Shown: piece by piece, positions 1 to 64,000 of the stretch
Layout: each line of letters opens with the position of its first letter
How positions within the stretch are numbered: position 1 is the stretch's first letter
Source of the DNA: Phocoena phocoena
Lineage: Eukaryota > Chordata > Mammalia > Artiodactyla > Phocoenidae
Reading direction: 5' to 3'
Assembly: GCF_963924675.1 (NCBI RefSeq)
Contig: NC_089222.1
Span: 108,763,316-108,827,315 of the forward strand
Length of the DNA: 64,000 nucleotides
Translations under genes and position numbers: made by a program
Notes under the pieces: model-generated
The model's database searches: none
What the model saw: the letters and a program-made list of their open reading frames with translations, nothing else
What the model was told of the DNA's origin: nothing

Positions 1-331
1 CTTCACTTTTATTATTTGTGTTTGTACATCAAGTATCAGCATAAAAGTTACTAATTTGAGGGTAATAAGAATTTTTTCTGGCTCCTTTAAGCAAAAAATC
101 GTTCTCTACACTTTGGTATTCTGCATATGATAAGATGATAATTTCTATTTATTTACCCTGCTTGAGATTCCTAGAGCTTTTTGTGGATTAGTGGTTTTCA
201 TCATTTTGGACAAATTTCAAGCTGTTGTATCCTCACATATGTTTTGTTTTATATTCTTTCTCCTTTTTATGGAATTCTGGTTATTTTGAACTTCTAATTC
301 TATATTTGTTGTATGTTGCAAGAAATAGAAT
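1..331. other. AT-rich non-coding DNA, nothing recognised
   Basis: No ORF of note and no repeat that I recognise. The sequence is simply AT-rich and precedes the MLT1-like LTR. Confidence 0.4.
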
Positions 332-903
332 AATGGTCATTCAAATATGTCCATATCTCAATCGTGAGAACCTGTGAATATGTTATCACTCATAACAAAA
401 GAGACTTGGCAAATGTAATTAAGTTAAGGTCTTGAGATGGGAAGACTATCCTGGATTAACAGAATAATTTAATTACAGGGCTTAATTTAATTGCATGAGT
501 CCTTGAAATTGGAAGACAACAAAATAAAATGTCAGAGAAATACAACTTGAGAAGGCTTCCCCATAGTTGCTGGGTTTGAAGATGTAGGGAGGGGCTCACA
601 AACCAAGGAATATGGCAGCATCCAGCAGATGTAAAAAACCCTCAGTTTACAACCAGCAAGACAACAGGAACCTTAGTCCCATAACAACAAGGAACTGAAT
701 TTTACCAAGAAAAACCCAAATGAGCAGAAAATAGATTCTCCTTATCAACTTCCAGAAATAAATGCAGCCTGCTTATACCTTGATTTTAATCCAATAGCAT
801 TTTTACTTGACTTTCAACCTACAGAACTGAAAAGTAAAATCTGTGTTTTGTAAGCTGCTTAATTGTGGTAATTTGCTATGGCAGCAACAGAAAACCAATA
901 TAT
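332..903 (+). mobile_element. MLT1-type (ERVL-MaLR) solo LTR
   Basis: The left part matches the MLT1 LTR layout: a 'gaacctgtgaatatgtta' block, then 'aattaagttaaggtcttgag' and 'actatcctggatta'. The right end has 'accttgattttaatccaa', 'cctacagaactg' and 'gtggtaatttgctatggcagca', close to the standard MLT1 3' end. It is old and diverged, with an extra stretch in the middle (about 640-720). Family is known from memory of the consensus; exact subfamily is not assigned. It does not code for protein. Confidence 0.75.
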
Positions 904-2104
904 GTGTTATAGCTATTTCTTATTTTATAATTATTATCTTATATGCGGAACTGGGGACACTTTGATTTAGCAGTCAGTTGACCAATTCTCTTTTTAGCTA
1001 TGTCTATATGCTTGCTAAAGATATTCATAATGCTTTTGTTTCTTATTATTACTTTTTTCCTAGAATTTTGATTTGATTGCATTTGAATCTGACTTTGGTA
1101 TTCTAATAAAGGTTTACAATTATTTATATATTTTGTTCCTTGTAACACAGGAAGCAAACTTATTTCTAATCTCTTCTGGAAATTCTAATATTGAAAATTA
1201 TACAGGTCTATTTCTGTTCTCTGTTCTTTCTTCTGATTCTATCTCATGATTCCATGTTTACATGTTTTATTTTTCAATTTAATTTGATTATTTTTCTTGG
1301 GAAACTTTTTTTCTTGGTTGAAGATATTTGTGTTTGCTTCTGCTAGCCACTTGGTGGCAATGCAAAGCAGGAATAATTTTAAGTTAAATTTGCACCTTGA
1401 ATTTTCTTTTGTTTTGTTTTATTTTTGACCCTGATGATGATGTGATTTTGCAAATCTGCAAATATAATGGCAGATTATCCTAGATTTATTTAAATTATGT
1501 AATTCATATAAATTTTTGTCCCATTTTATATTTAGTGTCAAAGAAATTCTTTTATGTTACTGTGCCATGTAAGTAGGGCATATTTATTTCTGATTCACAA
1601 TTAAACTGATGGTGCTGACTTTGGGTTCTGCATTTTATCACAGGAGTGTTTGATATATTACTCTAAAACTTGCATAAGCTTTGGCACTTTCTCTTTCTCT
1701 ATAAGACCTAAACATTGTCTGAAAACCATAGTTCAAATTTTCACAGTCTGGCAGATGCCCTTTTGGCAAAAGGGCCTTCAGTGATCAACTTATATCCCTG
1801 GATTCCAGCCTTCAGTCAGAATTTGGCCTGATATTTCTTTACTATCTTTCAATTCTTCAGTTAATTTAACAAGAAAGTTTTGTTTTTCAGGTTTTTGGTT
1901 ATTTTCAGCTGGAAAATATGTCTGAATACTTAACTTGTCACATTCCTGGACATAATTAATTTATTAAACAAATATTTATTGAGGATTTATCATATTTCTG
2001 ATATTTCAGTATGAATAAGACAATGTTTTGACCACTTGGAACTTATATTTCTATAACAAAAACACATAAACAAGAAAAATTATAAGCTAGATAAATGTTA
2101 TGAA
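904..2104. other. AT-rich non-coding DNA
   Basis: No coding signal. Around 1,945-2,100 there is a block beginning 'aacaaatatttattgagg' that resembles the start of a common ancient interspersed repeat also seen near 4,940, but the rest cannot be assigned. Confidence 0.35.
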
Positions 2105-2256
2105 ATAAAGAATGGAAAGGAACCTTAGATCATCTAGATCAATATCCTCACTCAGGAAACTGTGAAGTGTTGTTGATTATGCAGGTCATAAATTGCAAAC
2201 TCAAAACTCAATTCCAGATCAAGGTTCTTTTCACTCCACCATATTGATTTACTTCC
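2105..2256 (-). mobile_element. MIR-type SINE fossil
   Basis: On the + strand the order is 'cctcactcaggaaactg', then a 'caggtcataaattgcaaa' block, then 'ttcttttcactccacc'. This is the antisense order of an MIR SINE. It is strongly diverged. Confidence 0.5.
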
Positions 2257-3204
2257 ATTTATTGTTTGTCATTGTTTCTAATGGAAGTATTCTGTTTCAC
2301 CTTGATTGTAGGTTTAAATTCTTTAAGACTTCCTTACAAATTCTTTAAGGAAAATTTTTGCTTGAGCTTTAAAAATACAAACTGCTAAATATGTATGTAT
2401 TATTATGTTCATTTGAGTACTACAAAGGTAGTAGGCCCACTTAAGTCTGCTTTATGTATTCTATTAAACTACAGTAAGATAAGAAAAGTTGTACAATTGT
2501 ACATAAAAATTCAAAGGAGAAAACTGGAATATTAGATCAGAGATCTAGTCAGTACTACAGGCATAAACTATAACAGGGAAGAGAAAGCACACAAGGAATT
2601 AAAATACCATGTCTACAAATTATTAATTAACAGGTATTCAAAAAAGTGTGAGGACAGATGCAAATTGAAAATTGAAAGTTTTTTTTTTGTTTTTTTTTTT
2701 CCCCCTCAGTGAGTCACCTACTGATTCCCTAATGAACACCTTTACCTAATAGTGAACTTTTGCCATTTGGGTCAGAATCTCTTATTAGACAATTTTGTGG
2801 GATTATCTGTTTTTTTTCTATAAGCATTTTTCTACCTTTCTGGCATTTTTCTAGCTTTCTAGATTTTTACAACTGCTGTCCCCAGCCAAACACTTGACAT
2901 TTTACCACAGAACATTAAATTACCACGCTTCCCACCCACATAAACATTCTCCTTTCATATTCCTTTTAAGAACCTTTGTTTCCACAAAACTCATTACTTT
3001 GGGGAAGCCTTTCCATATTAGCACTGACCAGAGGCAAGAATTCTGTATTTTTCTAATTATTGCCTAAAAATAGTCAAATTTTATATGGTCACTATTATCT
3101 GCTTTTTTGACTGCTTGCCTGTCTGGCTGTGAAAAAAATTGTTTCTTTTACTTATGATTGAGTAGATATACAGTAAAAAATTAGATATTACTTATGTATT
3201 AATA
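2257..3204. other. Non-coding DNA, nothing recognised
   Basis: Contains a T-rich run near 2,679-2,700 and otherwise featureless AT-rich sequence. No ORF or repeat family can be supported. Confidence 0.35.
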
Positions 3205-3440
3205 ATAATTTCTATCATCTATTGAGTGATTTCTATCTGCTAACCATGATTCCAAGTAATTTTCCTGTGAAGCTCCTTTATTTCTCACATAAATGCTCTA
3301 AAATATGTACTACTATTTCCCCTATTTTACAGATAAGAAGGCTGAGATTCATAAAAGTGAAGTTAGTGCTCAAGGGCATACAGATATTAAATGGCAGAGT
3401 AGAGATTTGAACCAATACAGTCTGGCTTTCTATGTGCTTC
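3205..3440 (-). mobile_element. MIR SINE fossil, antisense
   Basis: Reading + strand, the antisense MIR order is clear: 'atctattgagtgatttctat', then 'tattttacagataagaa', then 'tggcagagtagagatttgaa' and 'cagtctggct'. These correspond to the conserved MIR core and tRNA-related end. Small ORFs overlapping it are chance. Confidence 0.8.
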
Positions 3441-4929
3441 AGTGTTTGCTATTTGGTCTTCCATTTACTATATTTACTTGGGTCAAACAAGGTCTTCATA
3501 TAGATAGGTTTATATTATTTTATATTTTTATGTGAGCCATAATTATCTTATGTTCTTTTTTCTGATTTTAGAAATTTAAATTTTGTACTTTAAAATGTAG
3601 GCTTTCATAAGCTAAAATTTGTGTGTGTTATATCTATTAAATATCGTACATTCTAATAGGTATAATGCACACATGAACGTAATACACAGTCACATACATA
3701 CACATGTATGTTATACTTTGGACATTTGGAGACTGTACTGTTTATAACATTTTTCTTTTTAACTTTCTCTTATTTCATAAAATTAAATAAGCATCCCATA
3801 TCATTAAATATTATTAAAAGCAGGAACATGATTTAACAGACTGCTTAGTAATTCCTCACATGAATTTTTTATATAACCATCAATTCACTGTTATTCACTT
3901 ACATTTCTACATTTCACTATCATTTAAAAATCACTTCAATGTTTATATTCAGTCATTGTTTACATTCCACCTAGAGATCCCTTCAGGTATCACTTATTAT
4001 TTTTGCATGCCCATAACCCCATTCCAAAACTTATTTTCTTTTGCTTCTAATGACTACTATTATAAAATCTCTTGAAATATTTTCATAAAATATAGGAGAT
4101 ATTTGTCTGCAAGCAGAAAGGAGAATGGGTCTAGTAGATTATGCCCTCATATAGTACAGGGTGCTAAAGTATAACAGTCCAGTTCTCTTCCATCAAATTG
4201 AGACAACCTTTATTTGCACTGTAGATTCTAGTCTAGAACAGCCTTGTGGAATTAATTTAAAGCTTGTGTGTTGCCTGAAATCTTGTCTTGCTTGATTTAT
4301 TTCCCTTTCCCTGTCCTATGAATCCACTTCCTTACTGGTTTCTCCTGGGAGCACTTTCTCAGTTAACCATTTGCAGATAAATTCTCAGATTTAGGGTTGG
4401 CTTTGAGAAAACCTTATACAAGACAGAATACCTTTACATGTAAATCTTTGCACATGTCTCTCATAATATTCTTAATATATCTTCTTAGATTTGGAATGAC
4501 TGTGTCAAAAAGTGTGAACATTTTTATGGCTTTGACATTTGTACTAATATTCATTCTTCCCAGTTATGAAAGTGCCAATATAGCAGCACTCTCTACAGTT
4601 ATTTACTGCAATAGGGACTGTATAATTTTAGCTCATTTCTAACATCAATGGAGAATTTCCTCTATTTTTTATTGGTCACTTTCATGGGGTTACGAGAAAG
4701 AGCAGATAGATACCAGTGCTCGTGTTATTATTTTATCTGTAATTCCAAATGCTCATGATCAACACTAAAATCTAATTTAGATGGGTTCTACACGTATTTC
4801 AATTGAAACTGAACATTTTAGTTTAAATCATACACACATATCTCTATGTGGGTCTATGATAATTAATGTTTTCCTTCTGTTTTGCTAATAACCTTGGGAA
4901 TTTGATAGTACTATTTTGTCTTCATAGAT
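3441..4929. other. Non-coding DNA, nothing recognised
   Basis: AT-rich, with short chance ORFs of 71-81 codons that show no protein-like composition or domain. No repeat family that I can name. Confidence 0.35.
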
Positions 4930-6600
4930 ACCTTTTGTGTTCTACAAATGTTTATTGATTACCTTCTACTTGCTAGAATTGGTTCTAATAAATGGTAAAT
5001 GTGACAGATATGCATCCTACCAAAATTCTAATAATGGATACAGACAATCACATAGGCAAATAAAAGACAACGTGAGAAGTGCTTTAGTGAGGAAAGTAAA
5101 GTTTGCTCCAGAGAGCACTTTGGAAAAGATTTTAAAAATCAGAAAACTCATCCTTTAAAAAGATGTCTAAATTGAATGAAGAATTGGAATTAGTCAGCTG
5201 GAAATAAGTCATGGACCAAGAGGATTTATGAGGAGTATTTCAGGAAAATTGTACATTTAGAGTCAAGTAGAATATGTACTTTTGTGGAAGTGAAAGTTTG
5301 CTACTGTTAGAGATAGTCTCAGAAGCCAGTTGATGAGGAATCTTGCAGAACAAATTAAGAAGTTTAAAATTACACAAAAAGGCATGAGAATTCACTGATA
5401 AATTTTGGGCTTAAAGAAAAATATTATTTCCATGTTAGAAATATAATTCAGAGAGACACTGCTTTGGGAAAGCAAGTGTTCTCCTTACTTGCTGCAAGTA
5501 ATAAATCCTTCTGTCTCTGGAAAAAAAAAAGAAATAAAATTCATCCTGGAACATGGAGAATTGATTAGAAGAGGGTTAAGTCAGGAGGAAGAAGTAAGGA
5601 GTAAGGAAGTAGCTGTAATTATCCAGGTGAGAAATAATTTGGTGTGAATTACTATTAGTTTCAGTGTAAATAGAGAGAAGTGATTAGAAATAAAATGTAT
5701 ATGGATGTAAAATCCAGGGAATTTGTGATTGAATGGATATGGGGAATATGGGAGAGAAAGAGTAAGGGATGATATGAAGATTTTTGTCTTTGGTAATTTG
5801 GTGGAAATTTGTGTCATTTTTCAAGACAGGGAACAGAATGAAGAATAGGTTTGAAACTGAATGAAGCCTTCATTTTTAGAAATTCTGAGATGCCAGTAGC
5901 AGAGTCAAAGATATTTCAAAATATAACTGAAATACGGATCATGTTTCAACATCAAGCAGTTCTAGGATGGAGATCCAGGTTTGGGAGACATCAACAATAT
6001 ACAGGTGGCACTTGAAAAAATGGAGGAGGGTGAGAAAGCCTAGAAAGCATGACTAGCATGAGAAAAAGAAAAAGAGGTTAAGACAGAAACTTGGAAAAGG
6101 TAGATTAAAAAATACTGTGGAGGAGTGACCAGAGAGGAAGAAAATGTTCTAAGAAAAGGAAGCAATTATTGGGGAGATCAGATAAAATAAAGACTGATGA
6201 CTGTCCCTCTGTTACCAGCAAGGATTGGTCATACTGGAGAGAGTTGTTTAGTAAAGTTATGGGGACTGTAGATAGATTGAAGTGAGCTGAGGTATAAATG
6301 GACAGTGGAGAGGTGGAGACAGTGAGTATACAAAACCTTTTTCAGAAAGATGACATTGTACAAGAGGAGAGAGATATAATCTGAAGGATAAGTAGAGGGA
6401 TGAATATTAGAAAGGAGGAAGAACACCTTTGTCCATTATAACCAAAGAGAAAGAGGAAAGGGTAGGTAGAAATGCAAAGAAACTCATAAATTAGTGACAC
6501 AAACCGGAAGGTCAATTTTATGGATTACCTTTATTAAATGAATTGCATATTGAGGTATTTACTGAGAGGGACTGGAAGGAGGAAAGGGAATAAGATTTGA
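4930..6600 (+). mobile_element. Long decayed interspersed repeat, family uncertain
   Basis: Starts with 'ctacaaatgtttattgatt' and continues through purine-rich sequence with 'taattatccaggtgagaaat' (near 5,615), 'aatccagggaatttgtgatt' (near 5,710) and 'gatccaggtttgggagac' (near 5,972). I recognise this series of blocks as an abundant old mammalian repeat, probably LINE- or LTR-related, but cannot name it with certainty. No coding capacity remains. Confidence 0.45.
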
Positions 6601-6713
6601 AAAAGTCACTGAGGATAATTAGAGCAAGAACTATACATATTGCTGTTGCAAACCCATTTAAGTTTTATTTTGGATTCTATTCAATAGTCATTTAAAGGAC
6701 TATAGTATGCTTT

Positions 6714-8000
6714 GAATTTTTTAAGACATTACTTTTTTAGAGCAGTACAGGTTTACAACAAAATTGAGAAGGAGGTACACAGATTTCCATACATCTCTTG
6801 CCCAAGCACATACATAGTTTCCCCATTATCAACATCACTCATGAGAATGGTACATTTTTTTTTTACCAGAGATGGACCCACCTTTACACATTGTAATCAC
6901 CTAAAGTCCATAGTTTACCTTAGGGTTCACTCTTTACATTGCACATTCTGTGGATTTGGACAAATATATGTGATATATGGCCATAATTATAATATTTTTT
7001 GTCATAAAAATACTGTGTGCTCCCTCTATTCATCTGTCCCATCCCTAGCGACCATTAATATTTGATTGTATAGTTTTGCCTTTTCCAGAATGTCATACAG
7101 TTGTAATCATATAGCCTTTTCAGGTTAGTTTCTTTCACTTACTAATATTCATTTAAAGCTCCTCCATGTGGGACTTCTCTGGTGGTCCAGTGGGTAAGAC
7201 TCCATGCTCCCAATGCAGGGGGCCCAGGTTTGATCCCTGGTTGGGGAACTAGATCCCACATGCATGCCACAACTAACAGTTTGCATGCCGCAACTAAGAG
7301 TCCTCATGCAGCAACTAAAAAGTCCGCATGCCGCACCTAAGGTCTCACATGCTGCAATGGAGATCCTGCATGTGCGGCAAATAAAACCTGGTGCAGCTAA
7401 ATAAATAATAAAGTTCCTCCATGTCTTTTCATGGCTTGATGGCTCATTTCATTTTAGTGCTGAATAATATGCCATTGTTTGGATATATATCACAGTTTAT
7501 CCATTCAACTACTAAAGGACATCTTGGTTGCTGCCAAGTTTTGGCAATTATGAATAAATTATGAATAAAGTTGCTATAAACATCTGTGTGCAGGTTTTTA
7601 TGTGGACATTAGTTTTCCACTCCTTTGGGAAAATATCATGGAGCATAATTGCTGGATCAGATAGTAAGAGTATACTTAGTTTTATAAGAAGCCACCGAAC
7701 TGTCTTCCAAAGTGGCTGTATCATTTTGCTTTCCCACCAGCAATGTATGCTAATTCCTCTTGCTCCACATCCTCACCAGCATTTGGTGTTATCAGTGTTC
7801 CAGATTTTGGCCATTCTAATAGGTGTGTAGTGGTATCTCATTGTTGTTTAATTTGCATTTCCCTGATGATGTATGATGTGGAACACATTTTCATATGCTT
7901 ATTTGCCATCTGTATATCTTCTTTGGTGAAGTGTCTGTTAAGGTCTTTGGTCAATTTTTAAAATCAGGTTGTTTGTTTTCTTATTGTGAATTTGTTTTTA
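6714..8000 (-). mobile_element. Old L1 fragment (3' end), 5' truncated
   Basis: The + strand shows the reverse complement of an L1 3' UTR and the end of ORF2: 'agagcagtacaggtttacaa', 'ccattgtttggatatatatc', 'gttgctataaacatctgtgt', 'ccaaagtggctgtatcattt' and 'tggccattctaataggtgtg'. The L1 3' end lies at the left. A SINE is inserted at 7,170-7,409. All ORFs here are remnants on the wrong strand or broken. A similar minus-strand fragment lies at 18,938-20,560. Confidence 0.85.
7170..7409 (+). mobile_element. CHR-type tRNA-derived SINE
   Basis: Begins 'gggacttctctggtggtcca' and carries the 'caatgcagggggcccaggtt' and 'gttggggaactagatcccac' blocks, then tandem 'gccgcaactaag'-like units and an A-rich tail. 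It is flanked by 15-bp direct repeats, 'aaagctcctccatgt' (7,155-7,169) and 'aaagttcctccatgt' (7,410-7,424). They show that it inserted into the surrounding old L1. Confidence 0.93.
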
Positions 8001-8124
8001 TATAATAAAAGATGACAGTTTGTTGAGTTAAGGCAAATAAAAAAAAAGTGAAGGTGCCTAAATTGTATGGCTGCCAAGTCCCAGTATATCATTTCTCATA
8101 TTTTTTTTTACAATTCTATAACTG
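8001..8124. other. Short unassigned spacer
   Basis: Spacer between the old L1 fragment and an MIR fossil. Nothing recognised. Confidence 0.3.
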
Positions 8125-8310
8125 GCTTCACAGTTTACAAAGTATTTTCACAGCTATTTAATTTAATTCTTACAAGAGCTTTGGGACACCTACAAGGAAA
8201 ATATTTTGCTTTGATTGTATAGGTAAGATAAAAAAAGTTTAGTACCTGTATGTCTGACCTTTTCATTGTCACTTGGCAGAGCCAAGACTCTAATTCAGGT
8301 TTTCTTTCAA
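8125..8310 (-). mobile_element. MIR-type SINE fossil, antisense
   Basis: On the + strand, 'cagtttacaaagtattttca', 'taattcttacaagagctttg', 'cttggcagagccaagact' and 'ctaattcaggttttct' follow the antisense MIR order. Well diverged. Confidence 0.65.
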
Positions 8311-8439
8311 CTTATTACTCTGTCTTTCTGTGGTCAATTTCTGTTCATGTATTTTTATTTTATTAGAAGTTGAGAAGGGAGAGAGCTCAGAAATCATAGA
8401 AAATGTGCCTTTCATTAGAATTTACGTATTGTAATCTAC

Positions 8440-8620
8440 ACAGGTTACTTGTTTTGAAGTGAAGACCTCAGCTCTAATCTTAATTTTGCTTCTCTCTGAC
8501 TGTAAGACCTTTATTCAGTCACTAAACCTCTCTAGACCTCTAGTTTCCTCAACTAGGTAATGCATGAGTTGGTTTTGACAATCTCTAAGATAACACCCAG
8601 CTCTGAAATTCTATATGTTC
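8440..8620 (+). mobile_element. MIR SINE fossil, sense
   Basis: The core reads 'ctctctgactgtaagacctt', 'cactaaacctctctagacct' and 'agtttcctcaactaggtaat', which is the sense MIR order. It lies about 130 bp from an antisense MIR. Confidence 0.8.
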
Positions 8621-9880
8621 TTATTAATTTGACCAATTAATGATTCCTTTGGTTCACTGATTACATAGAATCAATTGTATAAGAAATTCTTAATACAATC
8701 ACAGATATTTAAATAAGAAAAGTCATTTTACATTTCTTATTTATCTGATAAGACAACTAATACCATTGCTATTCACACATATAATTGAATGGTTCACTTT
8801 TTCCCTCTTTCTCTAATTTTGTTTCATAGTTTCTTTTGTGGACCCAGAAGACACTTTACTCATAACAAAGATCTTGTATTTCAACACTATCCTGACTTAG
8901 GGTCAAAGTGAGAGGTCTCTAACTGGTTCTTTCTTGCATAGATAGGGCTACCTTCTCACCACCATCACTGTTCTTTGGTTCCATTGCTCCCATTTTTTAC
9001 TCATGGATGAAAAGAATTTCTTATGTGTGTCCTAGATCCTTAATTGGTGTTCCATGTTGTGGTAGGAACTGGGCACAATCTGGGTGAAGAGATGGCCATC
9101 ACTCTGGCTCAGAGGTGATTTTACCATAAAGCTAATGGACATATTAACATTCAGGGAGGCTCACTATCATAAGTCCCTAAAAGCTGCTGAGAGAGGCCCT
9201 AGTAACATGTTCAAATATTATTTTTCTTTAAGAAAAATTGGGGGTGGAGGTGGGCAATACAGTATAAACATAAGGATCCACAAAAACTGATTAATCCCTG
9301 CTCTTGCTTGTCACTTAACTGAACATATGCTGATTGCATTTAACTGATAGTTCCAATGGATGATAACTGAGCACTGACTTATATTCTCTATGGTTTCCTA
9401 CTAGTAACAATGAACGGTGGTTATTAAGATAAAGGTTTTTCATCTCTTAATCTCTTGCTACTCCTTCTCCCTTGCTCAGTAACCCCCTTGTAACCAGTTC
9501 TTGATGGCTTTTATGTTGGCTTTTCTCCAGGGACAATAAAACTAATAATGGTTGCTTTTATCTAAAACTTTCCCTTTTTTAAACCTGAGTCATACTTATT
9601 ATGTATCTCCCACCTTTTGGTTTTTATGCCATACTTATCCTCTCCTTCATAAAGCAGAGGGTAATATACCTAGCAGTCTAAGGTAGGGAAGAAAAGGTTC
9701 TTTTAGAACAGGTAGGAAATTTTAAATATTATCTCAGATATTTAATGATTCTCAGAGTTCTTGGAGGGAATTGTCTAATAGTATTGAATCACATGTAATA
9801 GGTTCCCTTGAATAAACTACTTAGTTGCCCTGGAAATATTAATTCTTAAAATCATATGGCTGATTTGAACTACTTTTTTT
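8621..9880. other. Non-coding DNA, nothing recognised
   Basis: No repeat that I can name and no credible ORF; a 68-codon ORF at 9,084-9,290 shows no protein features. Confidence 0.35.
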
Positions 9881-9896
9881 TTTTTTAAGGAACTCT

Positions 9897-9918
9897 CTTT
9901 CTTTCCTTTCTTTCTTTC

Positions 9919-9962
<44 letters not shown>

Positions 9963-9980
9963 TTCTTCTCTTCTTTCTTT
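9897..9980 (+). repeat. (CTTT)n microsatellite / SINE tail
   Basis: About twenty CTTT units with a few interruptions. They sit at the 3' (A-rich) end of the adjacent minus-strand SINE, so the tract probably grew out of that SINE's tail. Confidence 0.9.
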
Positions 9981-10167
9981 CATTATTTTATTTATTTATT
10001 TTGGCCATGCCAGGTCTTAGTTGCACACATAGGATCTTTAGTTGTGGCATGCAGACTTCTTAGTTGCGGCCCACATGCGGGATCTAGTTCCCCGACCAGG
10101 GATCAAACTCAGACCCCCTGCATTGGGAGCATGGATCCTTACCCACTGGACAACCAGGGAAGTCCCC
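9981..10167 (-). mobile_element. CHR-type SINE, antisense
   Basis: On the + strand: 'tttggccatgccaggtctta', 'gttgtggcatgcagacttct', 'ccccgaccagggatcaaact', 'ctgcattgggagcatggat' and 'aaccagggaagtcccc'. This is the reverse complement of the cetartiodactyl tRNA-derived SINE. Its tail merges with the CTTT tract on the left. Confidence 0.9.
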
Positions 10168-11643
10168 TGAACATCTAGTTCTTTATTTAAAAGTTCTCAG
10201 TATTATGGAGATATTTTCATTCGATGTAGAAATAGGTAGAATTTGTTTTGACTTAATCTTATTAAAATTTAGAATTTTTCATTTAGCAGCATAACAGAGA
10301 TTGTGAGAAAATAAACTCTTCATTTTATCTGTTCATTTGGGCCAATATACACTTTTATGTTCTTGGAGATATTTAGCATCTTGAGGATTTCATTAAACTT
10401 AATTTGCACAGGTATGGTTTTGATAAATGCTCATAAAAATATCCCAGATGCGTGGGGCACAAAAGACATATTCTACATAGTTTATTTTCTAATGGCTATT
10501 TTCAGAACTATGATATGGCATTAAATGCACAATTAGAAAGATAAAGAGAAGAGAGAATCAACAATAAAAAATTGATGAAGAGATCAACATGTTTCAGGCA
10601 GCTTTGTATTTTCAACATAAAAAGGTAAATTATTTGGATAAATTGTGTTGAATACACAATTTAATTGTAATATTTAACTACAATGTGTGATATTATGCCA
10701 TTTAAATTATGTTAAATAACACTGGACTTCTCTTTTATTATAGTCAACTATGCTAAGTGAGATTATTACTGACTTACATAAAATGCATTATGAAGAAATA
10801 TATCAGTGAAAACAACTGCTACAAGTGAGCCAAATTAAACCCAAACAAAAGTAAATCTGTTATCTTAGGTTCTCTTTACTGATTACTAGTATTATCATTT
10901 GTCATTTAAAATATTTCCTTCATGGATATTGTCTCTCAGTCTAAATTTAATATGTAAATCTTAGCAGTTACTTTGGTTCTTAAATAAACCTGGGGTGTGC
11001 TGGCACAATATATGCACATTGTGCTTCTACACTGAAGATAATTCTGCCATACAATAGGCTACTTCCCAGAAGAATAATGATTCATGAAGAACAAGGTATG
11101 AAGAATGTCTGTTTCACTTATTCTACAGCCTATGTTCCCCTCTTGGTTAAAAAGGGTTGGCAGAGAGTGTTTACTATTTACCTTTGAGTTGGAGAAAGCA
11201 ATTAACTTAGATTAGATTCATACGAATAACCTATAGATATGGACTAGTAAACAGGGATCAGAATGGTAGCCAACAGAAAATATGCCACTGATATGCAGAA
11301 AAATAAAAATGAATAACTGGTCTAAAGCATAACATAGAAAGTGAGAGTTTAAATAGACCCCAGGATAAATATTAGATGAGATAGAACTTAATTAGGGCCA
11401 GACTCTGTCCTCTTGAACAAAGGCAGCAGCTGAAAGGTAAGCAGCTATGTATTATCAACCTATATATCTTAGATTGATAATACTAGTAGGTGAAAAAAGT
11501 ATTTTGTGCAATCTAGAAGGCAGGATAAGCAGAACTGGCACTTAGATTAAAAAAAAAAGATTTACACAGAGAAAAAGCATTATGCAAAAGTAGGTATAGT
11601 AAGCATATTTTGTGTGTAAGGATAATCATTCAAAATATAAATT
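10168..11643. other. Non-coding DNA, nothing recognised
   Basis: AT-rich, no ORF of note, no family that I can name. Confidence 0.35.
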
Positions 11644-11644
11644 A

Positions 11645-11860
11645 GGGCTTCCCTGGTGGCGCAGTGGTTGGGAGTCCGCCTGCCGATGCGGGGGACACAG
11701 GTTTGTGCCCCAGTCTGGGAGGATCACACATGCTGTGGAGCGGCTGGGCCCGTGGGCCATGGCCGCTGAGCCTGTGCGTCCAGAGCCTGTGCTCCGCGAC
11801 GGGAGGGGCCATGGCAGTGAGAGGCTCACGTACCACAAAAAAAATCCAAAACCAAACAAA

Positions 11861-11863
<3 letters not shown>
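11645..11863 (+). mobile_element. CHR-type SINE (short, young-looking form)
   Basis: Begins 'gggcttccctggtggcgcag', then 'ctgccgatgcgggggacac', 'gagcggctgggcccgtgggc' and 'gtgctccgcgacgggaggg', ending in 'taccacaaaaaaaa'. Little decayed and GC-rich against its AT-rich surroundings. The 154-codon ORF that runs through it and out into the AT repeat is a chance product of the SINE, not a gene. Confidence 0.93.

Positions 11864-11912
<49 letters not shown>
11864..11912. repeat. (AT)n microsatellite
   Basis: About 24 pure AT units directly after the SINE's A-rich tail, so probably seeded by it. Pure enough to be polymorphic. Confidence 0.97.
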
Positions 11913-11916
<4 letters not shown>

Positions 11917-12179
11917 GTATAAATGTAGTTATAATTTACTGTATAAAGCAACTATAGTAGCTGTAGCTGATGTCCTGTCTGTACCCACTTTACCGGTTGG
12001 TATACCCATCAACCCAGTTGTGAGGGGCTGTGTTAACAGCTTACGCTTGGGACAGATGCAGTCAGTGATGCACTGATATGGGTCACTATGGTCTATTTGC
12101 CCTGCCACAAGAGGATGACTCTTCAACATGATTTATGCTGCAAAGCATGCTCACAAGTTGGATCAAGGCTAGAATTTGT

Positions 12180-13800
12180 GTGGGACTATTCTCTTGCTTA
12201 GTTCCTTCCCTTTCCCTATTTTGCTTGCCTCATTCATAGGTTTTCCTGATACGAGTTGCCTTAATTAATCTCATGCACCTGAATCCCTGACTCTGGCTCT
12301 CCTTCTGTGGTGCCTAATCTTGAAGAGTTGGTACCAGCAGTGGTCCTGGGAAGAACACTAAAGAGTTGATTCTAAAGATGGCTCATCAGCCAACTACCTA
12401 GCAAAGAGCAAACTGTCATTGAAGGTAGGTGGAATATTAATTGTTCTTAGCATTCTGTAGCAGTTGGTCATTAAGAATTTACTCCAGTGAACTGGGAAAG
12501 GATGGAAATGGAAGAAGATGCACTGGTTCATGCAACAGCAATAACTCTGGCACTGGAAAAGAGCAGGGGACATACTCATGATAAGGACAGCAAAACTGCA
12601 TGGTATTGCTGAGCACTAATGATGCTTTCAAGAGAGTTGATCATTAGTCACCACTTTAATACAAAATGTGAAAATCAGAAGCCTAAATGACCACATTTAA
12701 AGAAATATTGATCTCCTGTAGCTGGAGGGCTGATCATACTGAGGAACAGTCTTAGGAGCTACACTTAAGAATTGTAAAACTCCAGAAAGAGTTGAATTTT
12801 CAGCTCCAGCAAGTCTCCTATGCCTGATAGGGAAGAAGTAGGACTGAGACTGAAAATGGGGATATCTGAATAAATGCCCTCGAGAACACTGAACACCCAG
12901 ATTCCCTTGACACTCTGGGCTTCTAGATGTGGCCCACTCCCTCATGTCAGAGGGTAGCAGCTCCCTCCCCACCTTCCTTTTCCTTCACCAGTAGTTCTTT
13001 CAGAAGGCTCAAAGCAGTGAGGTGCCTTACAAAATAATGCTTTCCTAGTCAGGATGTTCCAGCTTCTTGCATAGGCAACCAAAATATAACTAGGGACTAA
13101 TTTCAGCGTGGACTGACTGGTGAAAAGCTTAGAGAGAAGAGAAGAGAAGGATTATAAACTATGGAACTTTACTGTTTTATTGATGGGAACTGGGAGAGTA
13201 CACCTGGGAGAACATGTTGGTGGTATTTCATCAACAGGGGTAGAACATAAATCTGGATATGGTAGTGTTTGTGATATGGGGACACTTTTCCCAAACAAGA
13301 CTTAACTCTCTGGCCAGTGCAGCAAAGAGGGAAAGACTAGTTCTAATTCAGTACTGTAATGTGTCTTAGAAACTGGAGGGCAAGGTGTTGGGGGTTGGAC
13401 AACAGCCAGAATTATATGAAGTAGAAATGCCAGAACTGCCTGAAAGACCATAGAGAAAGGGGTAAAACTACTCAGGAAGGTAGTCATATTAGAGTAAATT
13501 AATTATGTAAGACCAGAAGACCTACCAGCTGGATATGTTTCTTGGAAAGACCCTACATTTGTCAAGGCAGTAAGGGATATACAAGTCAAGGGGGGAAAAC
13601 AGTGACACTAAGAGGCTCTGTAGGCTGGGGCTTATGTTAGGAGATTCTGGCCAATAACTGTGATCACTGACTCCCAAAATGGGAAAGGCCGGGTAACAAC
13701 ATTTAACATTCGGAAGTAAGATAGGCATAATCATCCTAATGGCCATCAATTTCTAAATGTCAGGCAGGGTGATATGACTGGCAGGGATCTATAACAATTG
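12180..13800 (+). mobile_element. Possible decayed ERVL/MaLR LTR end and internal region
   Basis: Near 12,325-12,350 'gagttggtaccagcagtggt' resembles the junction where MaLR/ERVL internal regions begin after the LTR, with a leucine-tRNA-like primer site. The following 1.4 kb lacks other families and could be MaLR internal sequence. No retroviral ORF survives; the ORFs of 61-91 codons on either strand have no protein motifs. This is a tentative call. Confidence 0.35.
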
Positions 13801-13827
13801 CTAACAAACTATGGTTTTCCTAGAGAA

Positions 13828-14010
13828 TTGCCAGATAAAATACAAAAAATGCAGTTAAATTTAAATTTCAGATGAAAAATGCTTCATATTTTAGTATAAG
13901 TATGTCCCAAATATTACATGGAATATGTTTATACTAAAAGCATTTTCAGTATTTATCTGAAATTCAAATTGAACTGGTGTCCTGTGTTTTTATTCGCTGT
14001 ATCTGGCACA
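13828..14010. mobile_element. Palindromic MITE (DNA transposon fossil)
   Basis: The two halves are near reverse complements. The left arm has 'ttgccagataaaatacaaa', 'gttaaatttaaatttcagat' and 'ttttagtataagtatgtccc'. The right arm has 'atatgtttatactaaaagca', 'tatctgaaattcaaattgaa' and 'gtatctggca'. The whole 183 bp could fold as one hairpin with a centre near 13,916. I recognise it as an old palindromic non-autonomous element but cannot give a secure name. Confidence 0.7.
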
Positions 14011-14362
14011 CTTATCTTAACGAAAAGATGGCCAGCCCACAAGGGTACTGCCCAATTAAAGGTTTTCAAGAATGGATGAACAGAAGGCTTAGGTCAGCCA
14101 GCCCCTATGGAAGGATCATTATCCCTTTCCCAGGTTCCAGCATTAAGCAAGTTTTCACCCCTGGAATTCATTAGTTAATGGAGTGATTGGGATCCCCTTG
14201 AGGAAGGAGCAGTATGTACAGTAGGAATCTCCCAGTTGTTCTCCAAAGGGACCTATGTCCATTTATTCAGGTAACCATTCTCTAAGGAAAATAAAAAGTC
14301 TGGACCTTTCAAAGGCTTTCAAATACAGACTCTGAATTTACATCAAAGACAGAAGCATACAG
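14011..14362. other. Non-coding spacer
   Basis: About 350 bp between the palindrome and the next SINE. It may continue the decayed ERVL-like region, but no clear motif is present. Confidence 0.3.
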
Positions 14363-14373
14363 TTATCATGGCA

Positions 14374-14742
14374 GGACTTCCCTCGTGGCGCAGTGGTTAA
14401 GAATCCTCTTGCCAATGCAGGGGACACGGGTTTGATCCCTGGTCCGGGAAGATCTCACATGCCACGGAGCAACTAAGATGGTGAGCCACAGCTACTGAGC
14501 CTGTGCTCTAGCGCCCGCAAGCCACAACTACTGAGTCCACATGCCACAACTACTGAAGCCCGTGCACTTAGAGCCTGTGCTCCACAACAGGAGAAGCCAC
14601 TGCAATGAGAAGCTCTCGCACCACAACAAAGAGCAGCCCCCGCTCGCCACAACTAGAGAAAGCCCGCGCGCAGCAATGAAGACCGACTGCAGCCAAATAA
14701 ATTAATTAATTAAAAAACTGAATACTCTATTAAAAAATAACA
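14374..14742 (+). mobile_element. CHR-type SINE, long form
   Basis: Starts 'ggacttccctcgtggcgcag' and contains 'gccaatgcaggggacacggg', then several tandem 'gccacaactactga' units, 'gcaatgagaagctctcgcac' and an 'aaataaattaattaatt' tail. The direct repeats 'ttatcatggca' (14,363-14,373) and 'ttatcttggca' (14,743-14,753) flank it. This form is about 150 bp longer than the one at 11,645. Confidence 0.93.
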
Positions 14743-14753
14743 TTATCTTGGCA

Positions 14754-16229
14754 CACCTTTTAGATTATTGATGCACGAGAATGGGGTAATGAATGGAGTC
14801 CTGGCCCAGGTCTGTGTTAAAGCAGGTCCACCAAGTCTATAGGTCCATCTCTAGTCAATTTTGAGTTCCCTCTAAGTGCCATTTTTACAGCAACCTACAA
14901 AGTATTTGTATGATATTTAACTTCTTGTTCTGATGACTCAAAGTAGAGGTATGGGTCAATCCAGCCTACTACTTAGAAAAGAAATGCTACCTGAAAGGGA
15001 GGGCAATCAAAAATGAGAGATGGAGAGGAAGATGATGAGTATCAGTTAAAGCCTCTAAGCGAACTGCAGCATCAAGAGGTGTAGTTTGCCTCACCATTTG
15101 TTCTCTGATAAATTTTTCCAGAAATTGTGATCAACCATCATCCTTGAGATTCTGTCTTCTTGAAGTGAACTTAATTTGTGAAGCAAGTAGATTCATCTGT
15201 GTAGGGCAAGGAGCTGACTGGAGTAGATGCTGTTGCCATTTAGCAATTGCCATACCTCTTCTCCTTAGCTGCTGTGAGTTCTGAGGCATGCTGCAGTTAA
15301 TGGTGTATACCTAGAACCTTTTATAGAAAACTGGCTTCAGCCATATAATTTGCACAGTCCAGTGAAACAGGTAAATGTGGAACCCTTTGCTCAAAAAGCA
15401 AGAAAAAGTGTCATTAAAGGAAATAACCTATAAAGCTTTCTCATGAAAGTTTTTTCATGTTCTTTCTTTTAACTTGTTCTCAAGTTTTTAATTTGTTATT
15501 TAAAATTAAAATTTTAAACTGTTTTCATGAATTTTATCATTCATCTTTATACTGTACATTGCCAGTTTTGAATGCAAATATTATAGCACTTAAATCATTG
15601 GTAGACTAACCAAAATTACCCAATTCAAATTTCATAACTCATACATGCATGATGTGGGTTTGTAGATATAGAATGCGGCATGGAAAATAGAAATAGCTTT
15701 AGCCAACTTTGTTGCTCTACTTGACACCCCTCCCCAAGTTAAATGTAAATGGGTCAAAACCCTCATAGTCTGACAATAGCTCCTCCACTTAACATGACCT
15801 CTTATCAGAATATTTCAGGATGCTGATGATTCCAATTACTGCTCAAAGGTCACTTCTCTCCAACCCTGTTGGGTGGCAATGTGATTGGGAGGCATGATTA
15901 TCTCTTGCTTCAGCTTCCTTCATTTTCCAGAATGCAACAGTATAAAAACATCTGTGCTCAGCTTCACTTTCCTTTTTCTTTTCTCATCCTGAGCTCCTGA
16001 GTTCTAATTATCCTTACAAAATATATCAACTGGTTTCATTTTTCCTCCAGTACATGAGGGCATGCTGATGCACTACAGTTTGGAAGCCAACCATTAGTTC
16101 AATTTTCCCTTGTCAATAAGCCTTCTTCAATCAACCCATTTTCAGAACTCCCACTGAATATACCCAGTTCTCACACTGTGGTTCTTAATACATTTTTCTT
16201 TCATTTCATCTTTCAGGCCTTTCCTTCCA
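14754..16229. other. Non-coding DNA, largely unassigned
   Basis: No good ORF and no repeat that I can name with confidence. The stretch 15,000-15,400 could belong to the same decayed ERVL-like sequence as 12.2-13.8 kb. Confidence 0.3.
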
Positions 16230-16935
16230 GCAAACATTTTATGCTACTAATAGTATTTAAGTGTTTCCCTTGCTTTATACCCTTGCCAACAAATAATATC
16301 AGATTTTAAAGTCTGAACCATATACTATGTGTAAAATGGTACAATCACTGTGATTTGGATTAGCATTTTATTAATTGCTAAATGAATTAGACATATTTTC
16401 ATATGTATATTGGTCATTTGTGTTTTCTGTGAAATGCCTTTTACTCACATTTCAAAAAGGTGTTTTAAACAATCTAGATAATTTTTCCTTTTTATTTATG
16501 ACTTTCAAACATTTTCTCCTAGTTTTTGTTTTACATTTTACTCTACATTTACTTTTTTGTTTTACATTCTACTCTTTTGTTGTTGTTTGTTTTAATGAAC
16601 TGAAGTTCTTTTTTTTAAATTCAATTTAATTAATTTATTTTTTATACAGCATGAAGTTCTTGATTTTAATGTAAATTCATCAATCTTTTCTCTTATGGTT
16701 AAGCCTTGTGTTTTCTTTTTTAAAAAAAAAAACCAAACTGCTACTTGAGGACATAAAGGATCTATCCTATGTTTCTTTCTAATGCTTATACAATATTTGC
16801 CTTTCACATTTAATTTCTTCATCTCTATGGAATTTCTTTAGGATATCGTGAGGTAGGAATCCAACTGCATCTGGTCACATTTACAAAACTGTATAGATCA
16901 TGATTTCTTTGTCAGCATACTATGTTAAGAAAAAA
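16230..16935 (-). mobile_element. Old L1 fragment, antisense
   Basis: The + strand carries antisense L1 words: 'gacatattttcatatgtata', 'ttggtcatttgtgttttctg', 'gtgaaatgccttttactc' and 'ggatatcgtgaggtaggaat'. It is very diverged, and probably the same insertion as 17,430-18,190. Confidence 0.6.
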
Positions 16936-17429
16936 GAGATGTAATGCAGTGAATTATGTGCATCCAAAACTCCTGGGTGGGTTGGAGGAAGAGGCTCTAG
17001 GCTGGGCTTCCAGGATGATTCTCAACAAACCAATGCATAAATGGTTAACTGAGGAAATAGCTACCTCTGTTACAATCAGGAAGTAATAGAATAAAAAGCT
17101 TCTGTGACAAATGTTGGCTCCAGGGCAGTACCACCTTAGCCACACTCTAGGAATAAGGTGGCTGCCCACGAGCTGTTTGGTCCACAGACATACCAGCATA
17201 TTCAATGCCATGAATGCAAATATTTCCTCTGTACCTCATTTGGTTCTGAATTTAAATCTCATGTAAAGCAACTGTTTGGTAAAAATGAATCACATTAAGA
17301 CCTTAGCTGCAAGAGTTTATGAAGTTTGGTATTTTAGCTTTCTAGATGCTGTGGTACAGAAGGTACACTAGGAGGCAATAAGGACAGCTATTGAGTTAGT
17401 CTACTATGTTCATGTCAGTAATAAAATAG
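16936..17429. other. Unassigned insertion-like block
   Basis: About 490 bp without L1 words, lying between two parts of an old antisense L1. It could be another old element, but I find no ends or duplicated target. Confidence 0.3.
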
Positions 17430-18190
17430 CTTAATTCCATTTATTGAATTGTCCAGTATTTTCCCAGTGAATTGTAATACTACTTTTGTCATACTTCAAA
17501 TTTCCATATTTGCATGAATTTATATCTGGACTCTCTATTCATTTCATGAGTAAATTTATTCCTGCATTAAACCACAGTGTTTTAATCACTATAGCTCTAT
17601 AATATATATAGTTTTGATATCAGGTAGATCAATCCTCTCTTATCCCAACACATATACTTAACGTATTCTCTTCAAGAGTGAATTAGCAGGCTTCCCTGGT
17701 GGTGCAGTGGTTGAGAGTCCACCTGCCGATGCAGGGGACATGGGTTCGTGCCTCAGTCCAGGAGGATCCCACATGCCGCAGGGCGGCTGGGCCCGTGAGC
17801 CATGGCTGCTGAGCCTGCGTATCTGGAACCTCTGCTCCACAATGGGAGAGGCCACAACAGTGAGAGGCCCGTGTACCACAAAAAAAAAAAAAAAAAATGT
17901 GACTTAGCTATTCTTGAGTTTTCCACTTCTAGGTAAAATGTAGAATCAACTTTTCAAGGTCCTAAAAAAACTGGACTTGCATTGATTCGAATGGGTATTA
18001 CCTAATATCACACATTTTATTTTATCTTTTGAGATGATCATATGGTTTCCTCCTTTAGCTGATTAATCTGATGAGATACATCAATAGATTTTCTAATATA
18101 AACTACTATTATATTCACAAATATTTTCATAAGATTGAAATGATTTGTTCCTTGAAATTTTTGTAAAATTCTCCTATAAATCATATACTA
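17430..18190 (-). mobile_element. Old L1 fragment continued, antisense
   Basis: Words such as 'atcactatagctctataata', 'tcaggtagatcaatcctctc', 'cttgcattgattcgaatgg' and 'gatcatatggtttcctcctt' match the antisense ORF2 region of L1. A SINE interrupts it at 17,688. Confidence 0.7.
17688..17898 (+). mobile_element. CHR-type SINE (short form)
   Basis: Starts 'aggcttccctggtggtgcag', contains 'ctgccgatgcaggggacatg' and 'ctgggcccgtgagccatgg', and ends in a run of A. Direct repeats 'gtgaattagc' (17,678-17,687) and 'gtgacttagc' (17,899-17,908) mark the target. It sits inside an old L1. Confidence 0.93.
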
Positions 18191-18194
18191 TATA

Positions 18195-18625
18195 GCAAGG
18201 TGAGATTATTTTGAAGATGTAATCAAGGTCCCTAATCAGCTGACTTTGAGTTAAACAAAAGGAAGATTTTTCTGGGTAGGCTTGACCTAATCAGTTAAGC
18301 CCTTTAACAGAGGGTCTAGAGGTGGGACTTGAAACAACGGACTCTCTCTCTTCATTGCTGTCTTTGAGGAAGCTAGCTGCAATAAATTCTATAGCTACAA
18401 GGAAATTGTACCAAGAACTACATGAGCTCAGAAGAATCCCACAAGACTCAGGTGAGACCACTGTCCCAGAGGACACCCAGCTTGCAGCCTTATTAGACCT
18501 GAAACAGAACCCAGATAAGCAGGGCCCAAACTCCTTATACTAAAAATCTGGGAGATAATAAATGAGTGTTATTTAACCAACTAAGTTTATGGTAATTTGT
18601 TACACAGTATAGAAAACTAATACAA
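18195..18625 (+). mobile_element. MLT1-like (ERVL-MaLR) LTR
   Basis: Has 'aatcaaggtccctaatcagc', 'gggtaggcttgacctaatca', 'ggtgagaccactgtcccaga' and a 3' end of 'gtttatggtaatttgttaca' then 'gaaaactaatac'. This is the layout of an MLT1-related LTR. Two overlapping short ORFs within it are chance. Confidence 0.6.
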
Positions 18626-18937
18626 TATCTTTAATTTGAAGCTATTTCTTTTCAGCATATCCTGGTGATTTAACATTTTGTCTTTATTCCCAAGGTTGTC
18701 AATGCTTTAACATTTATTATTATTATCCTTAAATTTTAGTGAGTCTCTTTTAAAAATTATTTGATTTTCCTTTTTTATTGTATTCTTACATTATCTGTCA
18801 ACTGATAAGTTCAGTACATTTACATTTATTTTGATGTCTTAATCATTTAGATATTTTAATATAATACAACCTTTATCTTTCTCTTTTATGCTTTTTCTGT
18901 GCTCTCTTTCTCCCTTTTCTGTTTATTCTGTTATTTA
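18626..18937 (-). mobile_element. Old L1-like sequence, antisense
   Basis: Words such as 'catatcctggtgatttaac' and 'gttgtcaatgctttaacatt' suggest antisense LINE sequence interrupted by the next L1. Weak evidence. Confidence 0.3.
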
Positions 18938-20560
18938 ATAGACTATTTTTACAGAAGTTTTAGGTTCAAAGAAATTTAAGTGGAAAATACAGAGTTTCCA
19001 TATATTCCCTGTCCCCTCACCCCAGGCTCCCCTACCATCTCCCCCACTATCAACCTCCAGACTGTTACATTTGTTATAATTGATGAATCAACATTGAAAT
19101 TCCATTGTCACCCATAATCCATTGTTTACATTAGAGTTCACTCTTGACATTACAATTCTATGAGTTTGGATAAATGTAGAATGGCATGTACCTACTATTA
19201 TAATATCATATAGAATAGCTTCACTAACATAAAAATCCTCTTTGCTCTGCCTATTCATCCCTCGCTCCTCCATAACCACTGATCTTTTACTATCTCCATA
19301 GATTCATTTTTCCAGAATGTTATATAGTTGGAATCATACAGTATGTAGCCTTTTCAGAGTGGCTTCTTTTATTAATAATGTGCATTTAACTTTCTTCCAT
19401 GTCTTTTCATGACTTAATAACTCCTTTCTTTTTAGCACTGAATAATATTCCATTGACTGGATGTACCACAGTTTGTTTACCTGTTCACTGACTGAGGGAA
19501 TATTGATTGCTTCCAAGTATTGGCAACGTTGAATAAAGCTGCTATGAACATCAGTTTGCAGGTTTTTGTGTGGACATGTTTTCAAATCCTTTGGGTAAAT
19601 ACCAAGGAGTGAAATTACTGGGTTTTACGGTTAAAAGCATGTTTAGTTCTGCAGGAAACTGCCAATCTGTCTTTCAAAGTGGCTATACCATTTTGCATTC
19701 CTACCAGTTATGAATGAGCATTCCTGTTGTTGACATTTGGTGTTGTCAGTTCTGGAATTTGGCTATTATAATAGGTATGTAAGGGGTATCTTTTTTTCAA
19801 AAACATATGTTTCCCTGGTGACATGTGATGTAGAACATCTTTTCATATGCTTATTTTTATCTTTATGTCTTCTTTGGTGAGGTGTCTGTTCGAGTCCTTT
19901 GCCTGGTTTTTAATCATGTTCATTTTCTTACTGAGTTTTAAGAGTTCTTTGTATATTTTAGATAACAGTCTATATCAGATGTGTCTTTTGCAAATATTTT
20001 CCCCCAGTCTGTGACTTCTTATTTTCATTCCCAGCCAGTGTCTTTCATAGAGCAGAAGTTTTTAATTTTAATGAAGTACAACTTATCAATTATTTCTTTC
20101 ATGGATCCTGCCTTTGATGTTGTAACTAAAATGTCACCCATGTACACAAGGTCAAATAGAATTTATGTTATCTTCCAGGAGTTTTGTAGTTTTACATTTA
20201 CATCTAGCAGGTATTTTGAGTTGATTTTTGTGAAAGGTATAAGGTTTGTGTCTAGATTCTTTTTTTTTTTTTTTTTTGCATGAGAATTTTCAGGTTTTCA
20301 AGCATCGTTTTTGAAGAGATATTTTTTTCTCCATTTTATTGCTGTTGCTCCTTTGTCAAAGATCAGTGGACTAGATTTTTGCTGGTCTATTCTGGGCTCT
20401 CTGTTTCATTGATATATTTATCTTTTCTTTCACCAATACCACATTGCTTTGATGAATATAGCTTTATAGTAAGTTTTGAAATTGGGTTGTGTCAGTCTCC
20501 AACTATATTCTCCTTTAATATTGTTTTGGCTATTCTGTGTCTTTTGCTTACTGTTTATTT
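18938..20560 (-). mobile_element. Old L1 fragment (3' end), antisense
   Basis: The + strand begins with the antisense 3' UTR ('ttacagaagttttaggttca', 'gagtttccatatattccctg'). It continues through 'ccattgactggatgtaccac', 'aataaagctgctatgaacat', 'ctttcaaagtggctatacca' and 'tgatgaatatagctttatag'. 5' truncated. Minus-strand ORFs at 19,334-19,585 are L1 ORF2 and UTR shreds. Confidence 0.85.
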
Positions 20561-21040
20561 TTAATAATATTTTTAGTTTTTTTATCTGTTATCTAAATTT
20601 TGGTTTGAAAATAATATACTACTACTCTAAATCCTGCTTGTTTAATTTCCTTTTTTTTATTAGTTACACTTGAATTTTAAACATACTTGAAATTTTGTAC
20701 ATATTAATAACTCAAACACCTTAAGTTACTTAGTTTTTATTTCATCAACCTCCTTAATTACATGCTACTTATGTCCAGCATTTTAGTTTCTGGAACACTT
20801 TTGTCTAGTTTTATATCTTATTCATTTACTATTTGCTACTCTTAATGTCTAGCTTTTCACACCTTCCCTCTGGGGTTATTTTTATTCTCATTGGTATACA
20901 TACTTCAGAAATTTCTTTAGTGAAATTCCGTTGGTAGTAAACTTTAACTTTTATCTACTTTAAATATGTTTATGTTTTGCCCTCATTCTTAAAAGAATAT
21001 TTGGGGTATACAGTTCTGTAAGATAAGTCTACAGGCTAAG
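20561..21040 (-). mobile_element. Probable antisense old L1 sequence
   Basis: Blocks such as 'atttctttagtgaaattccg', 'ttggtagtaaactttaactt' and 'ttatgttttgccctcattct' resemble antisense L1 ORF sequence. It could be the flank of an older L1 into which the 18.9-20.6 kb copy inserted. Confidence 0.4.
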
Positions 21041-23605
21041 AATTCATAAATATAAATGCCATTTGGGGATGATGCATCAGAAAGATAGTGACTCTTGTGT
21101 ACTTTTACATGGTGTTCCAAGATGTTGAATCTAAAAGGATTCTCTTAAAACCAGATGGAGAGGAAAGACCCTGAAAACTATACACCCAACTCATGTTCTA
21201 TCAATGGCGTACTCTTAAAAAAGGAGGACTTAAATTCCTTCTAGAAAATGTATGATTACACCCTCTTTGCCTGGACCCTAGACATATTCCTTAAATGATA
21301 TTTCCTCAGGGAAATTACTTCTGATAGTACTGAATACAACTAGTATAGAAAGTTGACAGTTTTAAAGTCAGATAAAGGGGATTTTGAAACATAATTGATT
21401 ATATATCCAAGAAGTTGCTTGAGTTCTAAATATCATAGTCGGAAAAAAGACATAGATTGATAGAATCAAAGGAGTGGCAGGATTTCTAAGCATATGAACA
21501 TGTATTTGAGTATATTGGGAATAATGGATAAGTCTAGTTAATATAATAAAAGCTTGTGACAATTAGAAAAATGTTTTCTATTTATAATAATTGGTTACAT
21601 CATTTTGTGTGTGTGAGATCCATCCCTTATTGAATTTATAACCATAAATGATACAGTTATTAGTTATATTAAGAAAAATAAAATGGATGGCAAACTGAGA
21701 CAGGACATCTAATACCTGAGAAGGAAACAGGGCAAAAAGAGGAGGCTCTAGGAGAGGGAGTTGTGACTGGGAAGGGACTTCTGTTGATGGAAACTAAATT
21801 TCTGTGTACTGGTTCTAAGGCACACTCTTTACTAGAGGCCTTCCAGAAAATGATGTAGGTGTTTTAAAAGAATGCTTTTCAGTTAAAAGATGTTTATACT
21901 AGTGTTCATGAAAAAGATGCCTGAACTTATGTGGGCTGTGCATCTGTTTGGATTTGATTTGAGACCTGGTGACAATATAGATTCAAGAGTATTCTTCAGG
22001 GTTCAAGTCAAAGAATCAGATCAATGGCAGGCAGTGGAGCATTTGGAATTGTAAGTGAGACCTGATCTCTGAGGAAAGTGCAGACGGAGATTGTTGAATA
22101 TAAAGCAATTCCAAGTAGAAAATGAATCAGTGTAGGAAAAGAAATCATGGTATAGGAAAAATAATTATGTGCTTTGGAGGCAAACTAACCTGGACACCAA
22201 AGTTTGAACTACTTTTTTAGTAGCTTGTGAAATAGGACATTATGTTTTTGTGTCTTATTTCTTATATAAAACTAAACACACAAACCAGCAATTATGAAAT
22301 CTACTTCACAGAGCTATGGTCATAGAAGAACAATATGCTTCGCACATAATGACTCAAAAAATTGCAACCATAGTCCATGTTGACATTAGAAAGCTGTGGT
22401 GATGAACAGATGTAGCCTAAGAGACATCTCTGTCTCTCTGCCCTTCTGTCTCTCTTTTTCTATCTGTCATATCTATCTACAGCTTTAGCTATATATTAAT
22501 ATTCGTATTTTTATTGTGGCAACTTTCTCAAGTCCTCTACATTAAATGGATTTTTTTTAGGAGAAATGTGAATCTCTTCTAAATAGTATCTAACATGGTT
22601 TTAAAATTTTGTCTATAATATATAGTGTTATTTTTATTGCTGGGAACTGGCCATAAACTTGTGATCCTAATATATATATATAATGCATTTAGTTATATGA
22701 AGCACCCAGTATATTTAGGTTTGTGAATCAAATATATTCTTGAACATTACCCTAGGGAAAGAACAAATGACCAAATATCTATGGTTATTAGTTGGTTTTC
22801 AGTTACAAATTTTACTGACAATGCTCAGACTTGTTGGTTACCTTTCTGATTCACCTCATGAAGTAAAATAGAGTAAGAAATCTTTGCCACTTCAATTTGT
22901 TAGATAATTTTTCAAATTCAAATTCCCTTTTCAAAGGGAAATTAGATTGTAATTGAACACTATCTTTACTTATTATATAAAAGCATGCTGTGGTGTCATT
23001 CCAAAACTTGCTTTTGATTTCCACACAGTTGGGAATTTATAGAATTATTGAGAAAAGGAGACAAAGGAGAGGTAAGAAGAACAGAGAAGCTAGATTTTGT
23101 GAGTAATAATTAGTCATTAAAGTAGTACTCAGAAGTCAAAATTACTTGTAGAAAAATTATAAAGATTATTTTCTTCTCTATTTAATAATATCAATAAAAG
23201 AAAAATCATGAATGCAAGTGTCCCAGCAAGATAATTTTTAGAATCAATATCATGTCGAGTAGAAATAAGTATTATTAGTACATTTTAGGTGTATAATGCA
23301 TAAATTACATAAATTACAAAATGGCCTCTCATTTTAAGATTTTTTGTTATTAATAACTATTCAATATTATTTTAATATAATGACATTAATGTTATATATG
23401 TAATGCTATTTACTCTATGTATTAAAAACTCTTATTTATAATTTAAAAATGTAAAATAATGATGTCAATTGTCTTGCTCATGTATTTATTCTTTAAACAC
23501 TTATGTGCCAAGAAGCTCTCAATTTAGTGTAATATATGTATCTACATCTACAAATCTAAACCTACAAACCAAGCCTTATTTATCATTTGGCTAGGTAGTA
23601 GATGT
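21041..23605. other. Mostly unique non-coding DNA
   Basis: About 2.5 kb with no repeat family that I can recognise and no credible ORF. It contains a short CT-rich stretch near 22,425-22,475. Confidence 0.4.
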
Positions 23606-24055
23606 TGTAGATTGAATTGTTGGTTCCATGTCTTTACTTCACATTCTTGTCATAAATGCATGATAGGCAGAATGACTTCCCTGCCCTTTACTTTTGCCTT
23701 AGTTATATGCCTTGATTTTTGTTGACTAGAGATTAGAAGACTAAATATAAGTGGAGGCTTGAAATGTGCATATATGTCTGGACAGTCTTGTTGAGTTCCT
23801 GACATCAGCATGAGAAGAACACACCCCATGTCTGTCCCTGATATAAGAGACATGGAGCATACTGGAACTTGAGCTATAGCCTGGAGCCAAGCTGACCAGG
23901 TCCAGTCAAGTCCTGCTAAGATCAGCCAAATCCCATCTGACACCTATATCTCTGAGTGAGAAAAACAGATATTTGTTATTGTAAGCCACTAAATACTTGA
24001 GAGTGTTTGTTATACATCATTATTGTGAAAAGGAATTATATACAGTTTAAGCGTT
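23606..24055 (+). mobile_element. LTR-like fossil (ERVL/MaLR type)
   Basis: A 5' part 'gttgtagattgaattgttgg' and a 3' end 'tattgtaagccactaaatac' followed by 'gtttgttatacatcatta' recall the layout of MaLR/ERVL LTRs. The middle is diverged. The overlapping minus-strand 97-codon ORF has no supporting feature. Confidence 0.45.
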
Positions 24056-24089
24056 AAAATTTTTTAAAAATAGGAAAATCTTAGAATAT

Positions 24090-24235
24090 AGCAAAGATTC
24101 TCAACTGGGGAATACTTTGCCCCCTAGACGACATTTGACAATGTCTAAAGACATTTTTGTTTGCCACAAATTGAGAGGTTAGCTATTGGCATCCAGCCCA
24201 GAATGTCAATAGCAACCAGGATGATGATTCTTGGT
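24090..24235 (+). mobile_element. hAT-Charlie fossil (MER20-like)
   Basis: 'gattctcaactggggaatac', 'tttgacaatgtctaaagaca', 'ttttgtttgccacaaattga' and 'cagcccagaatgtcaatagc' follow the MER20-type non-autonomous hAT consensus, with an internal deletion. The name is given from memory of the family. Confidence 0.65.
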
Positions 24236-24512
24236 TTATAATTTAGATTAGGTATTGAAATAAATCAAATATACAAGAAAAATGTATAGTTTTTAAGTGC
24301 ACAAATATGAATTATTGACCAAATGTTCACCTAAAACTCCAGGAATGTAGCCACTAAATTGTCATACATCACTTAGAATATCATGTCTTGGGACGTTTTC
24401 CAGATTCCAATATTGCTTGTCATTCCAATCTACCTTTGTAGATTGTTACCAGTCTAATCTTTTATAAAATTCCATTTGGATCATATTGCATAGACAACTT
24501 GTACAGGTAATT
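24236..24512. other. Non-coding spacer
   Basis: AT-rich, with nothing recognised. Confidence 0.3.
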
Positions 24513-24834
24513 ATATTTATTTATTTATTTATTTTGTTTATTTATTTTGGTTGTGTTTGGTCTTTGTTGCTGTGCGTGGGCTTTCTCTAGTTGTGGCGAG
24601 CAGAGGCTACTCTTTGTTGTGGTGTGCGGGCTTCTGATTGCAATGGTTTCTTTTGTTGTGGAGCACAGGCTCTAGGCACGCGGGCTTCAGTAGTTGTGGC
24701 ATGTGGGCTCAGTAGTTGTGGTGCATAAGCTTAGTTGCTCCGCGGCATGTGGGATCTTCCTGGACCAGGGCTCAAACCCGTGTCCCCTGCATTGGCAGGT
24801 GGACTCTTAACCACTGCACCACCAGGAAAGCCCC
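24513..24834 (-). mobile_element. CHR-type SINE, long form, antisense
   Basis: On the + strand an ATTT-rich tail leads into 'tggtctttgttgctgtgcgt', several 'agttgtggcatgtgggct'-like units, 'gttgctccgcggcatgtggg', 'ctgcattggcaggtggact' and 'ccaccaggaaagcccc'. Flanks 'gtacaggtaatta' (24,501) and 'gcacagataattt' (near 24,836) are the diverged target duplication. Confidence 0.92.
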
Positions 24835-24848
24835 TGCACAGATAATTT

Positions 24849-25082
24849 TTATAAATTTTAAAATCTTTTATATTTTAACTAAGTTGACTAGATTCTAGAA
24901 TCTGCTCCAAGAAACTCAGACCCACTGTGTCATACACATACTATCATTGCATATAGTATTTCTTTTCATTGACTATTTACTCATTAATTCTCACATTGAA
25001 TCTGTTTTTTAGTGCTTATTCAGGTGGCACCATCTATGCAAAGCAATCTATTTCCTTCAAAGGGAAGGCTTAAAGCATGTAT

Positions 25083-25122
<40 letters not shown>

Positions 25123-25539
25123 GTGTGTGTTATGTAGGTATATAAGAACTAGTGTATAATATATGAATATAAATGCATGTGAGTATATTTGGGTGTTGGA
25201 CTTGCTTTTAGGACTGCGCCAAAGTGTTCTCCCTTATTATTCTGACTTATCTAATTTGTCATCTGCTTCTCTCTGAATTTGGTACACATAATAAAGAAAA
25301 ACCAGGTACTTAAATATTTTAAAATCACAAACCTTGAGTAATGGAAGGAATCTATGGACACAGTATAATGATGTATATATAAATATTAAATGCAAAATTA
25401 CAGAGTCAAATTTTGAAAAAATAATTAGAATGATCTAAGCCTGTAATTAGTTTACTTTCACACATGCACATAAACAAAGTATTGATAAAATTACACAGTG
25501 TTGATGGGGAGGGAGGTTTTAAAGTTGCATTCTGAGTCA
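24849..25539. other. Non-coding DNA with a GT microsatellite
   Basis: Outside the GT tract at 25,079-25,130 nothing is recognised. Confidence 0.35.
25079..25130. repeat. (GT)n microsatellite
   Basis: A run of GT units with minor interruptions at both edges. Confidence 0.95.
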
Positions 25540-25737
25540 AATTTTCCTCTACCATAGCACTTATTTTAAGTACATTATTTTTGTCTATTTACTTGTCTCT
25601 TTCCTGCTTATGTTTGATGACCTTTAGAACTACTGTGTATATTTGTGTTTATTCCAAATATTTATATTCATAGTATATCACAAAGCCTGGACAATTGCAA
25701 GTGCACAAGTATGTTGTTGAATAAATGAATGAATGCA
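25540..25737 (+). mobile_element. L2 3'-end fossil
   Basis: Ends with 'aagcctggacaattgcaagt' and 'gttgttgaataaatgaatga', the typical L2 3' terminus with its short TGAA repeat. The upstream 'atttacttgtctctttcctg' fits the L2 3' UTR. Confidence 0.7.
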
Positions 25738-26090
25738 GGTTATAGCTATACCCTTATATTCCATGTTTGTTTTTTTATTTTAATCTTTACAAAAAGGTGT
25801 TTAGGAGTATGCTTAAATAATTCATATGATTTATCAACATAATAATTTCATTAAGCATTGACTTGAAAATACTCAGAGCAGATTCACATTTAATTATTCA
25901 TTGCAGTGTCTGATAGAATGTCTCAAGTGATTGCATGTGTATGTCTGCTTAGGTATTTACTGCTTGGAACCATTGGAATTCCTTGTAGGTTACAATTTTT
26001 AACCAGTTCTAATTATTTTCAGGTAAGTACCATAATGAGAAAATATTATTCATCATGGGTTTCTCTTTGTTGTAAAATGCAGATCAAGGT
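25738..26090. other. Non-coding spacer
   Basis: Nothing recognised between the L2 end and the composite L1. A 72-codon ORF at 25,906 lacks any protein feature. Confidence 0.3.
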
Positions 26091-26444
26091 ATATATTTTT
26101 TTTTCAGTTTTGTTGAAAACTTGACATACCTCACTGTATAAGTTTAAGGTATACAGCACAATGGTTTGGTTTACATATATTGTGAAATGATTTCCACAAT
26201 AGGTTCAACTAACATCCATCTTTTCTTATAGATACAAGAAAAAGAAAAGAAAGAAAAAAAGGGGAAAAAATCTCCTTTTTTTTTTTCTTTCTTATATATC
26301 ATACAACTGTTAGCTATAGTCATCATGTTGTATATTACATCCCTAGTACTTTATGTACCTTTTAACCACCTTCCCCTAACTCCCCCATTCCCCCTCCTGG
26401 GACACTTTGCCTCTGGTAACCACAAGTCCGATCTCTTTCTCTAT

Positions 26445-26445
<1 letters not shown>

Positions 26446-26477
<32 letters not shown>
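26446..26477. repeat. Poly(T) tract
   Basis: A run of about 32 T inside the antisense L1 3' UTR. Confidence 0.9.
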
Positions 26478-26480
<3 letters not shown>

Positions 26481-26610
26481 TTCCAAATACAAGAGATCAT
26501 ACAGTATTTGTCTTTATCTGATTTATTTCACTTAGGATAATGCCCTCAAGGTCTGTTCATGTTGTTGCAAATGGTAGGATTTCCTCATTTTTATGGCTGA
26601 TTAATATTCC

Positions 26611-26612
<2 letters not shown>

Positions 26613-26653
<41 letters not shown>
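26613..26653. repeat. (TG)n microsatellite in L1
   Basis: About 20 TG units at the L1 position that normally reads 'tatacacaatggaatatt' in sense. Confidence 0.95.
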
Positions 26654-26654
<1 letters not shown>

Positions 26655-28320
26655 GTAATTTCTTGAGAACCCTCAATACTGTTTTCCATTTACAATACCA
26701 CCAACAATCTACAATACCACCAACAGTGTACAAGGGTTCTCTTTTCTTTACATTCATGTCAGCATTTGTTGTCTCTTATCTTTTTGATGATGGCTATTCT
26801 AACAGGTGTGAGGTGATATCTCATTTTGGTTTTAATTTGCGTTTTCCTAATGACTAGTGATGTTGAGCATCTTTTCACGTACCTGTTGGCCTTTTATATA
26901 TGCTTATATATGCTTTTTTGAGAAATGTTTATTCAGGTAGTTTGCCCATTTTTAAGTAGGTTATTTGTTTTTTTGCTATAGAGTTGAATGAGTTATTTAT
27001 ATGTTTTGGATATTAATCTTGTATCAGATGTATGGTTTGCAAATACCCCTTCTAATTCTTTAGGTTAACTTTTAAATTTGTTGATGGTTTCTTTTGCTGT
27101 GCAGGAGCATTTTAGTTTGAGGTAGTCCCACTTGTTTATTTTTTATTTTGTTGCTTGTGCTTTTAGGTGTCATATCCAAAATATTATTAAGAAGACATAC
27201 GTCAAGGAGCTTTATTCCTATGTTTTCTTCTAGGAGTTGCATGGTTTCAAGTCTTAGACTTAAGTCTTTCATCCACTTATGAATTATTTTTTTGTGAGTG
27301 ATGTAAGACACAGGTCGAGTTGCATTTTTTTACATGTGAATATCCAATTATTGCAGTACCATATATGTAAAAGACTGTCTTTTCTCCATTGAGTTTTCTT
27401 GGCTCCCTTGTCAAATATTAGTTGACTGCATATACTTTATTTTTATACTCTCAATTCTGTTCCATTGTTCTCTTTGTCTGTTTTTATGCCAGTACTGTAC
27501 TGTTTTGATGACTATAGCTTTTTAGTATAGCTTATAATCAGGAACTGTGATGCTCCAGCTTTGGTCTTCTTTCCCAGGATTGCTTTGGCAATTCATGGTC
27601 TTCTGTAGGTCCATAAACTCTTAGAAGTATTTTTTCTACTTCTGTAAAAATGCCATTGGAGTCTAGATAAAGATTGCATCGAATTTATAAGTGACATTTG
27701 GTAGTATTGATATTTTAACAATATATATTATTCTAATAAATGAACACGGGATAGTTTTCCACTTATTTGTGTCTTGTTTGATTTCTTTCATCGTCTTATG
27801 GTTTTCAGAGTAGAGATCGTTCACCTCCTTAATTAAGTTTATACCTAAACATCCTATTGCTTTTGATGCAATTATAAGTGTATAAATTTCTTTCTTTACT
27901 TTTCAGAAAACTCTTTGTTAGTGTATAGAAATGATACTGATTTTTGTATGTTAATTCTGTATCCTGCAACTTTACTGTATTCATTGATTAGATCTAACAG
28001 TTTTTGGTTGAATATTTAGGATTTTCTATATATAAAATCATGTTATCTGCAAATAGAGACAATTTTACTTCTTTCTTTCCAATTTTGTTACCTTTTTTTT
28101 TTTTTTTCCTTTTCCTTGCCTGATTACTCTAGGTAGGTATTCTAGTATTAGGCTGAATAGGAGTGCTGAGAGTAGGCACTCTTGTCTTGTTCCTGATCAT
28201 AGAGGAAAAGCTGTCCTACTTTCTCCACTGAGTACGATACGAGCTGTCAGCTTATCATATATGGACTTTATTATGTTGAGATATGTTCCTTCTATGCCTA
28301 ATTTGCTAATAATAATATCT

Positions 28321-29348
28321 ACAATCAAATCTACAATTCAGGAAGTTTGAAATCATACCAGGTATCTTCTCTGATCACAGTGGCATGAAACTAGAAATCA
28401 ATAACAAAAGGAAAACTGGAAAATTCATGAACACATGGAAATTAAATAACATTCTCTTGGTCAACAAATGGACCAAAGAAGAAATTAAAAGGGAAATTAA
28501 AACTTTCTTGAGACAAACAAAAATAAATCACAACATACCAGAATTTGTGGGAAGCAGTAAAAGCAGTTCTATGAGGGAACTTCATAGCAAGAAAAGTCTC
28601 AGAAAAACAATCTAAATTTACTCCTGAAGGAACTAAATAAAGAAGGACAAACTGAGCTGAAAGTTAGGGAAAAAAACGAAATAATAAGGATTAATGAAGA
28701 AATAAATAAAATACAGAATAGAAAAAAAATAGTAGAAAAGTTTAAGCTAACTAAGAGTTGGTTCTTTGAAAAAGATAAAACAGAACTGACAAACCCCTAG
28801 CTAGACTAACCAAGGAAAAAAGAGAAAGGGCAAAAATCAACAAAATTGTAAATGAGAAAGGAGATATTATAATGCATATCACAGAAATTCAAAGGATGGT
28901 AAGAGGCTGCTGTGAACAACTATACACCAACAAACTGGACAACCTAAAAGAAATGGAAAAATTCTTAGACACATACAACTTACAAAAACTGGATCAGGAA
29001 TAAATAGGAAATCTGAATAGACCAATAAGTTACCAGTAGGGGTATTAAATCAGTAATCAGATACTCCCAACAGAGAAAGTCACAGAAACAGGTGGTTTCA
29101 CAGATGAATTTTTAAAGTATTGAAATAAAAATTAACAACTATCTTTCTCAAACACTTTCAAAAAGTTAAAGAGGAGGGAATACTCCCAAAATTATTTTAC
29201 AAGGTCAGCATTTTGTTGATACCCAAATTAGAAAAAGACACTACTAGAAAAGAAAAGTACAGGTCAATATCATTGATGAATATAGACATAAAACAATCTC
29301 AATAAAATACTAGCAAACTGAATTCAGTAGCATACTAAAAGGATCATT
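28321..29348 (+). mobile_element. Old L1, inverted 5' part (sense), first half
   Basis: Starts within the L1 endonuclease region of ORF2: 'ctctgatcacagtggcatga' (the SDH motif area), then 'caaatggaccaaagaagaaa', 'gaacaactatacaccaaca' and 'ggtcaatatcattgatgaat'. The short ORF at 28,385-28,615 is an ORF2 shred. The sequence is broken at 29,348 by a younger L1 and resumes at 34,404-34,415. Confidence 0.88.
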
Positions 29349-29462
29349 AGATAGCCTCATCCACCAGAGGGCAGACAGCAGAAGCAAGAACTACAATCCT
29401 GCAGCCTGGGGAACAATAACCACATTCAAAGAAAGATAGACAATAAGAAAAGGCAGAGGACT

Positions 29463-30334
29463 ATGTACCAGATAAGGGAACAAGATAAAACCCCAGAAAA
29501 ACAACTAAATGAAGTGGAGATAGGCAACCTTCCAGAAAAAGAATTCAGAATAATGATAGTGAAGATGATCCAGGACCTCGGAAAAAGAAAGGAGGCAAAG
29601 ATCAAAAAGATGCAAGAAATGTTTAACAAAGACCTAGAAGAATTAAAGAACAAACAAACAGAGATGAACAATACAATAACAGAAATGAAAACTACACTAA
29701 AAGGAATCAATAGCAGAATAACTGAGGGAGAAGAATGGATAAGTGACCTGGAAGACAGAGTGGTGGATTTCACTACCATGGAACAAAATAAAGAAAAAAG
29801 AATGAAAATAAATGAAGACAGCCTAAGAGACCTCTGGGACAACATTAAATGCAACAATATTCACATTATAGGGGTCCCAGAAGGAGAAGAGAGAGGGAAG
29901 GACCAGAAAAAATACTTGAAGAGATGATAGACGAAAATTTCCATAACATGGGAAAGGAAATAGCCATCCAAGTCCAGGAAGCGCAGCAAGTCCCATACAG
30001 ATTAAACCCAAGGAGAAACACGCCAAGACACATAGTAATCAAAGACAAAGAAAAATTATTGAAAGCAGCAAGGGAAAAACGACAAATAACATACAAGGGA
30101 ACTCCTATAAGGTTAACAGCTGAATTCTCAGCAGAAACTCTACAAGCCAGAAGGGAGTGGCATGATATACTTAAAGTGATGAAAGGGAAGAACCTACAAC
30201 CAAGATTACTCTACCTGGCAAGGATCTCATTCAGATTTGATGGAGAAATCAAAAGCTTTACACACAAGCAAAAGCTAAGAGAATTCAGCACCACCAAACC
30301 AGCTCTACAACAAATGCTAAAGGAACTTCTCTAA
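29463..30334 (+). pseudogene. L1 ORF1 (RNA-binding chaperone), one frameshift
   Basis: L1 ORF1 proteins are trimeric RNA chaperones that coat the element's RNA. The first part (29,463-29,927, 154 codons) gives the Lys/Glu-rich coiled coil and the start of the RRM ('NIHIIGVPEGEER'). The rest continues in another frame to 30,334 and gives the C-terminal domain ('LQARREWHDILKVMKGKNLQ'). The two frames overlap at 29,849-29,927, so a single indel in this overlap separates them. The overall length, about 290 codons, is near the normal for artiodactyl ORF1. Confidence 0.9.
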
Positions 30335-30389
30335 GTGAGAAACACAAGAGAAGAAAAGGATCTACAAAAACAAACCCAAAACAATTAAG

Positions 30390-33300
30390 AAAATAGTCAT
30401 AGGAACATACATATCAATAATTACCTTAAACGTGAATGGATTAAATGTTCCAACCAACAGACACAGTCTTGCCGAATGGATACAAAAACAAGAGCCATAT
30501 ATAGGTTGTCTACAAGAGACCCACTTCAGACCTAGGGACACATACAGACTGAAAGTGAGGGGATGGAAAAAGATATTCCATGAAAATGGAAATCAAAAGA
30601 AAGCTGGAGTAGCTCTACTTATATCAGATAGAATAGACTTTAAAATAAATAATGTTACAAGAGACAAGGAAGGACACTACATAATGATCAAGGGATCAAT
30701 CCAAGAAGAATTATAACAATTATAAATATATATGCACCCAACATAGGAGCATCTCAATACATAAGGCAACTGCTAACATCTATAAAACAGCAAATCGACA
30801 GTAACACAATATTAGTGGGGAACTTTAACACCTCACTTACATCAATGGACAGATCATCCAAAATGAAAATAAATAAGGAAACACAAGCTTTAAATGACAC
30901 AATAGACCAGATAGATTTAAGTGATATTTATAGGACATTCCATCCAAAAACAGAAGATTACACTTTTTTCTCAGGTGTGCATGGAACATTCTCCAGGATA
31001 CATAACATCTTGGGTCACAAATCAAGCCTCAGTAAATTTAAGAAAATTGAAATAATATCAAGCATCTTTTCTGACCACAACACTATGAGATTAGAAATCA
31101 ATTACAGGAAAAAAATGTAAAAAACACAAACACATGGAGGCTAAACAATACATTACTAAATAACCAAGAGATCACTGAAGAAATCAAAGAGGAAATCAAA
31201 AATACCTAGAGACAAATGCCAATGAAAACACAATGATCCAAAACCTATGGGATGCAGCAAAAGCAGTTCTAAGAGGGAAGTTTATAGCTATACAAGCCTA
31301 CCTCAAGAAACAAGAAATATCTCAAATAAAAAATCTAACCTTACACCTAAAGGAACTAGAGTGAGAAGAACAGACAAAACCCAAAGTTAGCAGAAGGAAA
31401 GAAATCATAAAGATCAGAGCAGAAATAAATGAAATAGAAACAAAGAAAACAATAACAAAGATCAATAAAACTAAAAGCTGATTCTTTGAGAAGATAAACA
31501 AAATTGATAAACCATTAGCCAGACTCATCAAGAAAAAGAGGGAGAGTACTCAAATCAATAAAATTAGAAATGAAAAAGGTGAAGTTACAACAGACAGCAC
31601 AGAAATACAAAGCATCCTAAGAGACTACTACAAGCAACTCTATGCCAATAAAATGGACAACCTGGAAGAAATGGACAAATTCTTAGAATGTTATAACCTT
31701 CCAAGACTGAACCATGAAGAAATAGAAAACGTGAACAGACCAATCAGAAGTAATGAAATTGAAACTGTGATTTAAAATCTTCCAACAAACAAAAGTCTAG
31801 GACCAGATGGCTTCACAGGTGAATTCTATCAAACATTTAGAGAAGAGCTAACACCCATCCTTCTCAAACTCTTTCCAAAAATTTTCAGAGAAAGGAACAC
31901 TCCCAAACTCATTCTATGAGGCCACCATCACCCTGATACCAAAACTAGACAAAGATACTACAAAAAAAGAAAATTACAGCCCAATATCACTGATGAATAT
32001 AGATGCAAAAATTCTCAACAAAATACTAGCAAACAGAATCCAACAACACATTAAAAGCATCATGCACCATGATTAAGTGGGATTTATCCCAGGGATGCAA
32101 GGATTCTTCAATATATGCAAATCAATCGATGTGATACACCATATTAAACAATTTAAAGAATTAAAACCATATAATCATCTCAACAGATGCAGGAAAAGCT
32201 TTTGACAAAATTCAACACTCATTTATATTAAAAACTCTCCAGAAAGTGGGCATAGGGGGAACCTACCTCAACATAATGAAGGCCATATATGACAAACCCA
32301 TAGAAAAATCATTCTCAATGGGGAAAAACTGAAAGCACTTCCTCTAAGATCAGGAACAAGACAAGGATGTCCACTCTCACCACTATTCTTCAGCATAGTC
32401 TTGGAAGTCCTAACCATGGCAATCAGAGAAGAAAAAGAAATAAAAGGAATACAAATTGGAAAAGAAGAAGTAAAGCTGTCACTGTTTGCAGATGACATGA
32501 TACTATACATAGGGAATCCTAAAAATGCCACCAGAAAACTACTAGAGCTAACCCATGAATTTGGTAAAGTTGTAGGATACAAAATTAATGCACAGAAATC
32601 TATTGCATTCCTATACCCTAATGAAGAAAAATCTGAAAGAGAAATGAAGGAAGCACTCCCATTTACCATTGCAACAAAAGAATAAAATACCTCGGAATAA
32701 ACTTACCTAGGGAGACAAAAGACCTGTATGCAGAAAACTATAAGACACTGATGAAACAAATTAAAGATGATACAAGTAGATGGAGAGATATACCATGTTC
32801 TTAGATGGGAAGAATCAACATTGTGAAAATGACTATGCTACCCAAAGAAATCTACAGATTCAATGCAATCCCTATCAAATTACCAATGGAATTTTTACAG
32901 AAGTAGAACAAAAAATCTTAAAATTTGTATGGTGGCACAAAAGATCCAGAATAGCCAGCCAAAGCAATCTTGAGGGAAATAAATGGAGCTGGAGGAATCA
33001 CACTCCCTGACTTCAGTCTATACTATGAAGCTACAGTAATCAAGACAATATGGTACTGGCACAAAAACAGAAACATAGATCAATAGAACATGGTAAAAAG
33101 CCCAGTGATAAACCCACACACCTATGGTCAACTAATCTATGACAAAGGAGGCAAATATATACAATGGAGAAAAGACAGTCTCTTCAATAAGTGGTGCTGG
33201 GAAAACTGAACAGCTACATGTAAAATAATGAAATTAGAACACTCCCTAACACGATACACAGAAATAAACTCAAAATGGATTAGATACCTAAATGTAAGAC

Positions 33301-34210
33301 CAGACTCTATAATACTCTTAGTGGAAAACATAGGAAGAACACTCTGTGACATAAATCACAGCAAGATTTTTTTTGATCCACCTCCTAGAGTACTGGAAAT
33401 AAAAACAAAAATAAACAAATGGGACCTAATGAAACTTCAAAGCTTTTGCACAACAAAGGAGACCATAAACAAGATGAAAAGACAACCCTCGAATGGGAGA
33501 AAATATTTGCAAACGAATCAATGGACAAAGGATTAATCTCCAAAATATATAAGCAGCTTATGCAGCTCAATATTAAAGAAACAAACAACCCAATCCAAAA
33601 ATGGGCAGAAGACCTAAATAGACATTTCACCAAAGAAGACATACAGATGGCCTAGAAGCACATGAAAAACTGCTCAACATCACTAATAATTAGAAAAATG
33701 CAAATCAAACTTACAATGAGGTGTCACCTCACACCAGTTAGAATGGGCATCATCAGAAAATCTACAAACAATAAATGCTGGAAAGGGTGTGGAGAAAAGG
33801 GAACCTTCTTGCACTGTTGGTGGGAATGTAAATTGATACAGCCACTAGGGAGAACAGTATGGAGGTTCTTTTAAAAACTAAAAGTAGAATTACCATATGA
33901 TCCTGCAATTCCATTACTGGGCATATACCCAGAGAAAACCATAATTCAAAAAGACACATGTACCCCAATGTTCATTACAGCACTATTTACAATAGCCAGG
34001 TCATGGAAGCAACCTAACTGCCCATCAACAGATGAATGGATAAAGAAGATGTGGTACACATATACAATGGAATATTACTCAGCCATAAAAAGGAACGAAA
34101 TTGAGTCATTTGTTGAGACGTGGATGGATCTAGAGACTGTCATACAGAGTGAAGTAAGTCAGAAAGAGAAAAACAAATATTGTATATTAACACATGTTTG
34201 TGGAACCTAG
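30390..34210 (+). pseudogene. L1 ORF2 (endonuclease-reverse transcriptase), broken
   Basis: Endonuclease pieces lie at 30,432-30,716 ('YIGCLQETHFRPRDTYRLKV') and 30,815-31,120. The second contains 'GNFNTSL' where active L1s have GDFNTPL, so the catalytic Asp is lost, while the SDH motif survives ('FSDHNTMRLEI'). The reverse transcriptase FADD motif is intact at 32,484-32,495. The C-terminal region (33,228-34,210) includes a zinc-knuckle-like '[20 protein letters not shown]' and ends at the stop at 34,210. Several stops and frameshifts divide the reading frame. Confidence 0.92.
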
Positions 34211-34415
34211 AAAAATGTTACAGATGAACTGTTTTGCAGGGCAGAAGTTGACACACAGATGTAGAGAACAAATGTATGGACACCAAGGGGGGGAAACTGT
34301 GGTGGGGTGGGGATTGTGGTGTGCTGAATTGGGCGATTGGGATTGACATGTATACACTGATTTGTATAAAATTGATGACTAATAAGAACCTGCTGTATTA
34401 AAAAAAAGGATAATT

Positions 34416-34631
34416 TACCATGATCAGGTGGTATTATCCCTGGGATGCAAGGATGGTTCAACATACACAAACCAATCAATGTGTTATATCACGTTAATAG
34501 AGTGAAAGAAATAATCATGGAATCATTTCAATAGATGAAGAAAAAGCATCTCACAAAATTCAACATTCATTCATGATAAAAAAAAGGAACAACTCAACAA
34601 ATGAAGGCATCCTTTTAATTTGAAAATTTTA
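34416..34631 (+). mobile_element. Old L1, inverted 5' part, resumed
   Basis: Continues the L1 interrupted at 29,348: 'taccatgatcaggtggtatt', 'gggatgcaaggatggttcaa' and 'caaaattcaacattcattca'. Its last L1-like words ('aactcaacaaatgaaggcat', to about 34,610) meet the ORF2 position at which the antisense part begins near 28,310. This is what a twin-priming break predicts. Confidence 0.85.
34626..34631 (+). repeat. Target site duplication (left) of class II LTR
   Basis: Sequence atttta, repeated exactly at 35,984-35,989. A 6-bp duplication is typical of class II (betaretrovirus-like) integrations. Confidence 0.9.
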
Positions 34632-34719
34632 TGTCGGGAGCCATATAAGAAGTGCCTTTGAGTCTCAGCACGGACGAGACCCATAGTGCCTAGCAAAGCT
34701 GGTACTATCAGGTACAAAT

Positions 34720-35244
34720 ATGGAGAAGCAAAGCTCTCCTCTGTGTGGTTCCCCTTGTTTTCCCCTGGTTTTGCTTAAAGTGATTTTTATAGGATTACTA
34801 TTAATGTTAGGAAATATTCCCAGTGCCGACGGAGGGTTTAGGGAAAAACCCCAACTTAGGGTAAAACCAAAAAAGACTCCGGCTCCCCCAATGACTACAC
34901 CCGAAATCCCCACTCCCAGGCCAGGACATTGGGTGCAGGGAAACACAACAGGAGCATTTGTGTGGCAAGAGCTTACGTTAGAAGAAAAGCTAGATGAACT
35001 ATGGCCCCCCTGGGGAGTAATAGATATGCTGGGAAATATTTGGGTAAGGTGGCGAGGAGGATTTATGCTACGTTGGGTGTATTCAAAGCTGGATGAAGTA
35101 GGCTACATGGCAAGCTTATACAAGTTACATTGCTCTTTGTGCAGAAATGCTTATAAAGGACAAATTATATATTGTAAGTATTTTGCAAAGGAATTTGCTA
35201 ATAGGTTTAAGGTAGAATGTCCACCCCCAAAGCCTCCCAAATAA
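34720..35244 (+). CDS. LTR-encoded 174-aa putative membrane protein, function unknown
   Basis: The longest uninterrupted ORF in the window, wholly inside the U3 of the solo LTR. The ATG has A at -3 and G at +4, and an in-frame TAG lies about 40 nt upstream, so this start is the natural one. Visible features: a short N-terminus with two Cys, a hydrophobic segment at residues 14-33 (signal peptide or anchor), a basic Pro-rich stretch (about 41-70), one N-glycosylation sequon at N75, a Trp-rich amphipathic part (about 95-120, six Trp in all from 95), four Cys after residue 135 (138, 141, 152, 167) and a Pro-Lys tail. Position and anchor recall the superantigen ORF of MMTV LTRs, but this is about half as long and I see no sequence similarity that I could defend. 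It could also be an unrelated accessory protein of the parent virus. Confidence 0.5.
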   Translation: MEKQSSPLCGSPCFPLVLLKVIFIGLLLMLGNIPSADGGFREKPQLRVKPKKTPAPPMTTPEIPTPRPGHWVQGNTTGAFVWQELTLEEKLDELWPPWGVIDMLGNIWVRWRGGFMLRWVYSKLDEVGYMASLYKLHCSLCRNAYKGQIIYCKYFAKEFANRFKVECPPPKPPK

Positions 35245-35323
35245 TTATAAGGAAAAATGTGCGATGTCTGAAGGATAACGGTGAACGTGTAAAGCCTGTG
35301 GGAGAGAATTTTTATTACTGTAT

Positions 35324-35554
35324 GGGTTTGTAATTGTTAAGAGAAGAATATGCTTAAGTTTTGGGTTTATAATTGTTAAGAGAAGAATATGCTTAAGTTT
35401 TGGGTTTGTAATTGTTAAGAGAAGAATGTACTTAAGTTTTGGGTTTGTAATTGTTAAGAGAAGAATGTACTTAAGTTTTGGGTTTGTAATTGTTAAGAGA
35501 AGAATGCTTAAGTTTTGGGTTTGTAATTGTTAAGAGAAGAATGTGCTTAAGTTT
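35324..35554 (+). repeat. Six 39-bp tandem repeats in LTR U3
   Basis: Copies start at 35,324, 35,363, 35,402, 35,441, 35,480 and 35,517. The unit begins 'gggtttgtaattgttaagag' and continues 'aagaatgtacttaagtttt'. The period is exactly 39 except for copy five, which lacks 2 bp. Copies differ by only a few bases, so the array expanded recently relative to the LTR. Its place upstream of the TATA box suggests an enhancer array. Confidence 0.95.
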
Positions 35555-35852
35555 GTACCTTGATTAATGGCCTGATTGAATAGAATGTGCAAATACAAGA
35601 ACATCTGCTTTTAAGAAAGGTGAAGAAACCGCAAACAGAATTCCAGACCTAGATGTGACCAAGATATACCTAACCACAGGGGATGAAAGAGACCACAGGA
35701 GATAAGAGGATTACCTGATCATAAAACCTGCCTAACCTGCTGATATAATCTTTTGATGTAAATGACCTTTGGTTTTACTGTTGTGTACCTTTATTTTGTG
35801 GCTTTGGTATGAGAACTAGAATGTTAAGATTGAAAGTGAGATTGCCTCACAG

Positions 35853-35859
35853 TATAAAA
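35853..35859 (+). promoter_or_regulatory. LTR TATA box
   Basis: 'tataaaa' in 'agtataaaaagcttcgg', about 130 bp before the LTR end, followed by a GC-richer stretch. Expected cap site about 25-30 bp downstream. Confidence 0.75.
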
Positions 35860-35876
35860 AGCTTCGGAATTGTAAC

Positions 35877-35882
35877 AATAAA
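35877..35882 (+). terminator. LTR polyadenylation signal AATAAA
   Basis: Only 17 bp after the TATA box, so it lies at or just before the expected cap site. This implies a very short R region and means that transcripts from the 5' LTR would lack or barely include the signal, as in MMTV-like viruses. Confidence 0.7.
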
Positions 35883-35983
35883 TTGGCAGATCCTTGCATC
35901 CTCTGAGGTGTCTTGCGTTCTGTCCACGCCGACTCCGTCTCCCCTTCGGGAGAAACCTGTTCTGCTGGGGCTGGTCCCCGGCA

Positions 35984-35989
35984 ATTTTA
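35984..35989 (+). repeat. Target site duplication (right) of class II LTR
   Basis: Sequence atttta, identical to 34,626-34,631. Confidence 0.9.
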
Positions 35990-36496
35990 TAAATACATAT
36001 CAATAAAGTTATTTTGGAGAGAAACTTCTGCTAAATATCTGAATTAAAGCTCTTATGATTGGAATTTCTCAATATTTAAGATATATTAGAATCAAAAAGT
36101 ATCAATGAATATCAAGTTAACTGTGAAATATTTCAAAATTAGTATCTGTGGAAAACAGTATGTGAACTCATCATATATCTGATGGTGTGTCAAAGTTAAG
36201 TGCATTACTCAGATTATCTTTACATAATAAAAGCAGAATTTCTTTAATTTGAATAGTTTGGTTGAAATAAATAAGTCAACAGAAAATGCTCTTAAACAAA
36301 CAGTAGAATGTAATTACAACAAAGTTAGAATTTGAACACAAGATCAAAGGGAATATGTGAATGCTTAAACTTACATATTTTACTCTATTTGATTCCAATA
36401 ATTACCACTCTCTTTGTAAGATTTTGGTTTTAGATTTAGAATTAAATTAAATTCTAAATCTCTAATACATGTATCATACCACCTTAATTTTTATTG
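35990..36496. other. Non-coding DNA, nothing recognised
   Basis: AT-rich spacer between the solo LTR and the full-length L1. Confidence 0.35.
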
Positions 36497-37859
36497 AATA
36501 CTGTAGAGATTGATCAAGAGGGTTGAGCAGGAGGACATGGAACTCACCTCCCCCCAATGAACACATCAAAAATACATCTACATGTGGAAAAATTCTCACT
36601 GAAAACAAATTGGAAACTGTTAGAAAGACTCCTATACAACCAAGGTTGTAAGAAAGATCCACAGGTTATCAGGTAGGAGCAAAGAAAATCAATAAGATCA
36701 GGACCTGTGTCCTTGGGAGGAAACTCAGAGGAAAAGGGAGATTACATGATCAAAGACCTGCCCTGTTGAGTGAGTGGTTCAAGCCCCAGATTGCACACTC
36801 TAGTCCTGGGGTCTTAAGTAGGGGAGACAAACCCCCTTGGCTGGTTGGAAGACTGCTGGACTAATAGGAGGGCTGTGGGAAACCTAGATTCCACTTCTGA
36901 GGAGCATGTATTCACTGGTTTGCCCCCAGGCAGAGCAGAAAATGGATAGAGGACTGCTCCAATAGCTGCTGGGTTTCACACAACTGCCTTGCTGCATGCC
37001 TCAGCCTGAGCTAAGTGAACACCACAGCCCTGTTTACTCCACATTGCAGTGCAGCATTGGATCTAGGACTGCCACAACTGGGAAGAAAGCTTGGCCATTG
37101 GACACAGAGGCAACTTGGTTCAGAGCCCGTACCTGGACAGTGGTGGCCATTGTCGACACTTCTCAAGCAGCCCATCAGAAGCAGCCCAGATCTCTGATGG
37201 CAGCTGGTCCATCACATCTCATGGACCAATATACACTGAGAGTCCATGCAGACCCTACCTGCCCTGTAGTGCAGCTCCACAGCAGGGTGAAGGTGATGGG
37301 AGCTGGGAGGTGTGATCAGCTATGAGGAAAAAAGGGGACTTTGATCCAAGGCTGCATCTGAGCAGAGTGAAGGGAAACTATGCTGGCATCTGCACAGGCA
37401 GCACATGGGAGACAGCTTGGATTTCTGTCTGTAGCCAACACAATCTGAGAGCCTGCACAGGCCCCCATCATTCAGCAGTCTCTGCTTCTGGGGCAAGGAT
37501 CATGGTAATAGAAGTGGAGAAAGCACACACTTAAAGGGAACAATGTCAGCCTGGGCTCAACCCTCCGAGCTTCTGCTCCAGTAACTTGGGATCAGATCCC
37601 ACCCCTGATAGGGTGGGGCTGGCAGTGAGCAGAGGGAAAGTCCTGCCTCACACCAGGCTCCAGCTCTGGCCTCTTAATCTCTAGCCCCACCCATACCAAG
37701 ATGACAGCTGCCAGCACAGCATAAGGAAAGACATGACTTGTGTCCGTGTAAAATCCAGCTCTCCCACCAAAGGCATTGGATACATAAAGTCTGTATAGGG
37801 AAGCTACCACATAAGGACACCATTTCAAGACCACAATAGGAAACTGATTGACCTAAATT

Positions 37860-38770
37860 CACAGAGGCAGAGAAAGTTAAATAAAATGAAAAGGCAGAGG
37901 TACTATTCTCAATTGAAAGAGCAAGAGAAAAACCCTGAAAAAATAATGGAACAGAAATAAACAAATTACAAATAAATAATTCAAAGCACTTGTAATAAGA
38001 ATGTTAACTGAATTAGGGAAAAGAATAGATGAATGCTGTGAGATTTTTAACAAGGAACTAGAAAATATAGAAAAGACCTAATCAGAAATGAAGAATTCAA
38101 TAACTGAAACAAAAAACCCACTAGAAGGAATGAATCACAGGAATAATTGAAACAGAAGAACACACAAGTTATCTGGAAGATAGAATAATGGAAATCAACC
38201 AATCAGAACAGCAAAATTAAAAACAAAATTAAAAAAAGAAAACAATTTAAAATGTCTGTTGTATAACACTTAGCATTCCAAAATTCACGTTATAGGAGTC
38301 TCAGAAAAAGAAGAGAGAGAGAAGTGCACTGAAAACATATTTGATGAAATTATGGCTGAAATCCTCCCAAACATAAAGAAGGAAACAGATATCCATGTAC
38401 AGGAAGTAGAGAGGGTCCCAAACAAGATGAACTCAAACAGACCCATAGCAAGACATATTATAATTAAAATGGCACAAGTTAAAGATAAGAGGGAATGCTA
38501 AAGGAAGCAAGAGAAAAACAAAGAATCATACACAAGGGAATCCCCATAAGGCTATCAGCTTCTTTTTCTGCAGAAACTTTGCAAGCCAGAAGGGAGTGGC
38601 ATTATATATTCCAAGTGCTGAAAGGGAAAACCCTGCAACCTAAAATACTCTACCCAGCAAGATTATCATCTAGAATTGAAGGATGGTTAAAGAACTTCTC
38701 AGACAAGCAAAAATTAGAAGAGTTCATCAATACTAATTTGACACTAAAATAAATATTAAAGGGTCTTCTC
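37860..38770 (+). pseudogene. L1 ORF1 remnant
   Basis: The coiled-coil region is shredded. The C-terminal domain is readable at 38,495-38,752 ('LQARREWHYIFQVLKGKTLQ', then 'RLSSRIEGWLKNFSDKQKLE'). It matches the C-terminal domain of the younger L1 at 30,061-30,334. Confidence 0.85.
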
Positions 38771-40561
38771 TAATTGGTAAATAGGTAATTTTTGGAAAGG
38801 GAAATTCCTACCAGGAAATATAAACATATAGTAAGGCTGAAAATCAACCACTTAAATAAGCTAGTACAAAAAATAAAATACAAAAAAAATTTAAAAGCAA
38901 CTGTAACTACAGTAAACAGTTCAGAAATAAACGTGAAGATGTAAAATATAACCTCAAAAACATAAAATGTGGAGGAGGGCAATAAAATATGTGGATCTTT
39001 TAGGATATATCTGAACTTAAATGACTACCAGTTTAAGACAAGTAGATATAGTTATAGGTCAACATATATGAACTCATGGTTACCACAAATCAAAAACCTA
39101 CAATAGGTACAGAAAAGCTATAAAGGAACATAAGCATACTACTAAAGAAAATAATCTAACCACAGAGAACAAACAAGAAGAAGAAGAAATAAACAGAGAA
39201 GAACTATAAAAACAACCAGAAAAAAGTAACCAAATTGCAATAATTACACACATATCAATAATTACTTAAAACGTCAATGGACTAAATGCTCCAATCAAAA
39301 GACATAGGGTGGCTGATTGGATAAAAGAACAAAACCTATCTATATGCTGTGTGCAAGAGACAAACTTCAGAGCTAAAGACACACACAGACTGAAAGTGAA
39401 AAGATGGAAAAAGATAATTCATACAAACGGAAATGACAAGAAAGTGGGGTAGCAATACCAATATCAGACAAAATAGATTTTAAAACAAAGGCTATAACAA
39501 AACACAAAAAATATATTATATAATGATAAAGGAATCAATTCAAAAACAGTATATTACACTTGTTAACATATAGGCATCCAATACAGGAGCACCTAAATAG
39601 ATAAAGAAAATATTAACAGATTTAAAAGTAGAAGACAATAATACATTAACAGTAGGGGGCATTAACATGCCACATACATAAATGGACAGATCATCCAGAC
39701 AGAAAATCAATAAAGCCAACAGTGGTCTTAAGTGACCCTATAGAGTAGCTGGATTTAATCGATATCTATAGGACATTAACATACAAAAATAGCACAATAC
39801 ACAGTCTTTTCAAATGCACATGTAATATTCTCTAGAATATATCACATGCTAGGCTACAAAACAGGTCTTACAAATTTTTTAGGGTAGAAATTATACCAAA
39901 ATTTTTTTTCCGACCACAGCAGTAAGAAACTAGAAGTCAATTACAGAAAGAAAAATGGGAAAAGAACAACCATGTGGAGACTAACCAAAAGGCTACTAAA
40001 TAACCAATGGGTCAAAGAGGAAACCAAAAAGGAAATCAGAAAATACCTCGAGACAAATGAAAGTGGAAACACAACTTTCCAAAATGTATGGGATGCAACA
40101 AAAGTAATTCTAAGAGATAAGTTTATACTGATACAGGCCTTCCCCAGGAAATAAGAAAAATCTCAAATAAACAACCTAAAAACCATCTAAAGGAACTAGA
40201 AAAGGAAGAACAAACAGAGACCACAGTTTGCAAATGGAAGCAAATAATAAACATTAGAGAAGAAATAAATAAAATAGAGACCAAAATATAATAGAAAAAT
40301 AAATGAAACCAAGAGGTGGATTTTTGAAAAGAAAAAAAATTGATAAACCTTTAGCAATGCTCACCAAGAAGAAAAGAGAAAGGACCCAAATAAAATCAGA
40401 AATGAGAGAAAAAAATCACAATTGATACCACAGAGATACAAAAAAATCATAAGAGTACACTATGAACAATTATATGCCAAAAATTTGGATACTCTAGAGG
40501 AAATGGACAAATTTCTAGAAACATACAACCTGCCAAGACTGAATCAAAAAGAAACAATTTG

Positions 40562-40957
40562 GGGACTTCCCTGGTGGTCCAGTGGTAAAGAATCCACTTT
40601 TCAATGCAGGGGAAACAGGTTTGAGCCCCTGTTGGGGAACTAAGATCCCACATGCCGCAGGGCAAATGAGCCCATGCACCACAACAATTGAGCTCACCCA
40701 CCTCAGTGAGAAAGCCCATGTGCTGCAAACTACAGAGCCCATGCACCCTGGAACCCTAAGTGGCACAACTAGAGAGAGAAAACCTGCACACCACAATTGG
40801 AGAGAAGGCCAAGTGCCACAACTAGAGAGAAATCCAAGCAGACCACGAGCTCTAACGAAAAAGATCCCACATGCTTCAACAAAGATGCCATGTGCTGCAA
40901 CTAAGACCCAATGCAGCCAAAAAAAAAAGGAAAATAAATAAATAAAATAATAAAAAC
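40562..40957 (+). mobile_element. CHR-type SINE (long form) in L1
   Basis: Starts 'gggacttccctggtggtcca', has 'caatgcaggggaaacaggtt', 'gttggggaactaagatccca' and several 'gtgccacaactagagagaa' units, and ends in an AAAT-rich tail. A perfect 12-bp duplication, 'agaaacaatttg', lies at 40,550-40,561 and 40,958-40,969. Confidence 0.95.
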
Positions 40958-42716
40958 AGAAACAATTTGAACAGATAGATCACTAGTAATGAAATTTAAT
41001 TTGTAATTAAAAAAAAGTCCCAGCAAATAAAGTCCAGGACTGAATAGCTTTATAGGGGAATTCTACCAAGCAAATAAAGAAGCATTAATACATCTTTGAG
41101 AAGCTAATCCTTCTCAAACTATTCCAAAAATTGAAGAGGAAGGAACACTTTCAAATTCATTCTACAAGGCCATCATTACCCTGATAGCAAAACCAGACAA
41201 GAGATACAACAAAAAGGAAAATTACAGGCCAATGTCTTTGAATTATATATTTGCAAAAATCCTCAAAAAGTATTAGCAAACAGATCCAACAATATATAAA
41301 AAGATCATATACCATGAGCAAGTGGGATTTACTCCAGGGATGCAAAGGTGGTTCAATATTTGCAAATCAGTCAATGGGATATACCACATTAACAAAGAAA
41401 GGACAGAAGTCACATGATCATCTCAATAGATGTGGCATTTGACAAAGTTCAACATCCATTCATGATAAAAAACTCTCATCAAAGTAGGTATAGAGGGAAC
41501 ATATCTCAAAACAAAAATGTGTTATTTATGCTAAGCTCACAGCTAACATAATTTCAATGGTGAAATGTTGAAGCCTTTCCTCTAATTTCAGGAGAAAAAC
41601 TAGGATGCCCACAATCACCACTGCTATTTAAAATAGTATTGGAAGTCCTAGTTACAGCAATTGGACAAAAAACAAGAAATGAAAGACAACCACATTTGAA
41701 GGAAATAAGTAAACTCACTATTTGCAGATTACACAACACTGTATATAGAAAACTTTAAATTCACCACTAAAAAACTATCAGAAATAATAAATGAATTCAG
41801 TTAAGTTGCAGGATACAAGATTAATATACACACATATGTGGCTTTTCTAAAGTAATAATGAACTAACAAAAAGAGAGAAAGGAAATAAACAATTCTGTTT
41901 AAAATCACATCAAAAACAATAAAATACCTAGGAATAAGCTTAACCGAGGAGATGTAAGACATACACTCTGAAAACTATAAAACACTGATAAAGGAAATTG
42001 AATAGACTACAAAGAAATGAAAATATGTCCTATGCTCTTGTATTGGAAGAATTAATATTGTTAAAATGGCCATACTACCCAAAGCAATATACAAATTTAA
42101 TGCAATCTTTATCAAAACACTCATGACATTTTTCTTGGAACTAGAACGAATACTCTAAAAATTTATATGGAATCAGGAAAGACCCCAAGTAGTCAAAGCA
42201 ATTTAAGGAAAAAGAATAAAGCTAGAGATATCACACTCCCTGACTTCAGACTATACTACAAAGCGACAGTCATCAAAACATCATGGTACTGGAACAAAAC
42301 AGACACATAGATCAACACAATAGAATAGAGAGCTCAGAAATAAACCCACACACCTATGGTCAACTAATCTATGACAAAGGAGGCAAGAATATATAATGGA
42401 GGATAGAAAGTCTCTTCAATAAGTAGTACTGGGAAAACTGTAAAGCTACATGTAAAAGAATGTGATTAGAACATTTCCTCACAAAATACAAAAAATAAAC
42501 TGAAAATGGATTAAAGGCCTAAATATAAGATCTGAAACCATAAAATTCCTAGAAGAGAATATAAGCAAAACACTCTTTGACATAAATCATAGCAATATTT
42601 TTGGGTCTGTATTCTAAGGCAAGAAAAAAAATAAAAGCAAACATAAACAAATGAGATCTAATTAAACTTGAAAGCTTTTGCACAGCAAAGGAAACCATCA
42701 TCAAAACAGAAAGACA

Positions 42717-42952
42717 GGGCTTCCCTTGTGGCACAGTGGTTGAGAGTCCACCTGCTGATGCAGGGGACGCAGTTTTGTGCCTCAGTCCGGGAGGATCCCA
42801 CATGCCGTGGAGCGGCTGGGCCCGTGAGCCATGGCCACTAAGCCTGCACGTCCGGAGCCTGTGCTCCACAATGGGAGAGGCCACAGCAGTGAGAAGCCTG
42901 TGTACCACAAAAAAACAAAAAAACAAAACAACAACAACAACAAAAAAAAACC
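42717..42952 (+). mobile_element. CHR-type SINE (short form) in L1
   Basis: Starts 'gggcttcccttgtggcacag', has 'ctgctgatgcaggggacgca' and 'gagcggctgggcccgtgagc', and ends in an A-rich tail with CAA repeats. The target duplication is not clear. Confidence 0.92.
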
Positions 42953-43236
42953 CACGTACTAAGTGAGAGAAAATAATTGCAAATGATATGCCCTACAAGG
43001 GTTTAAGATCTAAAAATATATAAACAGCTCATATAATTCAATATCAAAAAACAAATGACCCAATTAAAAAATGGGCAGAAGACTTGAATAGACATTTTTC
43101 CAAAGAAGAATACAGATGGCTAACAGGCACATGAAAAGATGCTCAACATCTCTAATTAGAGAAATGTAAATCAAAGCAACAATGAAATATCTTCTCACAC
43201 ATTTCAGAATGGTTATCATCAAAAATACTATGAGTG

Positions 43237-43436
43237 GGGCTTCCCTGGTGGCACAGTGGTTGGGAGTCCTCCTGTTGATGCAGGGGACATGGATTCATGC
43301 CCTGGTCCAGGAGGATCCCGCGTGCCACAGAGCGGCTGGGCCCGTGGGCCATGGCTGCTGGGCCTGTGTGTCCGGAGCCTGTGCTCCACAACGGGAGAGG
43401 CCGTGGCGGTAGGAGGCCCGCATACTGGAAAAAAAA
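43237..43436 (+). mobile_element. CHR-type SINE (short form) in L1
   Basis: Starts 'gggcttccctggtggcacag' and contains 'ctgttgatgcaggggacatg' and 'ctgggcccgtgggccatgg'. The flanks 'aatactatgagtg' (to 43,236) and 'aatactatgaatg' (from about 43,440) are the target duplication. Confidence 0.94.
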
Positions 43437-43718
43437 AAAAATACTATGAATGACAAATGTTGGTGAAGATGGGGAGAAAAGGGAACCATTGTATAATGGT
43501 AGTGAGAATTTAAATTGGTGCAGCCACTATGGAAGACATTATGGAGTTTCTTTAAAAAACTAAAAATAGAACTACCATGTGATCCAGAAATTCCACTCCC
43601 TGGAATATAACTAAATAAAATAAAAATAGTAATTTTAAAAGACAAATGCACCTCAATGTTCATAGCAGCACTATTTATAATAGCCAAGATATGGAAGCAA
43701 CTCAAGCACTGTAGGTAG

Positions 43719-43720
<2 letters not shown>

Positions 43721-43762
<42 letters not shown>
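43721..43762. repeat. (GT)n microsatellite in L1
   Basis: 21 pure GT units in the C-terminal part of L1 ORF2, close to the consensus position at which the L1 at 26.6 kb also carries a dinucleotide run. Confidence 0.96.
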
Positions 43763-43765
<3 letters not shown>

Positions 43766-44217
43766 AAGGAGAATTATTAATACTTAGCCATAAAGAAAAG
43801 AATAAAATTCTGCCATTTGCAGCAATGTGGATGGACCTAGAGAATATTATGTTTAGTGAAATTAGTCAGACAAAGATAAACACTCTGTGATATCACTTAC
43901 ATGTGGAATCTAAGAAATAACACAGAGGAATGTATGTAGCAAAACAAAAACAGACTCACAGATACAGATAACAAATTAGTGGTTACCACTTGGGAGAGGG
44001 CGCAGCAAGATAAGGGAATGAGATTAAGACATACAAAATACATGTATGAAATAGATAAGCAAGAATGATCTACTGTACAGCACAGGGAAATATAGCCATT
44101 ATTTTATAAATTTTAATGAAGTATAATCTATAAAAATACTGAATTACTAAGCTGTATGCCTGAAACTAATATAATATTTTAAATACACTATAGTTCAATA
44201 AAAATAAAATACTGTAG

Positions 44218-46144
44218 GAATTCTTTAAATTTTAGCATAAAGAATTCATTCTGAGAAGTATGGATTTTTATTTGGTGGTATCCAGGTCTTCTAGCCAACA
44301 TAAATTTTTCCAAGTCCCTATATTATTAAATTTAATGGATTTATAAAAAAAAATATTTTAACATAAAATCAATTTGCTTTACTATAGGTAATTTAAATAA
44401 TTAATCTGAATATATATTCTTGGCTGTGTACTTTTTCTTTCTTTTTTTAAACAGAATTATTTTCTGGGCTAATAAACTTTTAGACCAAATAACAATAAAC
44501 TTTTTAATGATAAGGTTTATATATTGGCTTATCTTCTCCAAGCTCTTAGATAACCCAAGCAAAAAGTGAATGAGGATATCTGAGCTTATGATGATTAATA
44601 GAAGAATGAAGAGTTCTTCAAACCTGAGAAAATTCCATAGTTTAGAGGGAAATTGGCATATCCAATAGAATACAGGCACAAACCAGAATTGAACTACTAA
44701 AAATGTCGTGAATTAAACTTAAGCTACTAAATTGGGTTTCAAATTCCTTGTTAGTGTAAACTGTAATATATCTTAATATATCTTATCATTCAGTATATCA
44801 TAATAATCCTTTTGAATTCAAATCAGCTGGCTGAAACATCTCTTCAATTTTACTCTAGAAGTCAATGGCAAACAGAATGTGAAATAAAATCAACTTGTTT
44901 AGAATGTATGCATTCAATATGTTTACCTCTATGATTTTCCTACATATATTCAAGAAAATGGAGTTTAAAGAAATGTTTTTACAATGAATATCTACCCTAC
45001 CGCTCCCCAACAAAACTGGCCTAAGCCTTCAGAAGATTCTAAGAATTACAGAACTAAATGTCCTACTTTCAGGAAGGGACCCTTAATACAAAAGATACAT
45101 TTACAAAACTGCTTTCATTACCTATGAATACCACAAAGAAAAGTGACAGTGTTGCATAAGCACAGAACTGCATCATCAGAAGTTAGATGAAGAATACATT
45201 TCTTTATCCAACTTTAACTGATGAGAATAAATAACTGGAGAAAATTTACAGAGAATAAAATACCAACAGAAGTCTCCAAAAGTGACACAAGGAAAATAAG
45301 GGGCTCATTTTCTAAATTCTGTGAGAGAGCACTAGAATAAATCAGGGGAATCACGCATTATGTGGTAACTTTTACAATTTTATGCTTCTTTACACGTTTT
45401 ATTAGTTGAAAGACAATTTCTATTTACGGTGGAGCACAGGGAAATTCTGACAGTGAAGAATTCTGCTTCTCAGAGTGAAAAGTATTTCCCTTAAAAATAA
45501 GTAGAGATAAGAATAACTTTATTGCTAGGCTGTTAAATCCAGAGACAATTTTTTTCAATTATTATTTTGAATAATTTTTAAAATTTAGAATCATTAAAAA
45601 TTGGTAAGTAGATTACAACTTCTGATCCAAGGAAGTGGCTGCTAGACATACACTTCTTGACAATCTGACCTAAATGGCAGCATGACAACATGAGCCAGTG
45701 CATAGAGTCAGAAAGGGTTTAAATAACTAACATATAATCTGGTGAACAAATATACCTGTGGTGACATTTGTAAGTATAATATCTTCAACCTAAGCCATGT
45801 GCAGCTAGGATAATAATATATCTGGCTACAACTGAACAATAATATACAACTTATACTTAATGTTTAATTCCTAAACACTTTAATATTTATGTACTTCTTC
45901 ACTTCCTATAATCATGGTTTTACAAAATATTATGGATTTTGAGTTTTGGGCTATAATCTGTGTTTTAAATAAGAAAAAGTGAAACAAATAATTAGACATA
46001 ATGAATTTAAAATGTTTCAGTGTGATACTTATATCTACAATGTTACTATCAGAGGAAAGACAACATATGATGTAGAGGATAAACTTGCCTTTTGTAAATT
46101 TGATTCCAAAATTATACTTAAAGTATTATTTTACTTTCAGGTTT
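44218..46144. other. Mostly unique non-coding DNA
   Basis: AT-rich, nothing recognised. Minus-strand ORF 44,401-44,679 and + ORF 45,979-46,170 have no domain features. Confidence 0.4.
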
Positions 46145-46152
46145 TCTTAAAC

Positions 46153-46280
46153 CATTTCTGGGCAAACTAAAGCCAATGGGCCAAACCTGGTGATCACTTG
46201 TTTTTATTTAAAAACAAAGTCATTGAAAAACAGTCATGTCATCTGTCACTACTTTTGCACACAATAACTTTGCATATCAG
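46153..46280 (-). mobile_element. hAT-type DNA transposon, left half of a split copy
   Basis: 'ctgggcaaactaaagccaat' and 'gggccaaacctggtgatcac' are the reverse complement of the 3' end of an abundant non-autonomous hAT. The other half is at 52,606-52,681. Flanks 'tcttaaac' (46,145-46,152) and 'ttctaaac' (52,682-52,689) are a diverged 8-bp target duplication, as hAT transposases make. Confidence 0.8.
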
Positions 46281-46504
46281 TATCTTAGTCTGTTTGGGCT
46301 GCCATAACAGGCTGGGTTGCAACCACAGACTCCGTAGCATATAAACAAAATAAATTTTTTCCCACAATTCAAGAAGCTTAGAAACTGGATCTGAGCACCA
46401 ACATGGTCAGATGAGGGCCTTCTTCCTGGTCACTAACTTTTCCTTTATCTTCACCTGGTGCAAAGGGCTAGGGCACTCTCTGTGATCTCTCTCTACTTTC
46501 CTTT
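46281..46504 (-). mobile_element. MaLR-type (MLT1/MST) LTR, left part of a split copy
   Basis: 'tatcttagtctgtttgggct', 'gccataacaggctgggttgc' and 'cagactccgtagcatataaa' are the reverse complement of a MaLR LTR 3' end. The other end of the LTR is found after the L1, up to 52,605. Confidence 0.75.
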
Positions 46505-46869
46505 TTTAACATCTTTATTGGAGTATAATTGCTTTACCATGTTCTGTTAGTTACTGCTGTATAACAAAGTGAATCACCAATATGTATACTTAAATTCCTA
46601 TATCCCCTCCCTCTTGCATCTCCCTCCCACCCTCCATATCCCACCCCTCTAAGTAGTCACAAAATACTGAGTTGATCTCCCTGAGCTATGCGGCTGCTTC
46701 CCACTAGCTATCTATTTTACATTTGGTAGTGTATATATGTCAGTGCCACTCTCCTACTTCGTTCCAGCTTGCCCTTACCCCCCTGAGTCCTTAAGTCCAC
46801 TCGCCACATGTGCATCTTTATTCCTGTCATGCCCCTAGGTCCTTTTTTTTTTTAGATTCCATATATATA

Positions 46870-49800
46870 TATATATATGTGTTAGCATATGGTATTTGTT
46901 TTTCTCTTTCTAACTTACTTCACTCTGTAGGACAGATTCTAGGTCCATCCACCTCACTACAAATAACTCAATTTCATTTCTTTTTATGGCTGAGTAATAT
47001 TCCAATGTATATATGTGCCACATCTTTATCCATTCATCTGTCATTGGACACTTAGGTTGCTTCCATGTCCTGGCTATTGTAAATAGAGCTGCAATGAACA
47101 TTGTGGTACATGACTCTTTTTGAATTATGTTTTTCTCAGGGTATAAGCCCAGTAGTGGGATTGCTGGGTCATATGGTAGTTCTATTTTTAGTTTTTAAAG
47201 GAACCTCCATACTGTACTCCATAGTGGCTGTATCAATTAACATTCCCAGCAACAGTGTAGGAGGGTTTGCTTTTCTCCACACACTCTCCAGCATTTATCG
47301 TTTCTAGATTTTATGATGATGGCCATTCTGACCAGCGGGAGGTGATACATTATTGTACTTTTGATTTGCATTTCTCTAATGATTAGTGATATAGAGCATC
47401 CTTTCATGTGTTTGTTGGCAATCTGTATATCTTTGGAGAAATGTCTGTTTAGGTCTTCTGCCCATTTTTGGATTGGGTTGTTTGCTTTTTGATATTGAAC
47501 TGTATGAGCTGCTTGCATATTTTGGAGATTAATAGTTTGTCAGTTGCTTTGTTCACAAATATTTTCTCCCATTCTGAGGTTGTCTTCTTGTCTTGTTTAT
47601 GGTTTCCTTTACTGTGCAAAAGCTTTTAAGTTTCATTAGGTCACATTTGTTTATTTTTGTTTTATTTCCATTTCTCTAGGAGGTGAGTCAAGAAGGATTT
47701 TGCTGTGATTTATGTCATAGAGTGCTCTGCCTATGTTTTCCTAAAAGAGTTTTATAGTGTCTGGCCTTACATTTAGGTTTTTAATCCATTTTGAGTTTAT
47801 TTCTGTGTATGGCGTTAGGGAGTGTTGTAATTTCATTCTTTACATGTAACTGTCCAGTTTTCCCAGCACCAGTTATTGAAGAGGCTGTCTTTTCTCTATT
47901 GTATATTCTTCCCACCTTTATCAAAGATAAGGTGACGATATATGCATGGCTTTATCTCTGGGATATCTATCCTGTTCCATTCATCTATATTTCTGTTTTT
48001 GTGACAGTACCATGATGTCTTATTACTGTAGCTTTGTAGTATAATCTGAAGTCAGGGAGTCTGATTCCTCCAGCTCCGTTTTTCTTTCTCAAGATTGCTT
48101 TGGCTATTCAGGGTCTTTTGTGTTTCCATACAAATTATGAATTTCTTTATTCTAATTCTGTGAAAAATACCATTGGTAGTTTGATAGGGATTGCATTAAA
48201 TCTGTAGATTGCTTTGGATAGTATAGTCATTTTCACAATGTTGATTCTTCCAATCCAAGAACATGGTATATCTCTCCATCAGTTTGTATCAACTTTAATT
48301 TCTTTCATCAGTGTCTTATAGCTTTCTGCATACAGATCCTTTGTCTCCTTAGGTAAGTTTACTCCTCGATATTTTATTCTTTTTGTTGCAGTGGTAAATG
48401 GGAGTGTTTCTTTAATTTCTCTTTGAGATTTTTCATCATTAGTATATAGGAATGCAAGATATTTTTGTGCATTGATTTTGTATCCTGCTACTTTACCAAA
48501 TTCATTGATTAGATCTAGTAGTTTTCTGGTAGTATTGTTAGGATTCTCTACGTATAGTATCATGTTATCTGCAAACCGTGACAGTTTTACTTCTTATTTT
48601 CCAATTTGGGTTTCTTTTATTTCTTTTTCTTCTCTGATTGTTGTCGCTAAAAATTCCAAAGCTATGTTGAAGAACAGTGGTGAGAGTGGGCAACCTTGTC
48701 TTGTTCCTGATCTTGGTGGAAATGCTTTCAGTTTTTCACCATTGAGAACGATGTTGGCTGTGGGTTTGTCATCTATGGCTTTTATTATGTTGAGGTACGT
48801 TACCTCTATGCCTACTTTCTGGAGAATTTTTATCATAAGTCAGTGTTGAATTTTGTCAAAAGATTTTTCTGCATCTATTGAGATGATCATATAGTTTTTC
48901 TCCTTCAGTTTGTTAATATGGTGTATCACATTGATTGATTTGTGTATATTGAAGAATCCTTGCATTGCTGGGGTAAACACCAGTTGATCATGGTGTATCA
49001 TCCTTTTTATGTGCTGTTGGATTCTGTTTGTTAGTATTCTGTTGAGGATTTTAGAATCTATGTTCATCAGTGATATTGGACTGTAGGTTTTTTGTGACAT
49101 CTTTGTCTGGTTTTGGTGTCAGGATGATGGAGGCCTCATACAATGAGTTTGGGAGTATTCATCCCTCTGCTATATTTTGGAAGAGTTTGAGAAGGATAGG
49201 TCTTACCTATTCTGTAAATGTTTGATAGAAGTTGTCTGTGAAGCCACCATCTGGTCCTGGGCTTTTGTTTGTTGCAAATTTTTTAATCACAGTTTCAATT
49301 CCAGTGCTTGTGATTGGTCTGTTTATAGTTTCTATTTCTTCCTGGTTCAGTCTCAGAAGGCTGTGCTTTTCTAAGAATGTGTCCATTTCTTCCAGGTTGT
49401 CCATTTTTTTGGCATATAGTTGTTGTAGTAATCTCTCAAGATCCTTTGTATTTCTGCAGTGTCAGTTGCCACTTCTCCTCTTTAATTTCTAATTCTGTTG
49501 ATTTGAGTCTTCTCCTTTTTTTTCTTGATGGGCCTGGCTAATGGTTTATCAATTTTGTTTATCTTCTCAAAGAACCAGCTTTTAGTTTTATTAATCTTTG
49601 CTGTAGTTTCCTTCATTGTTTTTTCATTTATTTCTGATCTGATCTTTATGATTACTTTTCTTCACCAACTTTGGGGTTTTTTTTTGTTCTTCTTTCTCTA
49701 ATTGCTTTAGTTGTAAGGTTAGGTTGTTTATTTGAGATTTTTCTTGTTTCTTGAGGTAGAAATGTATTGCCATAGTCTTCCCTCTTAGAACTGCTTTTGC

Positions 49801-50650
49801 TGCATCCCATTGGCTTTGGGTCATATTCATTGTCACCTCTTTCTAGGTATTTTTTGATTTTCTCTTTGATTTCTTCAGTCATCTCTTGGTTATTTAATAG
49901 CATATTGTTTAGCCTCCAAGTCTTTGTATATTTTACAGCTTTTTTCCTGTAATTGATATCTAGTCTCATAGCATTTTAGTCGGAAAAGATACTTGATATG
50001 ATTTCAATTTTCTTAAATTTACCAAGGTTTGATTTGTGACAGAAGATATGATCTATCCTGGAGCATGTTCCATGAGCACTTGAGAAGAAAGTGTATTCTG
50101 TTATTTTTGGATGGAATGTCCTATAAATATCAATTAAGTCCATCTTATTTAGTGTGTCATTTAAATCTTGTGTGACCTTATTAATTTCCCTTTTGTTGAT
50201 CTGTGCATTGGTGAAAATGGGGTGTTAAAGTCTCCTATTATGATTGTGTTACTGTGGATTTCCCTCTATGGCTGTTAGTATCTGCCTTATGTGTTGAGGT
50301 GCTCCTATGTTGGGTCCATAAATATTTTACAATTGTTATATTCTCTTCTTGGATTGATCCCTTCATTATTATGTAGTGCCCTTCTTTGTCTCTTGTAATA
50401 GTCTTTATTTTAAAGTCTATTTTGTCTGATATGAGAATTGCTACTGCAGCTTCTTTTGATTTCCATTTGCATGGAATACCTTTCTCCATCCCCTCAATTT
50501 CAGTCTTTATATGTCCCTAGGTCTGAAGTGGGTCTCTTATAGACAGCATATATACAGGTCCTGTTTTTGTGTACATTCAGCCAGTCTATGTCTTTTGGTT
50601 GAAGCATTTATCCATTTACATGGATAATTAAGGTAATTATCAATATGTAT
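46870..50650 (-). pseudogene. L1 ORF2 remnant
   Basis: Readable pieces in N- to C-terminal order: endonuclease (50,238-50,489, 'ILISDKIDFKIKTITRDKEG'), linker (49,207-49,404), reverse transcriptase (48,840-49,100, 48,594-48,836 and 48,279-48,563) and C-terminal region (47,237-47,518; 46,910-47,101). The polymerase motif reads FADN instead of FADD (48,564-48,575). Several frames are needed, so no protein is made. Confidence 0.9.
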
Positions 50651-50724
50651 GTCCTATTACCATTTTCTTAATTGTTTTGGGTTTGTTTTTGTAGGTCTTT
50701 TCTTTCTCTTGTGCTTCCTGCCTA

Positions 50725-51617
50725 GAGAAGTTCCTTGAGCATTTGTTGTAAAGATGGTTTGGTCATGCTGAATTTTCTTAGCTTTTGCTTGTCAGTAAAA
50801 TTTTTAATTTCTCCATCAAACCTGAATGAGATCCTTGCTGGGTAGAGTAATCTTGGTCTAGGTTTTTACCTTTCATCACTTTAAATATGTTCTGCCAGTC
50901 CCTCCTGGCTTGCAGAGTTTCTCCTGAAAGATCTGCTGTTAACCTTATAGGGATTCCCCTTGTATGATATTTGTTGCTTTTCACTTGCTGCTTGCAATAT
51001 TTTTTCTTTTTATTTCATTTTTGATAGTTTGATTAATATATGTCTTGGTGTGTTTCTCCTTGGATTTAACCTGTATGGGACTCTCTGTGCTTCCTGGACT
51101 TGATTGACTATTTCCTTTTCCATATTAGGGAAGTTTTCAACTATAATCTCTTCAAATATTTTCTCAGTACCTTTCTTTTTGTCTTCTTCTTCTTCTGGGA
51201 CCCCTATAATTCAAATGTCGGTGCATTTAATATTGTCCCAGAGGTCTCTGAGACTCTTCTCAAATCTTTTCATTCTTTTTTCTTTATTCTGCTCTGTGGT
51301 AGTTATTACCACTATTTTATCTTCCAGATCCTCTATCCGTTCTTCTGTCTCAGTTATTCTGCTCTTGATCCTTCTAGAGAATTTTTAATTTAATTTATTG
51401 TGTTTTTCATCATTGTTTGTTTGGTCTTTAGTTCTTCCAGTTGCTTATTATATGTTTCTTGTATTTTCTCCTTCCTATTTCCAAGATTTTGGATCATCTT
51501 TACTAGCATTACTCTGAATTCTTTTTCAGGTAGACTGCCTATTCACTCTTCATTTGTTTGGTCTGGGGGGTTTTTACCTTACTCCTTCATCTGTCGCACA
51601 TTTCTCTGTCCTCTCAT
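50725..51617 (-). pseudogene. L1 ORF1 remnant
   Basis: The likely start codon is at 51,615-51,617, followed by codons for a basic N-terminus. The C-terminal domain is readable at 50,778-50,984 ('RLTADLSGETLQARRDWQNI'). The middle is broken by frameshifts. Confidence 0.8.
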
Positions 51618-52262
51618 TTTGCTTAACTTACTGCATTTGGGGTCTCCTTTTCACAGGCTGCAGGTTCTTAGTTCCCATTGTTTTTGTTGTCTTCCCCCAG
51701 TAGGTAATATTGGCTCAGTGCATTGTGTAGGCTTCCTGGTGGAGGGGACTGGTGCCTGTCTTCTGGTGGATGAGGCTGGATCTTGTCTTTCTGGTGTGCA
51801 GGACCATGTCCAGTGGTGTGTTTTGGGGTTTCTGTGAACTTATGATTTTAGACAGCCTCTCTGCTAATGGGTGGGGTTGTGTTCCTGTCTTGCTAGTTGT
51901 TTGGCATTGGGTGTCCTGCACTGGAGCTTTCTGGTCGTTGAGTGGAGCTGGGTCTTAGCGTTGAGATGGGGCTCTCTGGGAGAACTCTCGCTGATTGATA
52001 TTATGTGGGCCTGGGAGGTCTCTGGTGGTCCAAAGTCCTGAACTCAGCTTTCCCACCTCAGAGGCTCAGGCCTGACAGCCACCTGGAGTACCAAGACTGA
52101 CCCTGCCAGCCACATGACTTTTGGGGTGTCTGAAGTCTTCTGCCTGTGTTCAATAGGTGTTCTGTAGGAGTTGTTCCACATGTAGATGTATTTTTGATGT
52201 ATTTGTGGGGAGGAAGGTGATCACCACATCTTACTCCTCTTCCATCTTGAAGGTTCTCTCTT

Positions 52263-52605
52263 TTCACACCTCCTGTTGATAGAAGATCCACAATTTCATC
52301 TGGAAAAGACATAAATCTGGCAATCTCACTTCAGGCCCAGCCCGTCCACCTTTTTTCCCTCTGTGCTTAGTCTGTTTCACTTGCTCATAGCAGGTTCTGT
52401 GCACAGGCCTTACCCCTGGCCCTTCAGACCAGAGTTCCTCATGAAACAGCTGAGCCGATGCCTCAGCTCGGGATGTGTGCTAAAGCCTGTGATATCTTTT
52501 ATAAGACTACTAATCAACTCCCAAAGTTCTCACTCCTAATACCAATATATTGGGCATTGGGATTTAAATATATGAATCTCAGGGGAAAACAATCAGACCA
52601 TTGCA
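52263..52605 (-). mobile_element. MaLR-type LTR, right part of a split copy
   Basis: The right end ('actcctaataccaatatatt', 'gggcattgggatttaaatat', 'aatcagaccattgca') is the reverse complement of a MaLR LTR start. The stretch 52,263-52,490 is less clear and could be the middle of the LTR or a different fragment. Confidence 0.6.
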
Positions 52606-52681
52606 GACATAGACCATATGGCCCACGAAGCTGAAAATATTTACTATCTGGCCCTTTAGAGAAAACGTTTGCTGACCCCTG
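52606..52681 (-). mobile_element. hAT-type DNA transposon, right half of a split copy
   Basis: 'gaccatatggcccacgaagc', 'aatatttactatctggccct' and 'gtttgctgacccctg' are the reverse complement of the 5' end of the same hAT family. Together with 46,153-46,280 it forms one element broken by the MaLR LTR. Confidence 0.85.
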
Positions 52682-52749
52682 TTCTAAACTATCAAGAGGT
52701 AAGCATTTAGTTCTTTGTTATATATTTTTGACTGTAGGAACTTATAATT

Positions 52750-52967
52750 GTTTTTTTTTTTTTTCTTTTTTTCTTGTGGTACACGGGCCTCTCACTGTTG
52801 TGGCCTCTCCCATTGCAGAGCACAGGATCCAGACACACATGCTCATTGGCCATGGCTCACGGGCCTAGCTGCTCCACAGCATGTGGGACTTTCCAGACTG
52901 GGGCACGAAGCTGTGCCCCCTGCATCGGCAGGTAGACTCTCAACCATTGTGCCACCAGGGAAGCCCC
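52750..52967 (-). mobile_element. CHR-type SINE (short form), antisense
   Basis: After a T-rich tail: 'cttgtggtacacgggcctct', 'ctgcatcggcaggtagactc' and 'gccaccagggaagcccc'. The flanks 'tataatt' (52,743-52,749 and 52,968-52,974) mark a short target duplication. A + strand 74-codon ORF within it is a SINE artefact. Confidence 0.92.
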
Positions 52968-52975
52968 TATAATTA

Positions 52976-55874
52976 TTTTCAAATATTACACTTCACTAAA
53001 TTAATTGTGTTTTTTGGAATGTTAGAAGGTTAGAAGTTGCAGATTTTTCTACCTAGTCTACTAGGTCAAGTTTTGAAACCAATATGAACATTTAGAAAAT
53101 AAACAAGTTCAGTGAGATAGTCAGTAAAATAATGTCTGGAACAGAACTGAAGAGATACATAAGGGTATGGGTACAACCTGTGGTCATGCAATAACATAAT
53201 TACTCCACAGCTGCTAACAGCTAAGATTTTGATATCATCAGAACTACTTAATACCAGAGCCCACTGATAAGTCCAATTTTGCTGGTAAAGCAAGAAAAAG
53301 GAAGTGTGAAATCACCTAAGTGTATTCAATCTAGGTGGAAATGAACTCTTGTACCTTCTTTGAGTTATTAGGTAAGTAGATATTCTAATGAGAACTTTTT
53401 CCAAACAATGGTCTTATTACTGACTAATATTTAGTTTTTTTCCCTCTGATATCTTTCTCAGATGTCCTCCGCATGTATTATATTGTGTTAGGAGCCATGC
53501 CACTCTGCCTGCTCTACTGATAGCTGATCCACCCAAGTTACATGTTTTGAGACTACTGCTAGTTGTGTGTTCGCAGTTTCTTTTTGTATTTCCTTTAATC
53601 TTCTAGGTCAGAGTGATTTATGCATAGTGTTGTTTCTCCTCTTGCTTCTGCTGTCATCTTCTGTCTTAATGGCATGCTTATGAGGATGGATGCCATTATT
53701 AGTCTCACTTGCTTACATTGTATGGATCCATTATAATCTCAATAGAAGAAGGAGAACAGAATGATTCAATTATAATGACTTTAGTGGAAGAAGCTCATAC
53801 ATCATGCTGTTTCTTTATCTCTTTTTATTTTTATTTTAACATTTGACTTTTAAAACTTTTTTAAACCAAACTATGAAAAATTAATAAAATTTACTTTTTT
53901 TTGCAATTCTCAATGATTTTTGAAGTGTGTAATTCTTACATAGATTTATTTGCCATACAAAGACTGTTAGCATTTCTACCTTTAGGTCAGGATCCTAACC
54001 AGATTACCCAACCTAATATCTATAATTATTTAAATGAATAAACCCAATCTTAAAATCTCAATATTTTTATATAAAGAAGACACTGAAAATATATGTAGCC
54101 ATTCATTATGACAAAAAAATTTACAATGAGGTATCCTTAGAATCCTCTTTTGAAAAAATATTTTTTTCAATGTAAAATTTATCCATTTCTTAAAAATTTA
54201 GATGTTCATGACTTTGTCTCTTCATTACCTTGGGGCTATATTGAAATTGTCTGGTAAGCAGATATTTCAGAAGGTATTTATAAATTCGAGTTCCTTTCCA
54301 ATTTTGAAATGGGGCCAGAATTGACTGTAAGTAAAAGTGTTTCTACCCTACATTTTCAGCTTGTCAAGAAATTAACATGTTTTACTGCTATCACACGCGA
54401 CTCTGGGCCAGAGAGTTTTCTCAATTTTAATCACACTATTATTTTTCCACTTGCCAAGATGTGAGAGCAGTGAAAATATTCTTGCAACAATCAAACTGTC
54501 AGTGTGCTTTTCAGCTGATGAGTTTAGATTACTACTGACACTTTCATACTTCTGGATCTGAGTCTGCTTAGTAGCATAAAATTATTTACAGTTGTTCTAT
54601 TGCCGTGGGAAGGTGTACATTTATTCCATTTGCCACAATGGCCCCATCTCAATAGAAGCTAACTCAGTGTATCTAATTCCAAGGGACTGAGAAAAGGCTC
54701 TATGCACTCTTCATGTAATGTGTGGTCTTCCCTGTGCTATGGAGAGGTTCTGAACAGCAAAGGCTAAATTGTTTTGCATGAATTAAATTTCTGCTTATAG
54801 CAAATCTTTACTCCCCGTACCCTGTAGTAACTCAATACAAATTAGTTACAAAATTAGGACACATTTAACTTTGTAGTGATAGGATTTTTTTAATAGATTT
54901 TCATGGTGACTTTCTAAACAAATACATATGTCTAATGAAGTGAGTATCATAAATAGAAATATACTCTCAGGGCACACTATAATTAATAATTCCTTTGATA
55001 AATAACTCAGGAATCCAAATTTTCTGAATAATAATTCACAGGTTGAAATCAGGACATTGGGTATTACCTGTTTCACAGGCAATCATTAACCTACGTGTCT
55101 TAGAAGTCAATCAAGCTCCTTGTTGACTATACACAAAGTTAAACCAATCAATTGTCCTTAATGGTCCTGGTTCTTCTGCAGATTGCCCAGGAGATATTTT
55201 CCAAGGAAATGGCTGAAATAAAGGAAGTTTCTTAAATAGGCTTATTCCTATTTGCAAACTTATATAGTTCTGGACATTTGATATAGGTGATGTAGTATTA
55301 TATGCCCTTGGCAAAAGTAAACAATCAATAAAAGTTATCAATAATAATTGTTACTAATAGTATATTATTACCAGAAGAAGGCCATCTGAAAGAAGATTTG
55401 TATTAAAAATATCAATGTCATATGCTTTGTGTAAATTTTAAATTAGGATGAGAGGACTTCACTTTACATCTTGGCTGACAGATTTCCTTTTAGACGTTTC
55501 TGGGTGGGAAAAGAGGTTCATCTAAAGAAGATCTATGCTTTTAAATGCATATATTATGTAAGGCATAATAATGTTAAAATATTCTCATTATTTTAATTTA
55601 AATTGTAAGGTAAAATGAAAACCATTAATGTCCGTCAAAATGAGATTTAAAATGTGATCATAATGCAAAGAGAGAAGAAATGTCTGGTGTTCTCCTGCTC
55701 ATCTCTGTAACTGTCTCTTGACTCTTAGCATATTCACGCTCAGCAACCAGTCTTGGCTCCCATTTCTGTGGGGAAATATCAAGCTCTCAGTGCTGTGTTG
55801 GCTTGGGGGTATAAATCTGTGTTATACTTAAGAAAAAGTACCTAATGAAGCAACTCAAAAAATGGTAGAGACAG
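52976..55874. other. Mostly unique non-coding DNA
   Basis: About 2.9 kb with no repeat that I can name. Minus-strand ORFs of 75-78 codons show no conserved features. Confidence 0.4.
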
Positions 55875-55887
55875 GTAAGGACATTCT

Positions 55888-56098
55888 TTTTTTTTTTTTT
55901 TTTTTGCGGTATGCAGGCCTCTCACTGCTGTGGCCTCCCCCACTGTGGAGCACAGGCTCCGGACACGCAGGCCCAGCGGTCATGGCCCACGGGCCCAGCT
56001 GCTCCGCGGCATGTGGAATCCTTCTGGACGGGGGCACGAACCTGTGTTCCCCGCATCGGCAGGCGGACTCCCAACCACTGTGCCACCAGGGAAGCCCA
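55888..56098 (-). mobile_element. CHR-type SINE (short form), antisense, little decayed
   Basis: A pure T tract, then 'gcggtatgcaggcctctcac', 'agctgctccgcggcatgtgg', 'ccgcatcggcaggcggactc' and 'gccaccagggaagccc'. The duplication 'gtaaggacattct' (55,875-55,887) and 'gtgaggacattct' (56,099-56,111) differs at one base. CpGs are still present, so it is among the youngest insertions here. Confidence 0.95.
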
Positions 56099-56111
56099 GT
56101 GAGGACATTCT

Positions 56112-59100
56112 GATCAGGGTATTTTCTCTGTGTCCTTAAGTCCTATTATGTATCAATAGGTTGTTGTCACTGTGTACACTCAGAGGTCCACTCAGGTTAA
56201 ACTATTTCCAATTTTACTTATGTGCTCATGAGTTTTCAAGCCTCCTTCATATATAATTTTCACAGTATAAGGAGTACAATTAAATGTTTAACTGTTTGCT
56301 CTTCCTGTATATAAACTAGATCTTGAAATTCAATCTTCTAATTTTATACATTTTTAAATCCTACTCTATTGTGAAAATCTGTAGCAAAACAGATTTATGA
56401 GACTTTTCATGGACTGTTTTAGCACTATAAAATTTTTATTTTCAAAGGAGATTTTATCCCCCATAGGATTGCATGTATCTTGGTAGCTTAAAGTGATATT
56501 CACACTGTAAGTACCAGGTTCAATAACTAATGCCTTGGTATAGCCTCACATTTAGCCCCTGGAGTGGATTTGGGTGAGGCCATAGAAAAAAGTTGAAGAA
56601 GTATAGCACTATCTGGAAGGGATATAGAGATTCTGTAGTTCATCCTTCAATTGGGATGTTAAATAATTCAGATCATTATTAAGAGAGCAAAAACTGTAAG
56701 TTTACCACAGTCAGATGTTGGTTGTGGTAAACTCAGTTTGTTGACAGGAAAATGGTACAATATTATGTATGCTCTGATGCTAAAGAAAATCAGGTCTAGG
56801 ATTCTCTTTTCATTTCTTATTAAATCAATGAAATGATCTATGTGACTCAGTAAATGATATATTTCATGTAAGACTATGATTGTTTCTTCTACCTACATGT
56901 TTCTCCTCTGTACTTGAATCTAAATAATAGAAGCAGCAGGAGTGTAAGGAAACTGTAGCCAAGGATGTGCTTCGAGAAATCAATGGGCTTTGACTGGTCA
57001 GTTCAATCAAAACAGCTTGTGCATAGTGAAACATCCTAAAATAATTGTAGAGAGACTGGTGGTCTGGGGAGTATGACTGACAAAATATGTTCAAACTGTT
57101 GTTAATTTTATATTTCTTGAAAGGAAAGAGAAGAGAGAATTTGACTACAGCTTTAACCCTCAATCGGGAATTAAGATATGGTGTTTTAGCCAGTAATTGA
57201 ACTCATGAGTCATTTGACCTTTTACAATCCACTACATTGCTCTTCAATTTTCACTCAGACTATGAAGCTCTTTATGTTTAATTCTGTTCTTCTTCACTTT
57301 AATAGTTGTATTTCTTTATATCCCATTTAATTCAATGGAAGTCTGTCAGTGGGAGATAGAAATTAAATCATTGCTAGTTGATCTTCATTCAATTCTGACT
57401 TGATAGTTCAATAGATCTGATACACTTCCATTGTGATAATTAAATATTCAAACAATATGTGAATTGTATCAAATTTTAAACTTATTATAGTTAGATGCTT
57501 AGTTCCTTATGGTTCTCTTGATTTCTCTTTCCACAACTGACAACTGTTTGGTTTCTGAGTTAGTAGCCATGTTCTGAAAATTAATTTAATTTCTTTTTTT
57601 AAGGGAAGAAGACAGCTTAATTTTTGAGCTCCAACATTATCTTAGGGGAAGAGTAAGATCAAATTAAATTTGATTATGCATTTCATTAAAAAATATTTAC
57701 TTCTAAATATTTCTCTGTAAAACTTGGATGTTCCAATCATTACTACTAATAATGAGATGATAAAATGGTATGTGGTGTTCATCCCAAACCATGGTAACAC
57801 GACACAGCTCTTTCAAAACCCCTTTGCTTGTTGCAATGCTAGCAGTCAATTTAGTAAATGGGGTGGATACCAACCACTGATTTTTCTCATCTCATCATCT
57901 TTGAAACCCAGAACCTTCTTGAGCACAGAGCAAGGTATTTTCTATTCTTAAATCAGGAATAGGCAAGTTTGTTGCTTGTTGCACAAGTAGAAAAAATATA
58001 CACCAAAAGAGAATGGATGATTGTTAATAGATTCTCTCTGTTGATTTCCTCCATTCACATTCCTTGAAATAATGTGTATGTTACATCCAGAATGAGCAAA
58101 AAAATGTGTGGGTCATGAGCTAATTGCCAGTAAACTGTTCAATCAAAGACTTGAACTAAACAGTTTTTATCATTTGAATTTTAGCTGAGAAAGAGACCCA
58201 AATTATTGATTAATATAGGGATCTCACAGTATGGTAGAGATCATGCTATGCCTTTACCACATCATTACATTTTACTTCTGGAGAAACAGAGAGATCACAT
58301 TTCCCATACTTGCATTTAGGTAGAGCCGTAGAACAAATTCTAATCAATGGAATATGGGCAGAAGTGATATCCATTTCATCTTTCATCACTCTTTAAATGT
58401 CTGAAGGTAAGCAATGCAGTTAAGGACTCTGAGGTCCATGGATGGTGAACCCCTTGAAGCCTAATCACTTAATCACTTTATGAACACCTAGATTGTTCAA
58501 TGCATGGTTCTTCAAGACTGCTACCAGAACCATAGAATGTGCTCCTTCCAATATGTCATTCCTTATAAGTAGTCTATATTTAATTAAGAGATTTAATTAA
58601 ACAAAAACAAAGACAACCCCCATATGCACTAAAAACATAAAACTAATGTTATATGCTTATGTACACTTTGAAAATTCTTGAGCAACCAAAATCTTTAGAT
58701 ATCCATTTATTGTACTATAACCATCAATGAAGGGGTATATATTATTCTTCCTTTTGTTATTTACTTATGACTTACTGTTAGAAGTTGTTTCAGGAATAGA
58801 ACACTCAGACCTCACAACCTCTCACTTCCCCAACTTGCTCATTACTTTATTAAATGTCTGATTTTTGTTCTTCTTTCAGTTCCAAACCCAGACTATAATT
58901 AGAAAGGGACAATTGGTACTCTGTCCTAGTTCAGCCAAATTTAGAGAGTGTAAACATGAAAATAATAAAGTGTTAGTACCTACTTAGCAAGAATTATTAG
59001 CTAAAATAAGATGTTACCAGATGGCACACATGGTTAATAACATCCATCTGTGAACCACATCATGAATAACAGAGTTGATTTGAGGGCACATTTAGTGCTG

Positions 59101-59397
59101 CTTACACCAAATATTAAAATAGATTGTTATACCTCTGTTGGGCCATGCTCTATCTGGAGTGTACTGCACATTTGTTTCTTAAGCCTAACCCTAGCAAAAT
59201 ATATGTTTTTGTTCTTGGAGGAGGGGAGGAACAAAACATTCTAAGATTGTGGAGACAGAGAAACTATCTTTTCACAGGCTCTGTTGGCCCTACTTTGTCC
59301 CCTTCCTCATGAGACTAGTAAACAGAGACAATTTCCAATATACTACTTTTTACCAGGAATAGGTACAGCTGGATGAATATATAGATTAAAAGATAGC
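56112..59397. other. Mostly unique non-coding DNA
   Basis: About 3.3 kb without credible ORFs. Around 58,320-58,400 'aatcaatggaatatgggcag' and 'aagtgatatccatttcatc' may belong to an old interspersed repeat whose family I cannot name. Confidence 0.35.
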
Positions 59398-59430
59398 ATA
59401 TATATATATATATTTTATATATATATATAT

Positions 59431-59473
<43 letters not shown>
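59398..59473. repeat. Compound (TA)n(GATA)n(GA)n microsatellite
   Basis: TA units, then four GATA units, then about fifteen GA units in one block. Confidence 0.95.
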
Positions 59474-59477
<4 letters not shown>

Positions 59478-59554
59478 AATATTGTAGCATAGAGATGAGG
59501 CAAACTAGATTCTAAAATAGATAATTGTAAGTATACAATGGGGATTAAATGCTT

Positions 59555-59735
59555 GAGATTTAAAGCTAGACTACCTATGTTTAAGTCTCATGTCCATTTC
59601 TAGCCATCTGTGTGACTTAGACAAGCAAGTTAACTTCTCTGCAGTTAAATTACTCCCTCTTATCCCACCTACAAAGTGGGGTGATGATAATTATATCACG
59701 TACCTATGAGGGCAGTTGGTAACTGGAAATATTCA
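59555..59735 (+). mobile_element. MIR SINE fossil, sense
   Basis: 'agccatctgtgtgacttaga', 'caagcaagttaacttctctg' and 'aaagtggggtgatgataatt' are in the sense MIR order. Confidence 0.8.
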
Positions 59736-61339
59736 AGTTTTAAGATATTTAAACAGATTTTTGAACACAATAAACATCATATTGGTTTGACTGATTTAAT
59801 ATCTGTGATTGGCTTTGTTCTACTTCTGTTTAAATAGAATAGTTGGCTGTATGAAATTTGTAATATTTTCTAACACAGTGTGATGAGTTAAAGCTAACTT
59901 TTAAATGCATTCTACAATATAATATAATGTATTAGCATGTAACTAATCTGGTGTAAATTGGCAGAGAAATATAATTTGAGCCATTATCCAACTGAAACAA
60001 GCTTGGAGACCACAGAATCTATAAATTCATGTATACTCCATAATAGAGATGCATATTTATTTTTATCCTGCTGATGATTTAAGCAATATTCTCTGTCACT
60101 AGAGCCCATTTGATTTTGTTCAAAGTGAAGGGTACGTAAGTGAATTGCCAGAGGCCTTCTTCAGGTTTCCAGAATACCTTGAACTTGTGATAAAACCAGA
60201 AATGTCAACATTGCCTTGTTTTCAACTACAGAGTATCACCACTACTATAAGAAACACAGGTATTGAATGTGCATGCAGGTGGGGGACTTTTAAAAAAGTC
60301 TGAAAGGCTCGGACATATACCCTCAGTCAATTTTTTTTTTAATTGTAAGAGAGGCTATTAAAATAAGCCATAAAGTACTCATCAGATCTAAATAAAATTA
60401 AAAATATTTACTAAGGTATATATATTAGAATAGATTTAGGGTAATATTTATCTTTTAGTTGGAAATCACTTTTGTAACTCCTTTTTGATAACTTATTGCT
60501 TTTTGCCTATAAATATATTAAAGTCATTACTTTGATTTTACATGTAAAATCACACATTTTGAACTTTGAAGTTTTCAGTGAAGCTTCAGTTCTATACTAC
60601 AAGGAATAAAATAGTCTCTCCTTTTTAAAACAAATATGGGTCACTATTGAGTTTGTGATTTCAAGGAGTAATTTATATTTTCTTCCTGTAAATATGAGGT
60701 TTATATTTTAATAACAGCATGAAAGAATGTCCTGGGTTAATCCAAGGTTATTATTATGTAGAAAGAAAATATTGGGTATTAGGTAAAATAAATGTAAATA
60801 TATCTGGGAGTGAGTGAGTACGTATGTGTGTATGTGTTTAAATTCACTATTCTTCCAGTTTGGTGAAAATTATTTCCATAGCTCCTACAACCCTCTTTCA
60901 TCTTTCTCTTTCTTTACCTAATTTGGTCCTATCTTTGTTGTTCCACCATAAAATGATATATAACTTGGACATATTCATTACAAATATTTGGTGGCATATT
61001 GCTGTTGTAACTTTAGCATAGATGGATGGAAATACATCAAAATATCTTCTCCATACAACCTTGAGAGATACTTGTAATTGCACCACTTGGTAAGGCTAGA
61101 AAATCACAGAGGAGCAGGTATACACTAAGACAGGATTAGATCTGACTGTGTTTATAAGCAGATTGGTTTTATTTCCTAAAACATTAAGAGAGAGGTGAAA
61201 GGAAAATAAGAAAGTGAGCCAAAGTGTCCACTTAATCTAAAAGAAGCTCTTTAATATGGGGTGGACATTATAGTCAAATTTAAGGTAGGAGGGAGGATAA
61301 AATGTTTCTTTTATTCCATGACTCTGTATAAATTAGGAT
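59736..61339. other. Non-coding DNA, nothing recognised
   Basis: AT-rich sequence without supported features. Confidence 0.35.
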
Positions 61340-61570
61340 AGTATAGGTTATAAACAACCCCAACATCTTGGTCACTTAATACAACAAAAGTTTATCTGTC
61401 ACTTCTGCATGGCCTGCTATTGGTTTTGGTGACTCTGCAGGGCACTTCTTTCGAAACATGCTTTTGTGGTGACTAAGAAAGAAGAAAAGTCTGTGGAGTT
61501 AAGCATCAGCTTTGAAACATCCACTTGGAAGTAATACATACCACTTGTTCCTTATATAAGTTGCACTGAG
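61340..61570 (-). mobile_element. Old LTR-like interspersed repeat, antisense
   Basis: 'ggtcacttaatacaacaaaa' and 'gtttatctgtcacttctgca' resemble the antisense 3' end of an old ERVL/MaLR-type LTR. Family uncertain. Confidence 0.4.
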
Positions 61571-61627
61571 AGATTTTATTAAAGCAAGAGTTTAAAAGGA
61601 TTTCTTTGTAGAAGTCTTACCCAACCT

Positions 61628-61682
61628 TTGTGTGTGTGTACACATACATGTACATATACATACATATACATGTGTGTGTGTA

Positions 61683-61736
<54 letters not shown>
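61628..61736. repeat. Compound (TG)n/(TA)n microsatellite
   Basis: TG and TACA units followed by more than twenty TA units. It runs directly into the solo LTR and related sequence resumes on the LTR's other side. Confidence 0.93.
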
Positions 61737-61740
<4 letters not shown>

Positions 61741-62191
61741 TTTGAAACCTCCTTAAGAGCTTCCCTGGCTCAAATCTGAAACTGGTTCCTGTACAGGAGG
61801 GCAGGGAAAGAACAAATGAAAAAGGCAGACCACTCCAGAGTGGTAGGTGGCAAGTTTAATAAAAAACGGAACTTAAGGTTTGTCATGAGCAGCAAGAAGA
61901 CAAGTAGGTTTCTGTGCACACCCCCAAAATCATAAAAGTTTATATAAAGGCCTTAGCTGTGTTCTTTCACATATATAGGAGGCTTTAACTGAGTTCAGTC
62001 ACATAACAGTCTAGATAGCCTCAACACCACATTTCTATTTCAAGGCTGTGTTCATGGAGCAGTATTGGGAGCAGGAAAGGCAAGCAAACCTCATATTCCA
62101 ATGATAGGGGAGAGGGTGCGAAGTCTCCAATTGCCTGGGTTTAGCTTCCAGGTCAACTGGAGATCATGTCTTTTTGTTGGCCTTCCCAACA
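61737..62191 (-). mobile_element. Probable solo LTR (about 455 bp) inside a microsatellite
   Basis: Read on the minus strand it starts 'tgttgggaaggcc' at 62,191. Near its middle it has a TATA box ('tatataaac', 61,939-61,947) and about 80 bp later an ATTAAA polyadenylation signal. It ends in 'gcca' at about 61,737. The layout is that of a gammaretrovirus/ERV1-like LTR, but I cannot name the family. TG/TA-rich repeat lies on both sides, which obscures a target duplication. No internal retroviral sequence is present. Confidence 0.55.
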
Positions 62192-62345
62192 GTGTATATA
62201 CATATGAATGTACATATATATAATATTTATATATATGTATACAATCTGTGTGTATATATAAAAATTATCATATTAGATATAATATAAATTACATACTATA
62301 TTATTTATATATTGTGTATTACATATAATTTAACATGTAGATTTA
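62192..62345. repeat. AT-rich microsatellite-like sequence
   Basis: Mixed 'gtgtatata', 'tacatatatata' and TA blocks. Probably the far part of the array into which the LTR inserted. Confidence 0.6.
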
Positions 62346-63044
62346 TTCATCTTTGAATTGGAATTAAAAATGTATTTTTCTGTTCCTAGACTGACAGAAG
62401 CAAGGGTCAATAGAATATACTCTTAAACATGTAACTTTTCAGTGTTATGGAAATGTAATATAGTTATTTCCATCTTCCAAATGTCAATGTATGATAGTCT
62501 CACTTCTTCCTCCTAGTGCTATAAAACCTAATCCCATGTTTTTTTATTCCTTATTGATTGGACTTCTCTGACAGTTGACATATTTGACCATGACTTCTTC
62601 CCAAATCTTTCTCTTCTCTTGATTTCTTTGACACTGGCATTTTTGTTTCTTTTTCTTCCTCCTCAGTTTCCTTCTCTGACTACTCTTATATTTAGGATTA
62701 GATCTACCCCAGAATTTCTATAAATCCCATTCTCTTCTCATTCATCATATTTTACTTCAATATTATTTGCCCAATACTGTCTTGATTTGTGGGATTTAGG
62801 GAAACCAGTGGCCAACTGTGCCTACAATGAGGCCTTCAGGTTTGGAAAGAGTTGGGATGATGATGCTTATCTGCAGAAAAGGGGAAGGAGAATATTATTC
62901 CCAGGAAATAACATGAATAAGAAACCAAAGTCTGACAATTAAAGCCAATTGGTCATGCAGAAAAATATTCAGTGGATCATAAGCAACATTCAGGGTCAGA
63001 TAAGATTGAATTTCTGGTATAAACAGAGGGTTTGCGGAGTCAGA
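62346..63044. other. Non-coding DNA, nothing recognised
   Basis: No ORF or repeat family supported. Confidence 0.35.
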
Positions 63045-63128
63045 TAATGATAATTATACCAGTAGCTAATGTTTAAGAGCTCATTTTATGTTGGACACTT
63101 ACAAGCAATTTACATATTTAGGTTTGCA
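63045..63128 (-). mobile_element. MIR SINE fossil, first part
   Basis: 'agtagctaatgtttaagagc' and 'cacttacaagcaatttacat' match the antisense MIR 3' half. The tRNA-related half appears at 63,447-63,560. Confidence 0.6.
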
Positions 63129-63446
63129 GTGATTTCTCTGAAACTCTTGGGGCCATTTATGTTTTGTATTTCAGAATATTTCAAATTTTAGAAAGCTAGT
63201 ACACTATATTATTGGCAATTCCTCCAAATAATACATGAATATTCCCACTATGTGTGATAAAGATTACAAATAGCCTCTCTACAGGTCAAGTCAAATTTTG
63301 CCATCGAATGATTTTGCAAACAAACAAACACAACAACAACAACAAAATAAAAACTTTCAGTTTTCAGAACTGTGGGTTTCAGAATTACAGAAAAGGTATT
63401 CTTTGCCTAAATAATATCATTAAATCATGGCAAAATATTAAATCAC
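63129..63446. mobile_element. Possible DNA transposon splitting the MIR
   Basis: About 320 bp separating two MIR halves. 'tgtatttcagaatatttcaa' on the left and 'gtgggtttcagaattacaga' on the right resemble the ends of a mariner/Tigger-type element, but the match is weak. It contains a CAA-rich run near 63,320-63,345. Confidence 0.3.
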
Positions 63447-63560
63447 TATTATTATTCACATTTACAGACTGGAAAACTAGAACGTAAAGGAAATAATCCA
63501 CAATACGTAAGTGGTATATGACAAAGCTAGTGTCTGAAACCAAGCCTCTTTGACAGTCCA
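63447..63560 (-). mobile_element. MIR SINE fossil, second part
   Basis: 'tattcacatttacagactgg', 'taagtggtatatgacaaagc' and 'ctgaaaccaagcctctttga' follow the antisense MIR order and complete the element begun at 63,045. Confidence 0.65.
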
Positions 63561-64000
63561 TTCCTTCCATTATCCCCTCACTGTAGTGTCTCAGTGAGGA
63601 CATTCCAAGAAACATGAGTGGTCTTTGAAGCAAATCTCTAAACTATATTGAAATAGTCTCTAATTGCACATGTTTCAATAATCTTTATATACCTGTGACT
63701 TCCAAATCCATCTCTAGAGCTTGTGTTTCTCTGAATGTCTCTAGACCCATATTGCTAACTACCTAGGTTTATATCCATCTGCATGGGTCCTCAGGCTCCT
63801 CTAAGCCCATAAGTTCAAAACTCTACCAGGAGTTTTGCTGCCAATTGAGGACCTCCTTCTTTAGCCTGTATCTTCATTAGTACATTTTCCACTTTTAAAT
63901 CTCAGACTTCCTTTTGATTGCTCCTTCTAATAAAGATATTTATTGTTCCTTACTTGGATTATTTCAGTTAAGGATTTACTTTTTCAAGTCTTTCTCTCTT
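63561..64000. other. Non-coding DNA, nothing recognised
   Basis: No feature that I can support up to the window end. Confidence 0.35.

What the first reader, a model, noticed from the sequence alone, without database searches (positions are those of the whole stretch)
34632..35983. Solo class II LTR that carries its own intact 174-codon ORF in U3
Seen: TG...CA ends, identical 6-bp target duplications (atttta), a 1,352-bp length, and one ORF of 174 codons lying entirely upstream of the TATA box. It is the longest ORF in a window where even the L1 ORFs are broken. The ATG has A at -3 and G at +4. Known: among well-studied retroviruses, MMTV has a comparable plan, with an LTR of about 1.3 kb whose U3 encodes the superantigen. 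Inferred: the parent virus may have had an LTR-encoded accessory membrane protein, perhaps sag-like in role though not in sequence. A solo LTR that keeps the ORF intact is either young or preserved.
Basis: partly seen in the sequence, partly recalled or inferred. Interest (0 to 1): 0.8.

Follow-up and report, generated by a model that had tools for sequence, protein, structure and literature searches.

The report
Retroviral LTR carrying a conserved gene
A lone retroviral control region in a mammalian genome carries an intact small gene of unknown function whose protein has diverged but intact relatives elsewhere, so it is probably a lost virus's extra protein rather than a chance reading frame.

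Summary
A 1,352-bp LTR (34632-35983) has TG...CA ends, exact 6-bp target duplications and a 174-codon ATG ORF (34720-35244) wholly inside U3, upstream of TATAAA and AATAAA. By length alone it is unusual: 4 of 2,000 shuffled LTRs reach 174 codons. It belongs to a protein family: three close relatives (81-98% identical) and a distant one, P0004, 46% identical over 86% of the query. One-step replacements are conservative beyond neutral expectation in the two more diverged relatives, though weakly or not in the fuller counts. A hydrophobic N-terminus, one sequon and three cysteines are shared with P0004. Pfam, NCBIfam, PHROGs and PDB gave only chance hits. Best reading: a U3-encoded accessory protein of an extinct MMTV/EqERV-like betaretrovirus, probably entering the secretory pathway; like Sag in position, no similarity found; immune role only inferred. 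Here the ORF lies upstream of its own promoter and is probably silent; preservation by the host has no support. Genomic copies, proviruses and dN/dS could not be examined: the own-genome search did not complete (16 calls).

The parts
34626..34631 (.). 5' target-site duplication ATTTTA
34632..35983 (+). solo LTR, 1,352 bp, TG...CA
   Evidence: no second copy elsewhere in the window
34720..35244 (+). 174-codon ORF inside U3 (LTR positions 89-613), family with P0001-P0004
34756..34812 (+). hydrophobic segment of the ORF product (residues 13-31), signal peptide or membrane anchor
   Evidence: top 19-residue hydropathy 2.51; no window above 1.2 that starts beyond residue 45
34942..34950 (+). codons of the NTT N-glycosylation sequon (residues 75-77), present also in P0001, P0002, P0003 and P0004
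35323..35554 (+). tandem array in U3, 39-bp unit, 6.0 copies, 94% matches; enhancer-like repeat (inferred)
35853..35858 (+). TATA box TATAAA (LTR position 1222)
35877..35882 (+). polyadenylation signal AATAAA (LTR position 1246), 24 bp after the TATA box, implying a short R (inferred)
35984..35989 (.). 3' target-site duplication ATTTTA

Best explanation
A solo LTR of an extinct or endogenised betaretrovirus with the long MMTV/EqERV-type LTR, whose U3 encoded an accessory protein of about 174 residues. In the provirus the gene would be read from the 3' LTR copy, on a spliced or internally started viral mRNA (inferred, by analogy to MMTV sag). The product has an N-terminal hydrophobic segment, so it probably enters the secretory pathway, is N-glycosylated at NTT and carries three shared cysteines in a C-terminal domain. 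It most likely modified the infected host cell or its immune signalling, as Sag and Nef do from the same U3 position (inferred). Shown: LTR structure, intact ORF, protein family, conservative one-step replacements. Inferred: betaretroviral parent, expression route, topology, function. In the present locus the ORF lies upstream of its own TATA box, so it is probably a fossil that is not expressed by this LTR.
For: LTR ends and 6-bp duplication. Layout close to horse EqERV-beta1: LTR 1,361 nt, TATA 1217-1224, poly(A) motif 1239-1244 (PMC3185775, passages) against 1,352, 1222 and 1246 here. Relatives; P0004 71/155 identical, 103/155 positive, 2 gap columns. Among differences reachable by one base change, 28 of 48 to P0004 are BLOSUM-positive against 28-31% expected (p 1e-5 to 9e-5) and 9 of 14 to P0003 (p 0.006-0.01). 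No stop in P0004 despite 83 replacements, for which 5.9-6.7 nonsense changes would be expected neutrally.
Against: The genomic place of P0001-P0004 was not seen, so that they too lie in LTRs is inferred from short longest contigs (1,261; 720; 4,914; 1,869 bp). The database lists predicted ORFs, so intactness of relatives is biased, and an alignment made by score leans towards positive pairs. Over all 83 differences to P0004 the excess of conservative ones is weak (32, p 0.03-0.09); P0001 shows none (4 of 11, p 0.37-0.43) and P0002 has only 2 differences. P0003 lacks both ends of the ORF, possibly a broken copy. Structure models are poor (mean pLDDT 43 and 51) and the fold search of the second gave nothing usable.
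Confidence: 0.7

Rival explanations
1. A very divergent MMTV-type superantigen (sag), homologous but beyond sequence recognition.
For: Same U3 position; sag-like ORFs were found in LTRs of 20 mammal species, and 490 of 527 shortlisted contigs looked like solo LTRs (PMC4667437, section 4 part 1 and section 10 part 1).
Against: No Pfam match for any of the five proteins at E up to 10 (window protein and P0001-P0004), except one chance FGE-sulfatase hit at 0.13; 174 aa against 320 for MMTV Sag (length from PMC3621094). Direct alignment to Sag was not made.
Confidence: 0.1
2. A fragment of an envelope gene (signal peptide plus start of SU) carried into U3 by recombination, now or formerly a separate secreted protein.
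For: Signal-peptide-like N-terminus followed by a sequon and a tryptophan- and cysteine-bearing domain.
Against: No Pfam envelope family matched; the ORF starts after an in-frame stop inside the LTR, so it is not a run-on from env.
Confidence: 0.12
3. A chance ORF in a young repeat family, open only because copies are recent.
For: 4 of 2,000 shuffled LTRs do as well, and a genome holds many LTR families; the closest relatives differ little (P0002, 2 of 110 residues).
Against: 46%-identical intact relative with conservative one-step replacements.
Confidence: 0.05
4. A host gene exapted from the LTR and preserved by selection in this animal.
For: ORF intact at this locus.
Against: ORF lies upstream of the LTR's own promoter; no expression data were available; intactness is equally explained by a young insertion.
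Confidence: 0.03

Closest known systems
MMTV LTR and its sag gene
   Same: LTR near 1.3 kb, ORF in U3 ahead of the promoter, N-terminal hydrophobic segment (Sag topology recalled)
   Different: Product about half as long, no similarity detected through Pfam, cleavable signal peptide as likely as a type II anchor; superantigen activity untested
EqERV-beta1 of the horse (PMC3185775, abstract and passages)
   Same: LTR length (1,361 against 1,352) and TATA/poly(A) positions nearly the same
   Different: Authors report no significant reading frame downstream of env; 227 LTR copies reported there, copy number here unknown
Bat PvERV-betaB (PMC3621094, passages)
   Same: Long type B LTR (1,265 bp) with an ORF in the 3' LTR that tBLASTn did not relate to MMTV Sag
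Primate lentiviral nef
   Same: Accessory gene in the 5' third of the LTR (PMC2664473, passages)
   Different: Other genus; Nef begins ahead of the LTR and has no signal peptide (recalled)
HML LTR ORFs (PMC2664473, passages)
   Same: Long ORFs in betaretrovirus-like LTR consensuses; the HML8 one clearly longer than random
   Different: Antisense except one in HML4, none starting with methionine, not similar to each other

Membership tests
Class II (betaretroviral) LTR | TG...CA ends and 6-bp target duplication | tested here: met
   6 bp also occurs in deltaretroviruses (recalled)
Class II (betaretroviral) LTR | long U3 with TATA followed closely by AATAAA | tested here: met
   spacing close to EqERV-beta1; in deltaretroviruses AATAAA precedes TATA
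Class II (betaretroviral) LTR | lysine-tRNA primer site and betaretroviral pol in a linked provirus | not testable with these tools
   solo LTR; own-genome search unanswered (16 calls)
MMTV Sag | sequence similarity to Sag | tested here: inconclusive
   no Pfam match; presence of a Sag model in that library is recalled; no direct alignment
MMTV Sag | gene in U3, upstream of the promoter | tested here: met
MMTV Sag | length near 320 aa | tested here: not met
   174 aa
MMTV Sag | MHC II and T-cell receptor binding | not testable with these tools
   needs experiment
Lentiviral Nef | similarity to Nef | tested here: inconclusive
   no Pfam or PDB match; that both libraries hold Nef is recalled; no direct alignment
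Retroviral Env | similarity to envelope families | tested here: inconclusive
   no Pfam match, but betaretroviral SU is thinly covered there (recalled)

The most novel reading that the evidence does not exclude
An undescribed family of U3-encoded retroviral accessory glycoproteins, neither Sag nor Nef, was carried by at least two diverged betaretrovirus lineages and acted on the host through the secretory pathway; solo LTRs keep its fossil record.
Probability: 0.45. Interest if true: 0.75.

Novelty: new variant of a known kind. Interest (0 to 1): 0.55.

Why it matters
Genes inside an LTR are rare: in the passages seen here, sag and nef are the established ones, with some unproven ORFs in HML and foamy virus LTRs (PMC2664473). 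A further, apparently unrelated family would show that long betaretroviral U3 regions repeatedly gain accessory genes, and offers through solo LTRs a fossil record of how vanished viruses dealt with mammalian hosts.

Tried and rejected
Family searches with the ORF product or its relatives: Pfam, NCBIfam, PHROGs and PDB gave nothing beyond chance. NCBIfam and PHROGs saw the window protein only. One search gave 7 parvovirus capsid rows at E 1-1.3 and one FGE-sulfatase row at 0.13, both taken as chance. Scans of viral contigs and prokaryote genome contigs, and tblastn against plasmids and phages, found no relative; these collections are not mammalian, so the misses say little. Two structure predictions were too weak to use; the one fold search, on the second, gave 15 rows, none at E 0.001 or better. 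RNA folding of 35880-35983 was not significant (z -1.16, 27 of 200 shuffles as good). Composition and bacterial-type promoter scans were not used. A run-on from env was rejected, a chance ORF largely.

The three protein searches see only proteins of 0.55 to 1.75 times the query's length that share short words with it; 9, 7,995 (capped) and 118 candidates were scored.

P0001 differs from the window protein at 11 of 170 aligned residues, all within residues 9-53 (none of 100,000 random placements was as confined). Taken as a mosaic copy or a relaxed signal region; not resolved.

Print: eight searches (open-licence PMC only) listed no paper whose title or abstract opening describes this ORF. Lists were cut: 30 of 40, 25 of 257, 3 of 3, 20 of 25, 2 of 2, 3 of 3, 10 of 31 and 1 of 1 shown. 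Subscription journals are mostly missing.

Papers, what I saw: PMC4667437 abstract, sections 3 and 19, and part 1 of 2 of sections 4 and 10; PMC3185775, PMC3621094, PMC2664473 and PMC8877266 passages only; PMC8297934 passages and section 9; others only as search listings.

Full report
What is there. The window holds one LTR at 34632-35983, 1,352 bp, with TG...CA ends and an exact ATTTTA duplication on both sides. No second copy of the LTR or of its ORF product lies in the window (only 26-base matches at E 0.88 to the tandem repeat, and tblastn E 3.8 or worse). Both duplications sit directly at its ends, so it is a solo LTR. The left flank is L1 sequence: an L1 3' end that stops near 34400, next to a fragment (34403-34582) alike to two other stretches of the window at 76-77% (the naming as L1 is by my reading and by the domains).

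Anatomy. From 5' to 3': the 174-codon ORF at LTR positions 89-613; a 39-bp tandem array of 6.0 copies at 692-923; TATAAA at 1222; AATAAA at 1246. The distance of 24 bp from TATA to the poly(A) signal implies a short R. This is close to the horse betaretrovirus EqERV-beta1: LTR 1,361 nt, TATA 1217-1224, poly(A) motif 1239-1244 (PMC3185775, abstract and passages). In deltaretroviruses, by contrast, AATAAA comes before TATA (PMC2664473, passages). So the class II label is reasonable, but no internal gene was available to test it.

Is the ORF real? By length alone it is unusual but not conclusive: 4 of 2,000 shuffled LTRs and 1 of 200 shuffled windows reach 174 codons. The protein searches weigh more. 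The first gave 3 proteins at E up to 1 out of 9 candidates: P0001 (170 aa, 91%), P0002 (110 aa, 98%, partial), P0003 (108 aa, 81%, partial). A profile search added P0004, 184 aa, E 1e-28, 46% over 86%, with 7,995 candidates scored. A last profile search with P0004 and the window protein gave the same 4 of 118 candidates. Window and P0004 align over 155 columns with 71 identities, 103 positives and 2 gap columns. A neutral frame with 83 replacements should have met about 6 nonsense changes; P0004 has none, with the caution that the database holds predicted ORFs only. A test free of that bias is the kind of replacement: among one-step differences, 28 of 48 to P0004 and 9 of 14 to P0003 are BLOSUM-positive, against 28-31% expected. 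P0001 (4 of 10) and P0002 (2 of 2) are uninformative, and over all 83 differences to P0004 the signal is weak (32 positive, p 0.03-0.09). Alignment by score leans slightly the same way. I conclude that the frame was probably under protein-level constraint, most likely while the virus was replicating.

What the protein looks like. One strongly hydrophobic stretch near the N-terminus (residues 13-31) and none later; a sequon NTT present in all four relatives; three cysteines shared with P0004 (window 138, 152, 167). In P0004 the hydrophobic stretch begins at residue 1-2, which fits a cleaved signal peptide better than a type II anchor, although its true start was not checked. Basic residues follow the stretch, so topology is not settled. 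Blocks shared with P0004 include PTPRP, WV.GNTTG.F, TLEEKL..LWPPWGV and YK.Q.IYC.YF...F.NRF.V.CPP. Pfam, NCBIfam, PHROGs and PDB gave no match beyond chance (chance rows told under tried and rejected). AlphaFold models were poor (mean pLDDT 43 and 51), and the fold search of the second gave no usable match, so no fold is claimed.

How it most likely worked. In a provirus the 5' copy of such an ORF lies upstream of the start of transcription, and only the 3' copy is inside viral RNA; like sag it would need a spliced mRNA or an internal promoter. PMC4667437 (section 3) reports several sag promoters, one inside the 3' U3. The first in-frame stop upstream of the ATG is within the LTR (34684-34686), so the product is not an extension of env. 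A function on the host cell or on immune signalling is inferred from the hydrophobic N-terminus, the sequon and the position. At the present locus the LTR promoter lies downstream of the ORF, so expression would need another, upstream promoter; 'preserved for the host' has no support.

Compared with what is known. MMTV sag and lentiviral nef are the established U3 genes. HML LTR consensuses have long ORFs, most near the limit expected by chance but HML8 clearly beyond it, antisense except one, and without methionine starts (PMC2664473, passages). PvERV-betaB of a fruit bat has a 1,265-bp LTR with a 123-codon ORF unlike Sag (PMC3621094, passages), yet PMC4667437 reports about 300 sag-like hits in Pteropus (section 4), so that ORF's status is open. 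EqERV-beta1 is reported to have none. I could not compare the present ORF with any of these sequences. It works like sag in layout; membership in Sag is not established and length speaks against it.

Limits. The own-genome search did not complete (16 identical requests).

Noticed in passing
window 35323-35554: Tandem array of a 39-bp unit, 6.0 copies, 94% matches, between ORF and TATA box; one spacing is 37 instead of 39. Its copy number may vary among LTR copies and could serve as a subfamily marker.
   Followed up: partly
P0001 against window 34720-35241: All 11 replacements, and one 4-residue gap, fall within residues 9-53; the rest of the protein is identical. Suggests a mosaic LTR or relaxed signal region.
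   Followed up: partly
window 34665-34946, minus strand: A 93-aa antisense ORF (GTG start) overlaps the first part of the U3 ORF.
   Followed up: no
window 13889-13940, minus strand: mir-1302 family match just above Rfam's gathering score (63.4 against 62).
   Followed up: no
window 7176-7249: ARAGORN calls tRNA-Trp, but five further partial copies of the stretch 7151-7460 lie in the window, so it is probably the head of a tRNA-derived SINE.
   Followed up: partly
window 29463-34397: Sense L1 sequence with ORF1 and ORF2 domains in separate short ORFs (the reverse transcriptase match is just under Pfam's cut-off), ending in A-rich sequence beside a further L1-like fragment at 34403-34582.
   Followed up: partly
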